The notes under the pieces were generated by a model, which was given only the letters and a program-made list of their open reading frames with translations, was not told the origin of the DNA and did not search any database. From Candidatus Poseidonia sp. (GTDB lineage Archaea > Thermoplasmatota > Poseidoniia > Poseidoniales > Poseidoniaceae): a stretch of DNA of 64,000 bases. The stretch is taken from assembly GCA_016778305.1 (NCBI GenBank), contig JADHPT010000008.1:22560-86559 (forward strand). Reading direction: 5' to 3'. A program made the position numbers and the translations under genes. Shown here piece by piece: positions 1 to 64,000 of this stretch (position 1 is the first letter of the stretch; every line of letters begins with the position of its first letter).

Positions 1-223
1 AAGTGCTGCCTTGAGAGGCGTCGAGGTCTTCGTATTGAGACAGGACGAACACAACTCCGACATTCTTGGTCCTTGGATTAAAAAAACAGCCTCGCTCTCC
101 ACCAATGAGTATACTGCCATGCAGGACGCTCAAATTCCAGATCTGGACGGATGGGTGGCAATGAATCACGACCCGAGTGGTGAATTCGAGAGTGCAATTG
201 ACACCTTGGGTTGGCTACGTTAG
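1..223 (+). CDS. C-terminal fragment of unrecognised protein
   Basis: The reading frame is open from the left edge of the window (frame starting at base 2) to a TAG at 221-223, so only the last 73 residues are visible and the true start lies outside. The visible part begins SAALRGVEVFVLRQDE and ends SAIDTLGWLR. It is soluble in character, with no membrane segment and no cysteine. I do not recognise a family. It ends 36 bases before the glutaredoxin gene on the same strand, so the two may be cotranscribed. Confidence 0.6.
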   Translation, partial: SAALRGVEVFVLRQDEHNSDILGPWIKKTASLSTNEYTAMQDAQIPDLDGWVAMNHDPSGEFESAIDTLGWLR

Positions 224-259
224 CGAGGACTTATACGGGTTGCAGCCTTCCTTTTTAGC

Positions 260-541
260 ATGAGTGAAGCGGTCATTCTCGACCATGCGCAAGAAGCTGG
301 AACAGACTTCCTCATTTATACGGGTAATTTTTGTGGATATTGCCGTTCGCTGAAAAACCTGCTCAACGGGCGTGGACTGACATATACCGAGTTCAACTTT
401 GATCAACACCCGGGCATGCGTAAAAGCATTGTTGAAGTGACCAACCACCGTACCGTACCCGTCGTGTTCGACTTGAGAGACGGTGGGCCGATGTTCATCG
501 GTGGATTTGATGAGACAAACCGTTACCTCAAGCGAACGTAA
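260..541 (+). CDS. glutaredoxin-family protein
   Basis: A 93-residue single-domain protein with a thioredoxin fold. A dithiol CGYC motif (about residues 25-28) follows the first strand (FLIYTGNF), and a cis-proline segment TVPVVFD lies about 40 residues later, followed by a GG(F/Y)D glutathione-side motif (IGGFDETNRYL). This order is that of glutaredoxins, small thiol-disulfide reductants using glutathione or another low-molecular-weight thiol. Which thiol is used in this archaeon cannot be told. ATG at 260 gives a normal N-terminus. The 3' end overlaps the convergent hydrolase gene by 14 bases. Confidence 0.85.
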   Translation: MSEAVILDHAQEAGTDFLIYTGNFCGYCRSLKNLLNGRGLTYTEFNFDQHPGMRKSIVEVTNHRTVPVVFDLRDGGPMFIGGFDETNRYLKRT

Positions 542-1151
542 GCAACCATTCTTTGAGCGCGTCGTGATGCTCGAGTGGAATCATGTGACCCTTGGGATGT
601 TCAATGAGTTCCACCGCCCATCCTGCTGTTTCAAACAAATGCGCTACTGCCCATCCGTCCTCAATAGGGACTCGAATGTCTTTTTCACCGTGCATCCAGA
701 ACAGGCGTTTGGTCTCAAGTTCACCGAGACGAAGACGTAATTCCATTGGTCGCACCAAACGCGTACCCATGCAGATGACCCCTTGAATACGATCAGCGAT
801 AGGCAACTGCAGCATCTCCTGGGCCATAGCACCGCCTTGTGAAAAACCACCAACGATCAGTGGACCCATCGGTGCTTCCTGAGCGATGAGTTGCTCCAGT
901 TGCGAAAGACTCGCATCGACATCGACCAGTTCTACACGTGAGAGGTGTAGCCGTCGTGTCACATCAGCACCAAAATCTTCGTAGCGCCACCATGTGAAAC
1001 CCCGTGTTGGGTGTGGATAGCGGGCCTGAGGGACCAATAAAGTCCAACCTTCCGGACAGACTTTTTGTGCGAAAGGACGCATCATTGAGGCGTCACCGGT
1101 CATACCATGCATCATGATGAGCGTTGGCATGGAATCCCTCAGAGCGTCCAC
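528..1151 (-). CDS. alpha/beta hydrolase, carboxylesterase/phospholipase type
   Basis: Up to 207 residues. It has the compact esterase layout of the phospholipase/carboxylesterase family: an oxyanion-side HG after the first strand (LIMMHGMTGDA), the nucleophile elbow GGFSQGGAMA, an acid in GEKDIRVP and a histidine in PKGHMIP, so a complete Ser-Asp-His triad. It is predicted cytosolic because no signal peptide is seen. The longest frame starts at a GTG (1149-1151); an ATG at 1128-1130 (MPTLIMMHG) may be the real start, because the fold begins right there. The frame overlaps the end of the upstream lipoprotein gene by 13 bases, suggesting translational coupling. The natural ester substrate is unknown. 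Confidence 0.8.
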   Translation of the reverse strand: MDALRDSMPTLIMMHGMTGDASMMRPFAQKVCPEGWTLLVPQARYPHPTRGFTWWRYEDFGADVTRRLHLSRVELVDVDASLSQLEQLIAQEAPMGPLIVGGFSQGGAMAQEMLQLPIADRIQGVICMGTRLVRPMELRLRLGELETKRLFWMHGEKDIRVPIEDGWAVAHLFETAGWAVELIEHPKGHMIPLEHHDALKEWLLTFA

Positions 1152-2095
1152 TGGGATACAATTCCACCTGCGACCTTGAAGTGAAGGAGGGAGGATTGAC
1201 CACGAAGTGTCACCGTGAGAGAATAATCACCAGACAGAGAGGGGATGGTACCAATAGCACCTTTTTCACTTGCACCTGAACCCCATACACGAGTCAGCGG
1301 AGATGCTCCTTGGTGGTCCTTCATACTCAGCGTGCCCGAGCCGCCACCAGCGATGTTGACATCGATGTACCATACCAGCACGTCCCAGTCTTCTCCATCG
1401 GGATGGCCACTGTCAAGGAAGGTATCGTAAATGTCGTTCTCGTTCTCCTCATAGGTGCTGTCGAGAAGATCTCGTGCCTGGTAGAAATATACCTCCCCTT
1501 CATAATTCGATTTCGTTTGTGTCAATTCCATACGAAGCTGTTCAACTCCTTCGCTATCCGTCCAGACAAGGGAGTCCAAGAAACCGTTGCGGCCACTGAA
1601 GGCGTAGGAGAGACGATGGCCGTCTGAGGAATCTGCAGTTACGTCAGCCACGCCATTGTAAATCGATGCTGTTGAAGCCGACCATGACTGTCCAAAGAGT
1701 GTAAACTGCCATGTGTCACCTTCTTGCCATGGGAACTTGAACACAGGTTGGGCATCACCTTGTTCGTAAACAGAGAGTCCGTCAATGGTGATGCGTCCCA
1801 AGAAAGGATTGTGATTGATGACAGCGTGGCGTTGTGCTTCACGCTCGCTTGAGATACCAAGTCGGTAAAGGCCACTCTCGTTATCGATTTCAGCGACAAC
1901 CAAACGAGCGCTGTCTTCGCCAAATTGAGGCGTCACAAAGGTATAGAGCCACTGGTCACCAATCGTCCATGAGGGCAACACTAACTCGTCTTCGGTCGTA
2001 TCACCCATTGAGTTGCTTGATATTGAGGGACCTTCAAGACATCCTGCGAGACTCAATGAGAGCATCAGCAGGCTCAGTACCATAGCGCCACGCAT
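1139..2095 (-). CDS. secreted lipoprotein with paired GDxW motifs
   Basis: 318 residues. The N-terminus is a lipoprotein signal: short basic start, hydrophobic stretch, lipobox LSLAGC with Cys19, then a Ser/Gly/acidic linker, so the mature protein is probably lipid-anchored outside the membrane. The body is beta-rich. Two motifs stand out: PSWTIGDQWLY at about residues 41-51 and FPWQEGDTWQF at about 121-131. The same pair occurs in the two proteins at the right end of the window (starts 59709 and 63275), which marks a shared domain I cannot name. The C-terminal third (YIDVNIAGGGSGTLSM onward) looks like a separate beta-sandwich. Function unknown. It overlaps the hydrolase gene downstream. Confidence 0.75.
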   Translation of the reverse strand: MRGAMVLSLLMLSLSLAGCLEGPSISSNSMGDTTEDELVLPSWTIGDQWLYTFVTPQFGEDSARLVVAEIDNESGLYRLGISSEREAQRHAVINHNPFLGRITIDGLSVYEQGDAQPVFKFPWQEGDTWQFTLFGQSWSASTASIYNGVADVTADSSDGHRLSYAFSGRNGFLDSLVWTDSEGVEQLRMELTQTKSNYEGEVYFYQARDLLDSTYEENENDIYDTFLDSGHPDGEDWDVLVWYIDVNIAGGGSGTLSMKDHQGASPLTRVWGSGASEKGAIGTIPSLSGDYSLTVTLRGQSSLLHFKVAGGIVSQWTL

Positions 2096-2144
2096 GGCCT
2101 ACCGTAGGATGAGGCCTTCAAGAGCCTAACGCTCCGAGGATTCT

Positions 2145-4235
2145 TCAAAGAAGACCGGTCTTGGTAAGGAAGCCATTTGCTCCCGCAAGCACTACTGCAA
2201 CAATGGACATCAACTTGATGAGGATGTTCAGCGAAGGTCCAGAGGTGTCCTTGAACGGGTCACCGATGGTATCTCCGATAACGGCTGCGTCGTGAGCAGC
2301 ATCACCTTTCTTAGCGCCTTCAATGTGGTTTTGTTCAATCGCTTTCTTTGCGTTGTCCCAAGCGCCACCTGCATTGGCCATGAAGAGCGCCATGAGGACA
2401 CCCGTCACAAGCGAACCAGCAAGCAGACCACCAAGAGCGTCCCAGCCCAGAGCGTATCCGACGATGACTGGAGCGAGAACGGCAACGAGGCCGGGTCCTA
2501 CCATTTCGCGAAGAGCCGCTTTGGTTGAGATGTCGACACAAGTTTGGGAGTCAGGCTTCACACCTTCTTTGCCTTCGAGGAGTCCTGGTATTTCCTTGAA
2601 TTGACGTCGGATTTCGACCACCATGTCGCCTGCAGCCTTGCCGACTGAAGTCATGGTCATAGCAGCAACGACGAAGGGAAGGCCTCCACCGATAAGCAGG
2701 CCGATGACAACCATAGGGTTGTTGAGACTGAGATCAAGTGTATCTGTTCCTGTGTTCAGTGCAGCGGTATAGGCTGCGAAGAGAGCGAGCCCTGTGAGGG
2801 CAGCAGAACCAATTGCGAAGCCCTTACCGACAGCAGCGGTGGTGTTACCAATAGAATCGAGTTCATCGGTGATGGCACGAACGTCGTCGCCAAGACCACT
2901 CATCTCTGCGATACCACCTGCATTGTCTGCAACGGGCCCATAGGCGTCAACGGTCATGGTCACGCCAACTGTAGCGAGCATGCCCATAGCAGCCATAGCA
3001 ATGCAGTAAAGGCCATAGTCATCGCCACCAAATTCGTTTGCTCCAAGGATACCAAGAGCGATGAGACAAACAGGAATGAACGTGGACATCATTCCGACAG
3101 AAAGACCAGCAATTGCGTTGGTTGCAGGACCGGTCTTAGACATTTCACCGATGTGGGGAATCGCTTTGGTTTTGATGCCAAAGACAGGCTCGATACCCGT
3201 GTAATATTCTGTGACTAGGCCGATGAGGATGCCGATGATACTACCCAAAACGACCGAATGCATCACGCCCATCTCAACGTCGATGAGGCCTTGATTGATG
3301 GCGAGGTATCCTCCGGCCCAAAACAAAGCTGCGGCGATAAAGGTCGTGTTTCGCAGAGCGGCTGCAGGGTCACTGCCGTTCTTGAGGAAGGTCATGGAAA
3401 AGACACCGATGATGGATGCGATGTAACCAATCAAGCCGAGCATAATCGGCATCAGCACATAGTCAGGGGCGACGGTACTGTCAAAACCATTGGCAATGAC
3501 CATAGCTGCGATGATGGAACCGACAAAGGATTCGAAGATATCTGCGCCCATTCCTGCAACGTCACCGACGTTGTCTCCGACGTTATCTGCGATAACACCG
3601 GGGTTGCGAGGGTCATCTTCAGGAATACCTTCTTCGACCTTGCCAACAAGGTCTGCTCCGACGTCGGCGGCCTTGGTGTAGATGCCTCCACCCACACGAG
3701 CAAAGAGCGCAATGGATGAGGCACCCATGCCGAATCCTGCGGCCGCACTGACGGGGTTGAGTTCTCCGCCAGTTGTTTCGCCAGCACCCAGCCAGAAAGC
3801 GATGAGTGAGATACCGAGAAGACCGAGCCCACCAACTGAAAGACCCATGACGGCCCCTCCGTTGTACGATACGGCTAATGCACCTGCTTGACCACCGTTC
3901 TTAGCGGCCATAGCGGTTCGACCGTTTGCTGAAGTTGCAGCCCGCATACCGGAGAACCCGGCGAGGACGGATGCAATGGCACCCGCAAAGAAGGCAATTG
4001 ATGTGTCGACATCGTTGATGAAGGCCAAAGCGGCTCCTACGATGACGACGAAGATTGAAAGCACTTTGTACTCTGCAAAGAGAAAGGCCATAGCCCCGTC
4101 TTGAATTTCTTGGGTGATGTCAGCCACGGTTTCATTGTCAATCTTCACGTTGTTCACTTGCTGATACAGTACAAACGCAATCACAAGTCCGAGTAGGCCT
4201 GCACCTGCGGCAATCATTGGTATATTTTCCATCAT
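2145..4235 (-). CDS. hppA: membrane-bound ion-pumping pyrophosphatase
   Basis: A 696-residue multi-pass membrane protein, full length for the family. It couples hydrolysis of pyrophosphate to export of H+ (or Na+). Catalytic signatures are visible: [20 protein letters not shown] followed by [20 protein letters not shown], and near the C-terminus [17 protein letters not shown], which supplies the second set of Mg-PPi ligands. The segment [20 protein letters not shown] carries Ala rather than Lys after GNTTA, the signature of the K+-dependent subfamily (established family knowledge). The pumped ion is not decided by what I can read. The start is ATG-ATG at 4233-4235 or 4230-4232. Divergent from the NifU-like gene across 153 bases. 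Confidence 0.95.
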
Positions 4236-4388
4236 AAGTTACACCTGTTGACGTTGCGACCTGCGAGGCATTGATAAGCAGTTCCCCCGTTAATTCCGAC
4301 TCAAAGGCAGTTTCCATACCGCTATTTTTTTCTCCGAAGGGGGGGAATCAAAGAATCTCCGAGGCAATCGTTGAAAGAGGAGTGATGT
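4236..4388. promoter_or_regulatory. divergent intergenic region, hppA / NifU-like
   Basis: 153 bases that must hold promoters for both flanking genes. I see a T-rich run next to a G7 run (about 4324-4347) and two copies of TCTCCGA(A)GG about 25 bases apart, but no convincing TATA box at the expected distance from either start. A GAGGAG at 4377-4382 sits 6 bases before the GTG at 4389 and could be its ribosome binding site. Confidence 0.35.
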
Positions 4389-4724
4389 GTGGTCTGCTTC
4401 ATGAGCATCAGTGCTGAGGAAATCTTGGCCGAAATCGGCCCGGTTCAAGAGATCCTTGACGAGCACGATGGCGTTGTCACTGTGATCGACACCACCGACG
4501 GCAATATCATGCTCTCTCTCGACGGAGGTTGCACGGGTTGTTCTTCTACTCCCATGACCGCCATGCAAATTTATTACTCGCTTAAGAAACTGGACCATGT
4601 GAGTGACGTCATCTTCGTCAACGGTGAACTACCGGACTACATGCGCACCTTCATCGACCAAAAAATGGCAAAGGAATCTGAACAAGGCACGGACGACGAC
4701 GAACCACAAGGCGAAATCGTCTGA
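4389..4724 (+). CDS. NifU-like C-terminal-domain protein (Fe-S scaffold type)
   Basis: 111 residues from the GTG at 4389, or 107 from the ATG at 4401. The GTG has the better-spaced ribosome binding site (GAGGAG at 4377-4382), while the ATG gives a cleaner N-terminus. The core fits the NifU C-terminal fold: a helix with VQEILDEHDG, the strand DGNIMLSLDGGC and the CxxC motif GGCTGCSSTPMTAMQ. In this family the two cysteines hold a transient Fe-S cluster for delivery to apoproteins. The residue after the second Cys and the long acidic tail (ESEQGTDDDEPQ) differ from classical NifU, so the exact client is open. Confidence 0.75.
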   Translation: MVCFMSISAEEILAEIGPVQEILDEHDGVVTVIDTTDGNIMLSLDGGCTGCSSTPMTAMQIYYSLKKLDHVSDVIFVNGELPDYMRTFIDQKMAKESEQGTDDDEPQGEIV

Positions 4725-5060
4725 TCATTCCTCTTCGGATTGACGCTTGATACTGTGTGGATTCGCCCCGAACGAGATGTTCTCTCCTTTGATGTTCATC
4801 CGGGCTGAAATCGCCAAAATGATGCAAAACAAGGCCAGTGGACGAGGCAGATAACTCGAGCCCCAAAGTGAACCCCCCACTGAAGGCAAGAGCCAGAGCA
4901 CTGCGGCTGCGGACATCAGGAGGATGAAAATGACAGTTTGTGCGGTGGCTTCTGCACGGGGTGAGCGGGAAAGGGTGGCAATGAAAGTGAACAATACGGC
5001 CGAAAGTGCGCACAACACTTCAGCGAGGACCTCGACCAAGGCTGCATCGACCATGACCAT
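4725..5060 (-). CDS. small integral membrane protein, unknown function
   Basis: 111 residues from the ATG at 5058-5060 (MVMVDAALVE); the frame is open further upstream, but that extension is basic, Cys-rich and without family character, so I reject it. An ATG two codons later is equally possible. Three hydrophobic segments are visible: around LAEVLCALSAVLFTFIATL, TVIFILLMSAAAVLWLL and LALFCIILAISARM, followed by a short polar tail. I do not recognise the family. It is convergent with the NifU-like gene, with no gap, and divergent from polX. Confidence 0.6.
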   Translation of the reverse strand: MVMVDAALVEVLAEVLCALSAVLFTFIATLSRSPRAEATAQTVIFILLMSAAAVLWLLPSVGGSLWGSSYLPRPLALFCIILAISARMNIKGENISFGANPHSIKRQSEEE

Positions 5061-5134
5061 GCCACCATGTGGCTCTTCTTGAACATGGGGGCAGAGGCGA
5101 ACCTTTGTGTAGGGTCGTAGGCCTTGAGTTGAAT

Positions 5135-7069
5135 ATGGCAGGAGGCAGTTTTGCACTACCAAAACCAAGGCCGAAGGGTCCGCCCTATTTTTCTCGCAAC
5201 CAAGTGGCCAATGTGCTGCATCAAGTTGCCGTTCTGCTCGAACTTCAAGGAGCCAATGTGTTCCGTGTTCGGTCCTACCAGAATGCGAGCCGAATGTTAG
5301 GCAGTTTGACCGAGGATCTGGGTGAGTTGGTTGCCACAGGCGAGATTTTTGACATGAAAGGTATCGGCAAGGGGCTTGGCAGCGCTCTTTCCCAAGCTGT
5401 GGCGGAGGGTCAATGGCCCGATGACTGGGTCAATCTTCACACGTCCACTCCACCGGGACTCATCGAAATGCTGGGCATACCGGGACTTGGTCCAAAACGA
5501 ATCAAATTGATGGCCGATGAATTAGGCGTTGATTCAGTAGCCCGACTCAAAGAAGTTGCAGAAGCGAATGAAATTGCACCAATGAAGGGCTTCGGAGCCA
5601 AATCTCAACAGCGGATTCTTGACGGGATTGATTTGCTATCACGCTTCCGGGCCCGTCGTCGCTTGGATATCGGACTACGCTACGGCGAGGCCTTCCAGCG
5701 CAAGATAGCCGCTTTGCCCGGCGTGTATCGGGCAACATTAGCGGGCAGCGCTCGACGTCGCAAGGACACAATTGGGGACCTTGACGTCGTGGTGGCCGTG
5801 GACGAAGCCGACCACGAAGACGTAGCAAACGCCATTCTCAACCTAGCTGGAATTGCCGACGTCAAAGGAGCAGGTGATTCAAAAATCAGTCTTATTCTGG
5901 ACACGACTATTTTTGATGAATCCTTTGCAGTGGGGCATATTGACCCCAATGTACTGGACGCTATTGGAGGAGATGACTACGAACAACTTGAAGCGGGCGG
6001 TACCATTGACGCACAGGTACGTCTCGTACCTCCACACACAGAACCGTTCACGCTCGCTTACTTCACAGGCAGCAAAGAACACAACATTGCCATGCGCCAG
6101 CGAGCGATTGACCGGGGGCTACGACTCAATGAATTCGGCCTCATCCCCGAAGCCAAAGCTGGGGAACTCAAAGGAATGGAAGCGGCTCAATTTTCCCTAC
6201 CAGCTGCCGATGAACAAGCCATCTATGCACATCTTGACATGGCGTATGTACCTCCTGAATTGAGAGAGGACATGGGCGAAGTCAGCGCTGCTGCCAACGC
6301 TGCACTCCCTTCCCTGATCGAAACGAGCAATATCCGTGGCGCTTTGCACAATCACACCACGCTATCGGACGGTGAAGCCAGTCTCGAAGTCATGGCGGAT
6401 ACTGCTCGGAAAATGGGCTGGAAGTGGCTCGGTATTGCGGACCATTCACCCACGCTGAAAATAGCAAACGGTGCGAGTGCCGATGATTTGTTGCAGCAGG
6501 GTGCCACCATCAAGCAGTACAACCAGCAATGGGCTGATGATGACGTTGATTTCCGTCTCTTCCACGGAGTTGAATCCGATATTCTTGAAGGAGGGAAACT
6601 GGACCATCCCGATGAGGTCCTCGCACAACTCGATTACGTCGTAGCGAGCGTCCACGCCATGACCAAATGGCGTGGAAGGGATGAAGTGGACAACACCGAA
6701 GAACTCATGCGGGTTATCGACCATCCTGCTACCAACGTGCTTGGCCATCCAACCGGACGAATCCTTCAGGGAAGAGAAGGGTACGAAGTTGACCTCTTTG
6801 CCGTCCTCGAACACATGGCGGAACACAACGAGGAGGGACGCCTCAAAGCCGTAGAGTTGAACGCAAGCCCCTATCGTTTGGACTTGGATTGGCGACTGTG
6901 CAAGCATGCCAAGGGACTTGGAGTCCCCATTGCCATCAACCCAGACGCTCATTCAGTTCGGGGATTAAGCGACATTGCTTACGGCGTCATGACGGCACGC
7001 AAGGGTTGGATTGAACCTCAAGACACCCTGAATTCACTGTCTGCAGTTGACCTTGCCGCCCGCTTTTAG
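5135..7069 (+). CDS. polX: DNA polymerase X family with C-terminal PHP domain
   Basis: 644 residues from the ATG at 5135 (MAGGSFALPK). The N-terminal part has the 8-kDa domain and helix-hairpin-helix motifs (GIPGLGPKRIKLMADELGV). The nucleotidyltransferase palm follows, with GSARRRKDTIGDLDVVVAV, whose DxD pair binds catalytic metal. The C-terminal PHP phosphoesterase domain is complete: HNHTTLSDGE, IADHSP, GVESDIL, SVHAM, HPTGR and NPDAH supply the expected His/Asp/Glu metal ligands. PolX enzymes of this layout fill gaps in base-excision repair, and the PHP domain gives 3'-5' exonuclease activity. Endonuclease III lies 600 bases downstream, also a repair gene. Confidence 0.93.
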   Translation: MAGGSFALPKPRPKGPPYFSRNQVANVLHQVAVLLELQGANVFRVRSYQNASRMLGSLTEDLGELVATGEIFDMKGIGKGLGSALSQAVAEGQWPDDWVNLHTSTPPGLIEMLGIPGLGPKRIKLMADELGVDSVARLKEVAEANEIAPMKGFGAKSQQRILDGIDLLSRFRARRRLDIGLRYGEAFQRKIAALPGVYRATLAGSARRRKDTIGDLDVVVAVDEADHEDVANAILNLAGIADVKGAGDSKISLILDTTIFDESFAVGHIDPNVLDAIGGDDYEQLEAGGTIDAQVRLVPPHTEPFTLAYFTGSKEHNIAMRQRAIDRGLRLNEFGLIPEAKAGELKGMEAAQFSLPAADEQAIYAHLDMAYVPPELREDMGEVSAAANAALPSLIETSNIRGALHNHTTLSDGEASLEVMADTARKMGWKWLGIADHSPTLKIANGASADDLLQQGATIKQYNQQWADDDVDFRLFHGVESDILEGGKLDHPDEVLAQLDYVVASVHAMTKWRGRDEVDNTEELMRVIDHPATNVLGHPTGRILQGREGYEVDLFAVLEHMAEHNEEGRLKAVELNASPYRLDLDWRLCKHAKGLGVPIAINPDAHSVRGLSDIAYGVMTARKGWIEPQDTLNSLSAVDLAARF

Positions 7070-7119
7070 GCAATAAGGCGAAAGCACACCTTCTTGACAC
7101 CCCGACTCTTGGATTGAGC

Positions 7120-7329
7120 ATGCGCACCCTTCGTACCATCATCATGGGCAGCATGATGGTCATTCCCGGCTTGGTATTGGCTCTCATCATCTGGTACATC
7201 AGCGGAAAGCCGCAAACCGAACCACTTGAATCATTGATTTGTAACGGCATACCACTCCTTTCAGTATTCTCTGGCCTCTATTTTGGATGGCAAACCGGTG
7301 AAGAATATTCAGCAACCTACGAACAGTGA
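7120..7329 (+). CDS. small two-helix membrane protein, unknown
   Basis: 69 residues from ATG 7120 (MRTLRTIIMG); an in-frame TTG lies two codons upstream. Two hydrophobic helices are clear, one near the N-terminus (MVIPGLVLALIIWYIS) and one after a short loop with a single Cys (PLLSVFSGLYFGWQ), ending in a polar tail. No family recognised. It lies between polX and two small genes leading into nth, all on the same strand with short gaps. Confidence 0.55.
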   Translation: MRTLRTIIMGSMMVIPGLVLALIIWYISGKPQTEPLESLICNGIPLLSVFSGLYFGWQTGEEYSATYEQ

Positions 7330-7340
7330 GTTGAAGAAGC

Positions 7341-7643
7341 GTGCAGGTTGAACATTCCCTTGAACAATGGAGTGAACTTGCATCAACCTTCGAAGCTTTT
7401 TTTTCAACCTACGGTACTACCACCCTTTCTGATGAATCCTGCACCTTTGTTGCCGATCCGAGGAAGGTAGAAACTGCCTTCTCCATCCATCGTGACGGTC
7501 GCTTCACTGCCTCAATGCCGCTGCATGAGGTCGATGCTCGCGTGGACGATGTCATCTTTGGTATGGAGGAGAAAACGCTTCAATGCAAGGGGGCATTTGG
7601 GGAGTATACCTACCGCATCCCCCAACAACTCATCGGAGCGTGA
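7341..7643 (+). CDS. hypothetical protein upstream of nth
   Basis: 100 residues from GTG 7341. It is predicted soluble, with an N-terminal helix (LEQWSELASTFEAFFSTYG) followed by an alternating strand pattern (CTFVADPRKVETAFSIHRDGRFTASM). I see no catalytic motif or signal peptide. It ends 4 bases before the GTG that starts endonuclease III, so the two genes are probably translated together, but a link in function is only inferred from position. Confidence 0.55.
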   Translation: MQVEHSLEQWSELASTFEAFFSTYGTTTLSDESCTFVADPRKVETAFSIHRDGRFTASMPLHEVDARVDDVIFGMEEKTLQCKGAFGEYTYRIPQQLIGA

Positions 7644-7647
7644 ACTC

Positions 7648-8298
7648 GTGAAGCGATCACAAAAGGCTGAGCGCATCGTGACACAACTCGAGGCGCTCTA
7701 TCCGGTAATACCGATTCCCCTCGACCATAGCAACCCATTTGAGTTGCTGGTTGCCGTCCTCATGAGTGCTCAAACAACGGATTTGAAAGTCAATCAAGTG
7801 ACGCCTGCTCTTTTTTCAAAAGCGAGTACACCAGAAGCAATGGCCCAACTTGAGGTTGAAACCATCCTTGCAGACATCCGTCAAGTTGGACTCGCTCCAA
7901 CCAAGGCGAAGAACATCAAGCGATTGTCTGAATTGCTCATCGAGCGCCATGCTGGCGAGGTACCCGCATCCTTTGAAGCGCTTGAGGCACTTCCAGGAGT
8001 CGGCCATAAAACAGCAGGCGTTGTCATGGCTCAAGCCTTCGGGGTCCCTGCATTTCCCATTGACACTCACATTCATCGCCTCGCTGCAAGGTGGGGCCTA
8101 TCCAACGGCACGACCGTGGAACGAACTGAAAAAGACCTCAAAGCGGTATTTCCTAAGGAGAAGTGGAATGATTTGCATTTGCAAATTATTTTCTTTGGCC
8201 GGGAATACTGTCCTGCTCGCTTTCACGACCTCACACAATGTCCAATATGCTCGTGGACGGCAACAAAGAAGCGAATCCGTGAAGAAATGAAACGTTAA
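7648..8298 (+). CDS. nth: endonuclease III (DNA glycosylase/AP lyase) with odd Fe-S motif
   Basis: 216 residues from GTG 7648; the longer open frame upstream is a shadow of the preceding gene. The HhH-GPD fold is intact: LLVAVLMSAQTTD, the hairpin LPGVGHKTAGVV with catalytic Lys, and IDTHIHRL with the catalytic Asp. The enzyme excises oxidised pyrimidines and nicks the abasic site. Oddity: the C-terminal cluster motif, normally four cysteines spaced C-x6-C-x2-C-x5-C, reads C-x9-C-x2-C and then has no further cysteine before the stop. The [4Fe-4S] cluster may be absent or ligated differently. It is convergent with a small membrane gene across 6 bases. Confidence 0.9.
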   Translation: MKRSQKAERIVTQLEALYPVIPIPLDHSNPFELLVAVLMSAQTTDLKVNQVTPALFSKASTPEAMAQLEVETILADIRQVGLAPTKAKNIKRLSELLIERHAGEVPASFEALEALPGVGHKTAGVVMAQAFGVPAFPIDTHIHRLAARWGLSNGTTVERTEKDLKAVFPKEKWNDLHLQIIFFGREYCPARFHDLTQCPICSWTATKKRIREEMKR

Positions 8299-8304
8299 CG
8301 TTCA

Positions 8305-8733
8305 TCAGAAGAGTGAGAAGCTTCGACCAACGATGTTCGTGATAAGAATCACTGCACTGAGAACGAAGGTAATTCGTAGCGCAACGTGATGGTGGTCCTC
8401 TTCGTGGGCTTCACGGATGAAACCGTAGGCAACAAGTGCCAAAGCACCGGTTTGCAAAATAGTGCTGATGGCACCAAAGAGAGCAACTTGGCCCTGGTAA
8501 CTGTCGACGTCATCGAGATATTGCTGTTGTTCCTTTTCATCTGTGATATCATAATCGGTCACGTCGGGAATTGATGACTCAAGAGGGAATTGAGAAAAGA
8601 TGCTCGCAAAGACCAGAAGAGCCAAACCGATCATCAGCCACTTCTGGAAGGAATACATGTTCCCCTTCGTCATGGAGGCGGTTGGAGGTTGGTATGGCGA
8701 AGGGGCGCTGGGTGGGGGCATGGGGGCTTGCAT
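8305..8733 (-). CDS. small membrane protein at end of archaellum locus
   Basis: 142 residues from ATG 8731-8733 (MQAPMPPPSAP). A TTG at 8773-8775 would add 14 residues and nearly abut arlJ. The N-terminus is proline-rich and cytosolic in character. Three hydrophobic segments follow: WLMIGLALLVFASIFSQF, LFGAISTILQTGALALVAYGF and ITFVLSAVILITNIVG. An acidic loop and an EEDHHH patch lie between them. No known archaellum component matches. Its position as last gene after arlJ on the same strand makes a motility role possible but unproven. Confidence 0.6.
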   Translation of the reverse strand: MQAPMPPPSAPSPYQPPTASMTKGNMYSFQKWLMIGLALLVFASIFSQFPLESSIPDVTDYDITDEKEQQQYLDDVDSYQGQVALFGAISTILQTGALALVAYGFIREAHEEDHHHVALRITFVLSAVILITNIVGRSFSLF

Positions 8734-8775
8734 GACGTCCCATGGCCAAAAAGGAGTATCAACCTTCCCGAGCAA

Positions 8776-10578
8776 TCAAACGCTGAAGATACTGCTTGCA
8801 CCCTCGAGCATGACCGCTGTGAACAGCGAAGCAATCCCTGCAACCCAGGTCAACTGAATCATTTGCCCGACTGCACTTGTTCGCGTACCTCCACGCAGCC
8901 TCGTAGCGATGGATGATACTGCGATGACCTGCATCAGAATGAGCAATGAAATGATGATTTTGAACATACGAATGTTATCGTCAACAGACGAGGCGTCTTC
9001 CATAACTGGCAATGCCACACCTCCACCGAAATCTGAAAGAGCGCTCACGTCTGTATCCACCAAACCGCTGGCGACGCCAGCAATGGCTTCTCCGAGTTGC
9101 AGGACGATGGCTGTTGTGACGTTCAAGGAAGCAACGCTGGAAATCAGAAGGCCGAGCGCTACACCCCACATGGTATTGGCGGATAGAGCCCTCCGATTTC
9201 TCAAAGAGAGAAGGTTCCCTACTGAACGAGACACCATTTCTGCGGTTGCCGCAGGTTGTCCGGAGGATTGTGCCCCCTCAATGTAAATTCGCGTGTAGCG
9301 AGAAATCACTGCTGAATTGGTATCTGCGTTGAAATAATCCCAAGCACGGTCGGAATCAATTCGGGTGGATAAACGCTTTTCGAGGCGATCGATTGAATTG
9401 TCCAACATACCAAAGTCGATTCCACGCAGTGCCTTGATGGTTGCAGAAGGTTCCGCTGAACGCGCTTGAGCCGTTCCACCGAGCGCACGGATGAAGTCAG
9501 GGTATGTTTCGTCCCTGCGCTGAATCTGATTTTCTTCTCTTCGAACCATGACAGCGGGAATCAACAAGGGGGTAAAGGGGATGGCAATGAAGATCAGCCC
9601 GTATTTATCCCACTGTGAGGTAATAGCGTCCCACGTCCAGTACAGTGTGAGGGTGAACAAAACCAGCAGCCCGGCTGCCACCAAACCTGACATGATAAAG
9701 GAGCGACGGAAGTTGATGCGAAACGGCGTGTCCATCTCGTCTCGAGCAAAGGTTTGATCTTTTGGAATCGTTGCCCTGAACGCAAATATCGCACCGACTT
9801 GAATGAAGGTGAAAAGCAAAGATGCCAGCAAAAGGAAACGTAATCGGCTTGCAATTTCAATCGGTGTATCGTTTGGTCCCCCGACTTCAAAGAGAACCAA
9901 ATGGATGCCTGCGATAACAAGGCCAAATAAGCCAGCCGTGACCAAGGACACATAAATCTCCTTGAGGGTGTCCACTGATTCTAAGCGAGTGTCATAGAGG
10001 GTATTGTACTGCTCTGCGATGGTTTCCTGTTCTGAACGCATGAACTCATCGATTGGCTGACCGGCCTCAATGGAAAAAGCCATTCTGTCTAGAAAGTCGG
10101 ACCATAATGGACTGGGGCTTTGTTGAGCAACGATACGAGCAGCTTCGGGAAGAGAAGTGTGCCATTTGTCGACCAAGGTCTCAATTCGCTTGACCTCGGC
10201 TGCTAATTCACCGTAGTCTCTCATTTGTTTGAGAATATCAAAAATAGATTTTGCACCAACCTCTCCAATGGAAAGAATACCCATACGGGTGATGAACATG
10301 TGCATTTCTGCTTCAATGAGTGTTGCCGTACGCTGAACTTCAAGAACGGGATAAGCGATAGCAGCAAGAGCAGCCATGAGGGTGAGGAGAATGATGAAGA
10401 GAATTCCGGTAATTCCGGCAAAAAGCGCTCCATCGCCCAATCCACCTGTCAAAAATACAACGACGAGTGAAATCAAAAACGTGACGCCAACAACAGGAGC
10501 AACGTAGAGGCCAAGATAGCGAGGTATCGGCATTTCAAGACGACGAAGGGCTAGTTGCCAAATTGGCATTCGCTCCAT
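8776..10578 (-). CDS. arlJ: archaellum assembly platform protein ArlJ (FlaJ)
   Basis: 600 residues. It is a polytopic membrane protein of the type II/IV secretion F family. It has an N-terminal helix pair (VAPVVGVTFLISLVVVF, ILFIILLTLMAALAAIAYPVL), two cytosolic helical T2SSF domains (VDKWHTSLPEAARIV and YPDFIRALGGTAQARSAEPS), and membrane helices between and after them. ArlJ is the membrane platform on which the ArlI ATPase works to assemble and rotate the filament. It starts 14 bases after arlI, as in euryarchaeal archaellum operons. Identification rests on fold pattern, length and its place directly after arlI. Confidence 0.93.
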   Translation of the reverse strand: MERMPIWQLALRRLEMPIPRYLGLYVAPVVGVTFLISLVVVFLTGGLGDGALFAGITGILFIILLTLMAALAAIAYPVLEVQRTATLIEAEMHMFITRMGILSIGEVGAKSIFDILKQMRDYGELAAEVKRIETLVDKWHTSLPEAARIVAQQSPSPLWSDFLDRMAFSIEAGQPIDEFMRSEQETIAEQYNTLYDTRLESVDTLKEIYVSLVTAGLFGLVIAGIHLVLFEVGGPNDTPIEIASRLRFLLLASLLFTFIQVGAIFAFRATIPKDQTFARDEMDTPFRINFRRSFIMSGLVAAGLLVLFTLTLYWTWDAITSQWDKYGLIFIAIPFTPLLIPAVMVRREENQIQRRDETYPDFIRALGGTAQARSAEPSATIKALRGIDFGMLDNSIDRLEKRLSTRIDSDRAWDYFNADTNSAVISRYTRIYIEGAQSSGQPAATAEMVSRSVGNLLSLRNRRALSANTMWGVALGLLISSVASLNVTTAIVLQLGEAIAGVASGLVDTDVSALSDFGGGVALPVMEDASSVDDNIRMFKIIISLLILMQVIAVSSIATRLRGGTRTSAVGQMIQLTWVAGIASLFTAVMLEGASSIFSV

Positions 10579-10592
10579 GTATCATCATCTCC

Positions 10593-12308
10593 TCAGTTGT
10601 GATTGATGCCAACCCATGTATCCACAGATCGGCTGAAATGGTCCCAGCCGTTTGAATAGTAAAGTCCCAGAAGGTCGAACACGTCATCATAATGTGTCAG
10701 GTCGCGGTCTGCCATGCGTTGAATGGCATCGGCCCTGCGAAGCATTTCATCGTAGATGTCACGCTTATTGGCGAAACCTGCCATGGCTGCGATCTTGTTT
10801 TCAAGCAGGTGGGATTGAAACATACCACGGAAGTAATGCTTGTCTTTGACCGGGTCCCATTCAAACATACCACGCGTGAGAACACCATCGCTGTGCTTAT
10901 TGTACCCAATAACCTCGTCAATTCCCGTAATACGACGGGCGATACCGCCACCAGGTGCTTCAACCACTTCCTGGAAAATTGCGAAATTCAAGTTGTCAAA
11001 GAAGCGAATTGGAACGTTGATTGGGTCGCCGGTAAAACGTTGAATCATCTTGACGATTGAGGATGCGTGGAAGGTTGCGATGACAGGGTGACCGGTCTGC
11101 ATTGCTTGGAACGCAGTTGCTCCTTCAACACCACGGATCTCACCGATGATGATGTAACGAGGACGGCTACGGAGAGCGGCTTTGAGAAGGTCAAACATCT
11201 CAACGCGGGATTCTTCGTTTTTAGCATCACGAGTGACCAGACGCTGCCAAATCTTGTGACGTACTTTGACTTCAGGGGTGTCTTCGGCAGAATAAATCTT
11301 GACGTTATGGTCAATGAACGGAAGAATCGCATTGAGGGTTGTGGTCTTACCCGATGCTGTTTCGCCAGAAACCAGAACGGACATACCGTACTCAAGGCAG
11401 ATCCAAATGTAGGCTGCTTGTTGAGCAGACATGGTCCCCCAATTGATGAGTTGAATAACAGAAATGGTTTCTTCAGCGAATTTACGGATCGTGAAGGAAG
11501 GTCCGAGCATGGACACGTCGTCGGAGAAAATGATGTTGATACGAGAGCCATCGAGCAGTACGCCGTCAATAATCGGCTTATTGTCCGAAACCGGACGACC
11601 GATACGCTCGGACATGGCCCGTAGGTATCGAGCGAGTAATTCTCGCTCTCTGAAACGGATGTTTGAAGTGACCATTCCGAAGACCTTGTGGTCCATGTGA
11701 ATGTGCTTGAGCCCTACGGAGTGAATATCTTCCAGCATTTCGTCAGAAAGCAGAGGCTCAAGGGGTCCGTTGCGGATGAGGTCACGAATCACCACATAGG
11801 TCAATCGTTCTCGTTGAGTCTGCGTGACGGTCAAACGTTTGTCATCCATCCCAACCATTTCCCATAAACGGCCCTGGCGGCGAACAAGATTGTTGGCATC
11901 GGAATCGAGAATGGTGTACCGATCAATCATTTGTTCAAGGATGTTTTCGAATTCATTATCTGTGGTGAAGGAGGGTGCGGTAGGAGCCTCTTGGAGAAGC
12001 GTTTCAACCAATTCACGACGAATGTTTTCTTCTTCTTCAGTCAACTGCGGCTCAAGTCCAAACCACATCACGGTACCACCGCCATCATCGTCGGCAGGGG
12101 GTTCGTAAATGTGAACGAAAATAGGTTCTCGAGTGATGTAGATGAGATTGAGAGGGCGTTGCTTCTTTGCATCGCGGTCCAACGGGCCGTAATAGATTGG
12201 TCGTGTCCCGTACATGCCTTCAAAGTCCCGAACCCAATCTGCAACGTGCGGATAGGCAGCCATGACGCTGTTGAGGTCACCTTTAGCAAATCGTGATTCG
12301 TCAGCCAT
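10593..12308 (-). CDS. arlI: archaellum motor ATPase ArlI (FlaI)
   Basis: 571 residues, full length for the family. The C-terminal secretion-ATPase core is complete: Walker A SGETASGKTTT, the Asp-box region SAEDTPEVK, Walker B with IIIGEIRGVEGATAF, and the His-box TGHPVIATFHAS. The N-terminal half has the ArlI-type domain (FEGMYGTRPIYYGPLDRDAKK, then the linker before IRDLIRNGPLEPLLSDEMLE). ArlI hexamers hydrolyse ATP to assemble the archaellum and to turn it, with ArlJ, ArlH and the outer components. It lies 14 bases after arlH and 14 before arlJ. Confidence 0.96.
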   Translation of the reverse strand: MADESRFAKGDLNSVMAAYPHVADWVRDFEGMYGTRPIYYGPLDRDAKKQRPLNLIYITREPIFVHIYEPPADDDGGGTVMWFGLEPQLTEEEENIRRELVETLLQEAPTAPSFTTDNEFENILEQMIDRYTILDSDANNLVRRQGRLWEMVGMDDKRLTVTQTQRERLTYVVIRDLIRNGPLEPLLSDEMLEDIHSVGLKHIHMDHKVFGMVTSNIRFRERELLARYLRAMSERIGRPVSDNKPIIDGVLLDGSRINIIFSDDVSMLGPSFTIRKFAEETISVIQLINWGTMSAQQAAYIWICLEYGMSVLVSGETASGKTTTLNAILPFIDHNVKIYSAEDTPEVKVRHKIWQRLVTRDAKNEESRVEMFDLLKAALRSRPRYIIIGEIRGVEGATAFQAMQTGHPVIATFHASSIVKMIQRFTGDPINVPIRFFDNLNFAIFQEVVEAPGGGIARRITGIDEVIGYNKHSDGVLTRGMFEWDPVKDKHYFRGMFQSHLLENKIAAMAGFANKRDIYDEMLRRADAIQRMADRDLTHYDDVFDLLGLYYSNGWDHFSRSVDTWVGINHN

Positions 12309-12322
12309 TTTGTATTCCCCCG

Positions 12323-13057
12323 TCAGCTTACCGCCGTGATGTCAACGATGAAGCCCATTCCGGGCTCAACACGCCATCCAATACTGGATTGGATTGGACC
12401 CGCTGCACGGAGGAATCTTGTTACGATGATGTTTCGTTTGATTTCTCCACCAATGAGCGTATTTTCTAAATTAAGAACGACTTCTGCAGACGCCCTTAGG
12501 GTGTGTAACAATTTCTTATCCATTTCTTCCGGGTCCACACAAAGCATGAATGAACGTCCTTCTGATGCGACTTTTCTGATTTGTTGGACGATTTCAAATC
12601 GCCCTTTTTCATCAAGATTTTCTGGCATCAGTGAGCTCGCGGAATCAAAGACAATAACGTCTGCTGAAGGAACTGCTGGGCTCGCTAGAACGTCCTGAAG
12701 GGTCACGTCACTGCGTGAATCTGCAATCGTACCGAAACGACTGATAACCATCAATCGCCCTTCGCGAATGGCGTCTGTAATGCCGTAACCAATGCTTTCC
12801 ATCTGCTCAATCCAACCGCGTGTCGTCAATTCAGTTGTGATAACAAGTACTTTGATTCCATTGTGAACCATTCCGTGAACGAGGCGCTGTGAGATGAGAG
12901 ATTTCCCCGCACCGACTTTACCTTGTAATACATAGAGGGAACGATTTGGCATTCTCAAGCCCATCGAGTCACCCAATGAATCCGTTTCGACTTCAAAGGG
13001 GAATCCGTCCTCTACGGGTTTGTGTGCAATCATGAAAGGGTTCTCATCAAATTTCAT
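12323..13057 (-). CDS. arlH: archaellum KaiC-like ATPase ArlH (FlaH)
   Basis: 244 residues with a RecA/KaiC-type fold. The Walker A motif is LQGKVGAGKSLISQR (about residues 45-60) and the Walker B region is DVIVFDSASSL. ArlH binds ATP, usually without turnover, and sits with ArlI at the base of the motor as a regulatory ring. The start codon overlaps the end of arlG by 11 bases, so translation is likely coupled. The order arlG-arlH-arlI-arlJ is the conserved euryarchaeal one. Confidence 0.93.
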   Translation of the reverse strand: MKFDENPFMIAHKPVEDGFPFEVETDSLGDSMGLRMPNRSLYVLQGKVGAGKSLISQRLVHGMVHNGIKVLVITTELTTRGWIEQMESIGYGITDAIREGRLMVISRFGTIADSRSDVTLQDVLASPAVPSADVIVFDSASSLMPENLDEKGRFEIVQQIRKVASEGRSFMLCVDPEEMDKKLLHTLRASAEVVLNLENTLIGGEIKRNIIVTRFLRAAGPIQSSIGWRVEPGMGFIVDITAVS

Positions 13058-13541
13058 TCAACCTCACCTCCTTATTCATCGTGGCAGAGTGAGTGTGCCC
13101 TTGTACTGATTCTGAGATCCCTACGAAGAAGAGAGATACATCATCACCGTCGGTGTAGGAGAGGGTATTGTCTGATGCTTTGATCTGAAGCAGATAGCCA
13201 GGTAGCCAATCGGTTCCAGATGGAGAGATTGAAGTCGTAATTGTCGAGGGTGCTACCCCGTCAATCAAAAATTCAAAGGTCGTACTCATTTCGTGTATAC
13301 CAGAGTTAAGGACATACACTGTCAATTCATCATCACCCACTGCTGGGTTATCAAAACCGACCATCATGGGGTCTCCAGCAAAATCTACGGAGACACCGAG
13401 AGCACCAGATGATTTGCGCTCCTCAACTCCTACCGCACGGGTAACCTTTGCCCATTCGCTGACCAATATGGTACTAACACTGCCTGAAATCAGCAATGCT
13501 GTGACCAACATGATGAATGATGATGCTCCTCCGTCTGCCAT
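13047..13541 (-). CDS. arlG: archaellum stator protein ArlG (FlaG)
   Basis: 164 residues. The N-terminus MADGGASSFIMLVTALLIS is the ArlG pattern (short polar start, Ser/Phe-Ile, then a single membrane helix without processing), followed by a predicted beta-sandwich (VYVLNSGIHEMSTTFEFLIDG). ArlG, together with ArlF, forms the part of the stator that reaches the S-layer; a filament of ArlG capped by ArlF is known in Sulfolobus. Position just after arlF and before arlH supports the call; overall sequence identity to characterised ArlG appears low. Confidence 0.8.
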   Translation of the reverse strand: MADGGASSFIMLVTALLISGSVSTILVSEWAKVTRAVGVEERKSSGALGVSVDFAGDPMMVGFDNPAVGDDELTVYVLNSGIHEMSTTFEFLIDGVAPSTITTSISPSGTDWLPGYLLQIKASDNTLSYTDGDDVSLFFVGISESVQGHTHSATMNKEVRLNEI

Positions 13542-13550
13542 AGTATCAAC

Positions 13551-14204
13551 TCACGCTAAGTTATGACCCACTGTTGTAGGACCAACCGTCATGGAAATAC
13601 GGTCATGTCCGATGGTCCCTGTGTCAATCCATTGGAGAAATAAAGTCTCTCCAGTAAACCAATTCGTCGATGAGATCGAGGACGTGTAAGCCGTATCAAA
13701 GGGCACAGGATTCGTTCCGTTGGTGAACAACCACATGTCATCAAATTGAATCGTTGATGAACCTGTATTGGTGAAATTCGCGTATACTGCATTGCCCAAT
13801 GTTGGGACGACGCTTCCGGTACCAGAATTTCCTGTGCAAGGGGTTGCACAGGTGATAGTGAGTGTTGGAGCGGTAGCATAATCACCGTGGCTGGTGATCA
13901 CCACGTCAACTATTGCTCCACTTCCATCCACCGTATATTCACCTGCAAAACCACCGCCTCCCGTCGAGGAGGCCAATGTGCCATTGGTATATCCGGTTCC
14001 AGCAGTCGCGATGGTAGAGTCTACAACTGCACCATCGAACAAAATCGCATCGTCAATGGTAAAGGTTGGAATTGGTTCATCCGCATCATCCAGTCGCTCA
14101 AGACCAGAATCAATTTGAGATGTAATGGATTGATATGCCATTGAAAAAACGACAAGCATCGAGATGCCTACAATCAATCCTCCTATTCCAACCGAAGCGC
14201 CCAT
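13551..14204 (-). CDS. arlF: archaellum stator protein ArlF (FlaF) with inserted beta repeat
   Basis: 217 residues, clearly longer than usual ArlF. The N-terminal helix (VGIGGLIVGISMLVVFSMAYQ) and the helix SITSQIDSGLERLDD are typical. The beta-sandwich begins at FTIDDAILFDGAV and resumes at NAVYANFTNTGSSTIQFDD, the conserved NTGS strand. Between them, residues about 60-136 form a Gly/Thr-rich insert with GTGYTNGTLASSTGGGG and ITSHGDYATAPTLTI, resembling repeats of viral tail and other adhesive beta proteins. ArlF binds S-layer protein and caps ArlG. The insert probably extends outward from the first beta hairpin. It abuts the upstream gene with no gap. Confidence 0.82.
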   Translation of the reverse strand: MGASVGIGGLIVGISMLVVFSMAYQSITSQIDSGLERLDDADEPIPTFTIDDAILFDGAVVDSTIATAGTGYTNGTLASSTGGGGFAGEYTVDGSGAIVDVVITSHGDYATAPTLTITCATPCTGNSGTGSVVPTLGNAVYANFTNTGSSTIQFDDMWLFTNGTNPVPFDTAYTSSISSTNWFTGETLFLQWIDTGTIGHDRISMTVGPTTVGHNLA

Positions 14205-15059
14205 TCATTCTCCTCCGCGTAACAATTCCATTTGCCGCCATGACGAGACCAAGGCAGAAAAGGTGAGCAACTCACGGTGAGGTAAGTGATCTTCCAATGC
14301 TGTTTCTGGGTCTCCAGGCTCTGCAAGTTGAACGATAGCCATGATGCTGTTTCCTTCAACCGAGGTCAACATTCCTGAATCGATCGCTTTCTGTGTAAAA
14401 CTCACAGCTGCCATGCCTGACATATGATCAAGCAAAAGGGCAGAAACGGTCGGTGCTCCAATTTGATTTGCAGAACCCGTATGGGATGCAGCAGGGGCGT
14501 TCAAGAAGGGATTTGCAGCGAGGGCTTGAGCCTCATACAACTCAACCAATGGTGCTTTATCGTCTTCCATCATGCGGGAACTTCCGCCGACTTCAACAAC
14601 TTCTCCAGAAGCGGTAATAATTCGGTCCCCCGATGAAACTTCATCGTCGCCTTCAACAACTTCGTGTTCTGATGAGGATTCAACCTCAGCAGCGGCTTGG
14701 GGCAATCCGCCTTCTTCCAATCGCCCCTCAACCATCCGCAGCACATCCTCTACCATATCGAGACGACTGCTGATGAGTCGCTCAAGTCCAGATGTATCGA
14801 GGGTGGCCGGTGGTAGATTCACTGGCGCACTTTGCGGTGCGAGTGCCGCTGCCACGTTCGGCACGCTCTGCTGGCTGTTAATCCGAGCTCTTGTTGGTCC
14901 GGGAGAAATGGTCCATGCATCCTCTTCGCTCAGCATTCCCTGTTCGGGGAACGGAACCTGTTCAATGGCCACATTGGCCAAGATTTTCAGGCGTTCTTCG
15001 CTTAGATTCTGGTCTGGGTTTCTATTTCCACCGGAGTTTCCACTAAATGGCCATGCCAT
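14205..15059 (-). CDS. candidate ArlC/D/E-like archaellum protein
   Basis: 284 residues, no signal peptide or membrane helix, hence cytosolic. It occupies exactly the place of arlC/D/E in euryarchaeal operons, between the archaellins and arlF. The N-terminal part is polar (EERLKILANVAIEQVPFPEQG). The middle has a short coiled coil (SGLERLISSRLDMVEDVL and on) of the kind seen in ArlC/D. An acidic, low-complexity linker follows. The C-terminal ~85 residues (SALLLDHMSGMAAVSF, then KAIDSGMLTSVEGNSIM) weakly recall the ArlD/E domain. ArlCDE link the motor to chemotaxis proteins and form the cytosolic ring. The call rests mainly on position and pattern. Confidence 0.6.
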   Translation of the reverse strand: MAWPFSGNSGGNRNPDQNLSEERLKILANVAIEQVPFPEQGMLSEEDAWTISPGPTRARINSQQSVPNVAAALAPQSAPVNLPPATLDTSGLERLISSRLDMVEDVLRMVEGRLEEGGLPQAAAEVESSSEHEVVEGDDEVSSGDRIITASGEVVEVGGSSRMMEDDKAPLVELYEAQALAANPFLNAPAASHTGSANQIGAPTVSALLLDHMSGMAAVSFTQKAIDSGMLTSVEGNSIMAIVQLAEPGDPETALEDHLPHRELLTFSALVSSWRQMELLRGGE

Positions 15060-15101
15060 TCATATTCCTCCATATTGATTCGAGTAAACCCGAACCAAAC
15101 A

Positions 15102-15683
15102 TCAGATCAGCGGTGTACCTTGGTTCACGTTAGCAGGGATGTTCATTGTCTCAAATGTCGTACCACCGCCACCAACGTGCAAGTAAAGTTGCACGTCAAG
15201 GTTAGCGTTATTAGCAGCATTTGGCGCACATGCGCCGCCGGGGATGGTAATCATCACTGGCATATTTGGCTGAATGGTACCGATATTGACGTTGGTTTGA
15301 TCCATTTCGTCAACAACAACTGCGTTTGCTACACCTCCACCTTCAATTGGTGTGGCACTTGCTGGGCATATAAGTTGGAAGAAAATTGTAGTGGTGGCGA
15401 TGCCGTCACTACCCGGAGACAAACGAGCATAAACTTCGTAATCAGTTGCCGCAGTTGTTCCAGCGTAGACTTGGTTGATCATGAGTTTTCCGTTCATTGA
15501 TTCAGCGGTGTCGTCACCGGTTGACTGTGCATTCTGTTGAAGCTTTTCTGCAGTTTGAATAATGACTGCTGCTGCAACTGCGGCAACGAGAATGAGCGCG
15601 ATAAACACGATCATTGCACCGATACCGATCGCGGCAAACTTGTCATCTTCAAGATTGGTTTGGGTTCGAGTGTTGGACTTCAT
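15102..15683 (-). CDS. archaellin (archaeal flagellin) 1
   Basis: 193 residues. A short charged leader (MKSNTRTQTNLEDDKF) precedes the hydrophobic class III signal core AAIGIGAMIVFIALILVAAV, which matches the canonical GIGTLIVFIAMVLVAA of archaellins. The mature protein packs as the filament subunit, with this helix in the core and a beta-rich outer domain. Two cysteines (LICPAS and GGACAPN) are also present at like positions in archaellin 2. Its ATG overlaps the TGA of archaellin 2 in an ATGA, so translation is coupled. Leader cleavage needs a prepilin peptidase, which is not in this window. Confidence 0.93.
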   Translation of the reverse strand: MKSNTRTQTNLEDDKFAAIGIGAMIVFIALILVAAVAAAVIIQTAEKLQQNAQSTGDDTAESMNGKLMINQVYAGTTAATDYEVYARLSPGSDGIATTTIFFQLICPASATPIEGGGVANAVVVDEMDQTNVNIGTIQPNMPVMITIPGGACAPNAANNANLDVQLYLHVGGGGTTFETMNIPANVNQGTPLI

Positions 15684-16261
15684 ACAACCACGTCTCCTGC
15701 GTTAACAGTTGCACCGTACTTGAGTACTTCATATGTGAACCCACCAGCGCCTGCTTGAATGACAAGGGTGTCAGATTGAAGTGCTGCAGGGGCACATGCT
15801 CCAGTTGGAGCGATTTGAAGAACGTACGTGCTACCTGGTAGGATATTTGCTACTGCACCGGCAGTTCCGAGTAGGGAAGCTGCTTGGGCAGTGATACCGG
15901 CAACTTGGTTAAAGTTACCGAATTGAGACAATCCGTTACCAGCACCATTTCCTTCGCAAATGATATTGTATTCAATATCAATTGCAGCCAATGGATCAGA
16001 TCCAGGGGCAAGTTCGAAGGTTATGTACAGATTTGCACCAGCGTTGGTGAGCACGATAGAGTTGATGAAGATTTTACCTGCCATCATGTCTGTTGTGTCC
16101 TCACCAGTCGCCTGCGCGTTTTGTTGCAGCTTTTCAGCCGTCTGTATAATGACGGCTGCAGCAACTGCAGCTACAAGAATCAGGGCAATGAAGACAATCA
16201 TTGCACCAATACCGATAGCCGCAAGTTCATCGCGGTTTTCGTTCGTTTTTTCGTTTTTCAT
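15680..16261 (-). CDS. archaellin (archaeal flagellin) 2, first in order
   Basis: 193 residues from ATG 16259-16261 (MKNEKTNENRDELAAIG); an ATG four codons upstream (16273) is possible. I chose the inner one because it matches the leader length of archaellin 1 and has GGTGA just before it. Residues around AAIGIGAMIVFIALILVAAV and the following IIQTAEKLQQNAQ are identical to archaellin 1 apart from single changes, while the outer domain differs. Two cysteines (YNIICEG, TGACAPA) match those of archaellin 1. A hairpin lies in the 61-base gap upstream. Probably major and minor subunits, but which is which cannot be read. Confidence 0.93.
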   Translation of the reverse strand: MKNEKTNENRDELAAIGIGAMIVFIALILVAAVAAAVIIQTAEKLQQNAQATGEDTTDMMAGKIFINSIVLTNAGANLYITFELAPGSDPLAAIDIEYNIICEGNGAGNGLSQFGNFNQVAGITAQAASLLGTAGAVANILPGSTYVLQIAPTGACAPAALQSDTLVIQAGAGGFTYEVLKYGATVNAGDVVV

Positions 16262-16292
16262 ATTTTTCACCATTTTTTTATTTTTTTGATCC

Positions 16293-16307
16293 CCCGCTCC
16301 GTGCGGG
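16293..16307 (-). promoter_or_regulatory. small hairpin in archaellin 2 leader region
   Basis: In the 61-base gap between the upstream gene and archaellin 2 there is a 5-base-pair GC stem, arms 16293-16297 and 16303-16307, around a 5-base loop. In the direction of transcription it is followed by an A-rich tract (about 16274-16288) and then the archaellin start. It could mark a processing or stability site that raises archaellin mRNA over the giant gene upstream; this is inference. Confidence 0.35.
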
Positions 16308-16322
16308 TGGAATTGGACAGGG

Positions 16323-17270
16323 TCAAGAAGAACCTCCTTGACCAAGGTTGATGCGAAGTGGCATACGTATTGTTGCCACTTCATCGGAAGCGAGTGAACG
16401 GATGAATGGAACTTCCTCTGCGAGGAAACCTGGAGGGACCCAAGGTGTGAGTAGAATTTCGCTGAGCGGTTCCATCGAGCGGTTTTGTGCTCGCATTGTG
16501 ACCGTAATTTCTCCCGATCGCATCTCATAGGCGGTGGCAACCGATAACTTTCGAGTCAGTGGCGTATCTTCCGACGTAAGGCGATAATCTGGCTTAATTT
16601 CAAAGCGAAGTGGAATGTTGCCTCCGGGCGCAATGATGGGGAGGTCGACATTTGGCGGGAACGCAGTCCACCCTTCAGGAACCGGTGGTTTGAGGCGCAA
16701 CATAGGCATGGGGATTGGGCCGTCGTTGATAATGCGGACAAGAAGCACACCCGCATCTCCACCGGCTGGCCATCGTGTGTCTACGCCCATCCAAAAATGC
16801 CTGAAGAGGAAAGGGTTGAGCGTCGATGTATTTCCACCGATCAAATCCTCAAGCAAGTCTTCGACTTCAATTGTTGATTGACGAATGTCCCCGATTTCAG
16901 CTGCCGCTGTGGATTCTCGCAATTTGTACAAGATACGTTCTGCCTCCTCAAGGGAGATGTGTTTGTGGGTCAGCAACCGATGCAACATGGCAATGCTCCG
17001 ACGCAGATGGAGGACATCTTCCTCCAACTCATCAAGCGTTTTCTCAGCGATTTTGATGTTCTTCTTGGCCCGTCCAAGTTGGTGCATACCCAGGTATACC
17101 TTGGCTTCACCGAGATCCATTTCAGTTTCGGAGAGTGATGGATTTTCTTGCCGAGCGGCCTTTCGAGCGATACGCTCTAAGGTTTGTGAAGCCTCGAGAA
17201 TGCCTCGCTCGCGGTCAGCCAATTCTTGAGCCATGACGTCGTCGGGAGTATCAAATTCATCCTCAGTCAT
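16323..17270 (-). CDS. coiled-coil plus beta-sandwich protein of archaellum locus, unknown
   Basis: 315 residues from ATG 17268-17270 (MTEDEFDTPDD); the frame is open further upstream inside the giant gene but that part is out of character. There is no signal peptide. Residues about 10-170 are helical: a TPR-like or coiled-coil segment (ETEMDLGEAKVYLGMHQLG, then AEKTLDELEEDVLHLRRSI). The C-terminal half is beta-rich with an Ig-like/NEW3 look (LLVRIINDGPIPMPMLRL, VPEGWTAFPPNV, APGGNIPLRFEI). Its start overlaps the stop of the giant gene by 8 bases. It is not a known archaellum component. Position suggests a cytosolic partner of the giant protein or of the motor. Confidence 0.65.
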   Translation of the reverse strand: MTEDEFDTPDDVMAQELADRERGILEASQTLERIARKAARQENPSLSETEMDLGEAKVYLGMHQLGRAKKNIKIAEKTLDELEEDVLHLRRSIAMLHRLLTHKHISLEEAERILYKLRESTAAAEIGDIRQSTIEVEDLLEDLIGGNTSTLNPFLFRHFWMGVDTRWPAGGDAGVLLVRIINDGPIPMPMLRLKPPVPEGWTAFPPNVDLPIIAPGGNIPLRFEIKPDYRLTSEDTPLTRKLSVATAYEMRSGEITVTMRAQNRSMEPLSEILLTPWVPPGFLAEEVPFIRSLASDEVATIRMPLRINLGQGGSS

Positions 17271-20200
17271 CCGAATCACCTCCTTCATCAAATTTGAATT
17301 CTTCATCCATGATGTTGCTCTTTTCTGCCGCACCAGATGTAACTGGGGTTGAGGCAGGTGCCCGTTCGCCGAGAATTGCAGTAAGGTCAAGACCGTCATC
17401 CGCTAAATCATTGAGCAAGCGAGCCGGATCACCAAGGTCCCGTTCAATGCGAATGGCCTTGATTTCAGCATCGGTCATGCGACCGTAGAGGTTGCCGTAA
17501 AGACGGTCCGAGCGGCGTAGGATATACCATACTCCTGCCATGATGGCCACGAAGTATGCGGCCATCATCAACAAGTTATCACTGTCCGTAGCCAATTGTG
17601 CTGGTAGGCCGAGCACGATAGCGAGCATTCCTAACACGGGAATTGAAAGGATGATGGTCAATTGGCGACGGCCGTCTGTTAGGGCGTCAAAATGATCGGA
17701 ATATACCGTTGAGATACCCTTTCGAGCGCGCTGGTAATCTTCGTGGATGAGGCGGAATTCTTCGCTGCTCTTCCAAGTCATGCGCCAAATCCACAATCCA
17801 CACAGAATCAGAACCGTAGGTCCCCAATACGACGCATTGAACAGATGGAAGGCAAAGCCGAAACTGATGACTCCAGCATAAACGCCGGCTAATTGCCACT
17901 TTTCAGATTGGCTTGCGAGCCGTGTGAAGATCACAGATAACAAAGCCGCAACCGCACAGGCAATAAAGGCAATTGAGAGGTCGGGTGACCATGATTGAAC
18001 GGTGATTTCGAGTTGCAATGCATCGTTATCTGCTTGGTTATTCTCACCAACATAGAGGTACTCCATCGATGCAGTACAGGAGATGGTTCGTGAGGCCTCC
18101 CACCAATCGATGGTATTTGCCTGCACGTCCCACTGGAAGGTGTGGTTGTCACGAGGGCCAAGAACTGCGAGGTTAACCGGAGTTGAGAGAATCGTCACAT
18201 CGCCGTCACAGTCGAGCAATGGAGTGATGCCAAGGGCTTGTGCAGTACCGTCATTTTTCACAACCATGGAGTAGGTTGTTGCTTGACCTTCATAGAAAAT
18301 TTTTTCATCAGGTCCGTGAGATTCCACTTCGGGGTCGGCATAAACGGCTAATTTGTAAGTAAAAGTCTCCTCATCATAAACCGTGTAGCCGTTGTTTTCA
18401 TCAGGATGATACAGTCTGAAGGTGAGGTCCCAGCCGTCTCCTGCGAGGATATCGGGGGGGTTTGGTGTGTCGATGACGAGTGTGATTGGGTCGCTGGTCA
18501 CCCATGGCTGGCGAGAGGGGAGCGTGACACGGGTGTCCGCTCCCAGCGAAGTTGAACCACAATATTGTGACAAATTCAGTGGTGTATCTTCACCCCCAAC
18601 TCTTAGGCTAAACGACCATTCGTAATCTGATGCATTCTGTCCAACGCTGGCCATGTCAAGAAGTCGAGAGGATTGGCAGAGCTCAATCTCATAACCGATG
18701 GCCTCGATTTGACCGGTGGGGATGTGAGAGTAGGTGATGAAGTATTCCTTCTCTCCATAATCTTGAGGTGGTGCAACCGGTGTGTCACTTTCCTCAAAGA
18801 AGCGATCCATCACGAGATTTGTGTAGAACTCAGCGCTGCCTTGAACCTCGGCATCCGCTGGTTGGAGCTTCACAATGAGGTTGGCGGCGAGGGTGAGAGC
18901 CGGTTGAGTTGCCGTATTTTTTACGGTGAAGGTGAATTGTGTGGGAGTCCCTTTCTTGAGATCGAGTGTTTGGGGAGCCGAATTTGAAATCTCCCAGTCT
19001 GTACTGGGTGTAGCAAGGCCGCCTTGGAGAAGTGAGTACGTGATGTTAACGGTCACGTCTGCATTTCCTGTATTGGTGACCATTACATCCCACGTGCGGG
19101 ATGTACCACGGTGGTATTCCTTGGTGGCTGGCCACTCGTCCACTTCCACCATGAACAGAGGGTTGACGATGAAGTCGAAGGTGTGAACCTTGAGGACCTC
19201 ATCGGTTGTAGCGTTCAGAATACGCATGGTGACGGGATAGATCTGACCGTTGAGCAAATCTTCATCTCCGCCGAGAGGTGGAACCGCTACCGAGAAGGTA
19301 TCGGAGTAGGCTTCATCCACACCAAGGTTGAGCGGCAGATTGGCCGAAGTAACCGTCCAATTTCCAGCAACTTTCGTTTCAAGAATGATGTCTTCGACGA
19401 GGTTTCCATTATTTGTGAGTGTGAAATTGACTTCCTGATTTGTTCCTGGGATGACGCCGAGACTGAGTGGCGTATCCACCATAATGCCGTGTTCTTCGCT
19501 GATGTTACCAATGACAAAAGAAGAAAGGTTGAGTCCTGAATCAGCATTGGATACCCAGAGAATTGCAGAATAATTTGTCGCTGCTAAAGCGTCGCTTGAT
19601 GGCGTGAGGCGAATCCGAACGGTTTCATCATAGCCTGCACCGATTTGGATGACGCTCGGGGTTTCAAGTTGGAACGTCAATTCTCCACGATTGGAATCAT
19701 CAAGCCACAGATTGAAACTAGCAGGTGTATTTCCTACATTGCTCACCACCACGCTGGTGGTGATTGAGTCTCCAACGGAAAGGTTGATGATTTGCGTTGA
19801 CGGATTAAGCAGGGCGTTGACCTTCTCTCCGACACGAATCGGTATGTCAAGTTGAGTAACGTAAGCACCACTGGCAAGGTCAAGAACTTGAATTTGGAGG
19901 TATTCAATGCTGTCCGCAGGAGCTTCTGGGTCGGTTGTTACATAGGTGGAGAAATTCTTCATGTGGACCAGATCATCAGAGGGATAATCTGCTACATCGG
20001 CAGGTACCGAAAGAAGGGTGGTAGACGGCATGAGGGTGGTATTTGAGAAGGAAGCAACCCAATTTGCGGGCAGGGTATTCATCATCACCAAGGAATAGGA
20101 GGTCATGTTGTTACCGGTGTTGTTGAGTGAGAGGGGGACTTCTGTTTCTTCCCCGACCATGACGTCAAAGGGAGCGTAGTCTTGACCCTCAGCGCCGAGA

Positions 20201-22176
20201 ATAGGCGGGACGACGAGTGTCAGCGTCTGCGTGATGGCTGAAGCGAGCACGTTGGAGCCCTGATGTACGCCACCCAGCGTAGGAGTGGCAGTAACAGGAA
20301 GGGTGAGTGTACCCGACATCGGGTAATCGTCAGCTGGCCCTTGCAACGTCATGACGGCTGCGGAACTTTGTCCGAGATTCATACCCGGGAAGGCCGTTGG
20401 CGTAAGGCCGACAGCCCAGCGTGTGGCTTCGTCAAAGCCACCGGTGGAGTCCGAAACGAAGACCGGCGTTCCCAAAGAGAGCGTTGCATCAACCGTTTCT
20501 GTCAATTGGCTTACGAGATTATGACGGACCTCGACTTCCAGATCAAGGATTTCCTCAAGACCAACGCCTTGACGAGCAAGCATGACTTCTTCAACGGTCA
20601 TTTCGATATGTTCAGTGGGCAAGCCTGGGTCAACAATGACAACTGGCTGGATGGTCACAGGAGCAGCACCGAGATCGGGCAAGCCTCCGTCGGTGGATTG
20701 GGCTTGAACCCACACAGACATTGAATCGCCAGCACGGTTGTATTCTGCAGCGACGAGGGGATTTTTGATGCTTGCAGGCTTGACGTTCACAGCGATGTTC
20801 ACGTCTTCGCCAGGTTGAAGAATGCCTGTTGAAGTACTGTCTAAGGAGACATCCCAGTTAATTGGGTTGGTTGAAACACCGGATGAGAGCATGAAGGTCG
20901 TAGGAGCGTTGCCCGTGTTCTCAACGTTTACTTGGATGGTCGCTTCGACCCCGGGAATCAACGTTGTAGCGGCAGTTGGCATCGTAACGTCGACTCCGTA
21001 GGATTCGCTTGCCAAGACAGTGGTCGAAACGGTCTTGGAGAGGGAAGCGCTGTTGGAGGCGACCGTGAGGGTCACAATCTCTGAATCTGTACGCTGTGCA
21101 TCCACTGGAACGGCCACTTGAATCAAAACTGAACTCGTGACGCCAGGAGAGAAGTTGGGGGTTTGCGAAGCTGGCGTCATCACCGTAACCCAACCGCTCA
21201 CGTTGCTCTGGGAAACGGTGTAATCATCACTGGACAACCCGACATTCTTCACAAGATAGGTGAGTGTGGAGCTTTGTCCGGGCTCTATGCTTCGATCGTG
21301 TGCCGGCGTGATTTCGAAATCAAAATTTGAAAAGACAACGACTTGCGATAAGAATTCGACTGATTTTGACCAACCCACACCGCTCGCCGTCATGGTTCCG
21401 ACGACGTCCCATGTCCCGCTACGAGAGGTGGCATCAAACGACATCGCAATGCTTTGAGGGGTTGCTCCGCCGTTGTAAATCGAACCGGGATTAACAACTG
21501 GTATGGTTGATGAAGCCACGGAAAAAGTGTTGCTAGGATTCGCTACTTCGGTGAACGCAAGCGTGTATGCCGCTGAGAAATTCTTGACGCCATCGTTGCG
21601 AACAGCAATGGAGAAGGCATGAACGGATTGTGACCAAACAACGTTCGTGGCGCCTCCAGTTGGCTGAGGGATGGTTACGATTGGGACGCTGGCATTTTGA
21701 TAATGCTGGACATCAACAATCTTCTGTTCTTCGTTGTTCGCAGTATTAACGTCAGGGCTTGAAGTAACCCGTGCTTTGAGAATTTGATCATCGCCCAGTG
21801 TAGCAGCCCATGAAAAGACCTGCACCGCACTGCTCGCTCCCGCATTGATGACTCCAAGGTCAGCGGTATCAATGACGACATCCCCTGATGATGCAGTGCC
21901 TTGAAGCAAGAGAGAAAGAGATGCTTGACCGGCTGCGAGGCCAATGTTTTGGACTTGAATTCGCACGATGTGGGTGGAATCTTCTGCGATTACATTGCCG
22001 TTGAGGAGAATTGAGCCAGCGTCATCGAGCGTGAATGAGGAAATCACGAAATCCGGCGTTGAACGCCCGCTGTCTGCAACGGTAAGAGGAGCGACCATAG
22101 TGGCAACGAGAAGGGCAACCAGCGCATAAGCAAGTGTTGGCTTAGACAGTATCGGCACCCCCACTCGGCTTTTCAA
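17263..22176 (-). CDS. giant repeat protein with membrane C-terminus, head of archaellum locus
   Basis: Up to 1637 residues. A signal peptide is clear (hydrophobic AYALVALLVATMVAPLTVA). The start is uncertain: TTG 22174-22176 gives a basic N-region, GTG 22156-22158 a shorter one. About 1350 residues of exported Ig-like beta modules follow, in the CARDB/NEW3 style (HIVRIQVQNIGLAAGQASL, STLTYLVKNVGLSSDDYTV, IQVNVENTGNAPTTFMLSS). Near residue 1390 come about five membrane helices (LSIAFIACAVAALLSVIF; VYAGVISFGFAFHLF; LTIILSIPVLGMLAIVLG) and a cytosolic acidic tail. It is translationally coupled to the next gene. It could brace the cell wall around the motor, but its role is unknown. Confidence 0.8.
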   Translation of the reverse strand: MKSRVGVPILSKPTLAYALVALLVATMVAPLTVADSGRSTPDFVISSFTLDDAGSILLNGNVIAEDSTHIVRIQVQNIGLAAGQASLSLLLQGTASSGDVVIDTADLGVINAGASSAVQVFSWAATLGDDQILKARVTSSPDVNTANNEEQKIVDVQHYQNASVPIVTIPQPTGGATNVVWSQSVHAFSIAVRNDGVKNFSAAYTLAFTEVANPSNTFSVASSTIPVVNPGSIYNGGATPQSIAMSFDATSRSGTWDVVGTMTASGVGWSKSVEFLSQVVVFSNFDFEITPAHDRSIEPGQSSTLTYLVKNVGLSSDDYTVSQSNVSGWVTVMTPASQTPNFSPGVTSSVLIQVAVPVDAQRTDSEIVTLTVASNSASLSKTVSTTVLASESYGVDVTMPTAATTLIPGVEATIQVNVENTGNAPTTFMLSSGVSTNPINWDVSLDSTSTGILQPGEDVNIAVNVKPASIKNPLVAAEYNRAGDSMSVWVQAQSTDGGLPDLGAAPVTIQPVVIVDPGLPTEHIEMTVEEVMLARQGVGLEEILDLEVEVRHNLVSQLTETVDATLSLGTPVFVSDSTGGFDEATRWAVGLTPTAFPGMNLGQSSAAVMTLQGPADDYPMSGTLTLPVTATPTLGGVHQGSNVLASAITQTLTLVVPPILGAEGQDYAPFDVMVGEETEVPLSLNNTGNNMTSYSLVMMNTLPANWVASFSNTTLMPSTTLLSVPADVADYPSDDLVHMKNFSTYVTTDPEAPADSIEYLQIQVLDLASGAYVTQLDIPIRVGEKVNALLNPSTQIINLSVGDSITTSVVVSNVGNTPASFNLWLDDSNRGELTFQLETPSVIQIGAGYDETVRIRLTPSSDALAATNYSAILWVSNADSGLNLSSFVIGNISEEHGIMVDTPLSLGVIPGTNQEVNFTLTNNGNLVEDIILETKVAGNWTVTSANLPLNLGVDEAYSDTFSVAVPPLGGDEDLLNGQIYPVTMRILNATTDEVLKVHTFDFIVNPLFMVEVDEWPATKEYHRGTSRTWDVMVTNTGNADVTVNITYSLLQGGLATPSTDWEISNSAPQTLDLKKGTPTQFTFTVKNTATQPALTLAANLIVKLQPADAEVQGSAEFYTNLVMDRFFEESDTPVAPPQDYGEKEYFITYSHIPTGQIEAIGYEIELCQSSRLLDMASVGQNASDYEWSFSLRVGGEDTPLNLSQYCGSTSLGADTRVTLPSRQPWVTSDPITLVIDTPNPPDILAGDGWDLTFRLYHPDENNGYTVYDEETFTYKLAVYADPEVESHGPDEKIFYEGQATTYSMVVKNDGTAQALGITPLLDCDGDVTILSTPVNLAVLGPRDNHTFQWDVQANTIDWWEASRTISCTASMEYLYVGENNQADNDALQLEITVQSWSPDLSIAFIACAVAALLSVIFTRLASQSEKWQLAGVYAGVISFGFAFHLFNASYWGPTVLILCGLWIWRMTWKSSEEFRLIHEDYQRARKGISTVYSDHFDALTDGRRQLTIILSIPVLGMLAIVLGLPAQLATDSDNLLMMAAYFVAIMAGVWYILRRSDRLYGNLYGRMTDAEIKAIRIERDLGDPARLLNDLADDGLDLTAILGERAPASTPVTSGAAEKSNIMDEEFKFDEGGDSDD

Positions 22177-22633
22177 AGCGGTCGATGGTCACATTTCGGC
22201 CCTGTCGCTTCCATTGAGTCAGCAATTGTTCGAGCAGCGATTGGTGTTCTTCCTCAGAAATGCCCAAACGTCGGCGCTCTTCCCACAGAAGTAATTGTTC
22301 CGTGCGTGTGAGGAGGGCATCTCGCAGATACAATTCGAGCGTGCGACGGTAGGCGTCACGGTCGGATATTGCGTACACGATGGTGTTGCCAGGTACTTGG
22401 TCAGCTCTGTTTTGAATGAGATTCCCGAGCATGAGCGCCTCGTCATACGTCAAATGTCGCTTGTCGAGGTCTGTTTGAATTCCACTTGCAATCTCTTGGA
22501 GTTCAAACTTCGTTTTCGAACGCTGAATATTCTTGAAGTGGCGGCGAGCCCTACGTGACATACGCCCACTCACCATACACTTCCCTGAGCCCTGCCAGTT
22601 ATTGAAAGAATCGGTTGATTCTGCTGAACTCAC
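22142..22633 (-). CDS. basic helical protein of unknown function, first gene of archaellum locus
   Basis: 163 residues from GTG 22631-22633; ATG 22574-22576 (MVSGRMSRRARR) would give 144 and is plausible given the likely promoter position. After a basic patch (SRRARRHFKNIQRSKTK) the protein is almost wholly helical (LTYDEALMLGNLIQNRAD, YRRTLELYLRDALLTRTEQ, LGISEEEHQSLLEQLLTQW). No signal peptide, membrane helix or catalytic motif. The basic N-terminus could bind nucleic acid or membrane. The end overlaps the giant gene by 35 bases (with the TTG start), so the two are likely cotranscribed. I do not recognise the family. Confidence 0.6.
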   Translation of the reverse strand: MSSAESTDSFNNWQGSGKCMVSGRMSRRARRHFKNIQRSKTKFELQEIASGIQTDLDKRHLTYDEALMLGNLIQNRADQVPGNTIVYAISDRDAYRRTLELYLRDALLTRTEQLLLWEERRRLGISEEEHQSLLEQLLTQWKRQGRNVTIDRFEKPSGGADTV

Positions 22634-22644
22634 CCATTATGATT

Positions 22645-22657
22645 CAATAAATATTCA
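22645..22657 (-). promoter_or_regulatory. possible TATA element before the archaellum locus
   Basis: The divergent gap 22634-22762 is AT-rich. On the minus strand it reads GAATATTTATTG around 22645-22656, a fair archaeal TATA box. With a start site about 26 bases downstream (near 22624), transcription would begin inside the GTG-initiated frame, favouring the ATG at 22576 as true start of the first gene. No clear TATA box is visible for the peroxiredoxin gene on the other strand. Confidence 0.35.
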
Positions 22658-22762
22658 ACTTGCATAAAGGTGCGATAGCGGAGTAAATAGTCCAATAATG
22701 ACACGCTTTTGTAAGAAAAAATCATCCAATTCCTTTTGGAGGCGAACCCACACCATGGAAAC

Positions 22763-23248
22763 ATGAGCGAAACGATTCAATTACAAACAGGCGAAAACGC
22801 CCCTGACTTCACAGCACTCGATCAGCAAGGAAACGAACACAGTCTCGCCGCCTACCGAGAAGCTGGTAAGCACGTTATCCTCTACTTTTATCCGAAGGAT
22901 TCCACACCGGGATGCACTACACAAGCCTGTGATTTCCGAGACAACATGGATCGACTTAACAACGGAGATTACGTTGTTCTTGGTGTTTCGAAGGACTCTC
23001 AAACCTCCCATCAGCGGTTCATTGAGAAGCAGGAACTTAATTTTCCACTTCTGCTTGACGAGGACCTCGCCCTCCACAACGCGTTCGGCACTTGGCGTCT
23101 GAAGAAGAATTACGGTCGTGAATACATGGGGTGTGCCCGGTCAACTTTTGTCATCAATCCTGAAGGAACCCTTTCGTGGTGCCGGTACAACGTCAAAGCA
23201 AAAGGGCACGTTGGGATGTTGATGCGTGAACTCGGCATGAGCGAATGA
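22763..23248 (+). CDS. bcp: peroxiredoxin, BCP/PrxQ type
   Basis: 161 residues from ATG 22763 (MSETIQLQTG). The peroxidatic motif is YPKDSTPGCTTQACDFRD: the first Cys attacks hydroperoxides, and the second, five residues later, is the resolving Cys of the PrxQ/BCP subtype. The Arg of the active site is in MGCARSTFVI. The enzyme reduces hydrogen and alkyl peroxides using thioredoxin; thioredoxin and glutaredoxin genes occur elsewhere in the window. GGAGG at 22738-22742 lies rather far upstream for this start. It is followed after 6 bases by the acetyltransferase gene. Confidence 0.93.
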   Translation: MSETIQLQTGENAPDFTALDQQGNEHSLAAYREAGKHVILYFYPKDSTPGCTTQACDFRDNMDRLNNGDYVVLGVSKDSQTSHQRFIEKQELNFPLLLDEDLALHNAFGTWRLKKNYGREYMGCARSTFVINPEGTLSWCRYNVKAKGHVGMLMRELGMSE

Positions 23249-23254
23249 GGTGGT

Positions 23255-23740
23255 ATGATGACGGAACGCCCGCTCGCTGGCCAGCGGATTGAATTGTCGG
23301 GAGGAGGCACAGCTTGGTGGCCTTGCCACGTGGGAAGGGATACCACGGTCGGATCTTCAAGTTCGATCGGGGCTCTTGCACACGTTGGCCAACGCGTACG
23401 CATTGGTCAGCGATGTAAAATCCAGGGCTCAGCCTACATTGCCGATGATTGTCAATTGGACGACGATGTCTTTATCGGGCCGAGTGCAGTGCTTCTCAAT
23501 GACCGTTTTCCGCCTTCAAACGACCGTGCAAAATGGAACCCAATCCACGTTGGAACCGGTGCAGTAATCGGAGGAAACGCGACCGTTATCGCAGGATGCA
23601 ATCTTGGCGAAATGAGCGTCTTGGCTGCAGGTGCAGTCCTTACCAAGCACCTCCCAGCCAACGAAGTGTGGGCGGGTAATCCTGCCCGATACCTCATGAG
23701 CCGTGAAGCCTACGAACAAGCAAGGGAGGACAAAGCATGA
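23255..23740 (+). CDS. left-handed beta-helix acetyltransferase (WbpD/WlbB-like)
   Basis: 161 residues (ATG 23255, or 23258). Hexapeptide turns run through the chain (VGSSSSIGALAHVGQRVRIG, CKIQGSAYIADDC, VFIGPSAVLLNDRFPP, AVIGGNATVIAGCNLGEMS) and the end is LPANEVWAGNPARYL, all typical of nucleotide-sugar N-acetyltransferases such as WbpD/WlbB. These add acetyl from acetyl-CoA to an amino sugar. A role in building sugars for surface glycans or protein N-glycosylation is likely but not shown. Its end overlaps the flavin reductase gene by 4 bases. Confidence 0.8.
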   Translation: MMTERPLAGQRIELSGGGTAWWPCHVGRDTTVGSSSSIGALAHVGQRVRIGQRCKIQGSAYIADDCQLDDDVFIGPSAVLLNDRFPPSNDRAKWNPIHVGTGAVIGGNATVIAGCNLGEMSVLAAGAVLTKHLPANEVWAGNPARYLMSREAYEQAREDKA

Positions 23741-24543
23741 CGGACGAACGGAGCATTGTTGCTGCATTTTTACAACGCTGTAACGCCTATGCAAAGGCGA
23801 GTATTGAGCGCAAGCAGGAGCGTGGTGAGGACGATGAAATTCCAAGGTGGCAAGCCTACATTGAATTCAACGAACATGCGCTTGAGGAAATCGCTAACGG
23901 AACACTTGACCGTTGGTTTACACAGCGTGAAGAGGATGCTGCGGAGCCTCTGCACCGCTTGGACATCGATGCCATGGAACATGTAGAACGAAGCACATGG
24001 CTGAACAATGTGCTCTCACCACGACCTGTCGTTGTTGCAGGAACCATGGACGAGCACGGTGCGAGGAACTTCGCGCCCCTCTCTTCAGTGATGGGGGTGT
24101 CAACGGCACCGCCCTATCTAACAGCCTCTTTTTCAATCCACAAGGACAAACGCCCACGCGACACGCTTGCCAACATGCGAGCGACTGGTACCGTCATGCT
24201 CAACCTCATGCCAAGCACACCACGAGGGGCCGAGATCATCGACGAAACCGCCACTCCGCTTCCTCATGGAAGTGACGAATCAAACCTGCTGAACCTCGAA
24301 ACTGTTCGGGACCAACCCTTGTTGCTGAGCGAAGCCGTAGCGGGGATCGAGGCTGAATATGTTGAGGAACATCCACTCCCGGATGCAGTCGCACGCATTA
24401 CTGTGATGCGAGTAAAGGCCGTTTGGTTCTCATCGACAACCGTGCCTGCTGGAGGAATCAGTGTTCTCTGCCAGCACGGCCGCGATGACATCACCCCCGC
24501 ACCTGACGGATGGACTCGTAGAGTGGACAAGCACTACGGTTGA
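23737..24543 (+). CDS. flavin reductase-like FMN-binding protein
   Basis: 268 residues. An N-terminal helical stretch of about 80 residues precedes a split-barrel FMN-binding domain: LSPRPVVVAGTMDEHGARN, FAPLSSVMGVSTAPPYLTAS, DTLANMRATGTVMLNLM. This is the pattern of the flavin reductase-like family (DIM6/NTAB type), which binds FMN and reduces it or another small molecule with NAD(P)H. The helical N-terminus is not usual for the family. ATG 23737 overlaps the end of the preceding gene in an ATGA-like arrangement. The end overlaps the convergent epimerase gene by 10 bases. Substrate unknown. Confidence 0.75.
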   Translation: MTDERSIVAAFLQRCNAYAKASIERKQERGEDDEIPRWQAYIEFNEHALEEIANGTLDRWFTQREEDAAEPLHRLDIDAMEHVERSTWLNNVLSPRPVVVAGTMDEHGARNFAPLSSVMGVSTAPPYLTASFSIHKDKRPRDTLANMRATGTVMLNLMPSTPRGAEIIDETATPLPHGSDESNLLNLETVRDQPLLLSEAVAGIEAEYVEEHPLPDAVARITVMRVKAVWFSSTTVPAGGISVLCQHGRDDITPAPDGWTRRVDKHYG

Positions 24544-25520
24544 TGTTGGAGACCGCTCCATACAGAGATCAATCCGTCTTTCAAAGAGATGGCTGGATGC
24601 CACCCCAACATGCTCACTGCGTTGGTGCAATTGGGCAACCGCCGCATTGAATCACCGTGATAGCCCTCAGAGAGAACGATGTCAACCGCTTGGGAACCCA
24701 CCACCTCATTGATTGATTGAGCCAAGGAGAGCATGTTCACTTCTTCCTCAGAACCGAGGTTGAAAGACGAGCCACTGAGAGGTTGCCCCTCAATTCCTCC
24801 ATCGAGATGGCCGGCGAGATAAAAACCGTTGACAAGATCATCGATATGCGTAAAACTACGGGTTTGCTGGCCGTCCCCGTGTACGTTGATCGGTTCTTGG
24901 CGGCGAATCGCTTCGAACATCATCGCCACAACCTGTCCGTATTCGTCTCCCATCAATCGCACACCATAGCCGTTGAAGGGCCTGACAATACGCCCGTCCA
25001 AACCGTTGCGTACTGCATGCTGAACGGCCACTTCGTCGAGGTATTTACTCGCCCCATAAGCAAAGCGTTGATGCTGGGATGGATTGGAAAAGACGCTCTC
25101 GCTCCCTTCCATCAAAGGCATGCTTGAGACGTCTCCAAAGGCTTCGGGTGAAGAGGCCAGTACGTAACGAGAACCCCATTCAACAGCCTTCTCAACGGTT
25201 GCAAGCGTGGCATTGATGTTGACGTCAATCACCTGGCGAGCGGCCTCGTGAAACCAGCGTGTCCCGTTGATAGCTGCAAGATGGTGAATGAGGTCAATGC
25301 CTCCAAGGAGGTCGAAACAACGCTGTAAATCATCTGATGAACATGCATCACCAGAAAGGAAATGAAATGAAGGATGTTCATGGCATTCTTTCAAGTTCTC
25401 CGCTCGCCCGCGAAACATATTGTCCAAAGCGACGACTTGATGCCCTTCATTAAGCAGGCGCTCACACAATGAAGAACCGATGAAACCTGCACCACCCGTG
25501 ACCAAAATGCGTTGGCTCAA
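24534..25520 (-). CDS. NAD-dependent nucleotide-sugar epimerase/dehydratase (extended SDR)
   Basis: 328 residues. The N-terminal Rossmann motif is [18 protein letters not shown], followed by DNMFRGR and [11 protein letters not shown]. The catalytic pair YxxxK is in [13 protein letters not shown], with Ser in [20 protein letters not shown] and [11 protein letters not shown] complete the extended-SDR pattern seen in UDP-glucose epimerases and related dehydratases. The exact sugar cannot be read. Its ATG overlaps the end of the aconitase X gene by 4 bases, so the two form an operon, although no link in chemistry is obvious. Confidence 0.88.
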
Positions 25521-27289
25521 GGCGATACACGCTCCAATACCGTGAGCGTGACATCATCACCAATGCGGGTGAATTCTACGAGGTCTCCGTTGTTGACCTC
25601 CTGACACGGATCGAGGTCAAAGCCGTGACCGTATGGCAAATCAAGCAGTGAGCAAGCAGGAAGTGTAAGAGCACAAACGTCTCGATTGACGATGGCTTTG
25701 GGGCCCTTACCAGTATACAATAAACCCATCAAAACATAGGGAGCCACCGTTGAACCCGAACCTTTGGGGTAGATGAGAACGGTGTCTTGAATCGCTTCTC
25801 CATCCAAGGGATGGCCTGGCTCTTCGATAACCCCCGTGTCACGGTTGACATAGCCGAGATAGGTGATGGGTACGTCGCTGACCATCGCTCGACCCTTGAC
25901 CGAAAAATCACGTTGTGAATTCAAACCAGCCCCCTTGAGAGTGGCATCTCCATCACGGTGTGTTTTGCTGGAGGCATGCTGAGGCTGGGCCTTAACGCTG
26001 AGTTCAGGACGTGGCCCCGCACTTCGCTCGGGGTCGAATGCATGGGCGACGCAATCATCGATCGGCATCACGCTGGTTGGAAGCCGGTTCAGACCGCTGG
26101 TAAGATAGTGCTCAGCTTTCAGGGAGTTGGTCAACAAGTGATTGTATTTTTCACGGTTGTACGGCGTCACTTCAGGGCACGTATCCTTGAGGATAACCGC
26201 CCCTGCTTCCTCCAGCATCTGAATGGAACCGTCCGCTACGGCGAGGTCGTAATTTTCACCACTGGTGAAGACCCACAAGCGTTGGTCAGGGATTCGCATG
26301 CCCATTTCCATATGTCCACGAACCGCAGCTGCGGTAATGCGTATCTCTTCGAGACTGGCTTGGGGGCAGCCGACGACAACCAAATCCACCTGCCCTTTTG
26401 GTGCAAGGTCTTCGTAGCGTTGCGCCAAATCATCTGCGGTAAAGATGAGGTCACCTTGCCAACCGCCTGTTGGAGGCCGATAACCACCTTCAGCCCGCTC
26501 AAGCGGTGGTATTTGGGTATGACCTTCAGCCCAAAGCATGGCGCAACCGTAATTTGCGGCTGCAGCGGTAAGGGCCTTCTTTGAAGCGAAACTGATGTAG
26601 TCGGGCAGGCCGGTAATGAAGGGCATAGGGCCGAATGGAGTGGACCACTCAGGGCGAACCTGCTTGCCAATCCAGTCTCCCAGAACCGACCAGTCAGCGA
26701 GGTGATTGAGTTTGCAGTCCACGTGAACCAGAATATTCGGCACTCGGTTCTGCTCCAAATGCAAGCCCCATTCAGGAGCGTACCCCGTGAGTGCCGTTGC
26801 CAAGGCAGAAAGTCCGGATTCACGGTTGGTGATAAGTGAAGTCCAGGTATTTGAGAAACAAACAGCATTGGATTCAGCCCAGGAAGCCATGCCAACCTCA
26901 GATTCAATTCCACGGTCATAAGGCGTACAGGACAGCGTTGCGTCGATGCCCAATCGCTCATAGGCTTGTACGATCTCAAATTGCTGCTCGAGGAAATCAG
27001 GCCATTGGATGTCCATTTCTTCCATTTTTTCTCGGTCGCAACCTGCAGAGTTGAGCGTGGTAGGGATGGCAACTTGCCCGTCGTCATCAGACGATAAATC
27101 TGAGAGAAAACGGCGAAGACCGTGTCCTCCGGTGATCACCGATACGCCCGATACGTGAGCGTGTACCGCCTCAATGAAGCCGTCTGCCCGTGCCGTGTAG
27201 GCAAGGTCAACGACCAAACGTGCCGCCTTTTGACGAGTAACACCTTCTTCCCCGCGAAGTTGGGCGAGCAAGCGACTCGGTGTCTCCAT
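25517..27289 (-). CDS. fused aconitase X (large + small), likely phosphomevalonate dehydratase
   Basis: 590 residues joining the two usually separate AcnX parts. Large part, residues about 1-440: [12 protein letters not shown], a 4-Cys region with [30 protein letters not shown] and [14 protein letters not shown], all AcnX hallmarks including cluster cysteines. Small part, residues about 455-590: [52 protein letters not shown]. In archaea AcnX is phosphomevalonate dehydratase, an Fe-S enzyme of the modified mevalonate pathway; in bacteria fused forms can be cis-3-hydroxyproline dehydratases. A mevalonate kinase at 58 kb favours the first. A Gly/Ser/His linker near residue 430 joins the parts. 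Confidence 0.85.
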
Positions 27290-27322
27290 GGTTTTGCCAC
27301 AACACGAAGCCTCATCAAGTCA

Positions 27323-27357
27323 CCCCTCTACTTCTTCCGTCTGAGGAAGTGTAGGGG
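27323..27357. promoter_or_regulatory. 15-bp imperfect inverted repeat between aconitase X and repeat-protein genes
   Basis: In the 98-base divergent gap there is a near-palindrome. Left arm 27323-27337 and right arm 27343-27357 pair over 15 positions with one mismatch (28/52) and two G-T wobbles, around a 5-base loop CGTCT. It lies upstream of both genes. As DNA it would suit a dimeric repressor; as RNA it would be a hairpin in either 5' leader. Which, if either, is unknown. Confidence 0.5.
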
Positions 27358-27393
27358 GAACTTTTCTAAGCGTTGAGGGAGTCAATTGTGTTC

Positions 27394-29523
27394 ATGTCAC
27401 AAGAAGACAGAAGTTGGGGTGAAGACACCCGTGAATCAGAAGAAGAACAGAATGAAGAAGGCCATGAACATCGTCACAATCGCTTGTTTACAGCCTTGCA
27501 GGTCCTCGCAGTAATCACGGCCATGCTGCTTGCAATCTACAACAATGCCCTCATTACGTCAGAAGAAGAGAAGGGAATTGAAAGCCAACAAATGCTCGTA
27601 GAATCCGAACCGCTCGCTCCACTCGCCCCCTGCCACGAAGGAGGTATTCGTTTCAACCTCGGAACCGACGCCAACATGAACGGTGTGCTGGAGACAAATG
27701 AAGTGACCTCCGATACCGTGCTCTGTCACGGCCTTCAAGGATTCTCTGGACCTCAAGGTCAACCCGGTATCAACGGTGATGAAGCCTTGACCCAACTGCT
27801 CACCTCAGAGAGCCTACCTCTGGGTCATGATTCCTGTCCCAGTGGGGGAACGAACATCACAACGGGGCTGGATATCAATGCGAATGCTGAACTGGAAGAG
27901 GAAGAGATCACCAATTCGACCCTTCTTTGCAACGGAGTCATCGGAGCAAGCGGCCAAAACGGTACCGCGGGAATTGAAGGTTCGAGCGGGTTTTCAGCCC
28001 TCGTGGACAAGGTTCCCGCACCGACCTACCTTTGCAGAAATGGCTTCGTCATTCAATTCGGCGTCGATGACGGTCAGGGCATGGGTGTTGCTGCCAATGC
28101 CGTTCTGGAAGCGGATGAGGTGCGTGAACGTCTCAATTTCTGCTTTGAGCCGTTGCGTTCTGAGCGCTTCACCGATTTAGTTAGCGGCTATGGTAATTCG
28201 ATGACCAGTGGTTGCGATCAAGGCCTCTGGCTCCCCCATGCAGAGCGCTTTGTATTCTCAGGAAACGACGGCCAGGTGGGTTGCGAATTATTTGTCAGCG
28301 ATGGAGAGGTCAACACCACAAATCTCCTCCTTGACCTTCATCCGAACGGTGATGGCCTTCCGGGTCAGTACATCGGTTTGAACCACCTTGAGGGATCTCA
28401 AGGAGACCTCATCTTTTTTGACGGAACCAACGGCGTTGACGGAAGAGCGCTATGGGTGCATTCCACCTCCAACAACTCAACATGGTCCTTGGGCGTGGTT
28501 GAATGGGAGGAACCAACGCCCTGGGCGGAAGGCCTTCTGTTCACCCGTACCGACGGCCAATACGTATGGACCAACGGCACGGCATTGCTGCCGTGGCATC
28601 ATCATCCAATGTGGAACACGAGCGTGCGTCAACAGATTGCCGCTTCAATTTCATCCCTCACGCAACTCGGGCAAGCTTGGATTCATGCTGACGAAAACGC
28701 CCTTTGGTTCAGTGCACGAGATGCTCATGACGATGTTGAAGCCCATCGAATCAACGCTCAAGGAGCGTTGACATCATGGTCGGTCAATCCCTTTGGGAAT
28801 CTGGAATTAACGCACCTCCTCAGTGATGGAAACAACCTCCTCGCGATTGGAGTAAAAGGTACGGCCAAACAACTCCTGCGACTCAACGATAACGGAAGCA
28901 GTGAATGGTTGTCTTCCATTGCCCCAACGATGGGGGACACAAAGATGGGGGAAGGTATGGGCTTACACAGGATTGGCAATAATCTCGTCTATGACGCCGA
29001 GGTGAGTGCTAACGAAGCCAGAGTGTGGACGACCAATTTGGCTAATGGCATCACCCTCCAACTTTCGCCTGAACTCCTTTCGCCTGGCGCCCAGGTTGGC
29101 GTTGCTCAAGCAGACAACCGTCTCCTCTTTGATTGCATCACGCCAAGTGGCGGAACTGAAGTATGTGTCACCGACGCAACGCCTATGGGGACAAAAGTAC
29201 TCCATGAACTCACACCCGGGCCGCTTTCAACGACCATCGAAGCCATCGTATCCGTAGAAAACGGGTGGTTATTCATCGCTGACGGTATGATCAACGGAAC
29301 AGATGTTGGCACCAGTCTTTGGACCGTTGATGGAGAGGCCATACGTCACGTCTACAATCCGTGGCCTGGAGCGTCCAATTCAAGTCAAGCCTTGACCTAT
29401 GGAACGTTGGTGCTTGGCGATACACAGGCTTTCTTCATTGCACACGATGGAATAACAGGTCATGAATGGCATCGCTGGAGTCACGGAGAGCTGTCGGACG
29501 ATTGGATTGTCATTGACCGCTGA
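27394..29523 (+). CDS. membrane-anchored extracellular repeat protein (EF-like, collagen-like, propeller-like)
   Basis: 709 residues from ATG 27394; GTG 27388 has the better-spaced GAGGGAG. A polar, acidic cytosolic stretch precedes one helix (LFTALQVLAVITAMLLAIYN), so it is a type II membrane protein. Residues about 80-260 hold three units of about 75 residues, each with Cys...FG(T/L/V)D.N.N..LE..E(V/I)......C, like secreted Ca-binding modules, linked by collagen-like GxxG stretches (GLQGFSGPQGQPGING; GASGQNGTAGIEGSSG). The rest is Trp-rich and beta-repetitive (CELFVSDGEVNTT, GTEVCVTDATPMGTKVLHEL), resembling ELWVTDGT propeller repeats. Role unknown; adhesion or matrix contact is plausible. 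Confidence 0.75.
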   Translation: MSQEDRSWGEDTRESEEEQNEEGHEHRHNRLFTALQVLAVITAMLLAIYNNALITSEEEKGIESQQMLVESEPLAPLAPCHEGGIRFNLGTDANMNGVLETNEVTSDTVLCHGLQGFSGPQGQPGINGDEALTQLLTSESLPLGHDSCPSGGTNITTGLDINANAELEEEEITNSTLLCNGVIGASGQNGTAGIEGSSGFSALVDKVPAPTYLCRNGFVIQFGVDDGQGMGVAANAVLEADEVRERLNFCFEPLRSERFTDLVSGYGNSMTSGCDQGLWLPHAERFVFSGNDGQVGCELFVSDGEVNTTNLLLDLHPNGDGLPGQYIGLNHLEGSQGDLIFFDGTNGVDGRALWVHSTSNNSTWSLGVVEWEEPTPWAEGLLFTRTDGQYVWTNGTALLPWHHHPMWNTSVRQQIAASISSLTQLGQAWIHADENALWFSARDAHDDVEAHRINAQGALTSWSVNPFGNLELTHLLSDGNNLLAIGVKGTAKQLLRLNDNGSSEWLSSIAPTMGDTKMGEGMGLHRIGNNLVYDAEVSANEARVWTTNLANGITLQLSPELLSPGAQVGVAQADNRLLFDCITPSGGTEVCVTDATPMGTKVLHELTPGPLSTTIEAIVSVENGWLFIADGMINGTDVGTSLWTVDGEAIRHVYNPWPGASNSSQALTYGTLVLGDTQAFFIAHDGITGHEWHRWSHGELSDDWIVIDR

Positions 29524-30358
29524 TGGGTGTGACATTCGTGCGTCCGATGCAATAGGGGCAGGAATCTCCGATGACATAATCCTTGGAGGCTTGCTCTTCT
29601 GCAGAAAGAGGTTCACGACAGGCAAAGCAGACGACAATCTCTGTTTCTTCGAGGGAGGGATTGACGGCGACCCGTTGGTCAAAGACGAAACAATCCCCGT
29701 TCCAGTGGTCGCCGCCCACCTGCTCAAAATAGCCCAACACGCCTCCTCTGAGTTGCTTGACATTGGTGAACCCTGCCTCCATCATGATGGCGCTGGCTTT
29801 CTCACAGCGAATCCCTCCGGTGCAAAACATCACAATCGGTTCGTCCTTCATGGATTCGGGGAGGCTTTCAATCGCCTTCGGAAAAGCTCTGAAGGTACGT
29901 ATGTCGAGGTCAATAGCGTTGTCAAAGGTGCCGACCCTCAATTCATAATCGTTACGAGTGTCCAATACGTGTACGGGCTGACCTGCATCGAGCATGGCCT
30001 TGAATGCCTGTGGTTCGATTTCTTCACCGGTTTGCTCGTGCGGGCGAATATGGTCGATTCCAACAGAAATAATCTCGTTCTTCTTGCGCACGTTCATCCG
30101 ATTAAAGGGTTGATAATCGGTGTATGATCGTTTGAGTGGTATATTCGCAAAACGTTCGTCCCGCTCGAGATAGGCAACAAAGGCATCGACGTTGGATTGC
30201 AAACCAGCGAGAAAGAAATTGATACCTTCACCAGAAAGAAGGATGGTTCCTTTGAGACCCAAATCCAAACAGACGCTTTGAAGGGGGCTCGTGAGAAGGT
30301 CCCTATCGGGTAAATCGACGAAGCGATACCCAGCAATGTTGACAATCTTGCCCGTCAC
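29510..30358 (-). CDS. trhO: tRNA uridine-5-hydroxylating rhodanese-like protein TrhO
   Basis: 282 residues from GTG 30356-30358. The N-terminal ferredoxin-like UPF0176 domain (GTILLSGEGINFFLAG, SYTDYQPFNRMNVRKKNEI) precedes a rhodanese domain with LDTRNDYELRVGTFDNAIDLD and the catalytic loop FCTGGIRCEKAS. Near the C-terminus, paired CxxC-like cysteines (CFACREPL, CPYC) probably bind zinc. In bacteria TrhO makes 5-hydroxyuridine at the wobble base of tRNA in an oxygen-dependent reaction. Its presence suits an aerobic cell. It follows nadE by 39 bases, and its 3' end overlaps the convergent repeat-protein gene by 14. Confidence 0.88.
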   Translation of the reverse strand: MTGKIVNIAGYRFVDLPDRDLLTSPLQSVCLDLGLKGTILLSGEGINFFLAGLQSNVDAFVAYLERDERFANIPLKRSYTDYQPFNRMNVRKKNEIISVGIDHIRPHEQTGEEIEPQAFKAMLDAGQPVHVLDTRNDYELRVGTFDNAIDLDIRTFRAFPKAIESLPESMKDEPIVMFCTGGIRCEKASAIMMEAGFTNVKQLRGGVLGYFEQVGGDHWNGDCFVFDQRVAVNPSLEETEIVVCFACREPLSAEEQASKDYVIGDSCPYCIGRTNVTPISGQ

Positions 30359-30397
30359 ATCAAGGCCTTTGGGCTTGAGTTTTTGAGCCCACCGACG

Positions 30398-32164
30398 TCA
30401 GCGAGCGTCTCTCCAATCGTGGTGTGAAGCCAATGGTCTACGCCAACCTTGGCCGAAGGCGCGTGAAGAAATTCGAGGTGCGGGCGCCATCTGCCATCGC
30501 TTGTGTTCATTCCGCTCGAGGCGTGTCAAGATCTCCTTGACTTTGGCTGCATTATGGCCGGCTGCAATCATTTCATCTGCATTCATACCTGCCTCGATGT
30601 GAGCCTTGAGGATCTCATCGAGTTCATCGTAAGGCGGCAATGTATCTTCATCAAATTGGTCGGGGGCAAGTTCTGCTGAAGGAGCTTTGTTGAGGGTTGA
30701 ATCATTAACGGGTGGGGGAAGTCCTGCTGTCTCTGCTCGCTGATTAAAGCGTCGAGCCATGGCGTATACCTCCATCTTGTAGACGTCACCAAGTGGAGCA
30801 TAGCCCCCAGCCATGTCGCCATAGAGGGTACAATATCCCTGAGCGATTTCTGATTTATTCCCAGTTGTGATGGCCATGCTGGATTGAGCGTTGGCGTAAG
30901 CCATCACGATAATGGCTCGCAAACGGGCCTGCAAGTTTTCACCTGCAACTGCGTGGCCCGATGAGAGAACATCCTGAAGCACATCTTCACTTACACCGTG
31001 CATGGCGTCAATGGGGTGAACGTGATGGTGAAGGCCAAGCGCTTCTCCCGTGTATTGAGCGTCGTCAATCGAATGTTGAGAGGAATGACGGCTCGGCATG
31101 GCGATGCTGGTGACGTTTGAAGGGCCAATGGCAGCGGCTGCAATGCAAGCAGCAACCGCTGAATCAATCCCACCAGAAAGTCCCAACACGATGGACCCGA
31201 TGTTGGATTTGCGGCAGTAGTCTGCAAGACCGGTCACAACTGCATCGGTCATTTCGTCAATGGCATCCACCTCGCTTTCAGCCTCTTGATGTGCATCAAG
31301 GCGAATCATTCCGCTCTGACCGATGGACAGGGCATCCTCAGCCGGACTGGGCAACCAACGACAGCCTTCAGGCCCTGCTAAATCAACGAGCAACACGCCT
31401 TCTTGCCATGATGGGGCAATGACTGCACGACCGTCTGGCCACGCTACCAAACTTCGGCCATCAAATAGAAGGTCGTCATTGCCACCAACTTGGTTTGCGA
31501 GGAGGAAGGGATGATTGAGGACAGAGGCGGCATGACGAGCAACTTCGAGCCGCGTGTTGGCCTTCTCACTGTGGAATGGAGAGGCTGATAGATTGACGGT
31601 AGCATGGATGTCCACGCCTTGACGACACCATTCAGCGATGTGCTCGATGGGGTCTTGGGCGTAGGATGACGGCGTTTTTCCTGCAGACTGCCATGCATCC
31701 TCGCATACGGTCACACCGAGGGTGAGGTTGCCGATGGAACGCGCCAGTCCAGAGCGATGGTCTGGTGCGAAGTAGCGTGCTTCGTCAAATACATCGTAGG
31801 TCGGAAGCAATTGCTTGCGCGCCACGATTCGGCCGCCTTGTTCTCCTGTTATGCTTCCAGAGTCGGGGCCACAGCGCACCACTCCATTGGTGGGCAAGGC
31901 TCGTTCATCTTCAGCTGGAAGAGGCGTCCCGACCAGCAGAGGAAGAGATGACTCGAGTGATAGCGCGGTGTTGAGAGAGCGACGAATGAAATCATCTTCC
32001 AAGAGTAAATCACGAGGCGGGTAGCCGCAAACGGCCAGTTCGGTCGAGACACCAAGAGAGGCACCTTGCTTTTCAGCAAGTTTAGCGAGCGCAGCAAGAC
32101 GCTCACTGTTGTTGTGAAGGTCACCTACGGTTGGATCCATTTGCAAGAGACCAATGCGACTCAT
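30398..32164 (-). CDS. nadE: glutamine-dependent NAD+ synthetase
   Basis: 588 residues. The N-terminal nitrilase-type glutaminase has its Glu-Lys-Cys triad in STELAVCGYPPRDL, VARKQLLPTYDVFDEARYF and LGVTVCEDAW. The C-terminal synthetase has the P-loop VLGLSGGIDSAVAA, then SRHSSQHSIDDA and the ATP/NaAD-binding TTGNKSEIAQGY. It makes NAD+ from nicotinate adenine dinucleotide, ATP and glutamine, with ammonia passing between domains. ATG 32162-32164 begins 24 bases after the stop of the giant surface-protein gene, so transcription is probably shared. Length and motifs are complete. Confidence 0.96.
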   Translation of the reverse strand: MSRIGLLQMDPTVGDLHNNSERLAALAKLAEKQGASLGVSTELAVCGYPPRDLLLEDDFIRRSLNTALSLESSLPLLVGTPLPAEDERALPTNGVVRCGPDSGSITGEQGGRIVARKQLLPTYDVFDEARYFAPDHRSGLARSIGNLTLGVTVCEDAWQSAGKTPSSYAQDPIEHIAEWCRQGVDIHATVNLSASPFHSEKANTRLEVARHAASVLNHPFLLANQVGGNDDLLFDGRSLVAWPDGRAVIAPSWQEGVLLVDLAGPEGCRWLPSPAEDALSIGQSGMIRLDAHQEAESEVDAIDEMTDAVVTGLADYCRKSNIGSIVLGLSGGIDSAVAACIAAAAIGPSNVTSIAMPSRHSSQHSIDDAQYTGEALGLHHHVHPIDAMHGVSEDVLQDVLSSGHAVAGENLQARLRAIIVMAYANAQSSMAITTGNKSEIAQGYCTLYGDMAGGYAPLGDVYKMEVYAMARRFNQRAETAGLPPPVNDSTLNKAPSAELAPDQFDEDTLPPYDELDEILKAHIEAGMNADEMIAAGHNAAKVKEILTRLERNEHKRWQMAPAPRISSRAFGQGWRRPLASHHDWRDAR

Positions 32165-32188
32165 CGTAATTCACCCTGTTGAATCCGT

Positions 32189-35100
32189 TCAGGGGTGCTT
32201 AACAATTTCACCGTGTTCGTCCTTGTACCACCATTCATTGGTGTCTTTATCGTGATACCACCAATAACCATCGGAGCCCATGACCCAATCGGTTTCTTCC
32301 TCGGTTGACGTGCTCGTGGAAACTGCTGCTGCCGTTGATACAACGCTTTGCTCAACCTCGTCATCATCGTCATCGTCATCGTCCTCGAGTTCCTCTGAGT
32401 ATTCGTCCCAATCATAGGCGATTTTTGAACCTTGATTCACCGTCATGCGCTTGAGCCAAAGCAAGAGCGTCACCACGATGGAGAGGAATAGAAGAGCAGT
32501 TACGGCACCGATGGCTGGATTGACATCGCCAAACACCTTTTCCGTGAAGCTAAGCTCCTCGGAAACTCTCACGTCAACGATGGGTCCGCTGGACATGGCA
32601 CCGTTGTCGAGTGTTGCTTCTATCCATTGAACACCGGGGCGAACCGGACCCCAATCAAGGGTAACGATACCAACGCCACCAGCATCAGCTGTCACGCTTG
32701 TGCGCTGAATTTCAGACCGAGTACCGTCGAGCTCAACGGATTCAAAGACAACATCAACGCTTCCTTCCAAGGTACCTATGTTCTCAACTTCCAGTTGAAT
32801 TGAGGTGGTATCGCCCACTTCGAGCAGAAGGCGAGAATAGGTCATTGAGGAGGGCGATACTGAAAATTCAGGTTGAAGCCATTTCATGTTCCACGTTGCA
32901 ATACTGGTCCCGCTGACTCCACCGTTGAGGCCTGTAACTTCGTTACCTGCGAGGTCTCGACCCTCAACATAGATCTTGACGACCATGCGGTCAATGAGCA
33001 TCGAGTCAGTGATCTCACTGAGGTCCATTTCCGTTGAGAGTTCAAGTCGCAGTCCGTCTAATTCAGTACCTATGAGGTTCAGTGCTTGCCGCCCTGAGCG
33101 GATGGTATCCCTCGTCTCGAAGTCTTCCACAACCCAAACCAATTCAAGAGATTGGACGTCCAAGCCTCCGAGTTCTTCGATGATAATACGGACCTCATGA
33201 CCTTCGCCTCCAAGGATGGCAAGTGGACGTGGCGACAGGATTTCTACAGGGTTCGGGCCCGTACCATCAACCAGAATCCATTTGACAGAGCTTTCCTTAT
33301 TGGTAAGGTCAACACCTTGGCCTTCAAGGCAACCAACCTCCCACGTTAGCGGAAGTGCACCTGAGGTTGCAGGCGCTTCCAAGGGGGTTGACCAAATGCC
33401 ACCATAGGCAGTTGCAGTGTAGGTTGATCCCGCAAAGAGAAGATGTACGTCGCAATCAAAGACTGGAACGGTCGAGGTTTCTGCAAATACCAAACCACCC
33501 GATATCTCCATCGGAGTGAGGGGTGTAACACGAGCACCATCTCCAAGGAAGGAACCGCGGGTGAGGAAGAGATTCACGCTCTCTTCTGGTATGCTCAGAC
33601 CTGCAGAAAAGCGCCAACGGTGCTCTGGGAAGTTGCGAGATTCTTCCTGTCCAGCCCGGTCAATGACCAAGATTGCTGGTTCACGACGGTTGTCACCAAT
33701 GTCTGGCGTATTCCATCCGAAGGTCAAGTCAATCTGCAACAACATGTCCTTTTCAAAGGGTCCTGCAACACCATTTTCTCCCATCATGGTACAGTCTTCA
33801 ATAGAGATGTGAATTGATTCGGTTGTACAGTTACCTGTTTCAAAATTCCAAATAATGCTCATGGTGTCGCTGCCTTGGTTACTGGCCAACATCACCTCAA
33901 CGGTGTCAAGGTCAGCCCCTCCGTTGGGTTCGGTGATTTTCACATCAAGTTGGTAAGGCTGTCCTGGGTGCAACCATGATTTCCGTCCGTCAGACCACGA
34001 GAAGGCATCGGGGTCAAGTGTAGGAGCGCCATCAACAGCCAGTTGGTAAATGGTCAACTGTTGACCTTCTTCAGCGCTACCCCCGTGTTGGATCGGGTAA
34101 CCTGATGGATCAGTACCCTCAAGATAAACCGCCACTTTTTGGCCTAAACTGCCAGAGGTATCGTCCATCATGAGGGTGTAGATTCCAGTAAGTGCGGTGC
34201 GGTCGCTGGGCAAGAGCATAGGGGTTGCTGAATATTCACCCTCATCTGGCCAACCGTTGAGGTTGTCGTCATCGACCCATTCCTTCCAAACCATGGCATT
34301 CATCGCTGCTGGTAGGATTGGCTGGTCCATGATGGTGACCTGCAATATTTGGGTTGGACTTGGAGTGCGGTGGTCGTATTGATACATCGAAGTGTCAATC
34401 ACTCGGGGCTTGACCGAATCCACCGTGAACGTTCGGGCCCATTCGGTGGGTTCAATGATCGTTGAACCGTTGAGAGAAACCAGACGCACCGTCCAGGTAA
34501 CATCACCATAGGTGAAGGGGATGGTTTCAGTAATGTTCCAGTATATACCATCCAATTCGGTCGTGTTCATGACGGCTGAACCGTCGCGGTATAGCGTTAA
34601 TTCGGCATCTCCATCAACGAAGGCGCCTGCTGAGGAGAGACCCTCAAAGCCGATTTCCACCGAGAGATTCATGCTCTCTCCACCCTGCAAGTACTGCCTT
34701 GTACTCAGCATGGGACCGTTAGCGTCCGAGAAGGTCATGGCCTTGATTTCGAGGTCGTTTTCGTACCCCTGATTGTTCAAGTCACCCCAGGTATGCGAGA
34801 AAGGAATGGAGATGACACCGCTTTGGAGCACGAGACGGGAGGTGGTCGTCAGTTGCATCTCATCGTCCCACATCGGGCGCAATCGGAAGGTAATATTGGC
34901 CGTGACCGTCGAGCCGTCAACAAGCGTTTCGATAGGGGAATCGGGATGCAATTCAACCAAATCAGCGTCGCCCAACCCAGCAGGTGTACCACCACTCGCT
35001 GGGAAAAGCCAGGTCGCTTGGTTCGTTTTGCTGAAGACGTCCAGACGGTAATGGGTAATGCTTCCTCCAAAGACCTGGTATTCTGTTTCGATAGTCTGCC

Positions 35101-37270
35101 AGTGTTGACTTGGCGTCAGTACTGCTTGAGTGCCTCGCATGTTGCCGTTTTGAAGAAGCACCGTGGCTGATGTTTGCAAGTCGATGACTTCGACGGTCAA
35201 GCCACCGCGCTCACTGGCCATGAAGGGCATAGGGATGGCTTGCATACCTCCGATATTGGCCACCGTTGTGCGGGCTTCATTCAAGCCCATCACAAAGGGA
35301 GAAGAAGCATCTGCTTGGAGATGGTGTGAGGCGTTGTAGGTAGCGCGCAAACCACCGAGGACAGCCGTTCCAGTCCCGGAAACCTCGATTCGTATTTCTG
35401 TAAACTCGGTCCCGAGGATATCAAGGGAGTTGCTCACCTGCGAAAGCTCGTCTGCCATCAACTCAAATTCGCTGACGTTCAACTGCATCACGCCAGAGGT
35501 CGTTGCATCGAAGGAACGGTTGGTGATGAAATCATTCTGAACGAAGAGAGCTACATCTCGAATCGAACCGCTTTGTGCTACGAAGGAAAATGCAAAGGAA
35601 GAGAGGTCATCTTTGGGCACCCATGCTTTGGTGACCGTTGGTGCACCGCTCACAAGTGACAGGGAAATGTGTTCCTCGCCGTTAACGAAACGATCCTGCC
35701 AGCCCCATGACCCTACACGTTCATCCACGCCGCCCCATTCGTAGCGCTCATCGAGATTGAAATCGAGAGCAGGACGAGCAGGGACTTGGCCTCCAAACAT
35801 GTCGTGGTGAAGTGAGGTCAAAGACCACGTTGTGAAGTTGCTCATGTTTCCATCGCTGGGTGGAAGAGCAACCACACGTAGTTGCATCCCAACCGTTTCG
35901 GGGGTTACGATAGGCGTGTAAGGCACGGTGATATTGGCCCATGGTTGCAGCGGATGGTGGCGGACTTGGAGTTGAGCATCGGTCATGGTACCGTCAACTT
36001 TGGCATCGTAGACCGGAGCATTGGCGAGGAACCAAGGCGACACAAGGCTCGTATTCGCAGTGCCAATAACGCCGTTCAGCGGAGAATAGGTTGAACCGTT
36101 GAGCACCCACCCTCGCTGGTCTGGAGGTGTGTGGAAGGATTCACGTGCTGATCCGTCACCAGCGATTGAATGAACGGCAGGCATGCCGTTGACGCTTGCA
36201 GCAAATTCGAGATGGAGACGGAATTCATCCACGGTTTGGTAGTCCAAGAGGTTGAGAGGGACCACCATCTCATTGGTACCGTGCATTCCAGGGATGACTT
36301 CACCCGCTGGGTTGAGGATCGACCAGTTCAGGAAGGCATCAGGTGGAACGGTGGCTTCGATGTACAAGGGAGCGTAGGTGTCTGCAGCGAGTGGTTGAGT
36401 GGTTCCAGCCTTGGAGCCCATGGTCGGGCTGGTCCAGTTGGAAGCAGGCGGTGTTGCGATGTGAACGTCATCAACGAACCAATAGTCGCAACAGGTTGAA
36501 CTGCCACTGGTTTGATGGATTCTGAATTGTGAATTGGTGTGCAGAGCCGCTGCGGGTAAGGTCGTCATGTATTGGAAATTAGTCGTTTGTGTCCCGCCTC
36601 CACTGAAGGTGTTGAAGGTGGTCCACGAGCCGGTCGCTGTCTTGTACTGGAATTGCAGGTCCTCTCCAGAATCAGGCATCTCTCCACATCCACTGCGGCC
36701 TTCGTGGACCCAAGCGTGGAAGGGTATGTTCACGCCACCTGCCAAATTGACCGTGGGTGAGGTACCGTAGGTTGACCCCGCATAGGTTCGTAGCGAGCCA
36801 CCACTTGAGCCGTTGTATCCACACGCAGGAGAGGTGACACGTGCCGTGTATGAGTTGGTGAATGTCCAACCCTGATTGTTGGTGTTAAAGTCCCAAAGGA
36901 CACCTGAAGAGGTCCCTGAGAGGGCGCCATTGACAACAGATGAGCCGTTTTGGATGGCATCAGGATGATTCCAATCTGCTGCTTCATCCCAAACAAAACC
37001 CGATTGTGTTGGCAAAATTTTTGGTTTGAAGTTAAATTCTGCACTGACCAGAGGTTCGTTGTTGGGTACGTCGAGTTTGAATGCGTTATTCGCTGTGGTG
37101 GTAAGCGTGAGGTCCATGTCGCCTCCCTCGCCAACGGCGTAGGGAGATTCTTCTTGTTCAAGGGACTGGACTCTATTCTCCGCTGTGATATCTATCAAAG
37201 ATATCCAGCTACTTGCCATCAAAAGGCCAACAAGAAGCAGAGCAATGCCGTGGACGCGCCTCCCCGTCAT
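32189..37270 (-). CDS. giant surface protein with jelly-roll and Ig-like domains and Trp-rich tail
   Basis: 1693 residues from ATG 37268-37270 (MTGRRVHGIALLL). A signal or anchor helix (HGIALLLVGLLMASSWISLI) comes first. Residues about 90-260 form a MAM/reelin-like jelly roll with paired cysteines (SPACGYNGSSGGSLR, HEGRSGCGEMPDSGEDL, STCCDYWFVDDVHI). Many beta-sandwich modules follow. Near the C-terminus a single helix (AVTALLFLSIVVTLLLW) leads to a cytosolic tail with a run of eight Asp and a Trp-rich motif (DGYWWYHDKDTNEWWY). Topology: large outside region, one anchor, short inside tail. Function unknown; cell-surface binding is likely. It overlaps no other gene; divergent from ileS. Confidence 0.8.
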   Translation of the reverse strand: MTGRRVHGIALLLVGLLMASSWISLIDITAENRVQSLEQEESPYAVGEGGDMDLTLTTTANNAFKLDVPNNEPLVSAEFNFKPKILPTQSGFVWDEAADWNHPDAIQNGSSVVNGALSGTSSGVLWDFNTNNQGWTFTNSYTARVTSPACGYNGSSGGSLRTYAGSTYGTSPTVNLAGGVNIPFHAWVHEGRSGCGEMPDSGEDLQFQYKTATGSWTTFNTFSGGGTQTTNFQYMTTLPAAALHTNSQFRIHQTSGSSTCCDYWFVDDVHIATPPASNWTSPTMGSKAGTTQPLAADTYAPLYIEATVPPDAFLNWSILNPAGEVIPGMHGTNEMVVPLNLLDYQTVDEFRLHLEFAASVNGMPAVHSIAGDGSARESFHTPPDQRGWVLNGSTYSPLNGVIGTANTSLVSPWFLANAPVYDAKVDGTMTDAQLQVRHHPLQPWANITVPYTPIVTPETVGMQLRVVALPPSDGNMSNFTTWSLTSLHHDMFGGQVPARPALDFNLDERYEWGGVDERVGSWGWQDRFVNGEEHISLSLVSGAPTVTKAWVPKDDLSSFAFSFVAQSGSIRDVALFVQNDFITNRSFDATTSGVMQLNVSEFELMADELSQVSNSLDILGTEFTEIRIEVSGTGTAVLGGLRATYNASHHLQADASSPFVMGLNEARTTVANIGGMQAIPMPFMASERGGLTVEVIDLQTSATVLLQNGNMRGTQAVLTPSQHWQTIETEYQVFGGSITHYRLDVFSKTNQATWLFPASGGTPAGLGDADLVELHPDSPIETLVDGSTVTANITFRLRPMWDDEMQLTTTSRLVLQSGVISIPFSHTWGDLNNQGYENDLEIKAMTFSDANGPMLSTRQYLQGGESMNLSVEIGFEGLSSAGAFVDGDAELTLYRDGSAVMNTTELDGIYWNITETIPFTYGDVTWTVRLVSLNGSTIIEPTEWARTFTVDSVKPRVIDTSMYQYDHRTPSPTQILQVTIMDQPILPAAMNAMVWKEWVDDDNLNGWPDEGEYSATPMLLPSDRTALTGIYTLMMDDTSGSLGQKVAVYLEGTDPSGYPIQHGGSAEEGQQLTIYQLAVDGAPTLDPDAFSWSDGRKSWLHPGQPYQLDVKITEPNGGADLDTVEVMLASNQGSDTMSIIWNFETGNCTTESIHISIEDCTMMGENGVAGPFEKDMLLQIDLTFGWNTPDIGDNRREPAILVIDRAGQEESRNFPEHRWRFSAGLSIPEESVNLFLTRGSFLGDGARVTPLTPMEISGGLVFAETSTVPVFDCDVHLLFAGSTYTATAYGGIWSTPLEAPATSGALPLTWEVGCLEGQGVDLTNKESSVKWILVDGTGPNPVEILSPRPLAILGGEGHEVRIIIEELGGLDVQSLELVWVVEDFETRDTIRSGRQALNLIGTELDGLRLELSTEMDLSEITDSMLIDRMVVKIYVEGRDLAGNEVTGLNGGVSGTSIATWNMKWLQPEFSVSPSSMTYSRLLLEVGDTTSIQLEVENIGTLEGSVDVVFESVELDGTRSEIQRTSVTADAGGVGIVTLDWGPVRPGVQWIEATLDNGAMSSGPIVDVRVSEELSFTEKVFGDVNPAIGAVTALLFLSIVVTLLLWLKRMTVNQGSKIAYDWDEYSEELEDDDDDDDDEVEQSVVSTAAAVSTSTSTEEETDWVMGSDGYWWYHDKDTNEWWYKDEHGEIVKHP

Positions 37271-37437
37271 GGCCGTCGGTGTGCATTGAAGGACTTGAAG
37301 GATACGCCTCCATTTTATCTCCATTCTTCAGGGCATATCAGCGCGATGATGTTGACAGAGGCGAGCAACCGAACGACCGGCCAAAAAAGAGTAACTTCGG
37401 GAGTGATATTCAAAACGAGACCCACGGTGGAACCAAC
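37271..37437. promoter_or_regulatory. divergent intergenic region, surface protein / ileS
   Basis: 167 bases, the longest gap in the window. Both flanking genes start here, so two promoters are expected. I see AT-rich patches (around 37313-37320 and 37405-37415) but no TATA box at a convincing distance from either chosen start. Open frames running through it are extensions of the neighbours without family character. Confidence 0.3.
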
Positions 37438-40400
37438 ATGGCTCGCCCAACCTCGGCTGGTGAATTGGACGCTGTGGCACTGGAAACAGCGCTCTTAGAC
37501 CAGTGGAAGCAAGAAAACGCCTTCCAAGCCTCGATTGAATCCCGACGAAACGGTGCTCCGTTCATCTTCCTTGAAGGCCCGCCGACTGCCAATGGCAAAC
37601 CTGGCATTCACCACGTTGTGGCTCGAACCTACAAGGATCTCGTATGCCGTTGGAAGACCATGGAGGGATTCTTGGTTGAACGAAAAGGCGGTTGGGATAC
37701 CCACGGATTACCCGTTGAGATCGAAGTGCAGAAGCGTTTGGATCTCATGAGCAATGAACAAATCGAAGCCTTTGGAATGGACGCCTTCAACCAAGCCTGT
37801 CGGGAATCGGTCTGGACGTACGAAGCAGCCTGGAGAGAAATGACCGAACGCATGGCTTACTGGGTCGATTTAGACAACCCCTACGTGACATTGCACAACG
37901 ATTATGTTGAATCATGTTGGTGGGCACTCAAGCAAATGTTCGACAAGGGTTTGCTCTATCGAGGCCACAAAGTCCTGCCTTATTGCCCTCAAACTGGAAC
38001 CTCGTATTCGAGTCACGAAGTCGCACTTGGATACAAGGAAGTTGAGGAACCGTCAGTCTACGTCAAATTCAAGCTCATTGATGACGATGCTTCCATCCTC
38101 GCATGGACCACCACGCCGTGGACACTTCCAGGCAACGTCGGCCTTGCAGTTGGTCCAGACGTCACCTACGTTCGTTGCCGAATCAAAGAAGCGGCTGGTG
38201 AATCGTGGGAAGGTGCAGGCGGTGCTGATATTGGCGAAGAAATCATTCTGGCCAAGGACCTGATGAAAGAAGTCCTCCGTCACCACGTTGACATCATTGA
38301 GGAATTCCCCGGCTCATCCCTTGTCGGTCAAGCCTATGAATCACTCTTCCCAGAAGCGGTACCTCGAGGCGAATCAACCACTGCATGGACGGTGCTTGAG
38401 GCCGATTGGGTCACGACCACCGACGGAACGGGCGTGGTTCACACAGCCGTCATGTACGGTGAAGACGATTACAATCTCGGAATGGAAGCGGGCCTGCCTG
38501 CTCACCACACCGTTGGCATGGACGGCACCTTTGTGGGCGGAACACACCCCGAACTCGACGGCAAGTATGTCAAGGATTGCGATGCTACCATCATCGCCTT
38601 GCTCAGTGCGAACGGAGGCTCCAACGGGAAAGGTCCTGACAGCGGATTGCTGTATCGAGAGAAAGCCTATCTGCACGATTATCCACACTGCTGGCGAACC
38701 GATCATCCGCTTCTCTACTACGCCATGGACTCATGGTTTGTTCGTATGACGGCAGTGAAAGAAAAATTGCTTGAATTCAACGATAACGTTGAGTGGGCAC
38801 CCGATTGGGTTGGCGAAGGGCGCTTTGGGGAGTGGCTTCGCAACGTCAAAGACTGGGCGATTTCAAGAGAGCGCTACTGGGGAACACCTCTCCCAGTATG
38901 GCGCAGTGAGGAAGGCGACATGAAATGCGTTGGTTCGATCGAAGAATTACAAGCAGAGGTCGCCAAGGCAGTTGCTGCTGGCATTGAGAATCCCGAATGC
39001 CCCGACGATGTGGACCTTCACCGACCTGTTGTCGACAATTACACCCTCGTTTCTGATGATGGAACACCAATGCATCGTGAGCCATTCGTCATGGATTGTT
39101 GGTTTGACTCAGGCTGCGCACCTTTTGCTCAGTGGCATCATCCATTCGATGGCGGTGAGCGATTCAACGCCTCCTTCCCCGTGGACTATATCTGCGAAGG
39201 TGTTGACCAAACCCGTGGGTGGTTCTACACCCTACTGGCTGTTTCAGCTACTGTTTTTGACAGCATGGCCTACAAACGATGTCTTTCGCTCGGTTTGATT
39301 CTGGATGCGGAGGGCAAAAAAATGTCCAAGTCTCGTGGCAATATCGTTGACCCGTGGGACCATTTCAACCGAGAGGGAGCCGATGCTACTCGCTGGTATA
39401 TGGTGACCGCAGGGGCTCCTTGGAATCCTTTGAAATTCGACTCGAATGGAGTACGTGAGACCTATGCCAAAATGTTCCTAACGCTTTGGAACGTCTACAA
39501 ATTCCACGTCGATTACGCAGCACTTGATGGCTTTGACCCGCTCAAGAGTGAATCCCCAGTTGAGCATCGAAGTGAATTGGACCGATGGATTCTTTCACGC
39601 CTGCACACCGTGGCGCAAGACTATCATGATGGCTTCGTCAACTGGCAGTATCACAAGGCCTGCCGTGACCTCGAGGACTTCGTTGTTAACGACCTGTCGA
39701 ACTGGTACGTCCGCCGAAGCCGACGCCGTCTATGGGACGAGGCTGAAAGCGGAGACAAACTTGCATGCCAGCACACGCTTCATGAAGTGCTGACAACCTT
39801 GTGCAAACTCGTCGCCCCAGTTTCACCCTTCATGGTGGATACCATCCACCGAAATCTCAACGGGAATTCAGTCCACCAAGCGGATTGGCCAGTGGGCGTC
39901 CCAGGTTCCATTGACGGAGCAACCGCTGATGCTTGGGATGAAGTGGCTGCTAAAGCGACTGCAACACTCCCCCCTCAGGATCTTGCATTGGAAGCGACGA
40001 TGACCCTCATCAGAGAACTTGCTGAAGCCGGTCGCCGGATTCGCATTGAGTTCGGTCGCCGTCAACGACTGCCTTGTGCACAGGGATGGATTGTTGCAGG
40101 GCCTGACCTCGCTGGTTTCCACGACCTCCTCGCTGAAGAGTTGAACGTCGAGAGCATTCATGTTGAGAACGATCTCGATCGTTTCCAGCGAATTGAATTA
40201 GCCCCTAATTTCCGGGCACTTGCCCCGAAAGCACGTGCTCAGGTCAACGATGTCGCAGCGGCGATCAAGGGTGCAGAAGATCCAGAAGCCATGCTTCAGG
40301 CAATTCGAAACGGCGGAGCTGATGTCCTCGGTGTGACCGTTGAAGAAAGTGATGTTGAAGTCAAGCGGGTTGAACGTCCTGGATTTGCAGCACAAACCGT

Positions 40401-40728
40401 CGAAGTTGGCGAAGGTGAAACGGCTATGCATGTGAGTTTGGTTCTGGACATGAACGATACACCTGCCCTCCTCTCAAAGGGAATAGCCCGCGACATTACA
40501 CGCCGAGTACAAGCCAAGCGAAAGGCGTTGGATTTGGCCATTGAAGCCACCATCGATCTTGAAGTTTGGATGGAAAACGCTCCTGAGATGTTGGAAGAGG
40601 ACGAGGCATGGGTCGCCAGTGAAACCAGATCGGCGGGTTGCATCTTCCATCCCCAAGGAAGCAATCCTCCAAGCGATGCTGAAACCTTCGAAGTTGACGG
40701 CACAATCGTGTCCTTCACCGTATCATGA
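37438..40728 (+). CDS. ileS: isoleucyl-tRNA synthetase
   Basis: 1096 residues from ATG 37438 (MARPTSAGELD). The frame is open further upstream but conserved sequence begins only after this Met. Class I signatures: PPTANGKPGIHH in the HIGH position, WDTHGLPVE, the CP1 editing domain entry AWTTTPWTLPGNVGL, VDQTRGWFYTLLA and the KMSKS loop KKMSKSRGNIVDP. The anticodon-binding region (LSNWYVRRSRRRLWD) and a C-terminal domain typical of archaeal/eukaryotic-type enzymes follow. It charges tRNA-Ile and edits valine. Nine bases separate it from the next gene. Confidence 0.97.
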   Translation: MARPTSAGELDAVALETALLDQWKQENAFQASIESRRNGAPFIFLEGPPTANGKPGIHHVVARTYKDLVCRWKTMEGFLVERKGGWDTHGLPVEIEVQKRLDLMSNEQIEAFGMDAFNQACRESVWTYEAAWREMTERMAYWVDLDNPYVTLHNDYVESCWWALKQMFDKGLLYRGHKVLPYCPQTGTSYSSHEVALGYKEVEEPSVYVKFKLIDDDASILAWTTTPWTLPGNVGLAVGPDVTYVRCRIKEAAGESWEGAGGADIGEEIILAKDLMKEVLRHHVDIIEEFPGSSLVGQAYESLFPEAVPRGESTTAWTVLEADWVTTTDGTGVVHTAVMYGEDDYNLGMEAGLPAHHTVGMDGTFVGGTHPELDGKYVKDCDATIIALLSANGGSNGKGPDSGLLYREKAYLHDYPHCWRTDHPLLYYAMDSWFVRMTAVKEKLLEFNDNVEWAPDWVGEGRFGEWLRNVKDWAISRERYWGTPLPVWRSEEGDMKCVGSIEELQAEVAKAVAAGIENPECPDDVDLHRPVVDNYTLVSDDGTPMHREPFVMDCWFDSGCAPFAQWHHPFDGGERFNASFPVDYICEGVDQTRGWFYTLLAVSATVFDSMAYKRCLSLGLILDAEGKKMSKSRGNIVDPWDHFNREGADATRWYMVTAGAPWNPLKFDSNGVRETYAKMFLTLWNVYKFHVDYAALDGFDPLKSESPVEHRSELDRWILSRLHTVAQDYHDGFVNWQYHKACRDLEDFVVNDLSNWYVRRSRRRLWDEAESGDKLACQHTLHEVLTTLCKLVAPVSPFMVDTIHRNLNGNSVHQADWPVGVPGSIDGATADAWDEVAAKATATLPPQDLALEATMTLIRELAEAGRRIRIEFGRRQRLPCAQGWIVAGPDLAGFHDLLAEELNVESIHVENDLDRFQRIELAPNFRALAPKARAQVNDVAAAIKGAEDPEAMLQAIRNGGADVLGVTVEESDVEVKRVERPGFAAQTVEVGEGETAMHVSLVLDMNDTPALLSKGIARDITRRVQAKRKALDLAIEATIDLEVWMENAPEMLEEDEAWVASETRSAGCIFHPQGSNPPSDAETFEVDGTIVSFTVS

Positions 40729-40737
40729 GGCGAGTTT

Positions 40738-41502
40738 GTGCGCGTGGTATCACTCGTTCCCAGCCTTACGTTAACGCTCTTTGACCTTGGACTCGATGCT
40801 TCGTCCATCGTTGGAAGAACACCGTGGTGCATTCACCCAGCAGACCAGGTCAACAAGGTACCCGTTGTGGGCGGGACGAAAACCCCCACTCGTTCAAAGA
40901 TCATTCAGGCTCAGCCTGACCTCGTTGTTCTTGACCGGGATGAAAATCCCAAAGCAATTTACGAATGGTGTCAAGAGCAAGGCTTTGCTACCTTCGTGTG
41001 TGATGTTAAACATCCCAGCGATGTTCCCGCTATGTTACGCGAACTTTCGATGGCCGTCAACTGTGAAACAAAAGGAGCAGCCATGGCTAGAGAACTCGAA
41101 GAAACGCTGACATCCTTGCCTCCAAGAGGCGAGGAAAAGGCACTGCCGATCATTTGGCACGAACCTTTGATGGCAGCAAACGCAACAACCTACGCTGGAG
41201 GAATGATTTCTTGCCTTGGTTTTGACGTTGTGAACGTAGACCCTCACGGGAATGGCTACCCCGAAGTGACACCTGCCTCGATAAAGCAGCACGATATAGG
41301 CCATCTCTTCTTCTCGAGTGAACCCTATGAATTCAATCGTGAGGAAGGCGAACATGTCGCTGATGAAGTCGAAGCCATCGGTGGTAAACGTCCATTGGTA
41401 CACCTCATCGACGGGGAGGCACTCACTTGGATGGGCAGTCACACAAATGAGGGATTGAAACATCTCCTCAACCTGCGAGGCGAACTTGGCCTCCACCGAT
41501 GA
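40738..41502 (+). CDS. periplasmic-binding-protein-like (BtuF/FhuD fold) protein without signal peptide
   Basis: 254 residues from GTG 40738. The chain begins directly with the first strand of the class III binding fold (VVSLVPSLTLTLFDLG) and shows the family's GRTPWCIHP, VVGGTKTPTRSKIIQAQPDLVVLD and the second lobe with YAGGMISCLGF and HLFFSSEPYEF. Such proteins normally bind cobalamin, haem or siderophore outside the cell and feed an ABC transporter. Here there is no signal peptide, lipobox or transporter gene nearby, so it is probably cytosolic and may bind a corrinoid or metal complex. It is cotranscribed with ileS by position. Confidence 0.72.
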   Translation: MRVVSLVPSLTLTLFDLGLDASSIVGRTPWCIHPADQVNKVPVVGGTKTPTRSKIIQAQPDLVVLDRDENPKAIYEWCQEQGFATFVCDVKHPSDVPAMLRELSMAVNCETKGAAMARELEETLTSLPPRGEEKALPIIWHEPLMAANATTYAGGMISCLGFDVVNVDPHGNGYPEVTPASIKQHDIGHLFFSSEPYEFNREEGEHVADEVEAIGGKRPLVHLIDGEALTWMGSHTNEGLKHLLNLRGELGLHR

Positions 41503-41560
41503 AAGACTGACCACATCATCGAAGCGACGCCTTCAAATCACGCCGCAACGACGCACCCCC

Positions 41561-42955
41561 ATGCAACGCCTCTTCCTCTGTTGTGCCATGGCCTTGTCCA
41601 TGGTGCTGGCAGGTTGTTTTGGAGACGGAAGTTCGGTGGTAGAACAAGAAGAGGTCGTCGCCATCTGGGAATCCTACGAGCGGATTGACCCACAAGCACA
41701 CGAGGTTGAACGTCAATTCATCACCATTGACCTCAATACAAATACCAGTACGAATACAACGTGGGCTGTGTTTGATGCCACCTACGGGGGCAATTGTTGT
41801 GAGCACTATCTCGCCACATCCATCGAAGGGCAGATTCTCAATATTGGAGGCGAATACCCCGTCTATTCGGCTGACAGAGGCCACGAATGGGACACCTACA
41901 TACCACCTGCTTTGCCCGACACACAGTGCAGAACCTTCGTTCCAACCAACCCTGGCCAAGAAGGACTTGGAGAGGGCAGTATTGTCCAAGCAACGAATGG
42001 TGACATCATTTCAATGTCCTGGTACCCCTACGTCGGTGGAGATTTGAAACTCGACAAGTTCTATGCCATTCTCTATGATGAATCCGAAGATGAATGGAAG
42101 TGGTGTTACAACCGAATCACAGAACCCTTCTACGACAGGTCGTGGCAAGTTGAGGTCATTGGCCCGATTTCATCATCGCTTGGCGATGGAGAGTGGGCGA
42201 GCATCGTGGTATCGAATTTCTGGCATCAAACACAAAATGCTGGAGGACAGATCAGCGTTGACGGATTGAATTACTATCCATTCCAATTCCCTGGACGGGA
42301 CGGTGGTGACCCGGCGATTGAACTCGACCTCAACTTCACAGGAGCAGATCTCCCTGCTTATTGGGATGTTAACAAGCCGCACAAAGAAATGAGAGCCTTC
42401 CCTCTGCCAAGTGGTGGATTGGTCTTCCCGTCCTACTACGATAACGGCAATGCTGCCTACATGGACACCAGCCTCTCCTGGAATGAATTGGAAATCCAAT
42501 TCCCTTCGGAGTACTGCCAAATTGACAGGGCTGGAACACTGCATTGTGTCCTGAATTCGGGAACCAGTTTCACACATTACATGTCGCGTGACGGTGCGTT
42601 GACGTGGTCAAACTATACCTACGACCTGGCAGCGACCGCTTCTGAAATTGAAGAATGGGAGTTCCAAAGCAACGGTGAGCTCGATCTCTTCGTACTCAAT
42701 GTACGCTACCAGTCCATTGGTGGGCCCGATGTTGACACCGTCTACCACGTACGGGGATACATGGAGGATATGTCACCCGATACATTGACCTATATCGGCC
42801 AGGGAGATTTAGACTCAACATCTGGAGCAGGAAATGACATTCGCTTTGATTTTGCATCCTTAGGAATTCTCAATGATGGAGGCGTCGTGGTCGCATATCA
42901 CGATTCAACAGACCCAGATCCGCTCTTTGCGGTCGAACTCGAATTGCCCAACTGA
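41561..42955 (+). CDS. secreted lipoprotein, sialidase/BNR-like beta repeats
   Basis: 464 residues from ATG 41561 (MQRLFLCCAMALSM). Lipobox VLAGCF gives a lipidated Cys after a short signal; the longer frame upstream is rejected because it buries the signal. The body is beta-rich, with recurring Trp/Asp-box-like pieces (DRGHEWDTYIPPA, YMDTSLSWNELEI, MSRDGALTWSNYTYD) similar to the SxDxGxTW boxes of sialidase-type propellers, plus several cysteines (GGNCCEHYLATS). I see no sialidase active-site arginine set, so it may be a binding propeller. It ends one base before the convergent MutS-family gene. Confidence 0.7.
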   Translation: MQRLFLCCAMALSMVLAGCFGDGSSVVEQEEVVAIWESYERIDPQAHEVERQFITIDLNTNTSTNTTWAVFDATYGGNCCEHYLATSIEGQILNIGGEYPVYSADRGHEWDTYIPPALPDTQCRTFVPTNPGQEGLGEGSIVQATNGDIISMSWYPYVGGDLKLDKFYAILYDESEDEWKWCYNRITEPFYDRSWQVEVIGPISSSLGDGEWASIVVSNFWHQTQNAGGQISVDGLNYYPFQFPGRDGGDPAIELDLNFTGADLPAYWDVNKPHKEMRAFPLPSGGLVFPSYYDNGNAAYMDTSLSWNELEIQFPSEYCQIDRAGTLHCVLNSGTSFTHYMSRDGALTWSNYTYDLAATASEIEEWEFQSNGELDLFVLNVRYQSIGGPDVDTVYHVRGYMEDMSPDTLTYIGQGDLDSTSGAGNDIRFDFASLGILNDGGVVVAYHDSTDPDPLFAVELELPN

Positions 42956-44956
42956 TCAGGATTGAGCGAACATTTCCAAAATGTCTGCAAACAGTGCTTT
43001 CGCGTGTCCCTGACTCTTTTCCACCAGCCGCTTCACAATCAATTCGGGCGTTGAACGAGCAAGGTGATTTCGCTTTGGTGTTCGGTCAACCATTAACTCA
43101 AGGTCGGCACCAAGGCCACTGGCCTCAATTCCATCGACACGTAAGTCATCACGTTGTGTCGCCTCTAAGATGGCGGGAGCAAGATGCGTCACGAGCATCA
43201 TGGTCGTATCTCGTTGTGCTTCGGCTGCTAGCAGCATACCAGCAATGATTCGAGCCCCAGCACCCGGTTCGGTGATGGCTTCCAATTCGTCTGCCAAAAT
43301 CAATTTCGGCGTTGGATCACTAACAACAGTCGCAAGTTCTACAAGCGTCTGTTCCAATGCTCCCGCACTTTGTGTACCCCCTGCTTTTGCGAGGATGTGA
43401 AGCGCGTCAACACGCCCCACGCGCGCAGAGAGGGCAGGTACGGGTAAGCCCATGTGGGCAAGGATGGCAGCGTATGCTAAGCATTCCAAAAGGGTCGTTT
43501 TTCCACCTGAATTGGCTCCTGTAAGCAGCGCAAGGGATTGTTGGTCCACCGACGGTGCGGCTTGTCCCAATCCGTATGTCACTGGGTCAGGCTTCACTCC
43601 CAGTAAGATGTGACGTCCTTCTTCCAACCATATCCCGTGATCGACCAGTTCAGGCATGACGCAGGAATCATGGATGGCCCAGCGAGCAATGGCTAACCAT
43701 TGATCTGCTTCAATCATGTCCTGAATTGCAGTTTCACAACGTTCCTTCATCGGTCCGAGCCGAGTTGCAAGGGCGACAAGATGTTCTGTCTTTTCTGCCT
43801 TCAACTTTGATTCAAGAGCCGCGTCAATCCCGTCGATGGTTTGACGGTCAATTTTTGCTGGCCATGCATTGGTGAAGATTTCATACGGGCAGCGGAGACT
43901 CGCTGGTTCCAAAAAAACTGCAAGTTCGTCACGAGCCTTTTGCATGGCCTCTTGGATGACATGTCCAGTGGCTTCCTTCAATTTTCTCTGGAAGCCTGCC
44001 CCGTCTGAAAGAGCCTCGAGAAGTTCGGCGCCAGAGAGGGCCATTTTCGCATCGTTCATGGCCTGTTCTACTTCGTCATTGACGCCTGACTCGAGATTTT
44101 TTGCAACCGTCCACAATTCGTCCTTGATGCGAGTGACCTCCTCGACTTGAGATGCGTCACCGAGCATTCCCATCATTTCGGGCAGTTCTGCAAGTTCCTT
44201 CAGGGATGAAATGAGTTTTGTCAAAACGGCATTGTTAGGAAGATCACCTCTGCCGTAAGCCTCAACGAGCGTACAAAGTATGTCCAGAGATTTTCGATTG
44301 TGACTGAACCAGTCGATGGTCCGCTCGGGGAGAATCAATGCCTCTTCGGGAGAACTTCCCAGAACCAACCAACCGTCAGGAGCTTGCATCGGTGCACCAC
44401 TTCCAATCCAAGTGACCGTTTTGAACACCGTGTAGTCTTTCCATGATTCCTTTTCTCCGGGCTGCAGTACGCGGCAAAAACGCTTGAGGTCTTCACGCGG
44501 TTGTGATGAGACGACCACCCGCTCGTAACGCTCTTGAACCTCTTTGGGTCGGGCAAGTCCCTGCCATTCTTTCTTGACCCTCGTCAACCAATCGGAAGCG
44601 AGTGTGAGTGCTGCCGAAGCGAATTCTCTCCGTTCGTCTGGATTTCGTATCGGCGTCAGTAGAGCCATACGCTGGCGGGAGGGGCTGCAAGATGCAAAGT
44701 CTTGGAGATGACTCAGTAATTCTTGATGCAAGCGTCGCGCTTCCTTGGTTGCGAGAAAACCTCCTTCCTCACCCGCGTATTGACGGGCGAGACTCAAGGC
44801 ACGCTTGACCGATAAGCCATCGACCTCTGCTAAACGGGCCACATCGCCTGAGGCAAGTGTTGAGACAACCGCATCTTCAGAGCCAAAGTGTTCAGTCATC
44901 TTTGAAGCCATTCGCTCGCTTACACCTGGAATTGATGTCAATACCATGAACAACAT
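42956..44956 (-). CDS. MutS-family ATPase with N-terminal helix-hairpin-helix
   Basis: 666 residues (ATG 44954-44956, or 44945-44947). The N-terminus has two helix-hairpin-helix elements (LTSIPGVSERMASKMTEHFG, LAEVDGLSVKRALSLARQY), then a long helical region, then the MutS ATPase: LLTGANSGGKTTLLECLAYA (Walker A), the signature GGTQSAGALEQTLVELA, LILADELEAITEPG (Walker B) and the His switch LVTHLAPAI. The mismatch-recognition domain of MutS1 and the Smr nuclease of MutS2 are absent. This is the layout of archaeal MutS2/MutS5-like proteins, whose role (junction or recombination control) is not settled. Confidence 0.85.
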   Translation of the reverse strand: MLFMVLTSIPGVSERMASKMTEHFGSEDAVVSTLASGDVARLAEVDGLSVKRALSLARQYAGEEGGFLATKEARRLHQELLSHLQDFASCSPSRQRMALLTPIRNPDERREFASAALTLASDWLTRVKKEWQGLARPKEVQERYERVVVSSQPREDLKRFCRVLQPGEKESWKDYTVFKTVTWIGSGAPMQAPDGWLVLGSSPEEALILPERTIDWFSHNRKSLDILCTLVEAYGRGDLPNNAVLTKLISSLKELAELPEMMGMLGDASQVEEVTRIKDELWTVAKNLESGVNDEVEQAMNDAKMALSGAELLEALSDGAGFQRKLKEATGHVIQEAMQKARDELAVFLEPASLRCPYEIFTNAWPAKIDRQTIDGIDAALESKLKAEKTEHLVALATRLGPMKERCETAIQDMIEADQWLAIARWAIHDSCVMPELVDHGIWLEEGRHILLGVKPDPVTYGLGQAAPSVDQQSLALLTGANSGGKTTLLECLAYAAILAHMGLPVPALSARVGRVDALHILAKAGGTQSAGALEQTLVELATVVSDPTPKLILADELEAITEPGAGARIIAGMLLAAEAQRDTTMMLVTHLAPAILEATQRDDLRVDGIEASGLGADLELMVDRTPKRNHLARSTPELIVKRLVEKSQGHAKALFADILEMFAQS

Positions 44957-45091
44957 CGTTTGTCAAGGGCTTAAGAGGATGACGCAGGGTGATGGGACTG
45001 AAAGGTCAAAATGAAGGCAAAGAAGCGGCACCATGAATCTATGTAAACTCCGTAGAAAATACCCGTATTACACCATAAGTTCGGTTTGTCA

Positions 45092-45370
45092 ATGACGATA
45101 AGTCGGAACGAAGTTTGGCAGGTCGATGCGCCTTCCTATGACCGCACATGGGAAGAAATTGAGGCATTATTGGATGAAGCCATCACCGAAATGAAAATGC
45201 AGCATGCCCGATACATGCTACGAAAAGAAACCGGTCCACGCATGGATAAATACCGCGCCTTGATGAAATACAACCGCGCAAAGGCGATTGTTGACACGCT
45301 CAAGTGGACGATCGGCACTCGGACTCAAGCCTCTCCTCTCGATGAGGAATTGTTAGGCGTCAAATACTGA
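45092..45370 (+). CDS. small helical protein, unknown
   Basis: 92 residues from ATG 45092 (MTISRNEVWQ); an in-frame TTG lies two codons upstream. It is mostly helical and charged (TWEEIEALLDEAITEMKMQ, DKYRALMKYNRAKAIVDTL), without cysteine, signal peptide or membrane segment. I do not recognise a family. It stands alone between divergent mutS-like and convergent peptidase genes; the peptidase stop is immediately adjacent. The upstream gap (44957-45091) has AT-rich patches but no clear TATA box. Confidence 0.6.
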   Translation: MTISRNEVWQVDAPSYDRTWEEIEALLDEAITEMKMQHARYMLRKETGPRMDKYRALMKYNRAKAIVDTLKWTIGTRTQASPLDEELLGVKY

Positions 45371-47179
45371 TCAGCACAAGCGCTGACCATCACCTTCTCC
45401 GTACACGTGCATGGGGGCCTGGAACAGAGTGTCACAAGGACGGTCGAGAAGAGGAAGCGTAAGGGTGGCTTGGGACCAATCGATGGAATAGGATCCGATA
45501 CTTGCAGGTGAAGGGACGTAATCATAGCCGGTTTGTGTCATTGTAATCTCAAGAGTTTCTCCGGCTTCAAGGTAAACATCCATGGGAAGGAATTCCATTT
45601 TCCCCAACACGGTTGAAAACGGCACAAGGACTTCTTGGCCGTCTCGTCCACCTTCGTGGAAGCGGTAGTCCATCACAGCGTGACCAAGGTGCATGCCATT
45701 GCCGTCGTTCATGGTGAGGAAACCATGTGCGCCGTTGGTCGTGTGAGGCGTGATTGGAATGTGGAAACTCGGCATCCCTACGATGTGAGTGCCGTTTTCA
45801 AACGGCCCGTAGGTCATGGTGATGGAGTCTGATGAGCCACCGATTGAAGCCCCCGTTGGATTGAGGTCCGCTCCGTTAATTTCGAAGTAGGTCGTATCTA
45901 CTGGAGGGTACGTGGCTTCGAATCGCCATCCACCGCGATTGTCCTGCATCTCTACGCCAAGGACCGGTGCTTCACCTTCTCCTTTGAGGTACCAGTCAAA
46001 CCAATACAACATCTCATCGGCCCAATCCCATCGCAGGGTGTAGGGGTACGCCTCTGCTCCTTCACCTGACGGCAAGCCACTGTGGCCGGATTGACGGTCC
46101 GGATAATCGTGCGCCCATTGACCAGCCAAGGTTTTGATTTCAATGCCGGCTTCTTCAACGAGTTGATGGGCTGGGAATGCCATATGCGGGTCGACGTTCC
46201 AGTCCTGCATGCCTTGAATGATGTATACCGAGCCGTTGTAATTGGTCAGAGCTCGGTCGAGGAAAGAGCGTGAGGTCCAGTAATCGTTCCCACCGTATGT
46301 CACCATGCCACCGCTGAGGTAAGCAGCAGGTCCGTTGGCATAGCCTTGTAGGTAGCCTTCACAGAGGTTTTCAGTGTCTTCAACATCACCGTCAACACCG
46401 AAGGAGCCGTACACACCGTTGTGCATGATCATGCCGCGAGCTTCCATGCTACCGTTGCGCCACATCAAATCGTGAACACCGATCAGTCCGGACATCGGCA
46501 CGATGGTCGCAAGGTGCGGGTTGCCAAAGGTAGCGGCTTGCCAGGGCGTTGAACCATCGTAAGATTTGCCGATGATCCCGACCTTTCCATTCGACCAAGA
46601 TTGTGTTCCTAACCACGTAACTGCAGCGTCGATACCCCGTTGTTCATCGGTCCCCATCAAGTCCATGCAGTGGTTGGATTCTCCTGTTCCAAAGACCGAT
46701 ACCTGTGCCACACCAAAGCCGTGCGGTACGTAATTTTCAATCAGCATTTTTCCGAGGCGGTCTGCAGGTGTGAGAGCGTCGACGTCACCGTCGTTATAGT
46801 AGGGGCCTATTTCTGCGATAACTGGAACTTGACACTCCTCGCCATTGGATTCGCTTTCCCAGTCACACCCTTCGATGACCGGTAACCAAAGGCCGAGGTG
46901 GACTTCAGCTCCTCCCGTCAAGCCTGCGCCACCGTCCGCAGCGGTGATGCTCGGTACGGCAACATAGACTGAACGAACGGCATCGATTTGGTGAGAGCCG
47001 TTAACGGTCACCCTCGCATAGATATCCTGGTCATCGTAGGACAGTTGACTGCGTTCCCACGGTTGTGGATATGCCCCTTGTTCATCAGCGGCTTGATCAA
47101 CGGCATCATCTTCGCCGAAACAGCCAGCCAACATGCTCGTTGCAAAGAGGGCAACGATGAGCATGGGTTTGAGGTTCAT
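45371..47179 (-). CDS. secreted S15-family peptidase (X-Pro dipeptidyl-peptidase/CocE type) lipoprotein
   Basis: 602 residues from ATG 47177-47179 ([12 protein letters not shown]). The lipobox SMLAGCFG predicts a lipid anchor and exposure outside. The alpha/beta-hydrolase core has the nucleophile [13 protein letters not shown] (GxSYxG), an acid in [14 protein letters not shown] and the His in AGQWAHDYP; a C-terminal jelly roll ([21 protein letters not shown]) completes the S15/CocE layout. Such enzymes cleave X-Pro dipeptides or esters. Outside the cell it may help use dissolved peptides. It lies downstream of trxA on the same strand. The longer GTG frame overlaps trxA and hides the signal, so I reject it. 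Confidence 0.85.
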
Positions 47180-47229
47180 GCCTCTCGGTGCAAGAGGTAT
47201 TTCTTGAACCAATCGGCGGAGCGTGTGCC

Positions 47230-47601
47230 TCACTCGCCGTCGCCTTCTTTCGCTTCCATCTCTGCCCGTACTTCGTCCATGTTGAGGCCCTTGAGTTTCT
47301 CTACGAGGTCTCTTAATGCATCTTCAGGAAGTGCTCCGGGTTGCATAAATACGCCAATACCTTCTTTGAAAGCGATGGTCGTTGGGATGGATCGAATACC
47401 GAACATACCGGCCAGGCCTTGCTGGTCTTCGGTATCGATTTTACCAAATACGACGTCTGGAAATTCTTCAGAGACTCGCTCGTATACGGGACCGTATGCC
47501 TTACAGGGGCCACACCACTCGGCCCAAAAATCAAGGATAACGAGATTGTTTCCTTCAATCGTTTCAGCGAAGTTGGGTTCAGTTAATTCGAGGGTGGCCA
47601 T
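47230..47601 (-). CDS. trxA: thioredoxin
   Basis: 123 residues. A standard thioredoxin fold with [20 protein letters not shown] (active site WCGPC) and the cis-proline loop [14 protein letters not shown]. The C-terminus carries an acidic helical extension ([16 protein letters not shown]). It reduces disulfides in the cytosol and is the likely partner of the PrxQ peroxiredoxin at 22.8 kb. ATG 47599-47601. It is followed after 50 bases by the S15 peptidase gene and is divergent from the amidohydrolase. Confidence 0.95.
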
Positions 47602-47617
47602 GTAGATTCCTACGACT

Positions 47618-47686
47618 CAGCCCTTTTGAAGTCATGTGAGCGCCCCAACTCTCACAGGGGGTTGGTTCATGAAGCGTGAAGGGCTG
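47618..47686. promoter_or_regulatory. nested inverted repeats between trxA and amidohydrolase genes
   Basis: The 95-base divergent gap holds an outer perfect 8-base inverted repeat, CAGCCCTT at 47618-47625 and AAGGGCTG at 47679-47686, and within it a perfect 6-base pair, TGTGAG at 47635-47640 and CTCACA at 47651-47656. The two are not concentric. They could be two operators, or a folded leader of the amidohydrolase mRNA. No TATA box is obvious. Confidence 0.35.
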
Positions 47687-47696
47687 CATAGATGCG

Positions 47697-50231
47697 ATGA
47701 GAAGTCTTTTTGTTGCTCTTTTGCTCACCACCCTGTTGGCCTGTTCAACGACTGTAACCCCCTATGCACTCCAGGTAGAAGATGAAGCAATGGAAGCACA
47801 GGGTCGCAGTTCTGACATCCGAATCAGCGAAATTCTCGTCTCTGCTTCGTCCGAAGACTATAACGGAACCGACTGGAATAACGACGGCTACATCGGGTCA
47901 ACATCGGACCAATTCATCGAACTTTGGAATGCAGGAGATTCCCCCATCGACGTTTCGGATTGGCTGCTTGATGATGCCACAGGAGCGGGGTCCGCACCCT
48001 GCCGTTTAGCTTGGAACACGACGATTGGACCGAATGAATACATCGTTATATTCCGAGACAGTTCTCGCATTGAACTCGATTATTGGGACGGAGATACCGC
48101 CACCATCTCTGACGCTTCAGGCCAACTCGTTGACAGCCTCACCTTCCCGGGAGAGGATTCGTGGTGGGACACCTCCTACGTGAAGGCAGAGGACGGAACC
48201 ATCACCAAAGTAGAGCCCCCTACACCTGGTTGGGGTGGAAGTGCAACCTACGCCATCGCTCAAAACATGGTCCGCTGTTATGGCCTCAGCGATAACGTCC
48301 ACGAAGGCGCATACGTCCTGAAGGGACGGGTTGTTCCAATGACTGGGGAAGCATCGGTCATCAACGAAGGACATGTTCTGGTTCAAGATGGATTGATCAA
48401 AGGGGTATGGGGCGATCAGATTCCTGGTGACGTGCAATTAACCAACGTTCCTGTGATTGAAACCAACGGGACCATCTACCCTGGTTTGATTGATTTGCAC
48501 AATCATTTGCACTACAATCAAGCCCCTCTTTGGGACATGGAACCTCATCTATCTACTCAGAGTCGAAATGAATGGGGCGGCTACAACAATCGCTACGAAT
48601 GGAAGAACCATCCCGATTATAGCGGGCAGGTCACGAAACCGAAGATGTTGGTCCACTCTGGCCCGTACTGGAACATGGAATCTCAAGCCATGAAATACAT
48701 CGAAATGAAATCCATCGTTGGAGGTACGACGGCAGCACAAGGTGGTCCAAGCAATCCAGACGATAGTTATTCCACCATTCTTTCACGTAACATCGAAGAC
48801 TACAATTTTGGTAGGGATGAAATTCACACCAAGGTCACAGAACTTACCCCGGATTATGTCGGCAACCATATCAAAAATGGAAATGCAAGCAAGGAACTTG
48901 ATGCTTGGTTCGTTCACATCGCAGAAGGTGTGGATGAACGCAGCAGAGGTGAATTTGACATTCTTGTACAAAATAACCTTCTCGTTGGAGAACTTGTTTT
49001 GATCCACGGTGTGGCCTTGACCGCAAATGAATTCACACAAATGGCCGATGCGGGATCAACCTTGGTTTGGTCACCACTTTCCAATCTCTTACTTTACGGC
49101 CAGACCGCTGATGTCGCAGCAGCCAAGGCTGCGGGCGTGCACATTACGCTCGCCCCAGATTGGGCACCCTCCGGTTCAAAATCACCTCTTCACGAGCTGA
49201 AGGTCGCTGATATGTGGGATGATGAAAAACTTGGAGACATCTTCACCGATTATGAAATGGTGGAAATGGTGACTTCTGGCGCCGCAAAGGCCACCAATTG
49301 GCAGGCTGAAGTCGGCACACTCGTTCCCAACACTGCCGCAGACATTGTCGTGATTGACAACATCCACGCCAACCCTTACCGCAACCTGATCAACGCCGTT
49401 GACCCTGATGTTCGCTTGACGATTGTCGGAGGTATTCCGGTTTACGGTGATACCGACATCATGACTGCTCTCAAGGGCGACGACTACGAGCCAGCTGGTA
49501 ATTTTGACAAAGCACTTGATGTGACCTTCCTGTCTGCCCCCGATGGTGCTCAAACATGGGCATCAATTACTGAAAACCTCACCATGGCCATGCGCTTTGA
49601 CATGGATGAAATGTCGGCTGCATTCGGTGACGCCAGCGACTTCAGCAGCGTCACATCCGGCATGACTGAAGTAGGTCTTGACCCGTGGCATACCTATGGG
49701 GATGAACGCTACTTCAACGTCCTCAACACCTCAACCACTGCGAATTCACAATGGGACATGTCCATGCTCTACGACCGCTATTACGACCGAGCGGAAAACC
49801 TTCCGCCAGTCACCGACTTTGAGGTCATAGAAGCAACAGCCAATACACCCGATACCAACGGGGATACGACCGGCGATACGGACAATACTACGGACGACAT
49901 TACGGACGATACAACTGACGCCAGCGGGGATACGACCGATACGACTGACACAACTGATGACGATAGCAATGCAGTCATCAACAACCCGCTTGACGATGCT
50001 CAATCCGAAGAAGAAGTGACAAGGCAAAACGCCCTCCTCCTCTTCTTTGGAATCGTCATCGTTCTCCTCGCCGCTCTCTACTTCGTTTCAAAGGGCGGGG
50101 AAGACGCCCTTGCTGCTGAAGTCCGCATCGAAAAAATGTGGGACGAGCAGACCGAAACAGAACCTGAATCCTTCGTACCAGAATTGCCACCTTTGATACC
50201 GCCTTCCGGCCAGGTCAGCGAAGAAGAGTGA
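47697..50231 (+). CDS. cell-surface amidohydrolase with lamin-tail domain and C-terminal anchor
   Basis: 844 residues from ATG 47697. The signal peptide is RSLFVALLLTTLLACS. Residues about 40-165 form a lamin-tail-like Ig domain (IRISEILVSASSEDYNGTDW, FIELWNAGDSPIDVSDWLLD). Then comes an amidohydrolase with metal ligands GLIDLHNHLHYN (HxH), WFVHIAEG, LVLIHGVALT and LAPDWAPSGSKSPLHEL; the C-terminal composite fold ends VPNTAADIVVID. A Thr/Asp-rich linker (about residues 717-760) leads to one helix (LLLFFGIVIVLLAALYFV) and a short cytosolic tail. The ligand set fits zinc deaminases/hydrolases of the TrzN-MtaD group. Substrate unknown; an amidohydrolase displayed outside is uncommon. Confidence 0.82.
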   Translation: MRSLFVALLLTTLLACSTTVTPYALQVEDEAMEAQGRSSDIRISEILVSASSEDYNGTDWNNDGYIGSTSDQFIELWNAGDSPIDVSDWLLDDATGAGSAPCRLAWNTTIGPNEYIVIFRDSSRIELDYWDGDTATISDASGQLVDSLTFPGEDSWWDTSYVKAEDGTITKVEPPTPGWGGSATYAIAQNMVRCYGLSDNVHEGAYVLKGRVVPMTGEASVINEGHVLVQDGLIKGVWGDQIPGDVQLTNVPVIETNGTIYPGLIDLHNHLHYNQAPLWDMEPHLSTQSRNEWGGYNNRYEWKNHPDYSGQVTKPKMLVHSGPYWNMESQAMKYIEMKSIVGGTTAAQGGPSNPDDSYSTILSRNIEDYNFGRDEIHTKVTELTPDYVGNHIKNGNASKELDAWFVHIAEGVDERSRGEFDILVQNNLLVGELVLIHGVALTANEFTQMADAGSTLVWSPLSNLLLYGQTADVAAAKAAGVHITLAPDWAPSGSKSPLHELKVADMWDDEKLGDIFTDYEMVEMVTSGAAKATNWQAEVGTLVPNTAADIVVIDNIHANPYRNLINAVDPDVRLTIVGGIPVYGDTDIMTALKGDDYEPAGNFDKALDVTFLSAPDGAQTWASITENLTMAMRFDMDEMSAAFGDASDFSSVTSGMTEVGLDPWHTYGDERYFNVLNTSTTANSQWDMSMLYDRYYDRAENLPPVTDFEVIEATANTPDTNGDTTGDTDNTTDDITDDTTDASGDTTDTTDTTDDDSNAVINNPLDDAQSEEEVTRQNALLLFFGIVIVLLAALYFVSKGGEDALAAEVRIEKMWDEQTETEPESFVPELPPLIPPSGQVSEEE

Positions 50232-51719
50232 TCAGGCTAAGTCCCACTCTGGACCGCTTGCAGTATCGGTGACGACGACGCCAAGAGCCACAAGTTCGTC
50301 TCGAATTGAATCGGCTTGTGGCCAATCTTTTGCCGCTCTTGCCTCGCCACGGCGAAGCAGGAGAGCCTCGACTTGGTCTGCAATTGCTGTTCGTCGAGGG
50401 TCTTCTTCTGGCTCTGCTAAGGCAATTTCACGGGTAGGAAGAACGCCCAAGACTCTTCCTGCCGTTTCTTCAAGAAGGTCAACGCCGTAGTGTGCAAACG
50501 CGTTCATATCTGCCTCATCAAGATCGCTTTGAAGTCCTCGGCTGATTTCTCGAACCATGCCCAACACCTTCGCAACACCTTCTCTTGAATTGAAATCATC
50601 ATCCATAGCGCGGGCAAAGCCTTCTGCCATTTTTTCAAGCAGTCCCAGAGATTTCACAAGGGGTTGTGTCGAAGTGAGATCAGCAGGCGGAAGGGGGACG
50701 GGGTCAAGGCTACTGCACGCTTTGAGAGCGGCAATATAGCAGGCGAGAAGTCGGTTGTAATTTCGCTCTGCATCGTTGAGTAGACTTTCATTCATATCAA
50801 TGGGTGAGCGATAATGAGCATTGACGAGGGCGAAACGGAGAACCATAGCGTCTACCTTTTCCAATATCTCTTGAATGGTCCAGAAATTACCCAAAGACTT
50901 GCTCATTTTTTCTCCATCGATGTTCACAAAGCCATTGTGCAACCAATGATGGACGACGGGTGAATGGCCAGTATGGCACTCGCCTTGGAATATTTCAGCC
51001 TCGTGGTGAGGGAAGCGAAGATCGTGCCCTCCCCCATGGATGTCAAATTCACGATCGAAGTAATCCAGTGACATCGCGGTACATTCAATGTGCCATCCGG
51101 GTCGCCCAGGGCCCCAAGGCGAATCCCATGTAGGTTCACCAGGTTTGGCTGCTTTCCACAGAGCGAAGTCCTTGTGGTCTCGCTTGGTTGAGCCAGTGCC
51201 CCCGACGCGCCCTCCGGCTCCGGACCGTACGGCCTCGATGGATTGACCGGTGAGTTGACCAAATTTCTCTGGTGCTGAATCAACGTGGAAATAGACGCCA
51301 TCGTCAGCAACGTAGGCGTTTTCTTTCTCAATCAAATCCTCAGTGATTCGGATCATATCGTCAACATATTCGGTGCAGCGCGGGTAATGGTCTGCTCGAA
51401 GAATGTTCAATGCGTCCATATCTTCGTAATATCCTTCGATATTTTGGTCGACCAAGGCCGTCCAATCTTCGTTGATTTCACTTGCACGTTGGATGATTTT
51501 ATCATCAATATCTGTGAAATTTTGAACATAGGTCACGTCATATCCACTGACTTCAAGCCAACGATGAATCAAATCAAAGGCTAGGTAGCAGCGTGCATGT
51601 CCCAAGTGGCATCGGTCGTAAACGGTAACGCCACAAACATACATCGAGACCTTACCTGGTTCAAGCGTCGTAAAGTCTACTTTTTCTCGCCGACGGGTAT
51701 CATGGACACGGATTGGCAT
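50232..51719 (-). CDS. cysS: cysteinyl-tRNA synthetase
   Basis: 495 residues from ATG 51717-51719 ([14 protein letters not shown]); a TTG three codons upstream is less likely. Class I motifs: [20 protein letters not shown] (with zinc Cys and the HIGH-like HLGH), zinc ligands again in [13 protein letters not shown] and HHEAEI, and the KMSKS loop [13 protein letters not shown]. The C-terminal helical DALR-type domain is present. It charges tRNA-Cys. The 3' end directly abuts the convergent amidohydrolase gene; the 5' end is divergent from an SDR gene across 69 bases. Confidence 0.96.
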
Positions 51720-51788
51720 GGGATACAATATGTCGGGGGAGGTTTCTCACTTGAAGGTTCATACGGGACCCGCTAGTGGGGAGTCTAT

Positions 51789-52808
51789 ATGCCGGATACT
51801 GCGGTGACACGGATTTTCGTCACGGGCGTCAACGGCCATATTGGCAACCACATCGTTCGCGATTTGCTCGAACACGGTTATGCGGTGCGAGGCTCAGTGC
51901 GCGACCTCAATGATCCTGAAAAGACCCTCCACGTCCGCCAACATGCGAAGGATCTCGGGTGCGAAGACCGTCTCGAACTGGTTCAAGGCGATGTTCTTGA
52001 TGCCGATGGCTGGGCCCACCATCTGACCGAGTGTGCCGGTTTATTCCACACGGCCACCGTCTATTCCACCCAAGGCAAGGCAGAGCTCATTCTCGACACC
52101 GCCAATAAAGGGACGACCCATCTCTTGCATGCAGCAAAGGAAAGCGGAATCTCCCGGGTGGTCTACACTTCCAGTACAGCCGCTATTGGAACCTCACCCA
52201 GAGGGGCATTGAAATCTGAACAACATTGGAATAAGGACACATCATTGCCGTACAGAACGGCAAAAACACAATCTGAGCGTCTTGCTTGGCGACTGGCTGA
52301 AGAACTTGAATTGGATTTACGCGTCATCAACCCCACCGCGGTTCTGGGCGGAGGATTTGTCCGCCCAACCCCAAGCGTCAATTTCTTTGATGATGCTATC
52401 AAAGGCAGTTATCCAATCGCACCAAAATTCCCAATGGCAGTTGTTCATGTGCGTGATGTTGCCCGGGCTCATCGACGCGCCTTCGAAGTGGATGAGGCAG
52501 AGGGCCGTTTTATTCTCGCACCTCATACCAACCTGACACTCTCAGCCATTTGCCGACGAATCCGTGACCTCAATCCGAGTACAAAATCACCTCGCCGAGC
52601 CCTTCCGAACATACTTGTTCCAGTCGCAATATTCCAAGACTGGGTGGGTGGATTATTTGGCAAGAACCGCTATCTAACACGAGCTGTTGCTCGTAATTTG
52701 ATGAAAGGAGACACCAATTATTCAAGCGAAAAGGCCGAGCGCGTGCTCGGCATGCAATGGGAGGATTTCGACACATGCATTCAAGATACGGTCGACGCCT
52801 TCCTTTGA
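51789..52808 (+). CDS. SDR reductase, dihydroflavonol-reductase-like
   Basis: 339 residues. The N-terminal motif RIFVTGVNGHIGNHIVRDLL, VRGSVRDLND (Arg after strand 2, favouring NADPH), ECAGLFHTATVYS and VVYTSSTAAIG precede the catalytic YRTAKTQSE (YxxxK). The general pattern is that of dihydroflavonol-4-reductase-like extended SDRs, which act on aldehydes, ketones or sterol/terpenoid-like compounds. No substrate can be named. The end overlaps the next gene by 34 bases. Confidence 0.85.
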   Translation: MPDTAVTRIFVTGVNGHIGNHIVRDLLEHGYAVRGSVRDLNDPEKTLHVRQHAKDLGCEDRLELVQGDVLDADGWAHHLTECAGLFHTATVYSTQGKAELILDTANKGTTHLLHAAKESGISRVVYTSSTAAIGTSPRGALKSEQHWNKDTSLPYRTAKTQSERLAWRLAEELELDLRVINPTAVLGGGFVRPTPSVNFFDDAIKGSYPIAPKFPMAVVHVRDVARAHRRAFEVDEAEGRFILAPHTNLTLSAICRRIRDLNPSTKSPRRALPNILVPVAIFQDWVGGLFGKNRYLTRAVARNLMKGDTNYSSEKAERVLGMQWEDFDTCIQDTVDAFL

Positions 52809-53521
52809 GTCACCAAAACGGGCTTCTCTTGGCCCGCCTCAGCTGGAGCGTCCCGACGCTGACTGTCGTTCTTTCCACCGTACTGCATGTCCTCGGTAAC
52901 CCAAGAGACGTCCCTTTTTTCATATCTGAGACCGACCAGTATGGACTTCAAGATCATGTGTTCAGTTGGGGCTTAACCATCGGCGGAGTCTGTCAGATGC
53001 TGTATGCTTGGCACCTGTATCATACCCTCGAAGCGCAACGTCCACGGCTGTGGCTCATTGCTTCCATCATTGGAATCTTTTCCAGCCTTAACGCCATACT
53101 CGTGGCACATTTTGACATGTATGATTTCATGGACCCCCACATTCTCACCGCCATGTTCGCATTTGGCGGGGGCGTGCTTTGGGCGATGTTGGCTCTTCCC
53201 TCCTTGGGGACCTTTGCCGATTCGATTGGGCACCGTTTCCGAACCATCGGTTTCTTCATGGCATTTCTCGGATTTATCATCATGATCGCCGCTTTTCAAC
53301 CCGTTGCGAACAGTTTTGATTCCACGGGTATGACCCTCGAAGAATTCCTCAACCGTGCTCAATCCGGCATCGATATCGCCGCTCCTGCTGAATACATTCT
53401 CGTGGCTGGATTGATGGTTTGTTTAGCATCGTTTCATTACGACCTTGTCAAACAACGCTTAATACGCGAAGACGAGAATAACGAAGCAGACAGAAGTATT
53501 GCCTTCGTTGGTAAAGCCTGA
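52775..53521 (+). CDS. six-helix membrane protein, unknown
   Basis: 248 residues from ATG 52775 (MHSRYGRRLPL), starting inside the end of the SDR gene. Six hydrophobic helices are clear: WSVPTLTVVLSTVLHVLG, WGLTIGGVCQMLYAWHLY, WLIASIIGIFSSLNAILVA, MFAFGGGVLWAMLALPSL, IGFFMAFLGFIIMIAAF and ILVAGLMVCLASFHYDL. Acidic residues lie at the loops and the tail is polar. The arrangement recalls DUF998/FRAG1-like proteins but I cannot confirm it. Overlap with the SDR gene indicates coupled translation. Confidence 0.65.
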   Translation: MHSRYGRRLPLSHQNGLLLARLSWSVPTLTVVLSTVLHVLGNPRDVPFFISETDQYGLQDHVFSWGLTIGGVCQMLYAWHLYHTLEAQRPRLWLIASIIGIFSSLNAILVAHFDMYDFMDPHILTAMFAFGGGVLWAMLALPSLGTFADSIGHRFRTIGFFMAFLGFIIMIAAFQPVANSFDSTGMTLEEFLNRAQSGIDIAAPAEYILVAGLMVCLASFHYDLVKQRLIREDENNEADRSIAFVGKA

Positions 53522-53548
53522 TAAGATTGAACATACGACGGTGAAACG

Positions 53549-54121
53549 ATGACTCCTACGTACCAGCATCGTCCTTTTCTTGCCTGCCTTGTCCTCATGT
53601 TGGTGCTGGCAGGGTGTACATCGCCCGATGCTGAACCCCTTCCCGCCGAAGAATCCCAATTTACAATCACAACCTTTCCGGCGTGGAATGGTACGACACA
53701 CATGAACGAATCATTGAACCATACGGCATTGGAAAATACACCCTACATGGCCTACTTCTCCACTCCATGGTGTGCCCATTGTGAGGCGACCATCGATGCT
53801 TACGAGCAGGTCATACCCGCAGGCCAACTCGTCATCTTCTCAAAGGATGAACGTGAGCAATATGCCAACATGACGCAATGGCATGAGACAATGGAGACCA
53901 ATCTCAACCGTACCATCGACCGCCCGATCATCCTAAATCCGACGCTCGCTGCAGACCTTGGAGTCTTTGGTATACCTCACGCATTTTACGTCAATTCACA
54001 GGGTTATGTCCACCAAGTTTTCATCGGAAAACAGGAGAACTTGGCGATCATTCAAAACACCTGGGAAGCAACAGCATCGGCAGTTTTTGACCCCCTCACG
54101 GGTTGGAGTCAAAGTTCTTGA
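53549..54121 (+). CDS. thioredoxin-like lipoprotein
   Basis: 190 residues. Signal and lipobox are LACLVLMLVLAGCTS, so it is probably lipid-anchored outside. The thioredoxin fold shows MAYFSTPWCAHCEATID (CxxC = CAHC) and a cis-proline loop GIPHAFYVNSQGYV. CAHC is typical of exported oxidases/reductases acting on thiols of other exported proteins; many secreted proteins in this window carry paired cysteines. It follows the membrane protein by 27 bases and may share its transcript. Confidence 0.85.
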   Translation: MTPTYQHRPFLACLVLMLVLAGCTSPDAEPLPAEESQFTITTFPAWNGTTHMNESLNHTALENTPYMAYFSTPWCAHCEATIDAYEQVIPAGQLVIFSKDEREQYANMTQWHETMETNLNRTIDRPIILNPTLAADLGVFGIPHAFYVNSQGYVHQVFIGKQENLAIIQNTWEATASAVFDPLTGWSQSS

Positions 54122-54138
54122 ACGTCGAACAAGAGCGA

Positions 54139-54838
54139 TTAATTTGCGAAATGGTATCTGAGAAGGATCAGGATACTCATGATCAACAAGAGAATACCGA
54201 GTCCCAAAATGACAATTCTTGCAAACTTCGGGTCCGAAAGACGGTGTTGGACATGATGACCAACATTGGTCCATACGGCCATTGCTAAAAATCCCGAAGT
54301 GGTATTGATCGTTGCTATGCTAAGTGTGCCGCCGACTCCTCCTGGAATACCTCCCGGATATGATTCAAATTCGACGAGAAAGAATGACATCAAAGAAAAA
54401 ATGACCATCCACTGTTTGGTATTCACAATTTGCATCCCGAAGCCTGTCTTGAATCCGAGTCGGGGGAATCGTTTCGGCGATATTTATAGTTCGTTTTGAG
54501 CGTGCAACGAAAATGAGCAACACTGCGAGAAGAATCATGAGAAATGAACCAAGGTAATGCAGCGTCTTTCCTACAAAACTCTCTGGTTCAAAGGAATTTA
54601 CGGCCAGTCCACAGATGACGTTGACGCTAAAGAAACCGACTCCAAGTCCAATGATCAATGGAATATTGGAGCGGCGGCCGTGTACGGAGGCGTGTGCAGC
54701 ACATGTGGAATTGCTCGGTCCAGGAACCGCCATTCCAACAGCAAGAAGCGTGAGCAGACCCCCAATAACTGCCCATTCCACATGTTTTACAGCGAGGTGA
54801 GCCCTATCATCCTTCTTGCCCAAGAAGAGGAATGACAT
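54139..54838 (-). pseudogene. LysE/RhtB-type amino-acid exporter, frameshifted
   Basis: Two overlapping frames together make one LysE-like protein. The first (from ATG 54836-54838) has the N-terminal helices and the motif AVGMAVPGPSNSTCAAHA of the family. The second frame (to 54139) has the C-terminal half with FKTGFGMQIVNTKQWMVIF, matching the family's second repeat, and two further helices. Removing one base from the G5 run at 54462-54466 (plus strand) joins them into 232 residues, a normal length. Either a true frameshift or a sequencing error in a homopolymer. LysE proteins export basic or other amino acids. The start overlaps the end of mutY by 32 bases. Confidence 0.8.
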
Positions 54839-55832
54839 GTTCGCTCGCTTTGATGAGATCGATCACTTTTTGATCCAAAACGGACATGGCCACCAATGAC
54901 GGATTATGGCCTACTTCAGAAGTCATCTTAGCTGACATGAATACGTGAACTGTCATGGAGCGGTGGCTTAGTTTGTACTTGACTTTCCCTACAAATATCT
55001 GTTCTCCTGTCGGATTTGGGGCCTGACCTTCGTGAAGTTGAGGCCCCCACAGACCTCCGAATAGACCGTCTTGCTTGCGTTGTGAGAGAATGGGGTGCCC
55101 CAGACGATCAAATTCAACACAGGTCCACAATGAGACTTCTTTGACCTTGGTTTTCATCGCTTTTGGATAAGCCGTTGGTGTAGCCTTTCCCTTACAAGAA
55201 GATTGGACTGGGCAACGGTCACACTGAGTTTTTTGGGGCCTGCATACCGTTGCTCCCAATTCCATCAGTGCTTGATTCCAATCACCAGGCCGGTCTTGTA
55301 CCAAGTATTCATCAGCCCAAAATTGTACTTCCTTGGTTGAAGGTTCCATCATCGCTTCCTGCCTTGCCATGACCCGTTTGATATTACCGTCAACACAAGC
55401 GAAGGGTTGACCAAAGGCGATACTTGCAACCGCTGCTGCGGTGTAAGGTCCGATTCCAGGGAGGGACAAGAGAGCGGTGTATGATGAGGGAAGAGAACCA
55501 TCAAAGCCACCATCTGCTGATGGAAGCATGACCAATTGACTCAATGCATGAAGGCGCCGTGCTCTGCTGTAATATCCTGCGCCCTCCCAGGTTTTGAGCA
55601 CCTTGTCGACGGTGGAATCCGCCATGGACTGAACGGTTGGAAAGGTCTCAATCATTCTTCGCCAGTAGAGTATTCCCCGGCTGACTTGGGTTTGTTGGAG
55701 CAGTATTTCACTCAGCAATATCGCCCAAGGATCGTTGGTAGTGCGCCAAGGAAGGTCTCGCCTGTGCTCATCATACCAGTCGAGCAGGTTCCTTTGTGAA
55801 AGCCTGCTCAAGGCAACCACCTCACGCTTCAA
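54807..55832 (-). CDS. mutY: A/G-specific adenine DNA glycosylase
   Basis: Up to 341 residues. The longest frame starts at TTG 55830-55832, inside the end of the upstream gene; GTG 55818-55820 is an alternative and fits family N-termini as well. Catalytic Glu is in LLSEILLQQTQV, the hairpin is LPGIGPYTAAAVAS and the catalytic Asp is in CVDGNIKRVMAR. The cluster motif CRPQKTQCDRCPVQSSC is the full C-x6-C-x2-C-x5-C. The C-terminal NUDIX-like domain (FGGLWGPQLHEG, KYKLSHRSMTVHVF) recognises 8-oxoG. It removes adenine mispaired with 8-oxoG. Confidence 0.95.
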   Translation of the reverse strand: MKREVVALSRLSQRNLLDWYDEHRRDLPWRTTNDPWAILLSEILLQQTQVSRGILYWRRMIETFPTVQSMADSTVDKVLKTWEGAGYYSRARRLHALSQLVMLPSADGGFDGSLPSSYTALLSLPGIGPYTAAAVASIAFGQPFACVDGNIKRVMARQEAMMEPSTKEVQFWADEYLVQDRPGDWNQALMELGATVCRPQKTQCDRCPVQSSCKGKATPTAYPKAMKTKVKEVSLWTCVEFDRLGHPILSQRKQDGLFGGLWGPQLHEGQAPNPTGEQIFVGKVKYKLSHRSMTVHVFMSAKMTSEVGHNPSLVAMSVLDQKVIDLIKASEHVIPLLGQEG

Positions 55833-57870
55833 CTGCTTCCGAAGATTCGGCTTTCTTTGCCTCTATTTTTGCATCATTGGATTTGATTTGCTCCCAAACC
55901 AATTCAGCAATGTCTTTGACTTCCATCTCCGAACCGATTGCACTCAAGCCATCGGTGACCATGGTTGAACAGAAGGGACAACCAACTGCAACGGTGTCTG
56001 CTCCGGTTTCGGCGAGTTCTTTGGACCGGATGACGTTGACGCGGTCGTATCCATCGTCCACGTGTTCTTCCATCCACATTTGGGCACCACCAGCACCACA
56101 ACAGAAGGAATCCTTGCCGTGCCTGGCCGCTTCGACATCGACCCCGCCAATGGCGTCGCGAGGAGCATCGAGTTCACCACCAATGCGGCCGAGGTAGCAC
56201 GGGTCGTGATAGGTGACGCTACCGTCGTGGGCTGGTTCGGGTAGCTTCCCCTCTTGTTGGAGATGATTGATCAGTTGGGAATGGTGCATGACTTCAATGT
56301 CTTCACCGCCGTAGTCCTTGTACTCTTTTCCAAGCGTGTGGAAGCAGTGGGGGCATGAAGCAACAACTTTCTTGACGCCGATTTCCTCAAAAGTGGCTAA
56401 GTTGGTCTCGGCCAGCATTTGGAACAGGTATTCGTTACCCGCACGGCGTGCAGCATCTCCACTACAGCCTTCTTGCATACCGAGGATACCAACGTCAAGG
56501 CCCGCTTCTTTCATGATGCTGATGGTATCACGTGCCACTTTCTTGTTGCGTTCATCGAAGGAGGCAGCGCAGCCTGCGAAGTAGATGTATTCAGCGGGTT
56601 GTGCAACTTTCACATCCAATCCTTCAGCCCAATCACCACGTTCATGGGACGGCAAGCCGTAAGGATTTGAATCGGATTCAAGATTTTCGATGGTCGCCAT
56701 CAGGGGCATGACCGTGTCCTCAACACTCGAGTCAAACTCCATTCGCTCCATCATGAGGTGGCGGCGAGCGTCTGTGAGTTTGGGCACGTGGTCGATGTAA
56801 ATCGGACAGGCTTCAACGCAGGCGTGGCAGGTTGTGCACGCCCAAATGGCATCTTCACCGAAGCGTGCAATGATGTCTTCTTCTGGTGTTTCTCCAGCGA
56901 GGAGGGTGCTAGCATTGTCGTTGGCGTAATTGCGTACGTCATGAATGATCTCCATGGGGTTCAGCGCTTTGCCACTGGCGTGGGCAGGGCACACGTCCTG
57001 ACAGCGAGCACAGGACGTACAAGCCCATCCGTCGATGAGGTCACGCCAGGTAAAATCGGTATAATTCACGGCGCCAAAGGAATCGATGTCGAGTTCATCC
57101 AACAGCACGGCCTTACCGTCTGGCCCCCTTGCAAGAGGTTCCATGGTAGCCATGGGCCTGAGATCGTGGAAGAATACATTGGGAAAGGCCATGACCAAGT
57201 GCATGTGTTTTGACAGTGGAATCAGGAAAAGGAAGACCGAGATGGCCAGCATGTGCGCCCAATAGGCTGCAACCACAAGCGATGTGCTCGGTACGAGGGT
57301 CGCATAGACCCAGTATCCAATAGGTTCCCAGGTGCTTGAGATGGTTGATTCTCCCGCCTCTACGACGAAGGAGGTGGTCGTGATGGTCATGATGAGCAAG
57401 AGAATGACATTGCCTTCGAGTTGAGATTTACCTTTGAGTTTCTCGGGCGTGAATACCACGCGACGCAACAAGGCCGCAACACACCCAACAAAGGCAATAG
57501 CGTAGCCGGTTTCTACAATCAAATTCCAAGGGCCACGCAATAACTCTGGCAGGACCTTTTGTGAGAATTGATTGCCCGTGGCGAGGTCAAACATATCGGT
57601 TGAAAGCATGAGGAAACCCCAAAACATCAGCACGTGAATGCCGCCTGCTACACGGTCCTTCAGGACTTTCTTTTGACCGAGCCAGCCCGTGAGAACTTCC
57701 CTGACTCGGGTGCCCCAATTATCAAACCGGTTCTCAGGTTTTCCTTTGAGTACCAGGCGGCTGGCTTTCACGACTTGATAGAGAAAAAAACCTCCTGAGA
57801 CGCCAAAGAGCACCAGCAGAAGGACCCAACCGGGTATCGGACCATAATCCATAAACAGAGGGTGTTCCAT
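55822..57870 (-). CDS. membrane Fe-S oxidoreductase, heterodisulfide-reductase-like (ETF:quinone type)
   Basis: 682 residues from ATG 57868-57870 (MEHPLFMDYG). A NarI-like cytochrome domain with five or so helices (ending about residue 230) is followed by two [4Fe-4S] motifs (CTSCARCQDVCPA; CTTCHACVEACPI) and two CCG domains (FAGCAASFDERN ... ASCPHCFHTL; HDPCYLGRIGG ... SFCCGAGGAQM ... VGCPFCSTM). This fusion matches the HdrD-like proteins that pass electrons from ETF to quinone in beta-oxidation (EMR). Methanogenic heterodisulfide reductase is unlikely with this layout and setting. No etfAB genes are in the window. MutY follows with an 11-base overlap. Confidence 0.88.
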   Translation of the reverse strand: MEHPLFMDYGPIPGWVLLLVLFGVSGGFFLYQVVKASRLVLKGKPENRFDNWGTRVREVLTGWLGQKKVLKDRVAGGIHVLMFWGFLMLSTDMFDLATGNQFSQKVLPELLRGPWNLIVETGYAIAFVGCVAALLRRVVFTPEKLKGKSQLEGNVILLLIMTITTTSFVVEAGESTISSTWEPIGYWVYATLVPSTSLVVAAYWAHMLAISVFLFLIPLSKHMHLVMAFPNVFFHDLRPMATMEPLARGPDGKAVLLDELDIDSFGAVNYTDFTWRDLIDGWACTSCARCQDVCPAHASGKALNPMEIIHDVRNYANDNASTLLAGETPEEDIIARFGEDAIWACTTCHACVEACPIYIDHVPKLTDARRHLMMERMEFDSSVEDTVMPLMATIENLESDSNPYGLPSHERGDWAEGLDVKVAQPAEYIYFAGCAASFDERNKKVARDTISIMKEAGLDVGILGMQEGCSGDAARRAGNEYLFQMLAETNLATFEEIGVKKVVASCPHCFHTLGKEYKDYGGEDIEVMHHSQLINHLQQEGKLPEPAHDGSVTYHDPCYLGRIGGELDAPRDAIGGVDVEAARHGKDSFCCGAGGAQMWMEEHVDDGYDRVNVIRSKELAETGADTVAVGCPFCSTMVTDGLSAIGSEMEVKDIAELVWEQIKSNDAKIEAKKAESSEAVEA

Positions 57871-58001
57871 CGTTTTCACCAAGAACGCAAACCTGCGCAA
57901 TTCTGTCCAAGCGGAGGCGCACTTTGAAACCACCGTCAAGAACCAACGGAGATTCGGCATCCTTTGAGAAGGAATATGAAGGCAAAGCCCGTGTTCGTGT
58001 C
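57871..58001. promoter_or_regulatory. divergent intergenic region, oxidoreductase / mevalonate kinase
   Basis: 131 bases with both genes reading outward. The plus-strand frame of the kinase is open throughout, so an alternative longer N-terminus (GTG 57991 or 57997, or ATG 57924) cannot be ruled out. I see no TATA box at a good distance from either start. Confidence 0.3.
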
Positions 58002-58985
58002 ATGGGGGTTGAAGCAGGACCGCAGAAGGCGAGTGCTCCCGCCAAATGCATTCTTTTTGGAGAACATGCAGTCGTCTACGGCGAGCCTGCCGTAGCCGTT
58101 GCCCTTGAACAACGCCTTCACCTTCAACTCACACCAGCAAAGTCCTGGAACGTGGGGGGCCGTCTGCTTCAGTCCGAACGCCATCCGCACATCGTTGCTC
58201 TGAAGGCCGCTCTCCTCGATGATTCAGTACCCCCCATGTCGATTCACGTCAGCAGTGATATTCCACGGGCGTCTGGACTCGGTTCCAGTGCCGCCCTCAG
58301 TGCGGCTGTGGGTCATGCTTTTGCCGCCTTGGCAGATCAAAAGGATATAACGAACGAAGCGTTGAGCACGCTGGCACACCAGGCCGAAGCCCAAGCACAA
58401 GGTGGATTAGCATCGCCCCTCGACACTTCTACCAGCACGGAAGGAGGTGTTATTGTCCTTTCAGACAAGAAAGAGGATTTCTGTACTTGGCTGTACACGC
58501 GCAGGTTGGAAGTACCCTCTGGAGAACGAGTTTGGGAGGTGCACAGCCTTGATTTGAAGCGAGATGACGACATCTATCTCGTTCTCGGTAATACCGGCAT
58601 TCATGCCCCGACATCTGCTCAGGTAGCATTGGTCGCTGCTGCCTTGGAAGAATCACCCGAGCGAATCCAAGAAATCAAGGCGATTGGGACCATTTCTCGA
58701 CGCGGCCTCGACGCACTACAGCGAGGTGATTACACCGCTGTGGGCCACGCTATGAGTGAAAATCACGTCCTGTTGAGGAATCTTGGCGTGTCGTCCCGTG
58801 AACTTGAAGATCTGATCAATGCTGCACTCCCAACCTCGCTGGGCGTCAAATTAACAGGAGCGGGTGGAGGAGGGTGTATGGTGGCTCTAACACGGCGACC
58901 AAAAGAGACTGCTGAGGCCATTGAATTGGCAGGAGGGCGTACCTTCGTATCCCGTATAGGAAATGCTGGAGCGAGAACAGATTAG
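58002..58985 (+). CDS. mvk: mevalonate kinase
   Basis: 327 residues from ATG 58002 (MGVEAGPQKASAPAK). GHMP-kinase motifs: SAPAKCILFGEHAVVYGEPA at the N-terminus, PRASGLGSSAALSAAVG as the ATP loop, and KLTGAGGGGCMVAL near the end. It phosphorylates mevalonate in isoprenoid synthesis, needed for archaeal ether lipids. It would act just before a phosphomevalonate step that the fused aconitase X at 25.5-27.3 kb may carry out. It is followed by the TBP gene with its own promoter. Confidence 0.94.
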   Translation: MGVEAGPQKASAPAKCILFGEHAVVYGEPAVAVALEQRLHLQLTPAKSWNVGGRLLQSERHPHIVALKAALLDDSVPPMSIHVSSDIPRASGLGSSAALSAAVGHAFAALADQKDITNEALSTLAHQAEAQAQGGLASPLDTSTSTEGGVIVLSDKKEDFCTWLYTRRLEVPSGERVWEVHSLDLKRDDDIYLVLGNTGIHAPTSAQVALVAAALEESPERIQEIKAIGTISRRGLDALQRGDYTAVGHAMSENHVLLRNLGVSSRELEDLINAALPTSLGVKLTGAGGGGCMVALTRRPKETAEAIELAGGRTFVSRIGNAGARTD

Positions 58986-59027
58986 GCCAAGGTTCGGATG
59001 AGAGTTGACTTTTATTGCCGAAATTCC

Positions 59028-59040
59028 TTTTATATAGTAA
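59028..59040 (+). promoter_or_regulatory. TATA box of the tbp gene
   Basis: TTTTATATAGTAA at 59028-59040. The centre of TTTATATA (59029-59036) is 26-27 bases before the ATG at 59059, the archaeal spacing between TATA box and start site, so the mRNA would be leaderless or nearly so. GAAA just upstream could serve as part of a BRE. It is the clearest promoter in the window. Confidence 0.75.
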
Positions 59041-59058
59041 ATGTATTTGGGTCTTTAT

Positions 59059-59673
59059 ATGACCACCGATGAAGAACGCCTTACTGTAGTAAACGTTGTC
59101 GCCAGCACCCGTGTTGCCGAAGAACTTGACCTGCCTGATATCGCCATTCAACTCAATTGTGAGTATGAACCCGAACAATTCCCTGGTGTCGTCTACCGTG
59201 TTACTGAGCCGAAACTTGCCATTCTCATGTTCCGCTCTGGCCGTGCTGTGTGCACCGGTGGAAAGGACGAAGACAACATCCACACGGGTATCGACCGCAT
59301 GATCAAAGACTTGCGCGCTGCCGGAATTGAAACATGGGACCTCAAAGATGTCACCATCGAAGTCCAAAACATGGTGGCGACCTACGCCCTTCATTACCCG
59401 GAAGACTACGACGGTGTTGACAAATTCACCGGCGAGCCTCAAGCAGGCGTTCCCCGTAAACTGAATCTGAACCATCTTACCTTCCACCTGCCCTTCGACA
59501 AGGTTGAATATGAGCCAGAACAATTCCCAGGCCTCATTTACCGACTTGACGACCCCAAGGTCGTCTGTCTGATCTTCGGTTCAGGAAAGATGGTCATCAC
59601 CGGCGCCCGTCACAAGGACGAGATTCTCGAAGCCGTTGAAATTATCAAAGACGAGCTCGCTGACCTTCTCTGA
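59059..59673 (+). CDS. tbp: TATA-binding protein (TBP)
   Basis: 204 residues from ATG 59059 (MTTDEERLTVVNVV). The saddle is built from two direct repeats of about 90 residues: the first with CEYEPEQFPGVVYRVTEPKL and LMFRSGRAVCTGGK, the second with VEYEPEQFPGLIYRLDDPKV and LIFGSGKMVITGA. TBP binds promoter TATA boxes and recruits TFB and RNA polymerase. Its own promoter has a strong TATA box, so autoregulation is possible. An in-frame ATG six codons upstream lies between TATA box and start site and is rejected. Confidence 0.98.
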   Translation: MTTDEERLTVVNVVASTRVAEELDLPDIAIQLNCEYEPEQFPGVVYRVTEPKLAILMFRSGRAVCTGGKDEDNIHTGIDRMIKDLRAAGIETWDLKDVTIEVQNMVATYALHYPEDYDGVDKFTGEPQAGVPRKLNLNHLTFHLPFDKVEYEPEQFPGLIYRLDDPKVVCLIFGSGKMVITGARHKDEILEAVEIIKDELADLL

Positions 59674-59708
59674 GTTCCTTCAGCCAATTGGCTACAGGAG
59701 AAGTCTTG

Positions 59709-62700
59709 ATGTTCTCCCGATTCCGTGGAGGTATCATGGGGGAGAGTCTTTGGCGCCGAACGCTTCCCTTTGCCCTGGTCCTTTTGCTCCTCTTGAACTT
59801 GGTCCCCGTTGAGCACCCCGAGGCCTTGGACGACTCAACAGCCCACCGTTCATCGGCAGGGGACCCCGGTGTGTCTGACGTACCTACATGGCGAATCGGC
59901 GACCGCTGGATCTATGCTGGAACCTTTGACCCGACCATCTTGGTGACAGACACAGGCGTCGAGGCAACGGTTGGTGAAATTCAAGGCGACACAACCGTAG
60001 AGGTGACCGGCATTAGCACCCAAAATGTGGATACCATGTCGGTGCTCGCCTACACCCTTCGAACCTCAGCGAACTTTGACAAATCTGGCGTATCGCTCGA
60101 AGGCTATGCTGGAAACGTCTACATCCAATTTACACAAACAGAATACCTCAGAGTCAGTGACCTCTCACCCATACGAAGCGATTTAGACCTCTATATTCGC
60201 TTTGTACCGAGCGGCATTTCATTCCTTGAGCAACTTCTAGGAGACATCACCATCACCACCACCTATTCACCGGTCAACGAAAATTACGACTTCCCGATCC
60301 GAGTCGATGAACGATGGACCACCACCACCACGTCCTACTCTCAGTGGTCTGGTCAAAGCGATTACATCACCCCTTTCCCTCCTCCCGAGACCGACACCAA
60401 TACCACCACTTGGGTGGTCACCAATACCGGAAAACCCTACAACGATATCGGGCAAACCATCGATTATGGCGGATGCAATGAATCCTACGAGATGACATCG
60501 ATCAACAGCGATGGAATTTCCGAAGGCTACCGCTGGTATTGCCCAGAAGTTCGCAATTATGCTTGGCTTCACACGTCCGATGACATCGGACTGACCATCG
60601 ATTTCAAACTCAAGCGGTACGACCCTGTGGGCGCCACAGGTGTCGAACCCTACACGAATCCCGGGCTCCGTTCAGAATGCCTTGAGGTTGTTCCAGAACG
60701 CAGCATTACGGCCCTCAACACGCCGATGGAAGTTTGGGTCAACGCTTCATCTTCTTGCTTTTTGAATACAGCTGGCCTTTCACTTGAACTTCATCATGAA
60801 GTGGAGGGTTTTGTAACCGCCCTAACGACCGCCGCCAACGGCAGTGCTTGGACTACCATCGACATCGGTGATGCCTTGGATTCCTCGGCGACGCAACTCG
60901 ATTACGCAAGCCACGGATTGGTGGCTAAATCCGGCGATAAGGTTGGAGCAGCCACGGTGACACTCGACGAATATCTCGTAGGTTTGGATGTCTTCGCCGA
61001 TGAAGAAGCGACTGTTATTTTGCGAAAACGCTGCACTGATGACGTATGCGTGACCACCCCACTCAACGCCCTGTCTGGATTCAACGTCCTACCCGGTGAC
61101 TATTTGGATATTGAATTAGCCTTCAACAACCGAGGGATCACAACCTCCGCTGCTACGGATGCTCGCCTCACGACGCCCGACGGTTTGGAAACCACCATCA
61201 CGCTCCCTGCACTCCAAACTTATCAATCGCACAAATTGTTTCAGAATTGGACGGTCCCAGAAGACGCTGCGATTGGCTCCTTGCAGGTTCTGTGGGAGGC
61301 GGATATCAGCGGCATCAACACAGCAGATGCAGACCTGCAAAATAACCTCGGAACCATTGAACTCTTCGTTGGTCGATTACCAACGCCTCTTGCCGCTGAA
61401 GCCACCGGCCTTACTCGAGAAACCATTCTCCTCAACGCCAGTGAAAGCTTTGACGAAGATGGAGGAGAGGTGTCCTGTGAGTTCTATGTGCCCTTCGACG
61501 ACGGAACACGGACTTGGGATTACGAACGAATCGATTCGCCCTCCTGCCTTCTCAATTACACATGGATTGACGATGGCGTTTACCCTGTGGAAATTACTGT
61601 TGAGGATGAGGAGCGGGATGAAACCGTTCTGATTCTCAATGTCTCGGTGGAAAATCGCGCCCCTAAGATCGAAGTCAGAAGCCAACGAACGGAAGCCAAG
61701 GTGGAATACCCAATCACGCTCTATGCATATGCTAACGACTCAGACTCAGAGGAAGTTTGGCCCGGAGTAGTGGACATTTATTGGCCGGGGGCAAATTGCA
61801 AAGAAGGCTACTACACACGTGTTTGCACGACAACAGCCACCACCGAAGGATGGAAGGCCTTCACCGCCATTGGCACCGACGATGACCGAGCGACCGCAAG
61901 CGCAACCTTTGATGTCAAATTCACCAATATCCACCCGCACAGCATCAACATCCAGATGATTGACAACGATGGGCCGATCATCATGGACGCCCAAGACACG
62001 TGGCACGTGGACGAAGACCAGGCGGTGACCGTCAAGGGACAAGCGCAGGATTCTGTCGACGACATTGAGGACCTCACCCATACCTGGTGGCCCGATGATG
62101 CCCAACCATCCTTGATTCGAGTTTTCGACGGCCGCACCTCTGAATTTGAGATGGTCTGGCTTGAAGCGGGCTTGCACAAAATGCGCCTCGAGGTCACCGA
62201 TTCAGAGGGTGCTTCAAGCGGTGTTGAGGAGCGATGGGTCAGCGTACGCAACGTACCCCCTATCATCGAACCCATCCCCTCCGTATTGCCAATCGCTGAA
62301 GGCCAAACCATCAGTGTTTCAGGTTCGGCAACCGATACACCATCAGACGCTGAAACACTGATCAAATGCTGGGACATCGACCCCAGTATGGATTCAAACG
62401 ACATCGGCAGTGCGGACGACGACTGTGACGTTGTGGGTGACAACCTCACGATTTCTTGGAACCGAAGTGGCATCCACAAATTGGTCTATCACGTTACGGA
62501 TAACGACGGAGCTCACACCAGTGAAGTATTGGTTGTCCAGGTACTCAATACTCCACCAATCGTTCGTACGGCATCTGTTGCGTGCATCGCCTATGAGCCC
62601 TGCCTTCTTGATGCGAGTTCAACCATTGACGCTCTCAATGATATCCAAGGCCTTACCGTGGTGTGGGACATTGATGTCAACGACGATAGCAACGAAGATG

Positions 62701-63227
62701 GAATCACCGATAATGATGCTGACCTCGTGGGCAAAACCGTGACCTACACCTTCCGAACAGAAGGCGTTCACTCCGTCCGAGTGATGGCATGGGACGAAGA
62801 TCCTGAGCGCCCAGGTTCAAAGGTCATTACCTTCGCCATTTCACCCGCAGATCGTACGCCTTTGGAAAACATGGGCGCTGCATTGGTCGGTGAAGAAGCA
62901 AACCCTGTCGCTCAAATCGGCTTGCTCGTCACCCTTCTGCTCATCCTGACCCTGCTGACCCGTCGCAAACGACCAAAGGCAGAAGAAACGGATATTTGGG
63001 ACCAAGTCTCCACCGCTCTTGCAGGTGACCACCAAGAAAACCGTGATGACCATATCAGCCGCAAGAAACCCGAAGGGCCTCCGCCAGGCTATCTCTTTGA
63101 ATCCAATTCACTCGGCCATCCAACTCAGGGACCACCTCCGATTCCAGAGGAAGGATTACCGGAAGGGTGGACCACTGAACAATGGAGTTACTACGGGCAA
63201 CAGTGGTTGGATTCCCAAGAGACATGA
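59709..63227 (+). CDS. giant surface protein with GDxW domain, PKD-like repeats and Trp-rich tail
   Basis: 1172 residues from ATG 59709, with GGAG at 59697-59700. Signal peptide RTLPFALVLLLLLNLVPV. An N-terminal domain carries PTWRIGDRWIY (about residues 59-69) and, about 135 residues on, YDFPIRVDERW. Cys pairs and Ig/CARDB-like modules follow (about 330-560), then PKD-like repeats (VLIVWDIDVNDDSNEDG-like Ca loops such as DIDPSMDSNDIGSADDD). A single helix (IGLLVTLLLILTLLT) near residue 1070 precedes a cytosolic tail ending in LPEGWTTEQWSYYGQQWL. Function unknown. It is followed 47 bases later by a paralogue. Confidence 0.8.
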   Translation: MFSRFRGGIMGESLWRRTLPFALVLLLLLNLVPVEHPEALDDSTAHRSSAGDPGVSDVPTWRIGDRWIYAGTFDPTILVTDTGVEATVGEIQGDTTVEVTGISTQNVDTMSVLAYTLRTSANFDKSGVSLEGYAGNVYIQFTQTEYLRVSDLSPIRSDLDLYIRFVPSGISFLEQLLGDITITTTYSPVNENYDFPIRVDERWTTTTTSYSQWSGQSDYITPFPPPETDTNTTTWVVTNTGKPYNDIGQTIDYGGCNESYEMTSINSDGISEGYRWYCPEVRNYAWLHTSDDIGLTIDFKLKRYDPVGATGVEPYTNPGLRSECLEVVPERSITALNTPMEVWVNASSSCFLNTAGLSLELHHEVEGFVTALTTAANGSAWTTIDIGDALDSSATQLDYASHGLVAKSGDKVGAATVTLDEYLVGLDVFADEEATVILRKRCTDDVCVTTPLNALSGFNVLPGDYLDIELAFNNRGITTSAATDARLTTPDGLETTITLPALQTYQSHKLFQNWTVPEDAAIGSLQVLWEADISGINTADADLQNNLGTIELFVGRLPTPLAAEATGLTRETILLNASESFDEDGGEVSCEFYVPFDDGTRTWDYERIDSPSCLLNYTWIDDGVYPVEITVEDEERDETVLILNVSVENRAPKIEVRSQRTEAKVEYPITLYAYANDSDSEEVWPGVVDIYWPGANCKEGYYTRVCTTTATTEGWKAFTAIGTDDDRATASATFDVKFTNIHPHSINIQMIDNDGPIIMDAQDTWHVDEDQAVTVKGQAQDSVDDIEDLTHTWWPDDAQPSLIRVFDGRTSEFEMVWLEAGLHKMRLEVTDSEGASSGVEERWVSVRNVPPIIEPIPSVLPIAEGQTISVSGSATDTPSDAETLIKCWDIDPSMDSNDIGSADDDCDVVGDNLTISWNRSGIHKLVYHVTDNDGAHTSEVLVVQVLNTPPIVRTASVACIAYEPCLLDASSTIDALNDIQGLTVVWDIDVNDDSNEDGITDNDADLVGKTVTYTFRTEGVHSVRVMAWDEDPERPGSKVITFAISPADRTPLENMGAALVGEEANPVAQIGLLVTLLLILTLLTRRKRPKAEETDIWDQVSTALAGDHQENRDDHISRKKPEGPPPGYLFESNSLGHPTQGPPPIPEEGLPEGWTTEQWSYYGQQWLDSQET

Positions 63228-63274
63228 TACGAGGAAGGACATTCTCTTTTGTAGAAGAACATTCACCACTGTAC

Positions 63275-64000
63275 ATGAACAGAGCCTCCGTGAAGGCAGT
63301 CCTCCTCGTCACCCTCTTCGTGATGACCTCAGCCTTGACCATGGTTGAATCATCCGTCCAACTCGAAGACGAATTGTTGACCCGTGAAACCCAAAGCGGG
63401 GCGACCGGAGTCGTTGATGTCCCAACCCACCGCATTGGGGACCGATGGGTCTACGATACGAAATTTGACGTTGCTCAACTCCTCGCACAAGCAAATGTTT
63501 CAGCATCACTCAATGCACTCACTGGAGACACAAGAAACGAAGTTGTTGACATTTTTTATGAAACAGACACCAACGGAGACACGGTCTTGGCATATGAAAT
63601 TGAAATTGACGGAACGTTCAGTTCAGGTAATAGTGGCGCGACGCTCGATGGAGTCACTGGACGATTGACGATTGGCTACGAGGGTGTTGACATCTTGCGC
63701 GCCCGGGACCTAGCAACGATCACAAGCGACTTTACTCTCGACGTTAACTTCGCACCTTTGAACCTTGGATTCCTCAACCGAAATTTAGGTGTTGTGACCT
63801 TTGATAACACGTACACACCACCCAAAGAGCGTCATGACTTCCCGTTGAGAAACGGAGATCGGTGGTACATGCCCTTCACGGCGGAAACTGAAGTTACAGG
63901 TTCCTCCGATTACTTTGACCCCTCCGAATTTGACTCGGAAGAAGATGAAAACAATTCCTGGCAGGTCATCAAGAACGAGGCTCCTGTTGAAGACGGGGCG
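63275..64000 (+). CDS. surface protein, paralogue of the preceding gene (partial)
   Basis: From ATG 63275 the frame is open to the right edge: 242 codons, 3' end outside the window. Signal peptide VKAVLLVTLFVMTSALTMV. The N-terminal domain aligns with that of the preceding protein: DVPTHRIGDRWVYDTKFD against DVPTWRIGDRWIYAGTFD, LRARDLATITSDFTLDV against LRVSDLSPIRSDLDLYI, and RHDFPLRNGDRWYMPF against NYDFPIRVDERWTTTT. This indicates tandem duplication followed by divergence. Function unknown. Confidence 0.75.
   Translation, partial: MNRASVKAVLLVTLFVMTSALTMVESSVQLEDELLTRETQSGATGVVDVPTHRIGDRWVYDTKFDVAQLLAQANVSASLNALTGDTRNEVVDIFYETDTNGDTVLAYEIEIDGTFSSGNSGATLDGVTGRLTIGYEGVDILRARDLATITSDFTLDVNFAPLNLGFLNRNLGVVTFDNTYTPPKERHDFPLRNGDRWYMPFTAETEVTGSSDYFDPSEFDSEEDENNSWQVIKNEAPVEDGA

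Follow-up and report, generated by a model that had tools for sequence, protein, structure and literature searches.

A predicted beta module related in sequence to phage virion proteins in the strand 1–2 hairpin of the archaellum stator protein ArlF of Poseidoniales

The arlF gene of a Candidatus Poseidonia genome encodes an additional block of residues within a stator protein of the archaellum, which raises the question of what this block contributes and how the stator is held in the cell envelope. In the parts of the literature dealing with the stator, the ArlG filament is thought to be capped by ArlF, and ArlF meets the S-layer in a contact needed for motility (PMC8667602, PMC12024892). The relevant passages of a report on Thermoplasmatales describe these organisms as devoid of an S-layer, O. 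meridianum as swimming, and an amorphous protein layer as the proposed anchor; in the ArlF of these organisms they note only small differences, without a binding motif that clearly stands out, and the stator hold in cells without S-layer is treated there as an open question (PMC12448462). Poseidoniales belong, by name, to the same phylum, and a change of the expected kind is present there as a whole domain at the hairpin of ArlF that likely faces the envelope. The passages of a marine Group II paper describing the archaellum cluster do so without the word FlaF (PMC6336850). Domain insertion, ArlF and phage modules are each known separately; no description of their combination was found in the literature searched.

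The whole stretch of DNA that was analysed, referred to as the window, comprises 64,000 nucleotides. The features concerned are the following:

13551 to 14204, minus strand: arlF including the stop codon, 217 aa
14079 to 14195, minus strand: N-terminal helix of ArlF, residues 4–42, likely membrane-spanning (DSSP on the predicted model)
14037 to 14066, minus strand: strand 1 of the stator sandwich core, residues 47–56 (alignment and model)
13791 to 14036, minus strand: inserted module, residues 57–138, a predicted six-strand barrel (absent in insert-free ArlF; model with pLDDT 95; viral homologues)
13977 to 14000, minus strand: first signature of the module, GTGYTNGT, residues 69–76 (of 43 inserts, all have G69 and nearly all have Y72 and G75)
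13854 to 13892, minus strand: second signature of the module, SHGDYATAPTLTI, residues 105–117 (G107 and Y109 present in nearly all of 43 inserts)
13554 to 13790, minus strand: strand 2 and remainder of the stator sandwich core, residues 139–217 (ArlF profile match at 139–206; model)
13047 to 13541, minus strand: arlG, the likely stator partner, no insert noted (ArlG profile E 2.1e-13, 164 aa)

The window ArlF consists of an N-terminal helix, which as in known ArlF likely spans the membrane, followed by a predicted FlaF/FlaG beta sandwich. The NCBIfam ArlF profile NF052590 matches residues 139–206, after the insert, with E 6.2e-8 and 32.9 bits, which is below the NCBI naming cut-off of 110. In a profile search this cut-off was passed by none of the 292 genomes of the order; among 14 named control genomes five match and one passes. 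The neighbouring genes match ArlG, KaiC-type ArlH, the secretion ATPase ArlI, the platform protein ArlJ and archaellin. Pfam gave no match to the window ArlF at E 1, and the whole protein had no match by sequence among solved structures, the best value of the ArlF profile (E 0.049) being unconvincing. Close known systems are ArlF (FlaF) and ArlG (FlaG) of Sulfolobus acidocaldarius (PDB 4zbh, 4p94, 5tuh, 5tug); in comparison to that ArlF, the Poseidonia protein exhibits the additional module between strands 1 and 2.

Alignment with ArlF of a sister family (131–146 residues) bounds the extra block by strand 1 (PTFTIDDAILF) and strand 2 (AVYANFTNTGS). The initial annotation had assigned it to about residues 60–136 of the frame, which correctly converts to window positions 13797–14027, and had let it lie exactly between the two strands. 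The placement holds, and the extent measured against insert-free ArlF is residues 57–138 (13791–14036), that is, 82 residues. Its claims that the block is not ordinary ArlF sequence and forms a beta module are both supported: there is no alignment with insert-free sister-family ArlF, and fold predictions of the whole protein and of the insert alone are confidently ordered, by which a disordered insert is rejected. Modelled alone from 43 rows, the insert exhibits six strands with a pLDDT of 95 and a pTM of 0.82, and in the same 43 inserts G84 and G96 are also nearly invariant. By prediction it is thus a separately folding beta module. In the whole-protein model its end strands run on from the core strands (48–67 and 131–146); because of this continuity the insert is predicted to be a stiff extension, not a floppy loop. 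The median pN/pS is 0.20 for the insert compared to 0.19 for the core and 0.13 for the helix region (87 pairs of more than 75% identity, from 30 sequences). The insert is under purifying selection.

The search was extended to other Poseidoniales. In family 1, to which the window belongs, 154 of 170 genomes match ArlF, including 21 of 21 that are at least 90% complete; the 16 genomes without a match are all less than 90% complete. The comparison of 77 distinct family-1 sequences from 11 genera, in line with the ArlF alignment suggested in the initial annotation, revealed the insert family-wide in family 1; one genus (g14) of the second family carries it too. Full-length family-1 ArlF has at least 209 residues, with the exception of a frame of 137 in g10 (L098) that is probably cut short. 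The module profile reaches at least 14.8 bits in 74 of the 77, many of which also went into this profile. Two of the low scorers (L073 and L120) are fragments located after the insert site; the third (L095, g2) contains an insert of roughly 235 residues, estimated by eye, and gives 6.8 bits and no clear module match. In family 2, the sister family, all 19 distinct ArlF of g15, g17, g19 and g21 (131–146 aa) are without insert and do not exceed 7.8 bits, whereas the module is present at the equivalent position in all seven ArlF of g14, with 13.9–37.7 bits, scored with a profile built from family 1 only. An interpretation of the insert as ordinary ArlF sequence is rejected by its absence from the 19 sister-family sequences outside g14, and that of an artefact of one assembly by the 77 distinct family-1 sequences. 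Within the phylum, 47 of 243 genomes were matched by the module profile, 46 of them Poseidoniales.

Much longer ArlF inserts occur in g2 and g10 (L095, L046 and L048), with sequences of 365 aa (whole, g2) and of at least 383 and 266 aa (incomplete, g10). In g10 a further domain seems to split the module into pieces. These longer proteins gave no Pfam match at E 0.01. Additionally, a draft genome labelled g4 (G034) holds two different ArlF genes on contigs C29 and C5 (L033, L034), one of which sits among g3 on the ArlF core tree and possibly derives from a contaminating contig.

The initial annotation had described the block as a viral-tail-like repeat and proposed a profile search against phage families. 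A profile of the family-1 inserts, to which some of the ArlF used in scoring also contributed, finds viral modules in two sets of loci: the top score is 61 bits in the first (80 loci, among the matches listed) and 73 bits in the second (49 loci), and the best matches span profile positions 2–78. In the controls, translations of the first set scored no more than 8.5 bits when reversed or shuffled, those of the second set no more than 6.7 when reversed, and an earlier profile gave no more than 8.9; insert-free sister ArlF remained at or below 7.8 bits on the same profile. A similarity of composition only is rejected by the reversed and shuffled controls. Judged by sequence, the insert and a module found in phage virion proteins are homologous over the whole module; we call the latter a plug-in module, a descriptive term of our own that denotes no curated family. 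Since the viral loci were picked by DNA patterns spelling the module, they are uninformative on its frequency, and with a larger viral pool a closer best match becomes likelier by sampling alone.

Modules alike in sequence to the ArlF insert are found in PHROG 460 (head closure Hc2), PHROG 438 (baseplate wedge) and a viral locus, L208. The module of L208 scores 61 bits and is 52.5% identical over 80 residues to the window insert. It belongs to a stabilization-type viral protein (L208:10902–12923, minus strand), in which it is a clean insert between conserved parts and is absent from all three aligned phage relatives. In this protein and in ArlF alike, the module sits inside another domain and is missing from some relatives of its host protein. 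The viral hosts are virion parts, in contrast to the motor part that carries the ArlF insert. The homology to tail modules stands and extends to other virion modules, but the word "tail" is too narrow, since the nearest sequences include the insert in a stabilization-type (head-closure) virion protein. The tailspike or tail fibre Dpo31/Dpo36 (PDB 28lx, 8ck1) matches the insert profile at residues 446–508 with E 7.2e-5, limited to profile positions 2–57 of 78. In searches with single sequences, the window insert alone gave E 0.28 or worse against PHROG, with none at E 0.01, and 0.035 or worse within the whole protein; scanning viral sequences with pieces of the window insert yielded 32 pattern matches, none a confirmed relative; and tblastn of one insert (L014) against GenBank phages found none at E 0.01. 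A profile search restricted to short proteins gave four matches. The product of another viral gene (L312:6664–7623, plus strand) carries a module whose identity with the window insert is 58% over 53 residues; its gene cluster looks, by eye, like portal, capsid and tail genes.

Among solved structures, the model of the insert appears closest in fold to domain I, the protruding domain of contractile tail sheaths, such as T4-type gp18 (PDB 3foa, 3fo8, 3j2m, 9f4a), with no Foldseek match of either the whole ArlF or the insert model to the PDB under E 0.001. The insert profile gave no sequence match to gp18 domain I. According to the sections of the gp18 paper concerned, domain I has an alpha helix beside its barrel, which is absent from the insert model; domain I is itself inserted into domain II and protrudes, with the baseplate and retracted fibres as its binding partners (PMC3004832). 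As the insert lies in ArlF and not in a sheath protein, we describe it as resembling domain I and do not call it domain I. By analogy to this protruding neighbour, the module may be a protein-docking part. It could also act inside the stator as a spacer or oligomer contact, binding ArlG, ArlF or the rotor and setting geometry without envelope contact. The rigid attachment through the continuous end strands would suit such a function, and gp18 domain I is described in the same sections as having contacts within the virion too (PMC3004832). However, the window ArlG is of ordinary length (164 aa, compared to about 160 aa in the ArlG partners of insert-free sister ArlF), which gives no sign of a matching change in ArlG, and we regard a spacer as distinctly unlikely.

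The only other module match in the window's genome at E 10 or better is a surface-type protein of 2705 aa (L123:155–8272, minus strand, contig C3 of G000), which holds the module at about residues 454–532 with E 1.7e-9. Its many acidic DxDxDG-like repeats bear a likeness to thrombospondin type 3 repeats, and a DUF4129 is predicted at its C terminus. Family 2 often shows module matches in frames about 2400 residues long. These copies in giant surface-type proteins of Poseidoniales, hosts different from ArlF, reach up to 46 bits with the family-1-only profile, and the best of them shares 37.7% identity with the window insert over 77 residues. On sequence, viral modules thus appear to be the closest among the relatives found for the Poseidonia insert (for the first viral set, among the matches listed). 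Since the module also occurs in a surface protein of the cell itself, the donor may have been a virus or the cell's surface proteins, and the insert would originate by capture from a module pool common to both.

To follow the number of gains, a tree of the ArlF core with the insert removed was calculated from 46 of 90 rows, the other 44, which came from the protein search, being omitted. There, g14 is nested within family 2 beside insert-free g21, so that the trait needs two changes; a single clade of all module carriers is rejected (AU p 0.025). Module trees rest on about 80 columns, with six overlapping or partial cellular stretches omitted; the earlier and quicker one included 36 of 45 stored viral modules, the later one 12 of those 45 and 34 of 38 from a second set. 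In the later tree the four g14 inserts form one clade (99/80), which groups with the modules of giant surface-type proteins of the window's genus (100/87), away from the family-1 inserts; in the earlier tree they fell in two places. The family-1 inserts form one group with a support of 14 in the earlier tree and two groups, one row lying among viral rows, in the later tree. Two separate captures of the module at one ArlF hairpin are the best reading of these data; one early gain followed by several losses is less likely.

A hairpin that probably received the module at least twice is what would be expected of a tolerant site, and viral proteins too carry such modules as optional inserts. Both findings would agree with a passenger domain without a role of its own. 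Yet all family-1 ArlF covering the site retain the module, apart from L095 with its large insert and no clear module match, and selection on the module is as strong as on the core, which makes a mere passenger highly improbable.

With moderate confidence, we interpret the 82-residue phage-type module in the strand 1–2 hairpin as a docking arm by which the stator is coupled to the cell's surface layer. Strand 1 begins just past the membrane helix and it is about ten residues to the hairpin, so that the module would be located at the membrane-distal end of ArlF, which corresponds to the side that would meet the S-layer in Sulfolobus. From there it may reach onto the surface layer and dock to a glycoprotein or a giant surface protein, taking up the motor torque; giant surface-type proteins with the same module are a guess for the partner. 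Against the module being necessary, sister-family genera retain archaellum genes and an ArlF without it. A more specific scenario, in which the ArlF hairpin captured a docking module of phage particles, a second copy entered the same hairpin in another family from the surface-protein lineage, and the module replaced S-layer binding as the grip of the stator, is doubtful when taken as a whole. The ArlF insert itself is an example of a cellular rotary motor that contains a virion part or a close relative of one. The initial annotation had proposed an adhesive or wall-anchoring arm possibly borrowed from a virus, an interpretation that is overall partly supported.

Alternatively, the module might be an outward-facing adhesin by which the archaellum base sticks to particles, algae or other cells, with no part in holding the stator. 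Poseidoniales archaella have been argued to be adhesive on the grounds of absent chemotaxis genes and the enrichment of archaellum genes in particle fractions (PMC6461757), and extra domains of phage sheaths are proposed to aid adhesion (PMC9230969). The location of the genome's other module copy in a giant surface-type protein points in the same direction. Archaellins would, however, be the more natural carriers, and ArlF is a low-copy protein whose presumed position, at or beneath the surface layer, would be a poor site for an adhesin, which renders this function unlikely. Because the insert is a whole domain, found throughout family 1 and again in a genus of family 2, the anchoring question becomes testable by one defined deletion or graft.

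Two further frames were noticed near the archaellum genes. Just upstream of the cluster, a frame of 1637 aa (window 17263–22176, minus strand) contains many Ig-like looking stretches and C-terminal membrane segments. A second archaellin-like frame (window 15680–16540, minus strand) and the first one share a few bases; the second, as listed, is considerably extended at its N terminus, so that its true start probably lies further in.
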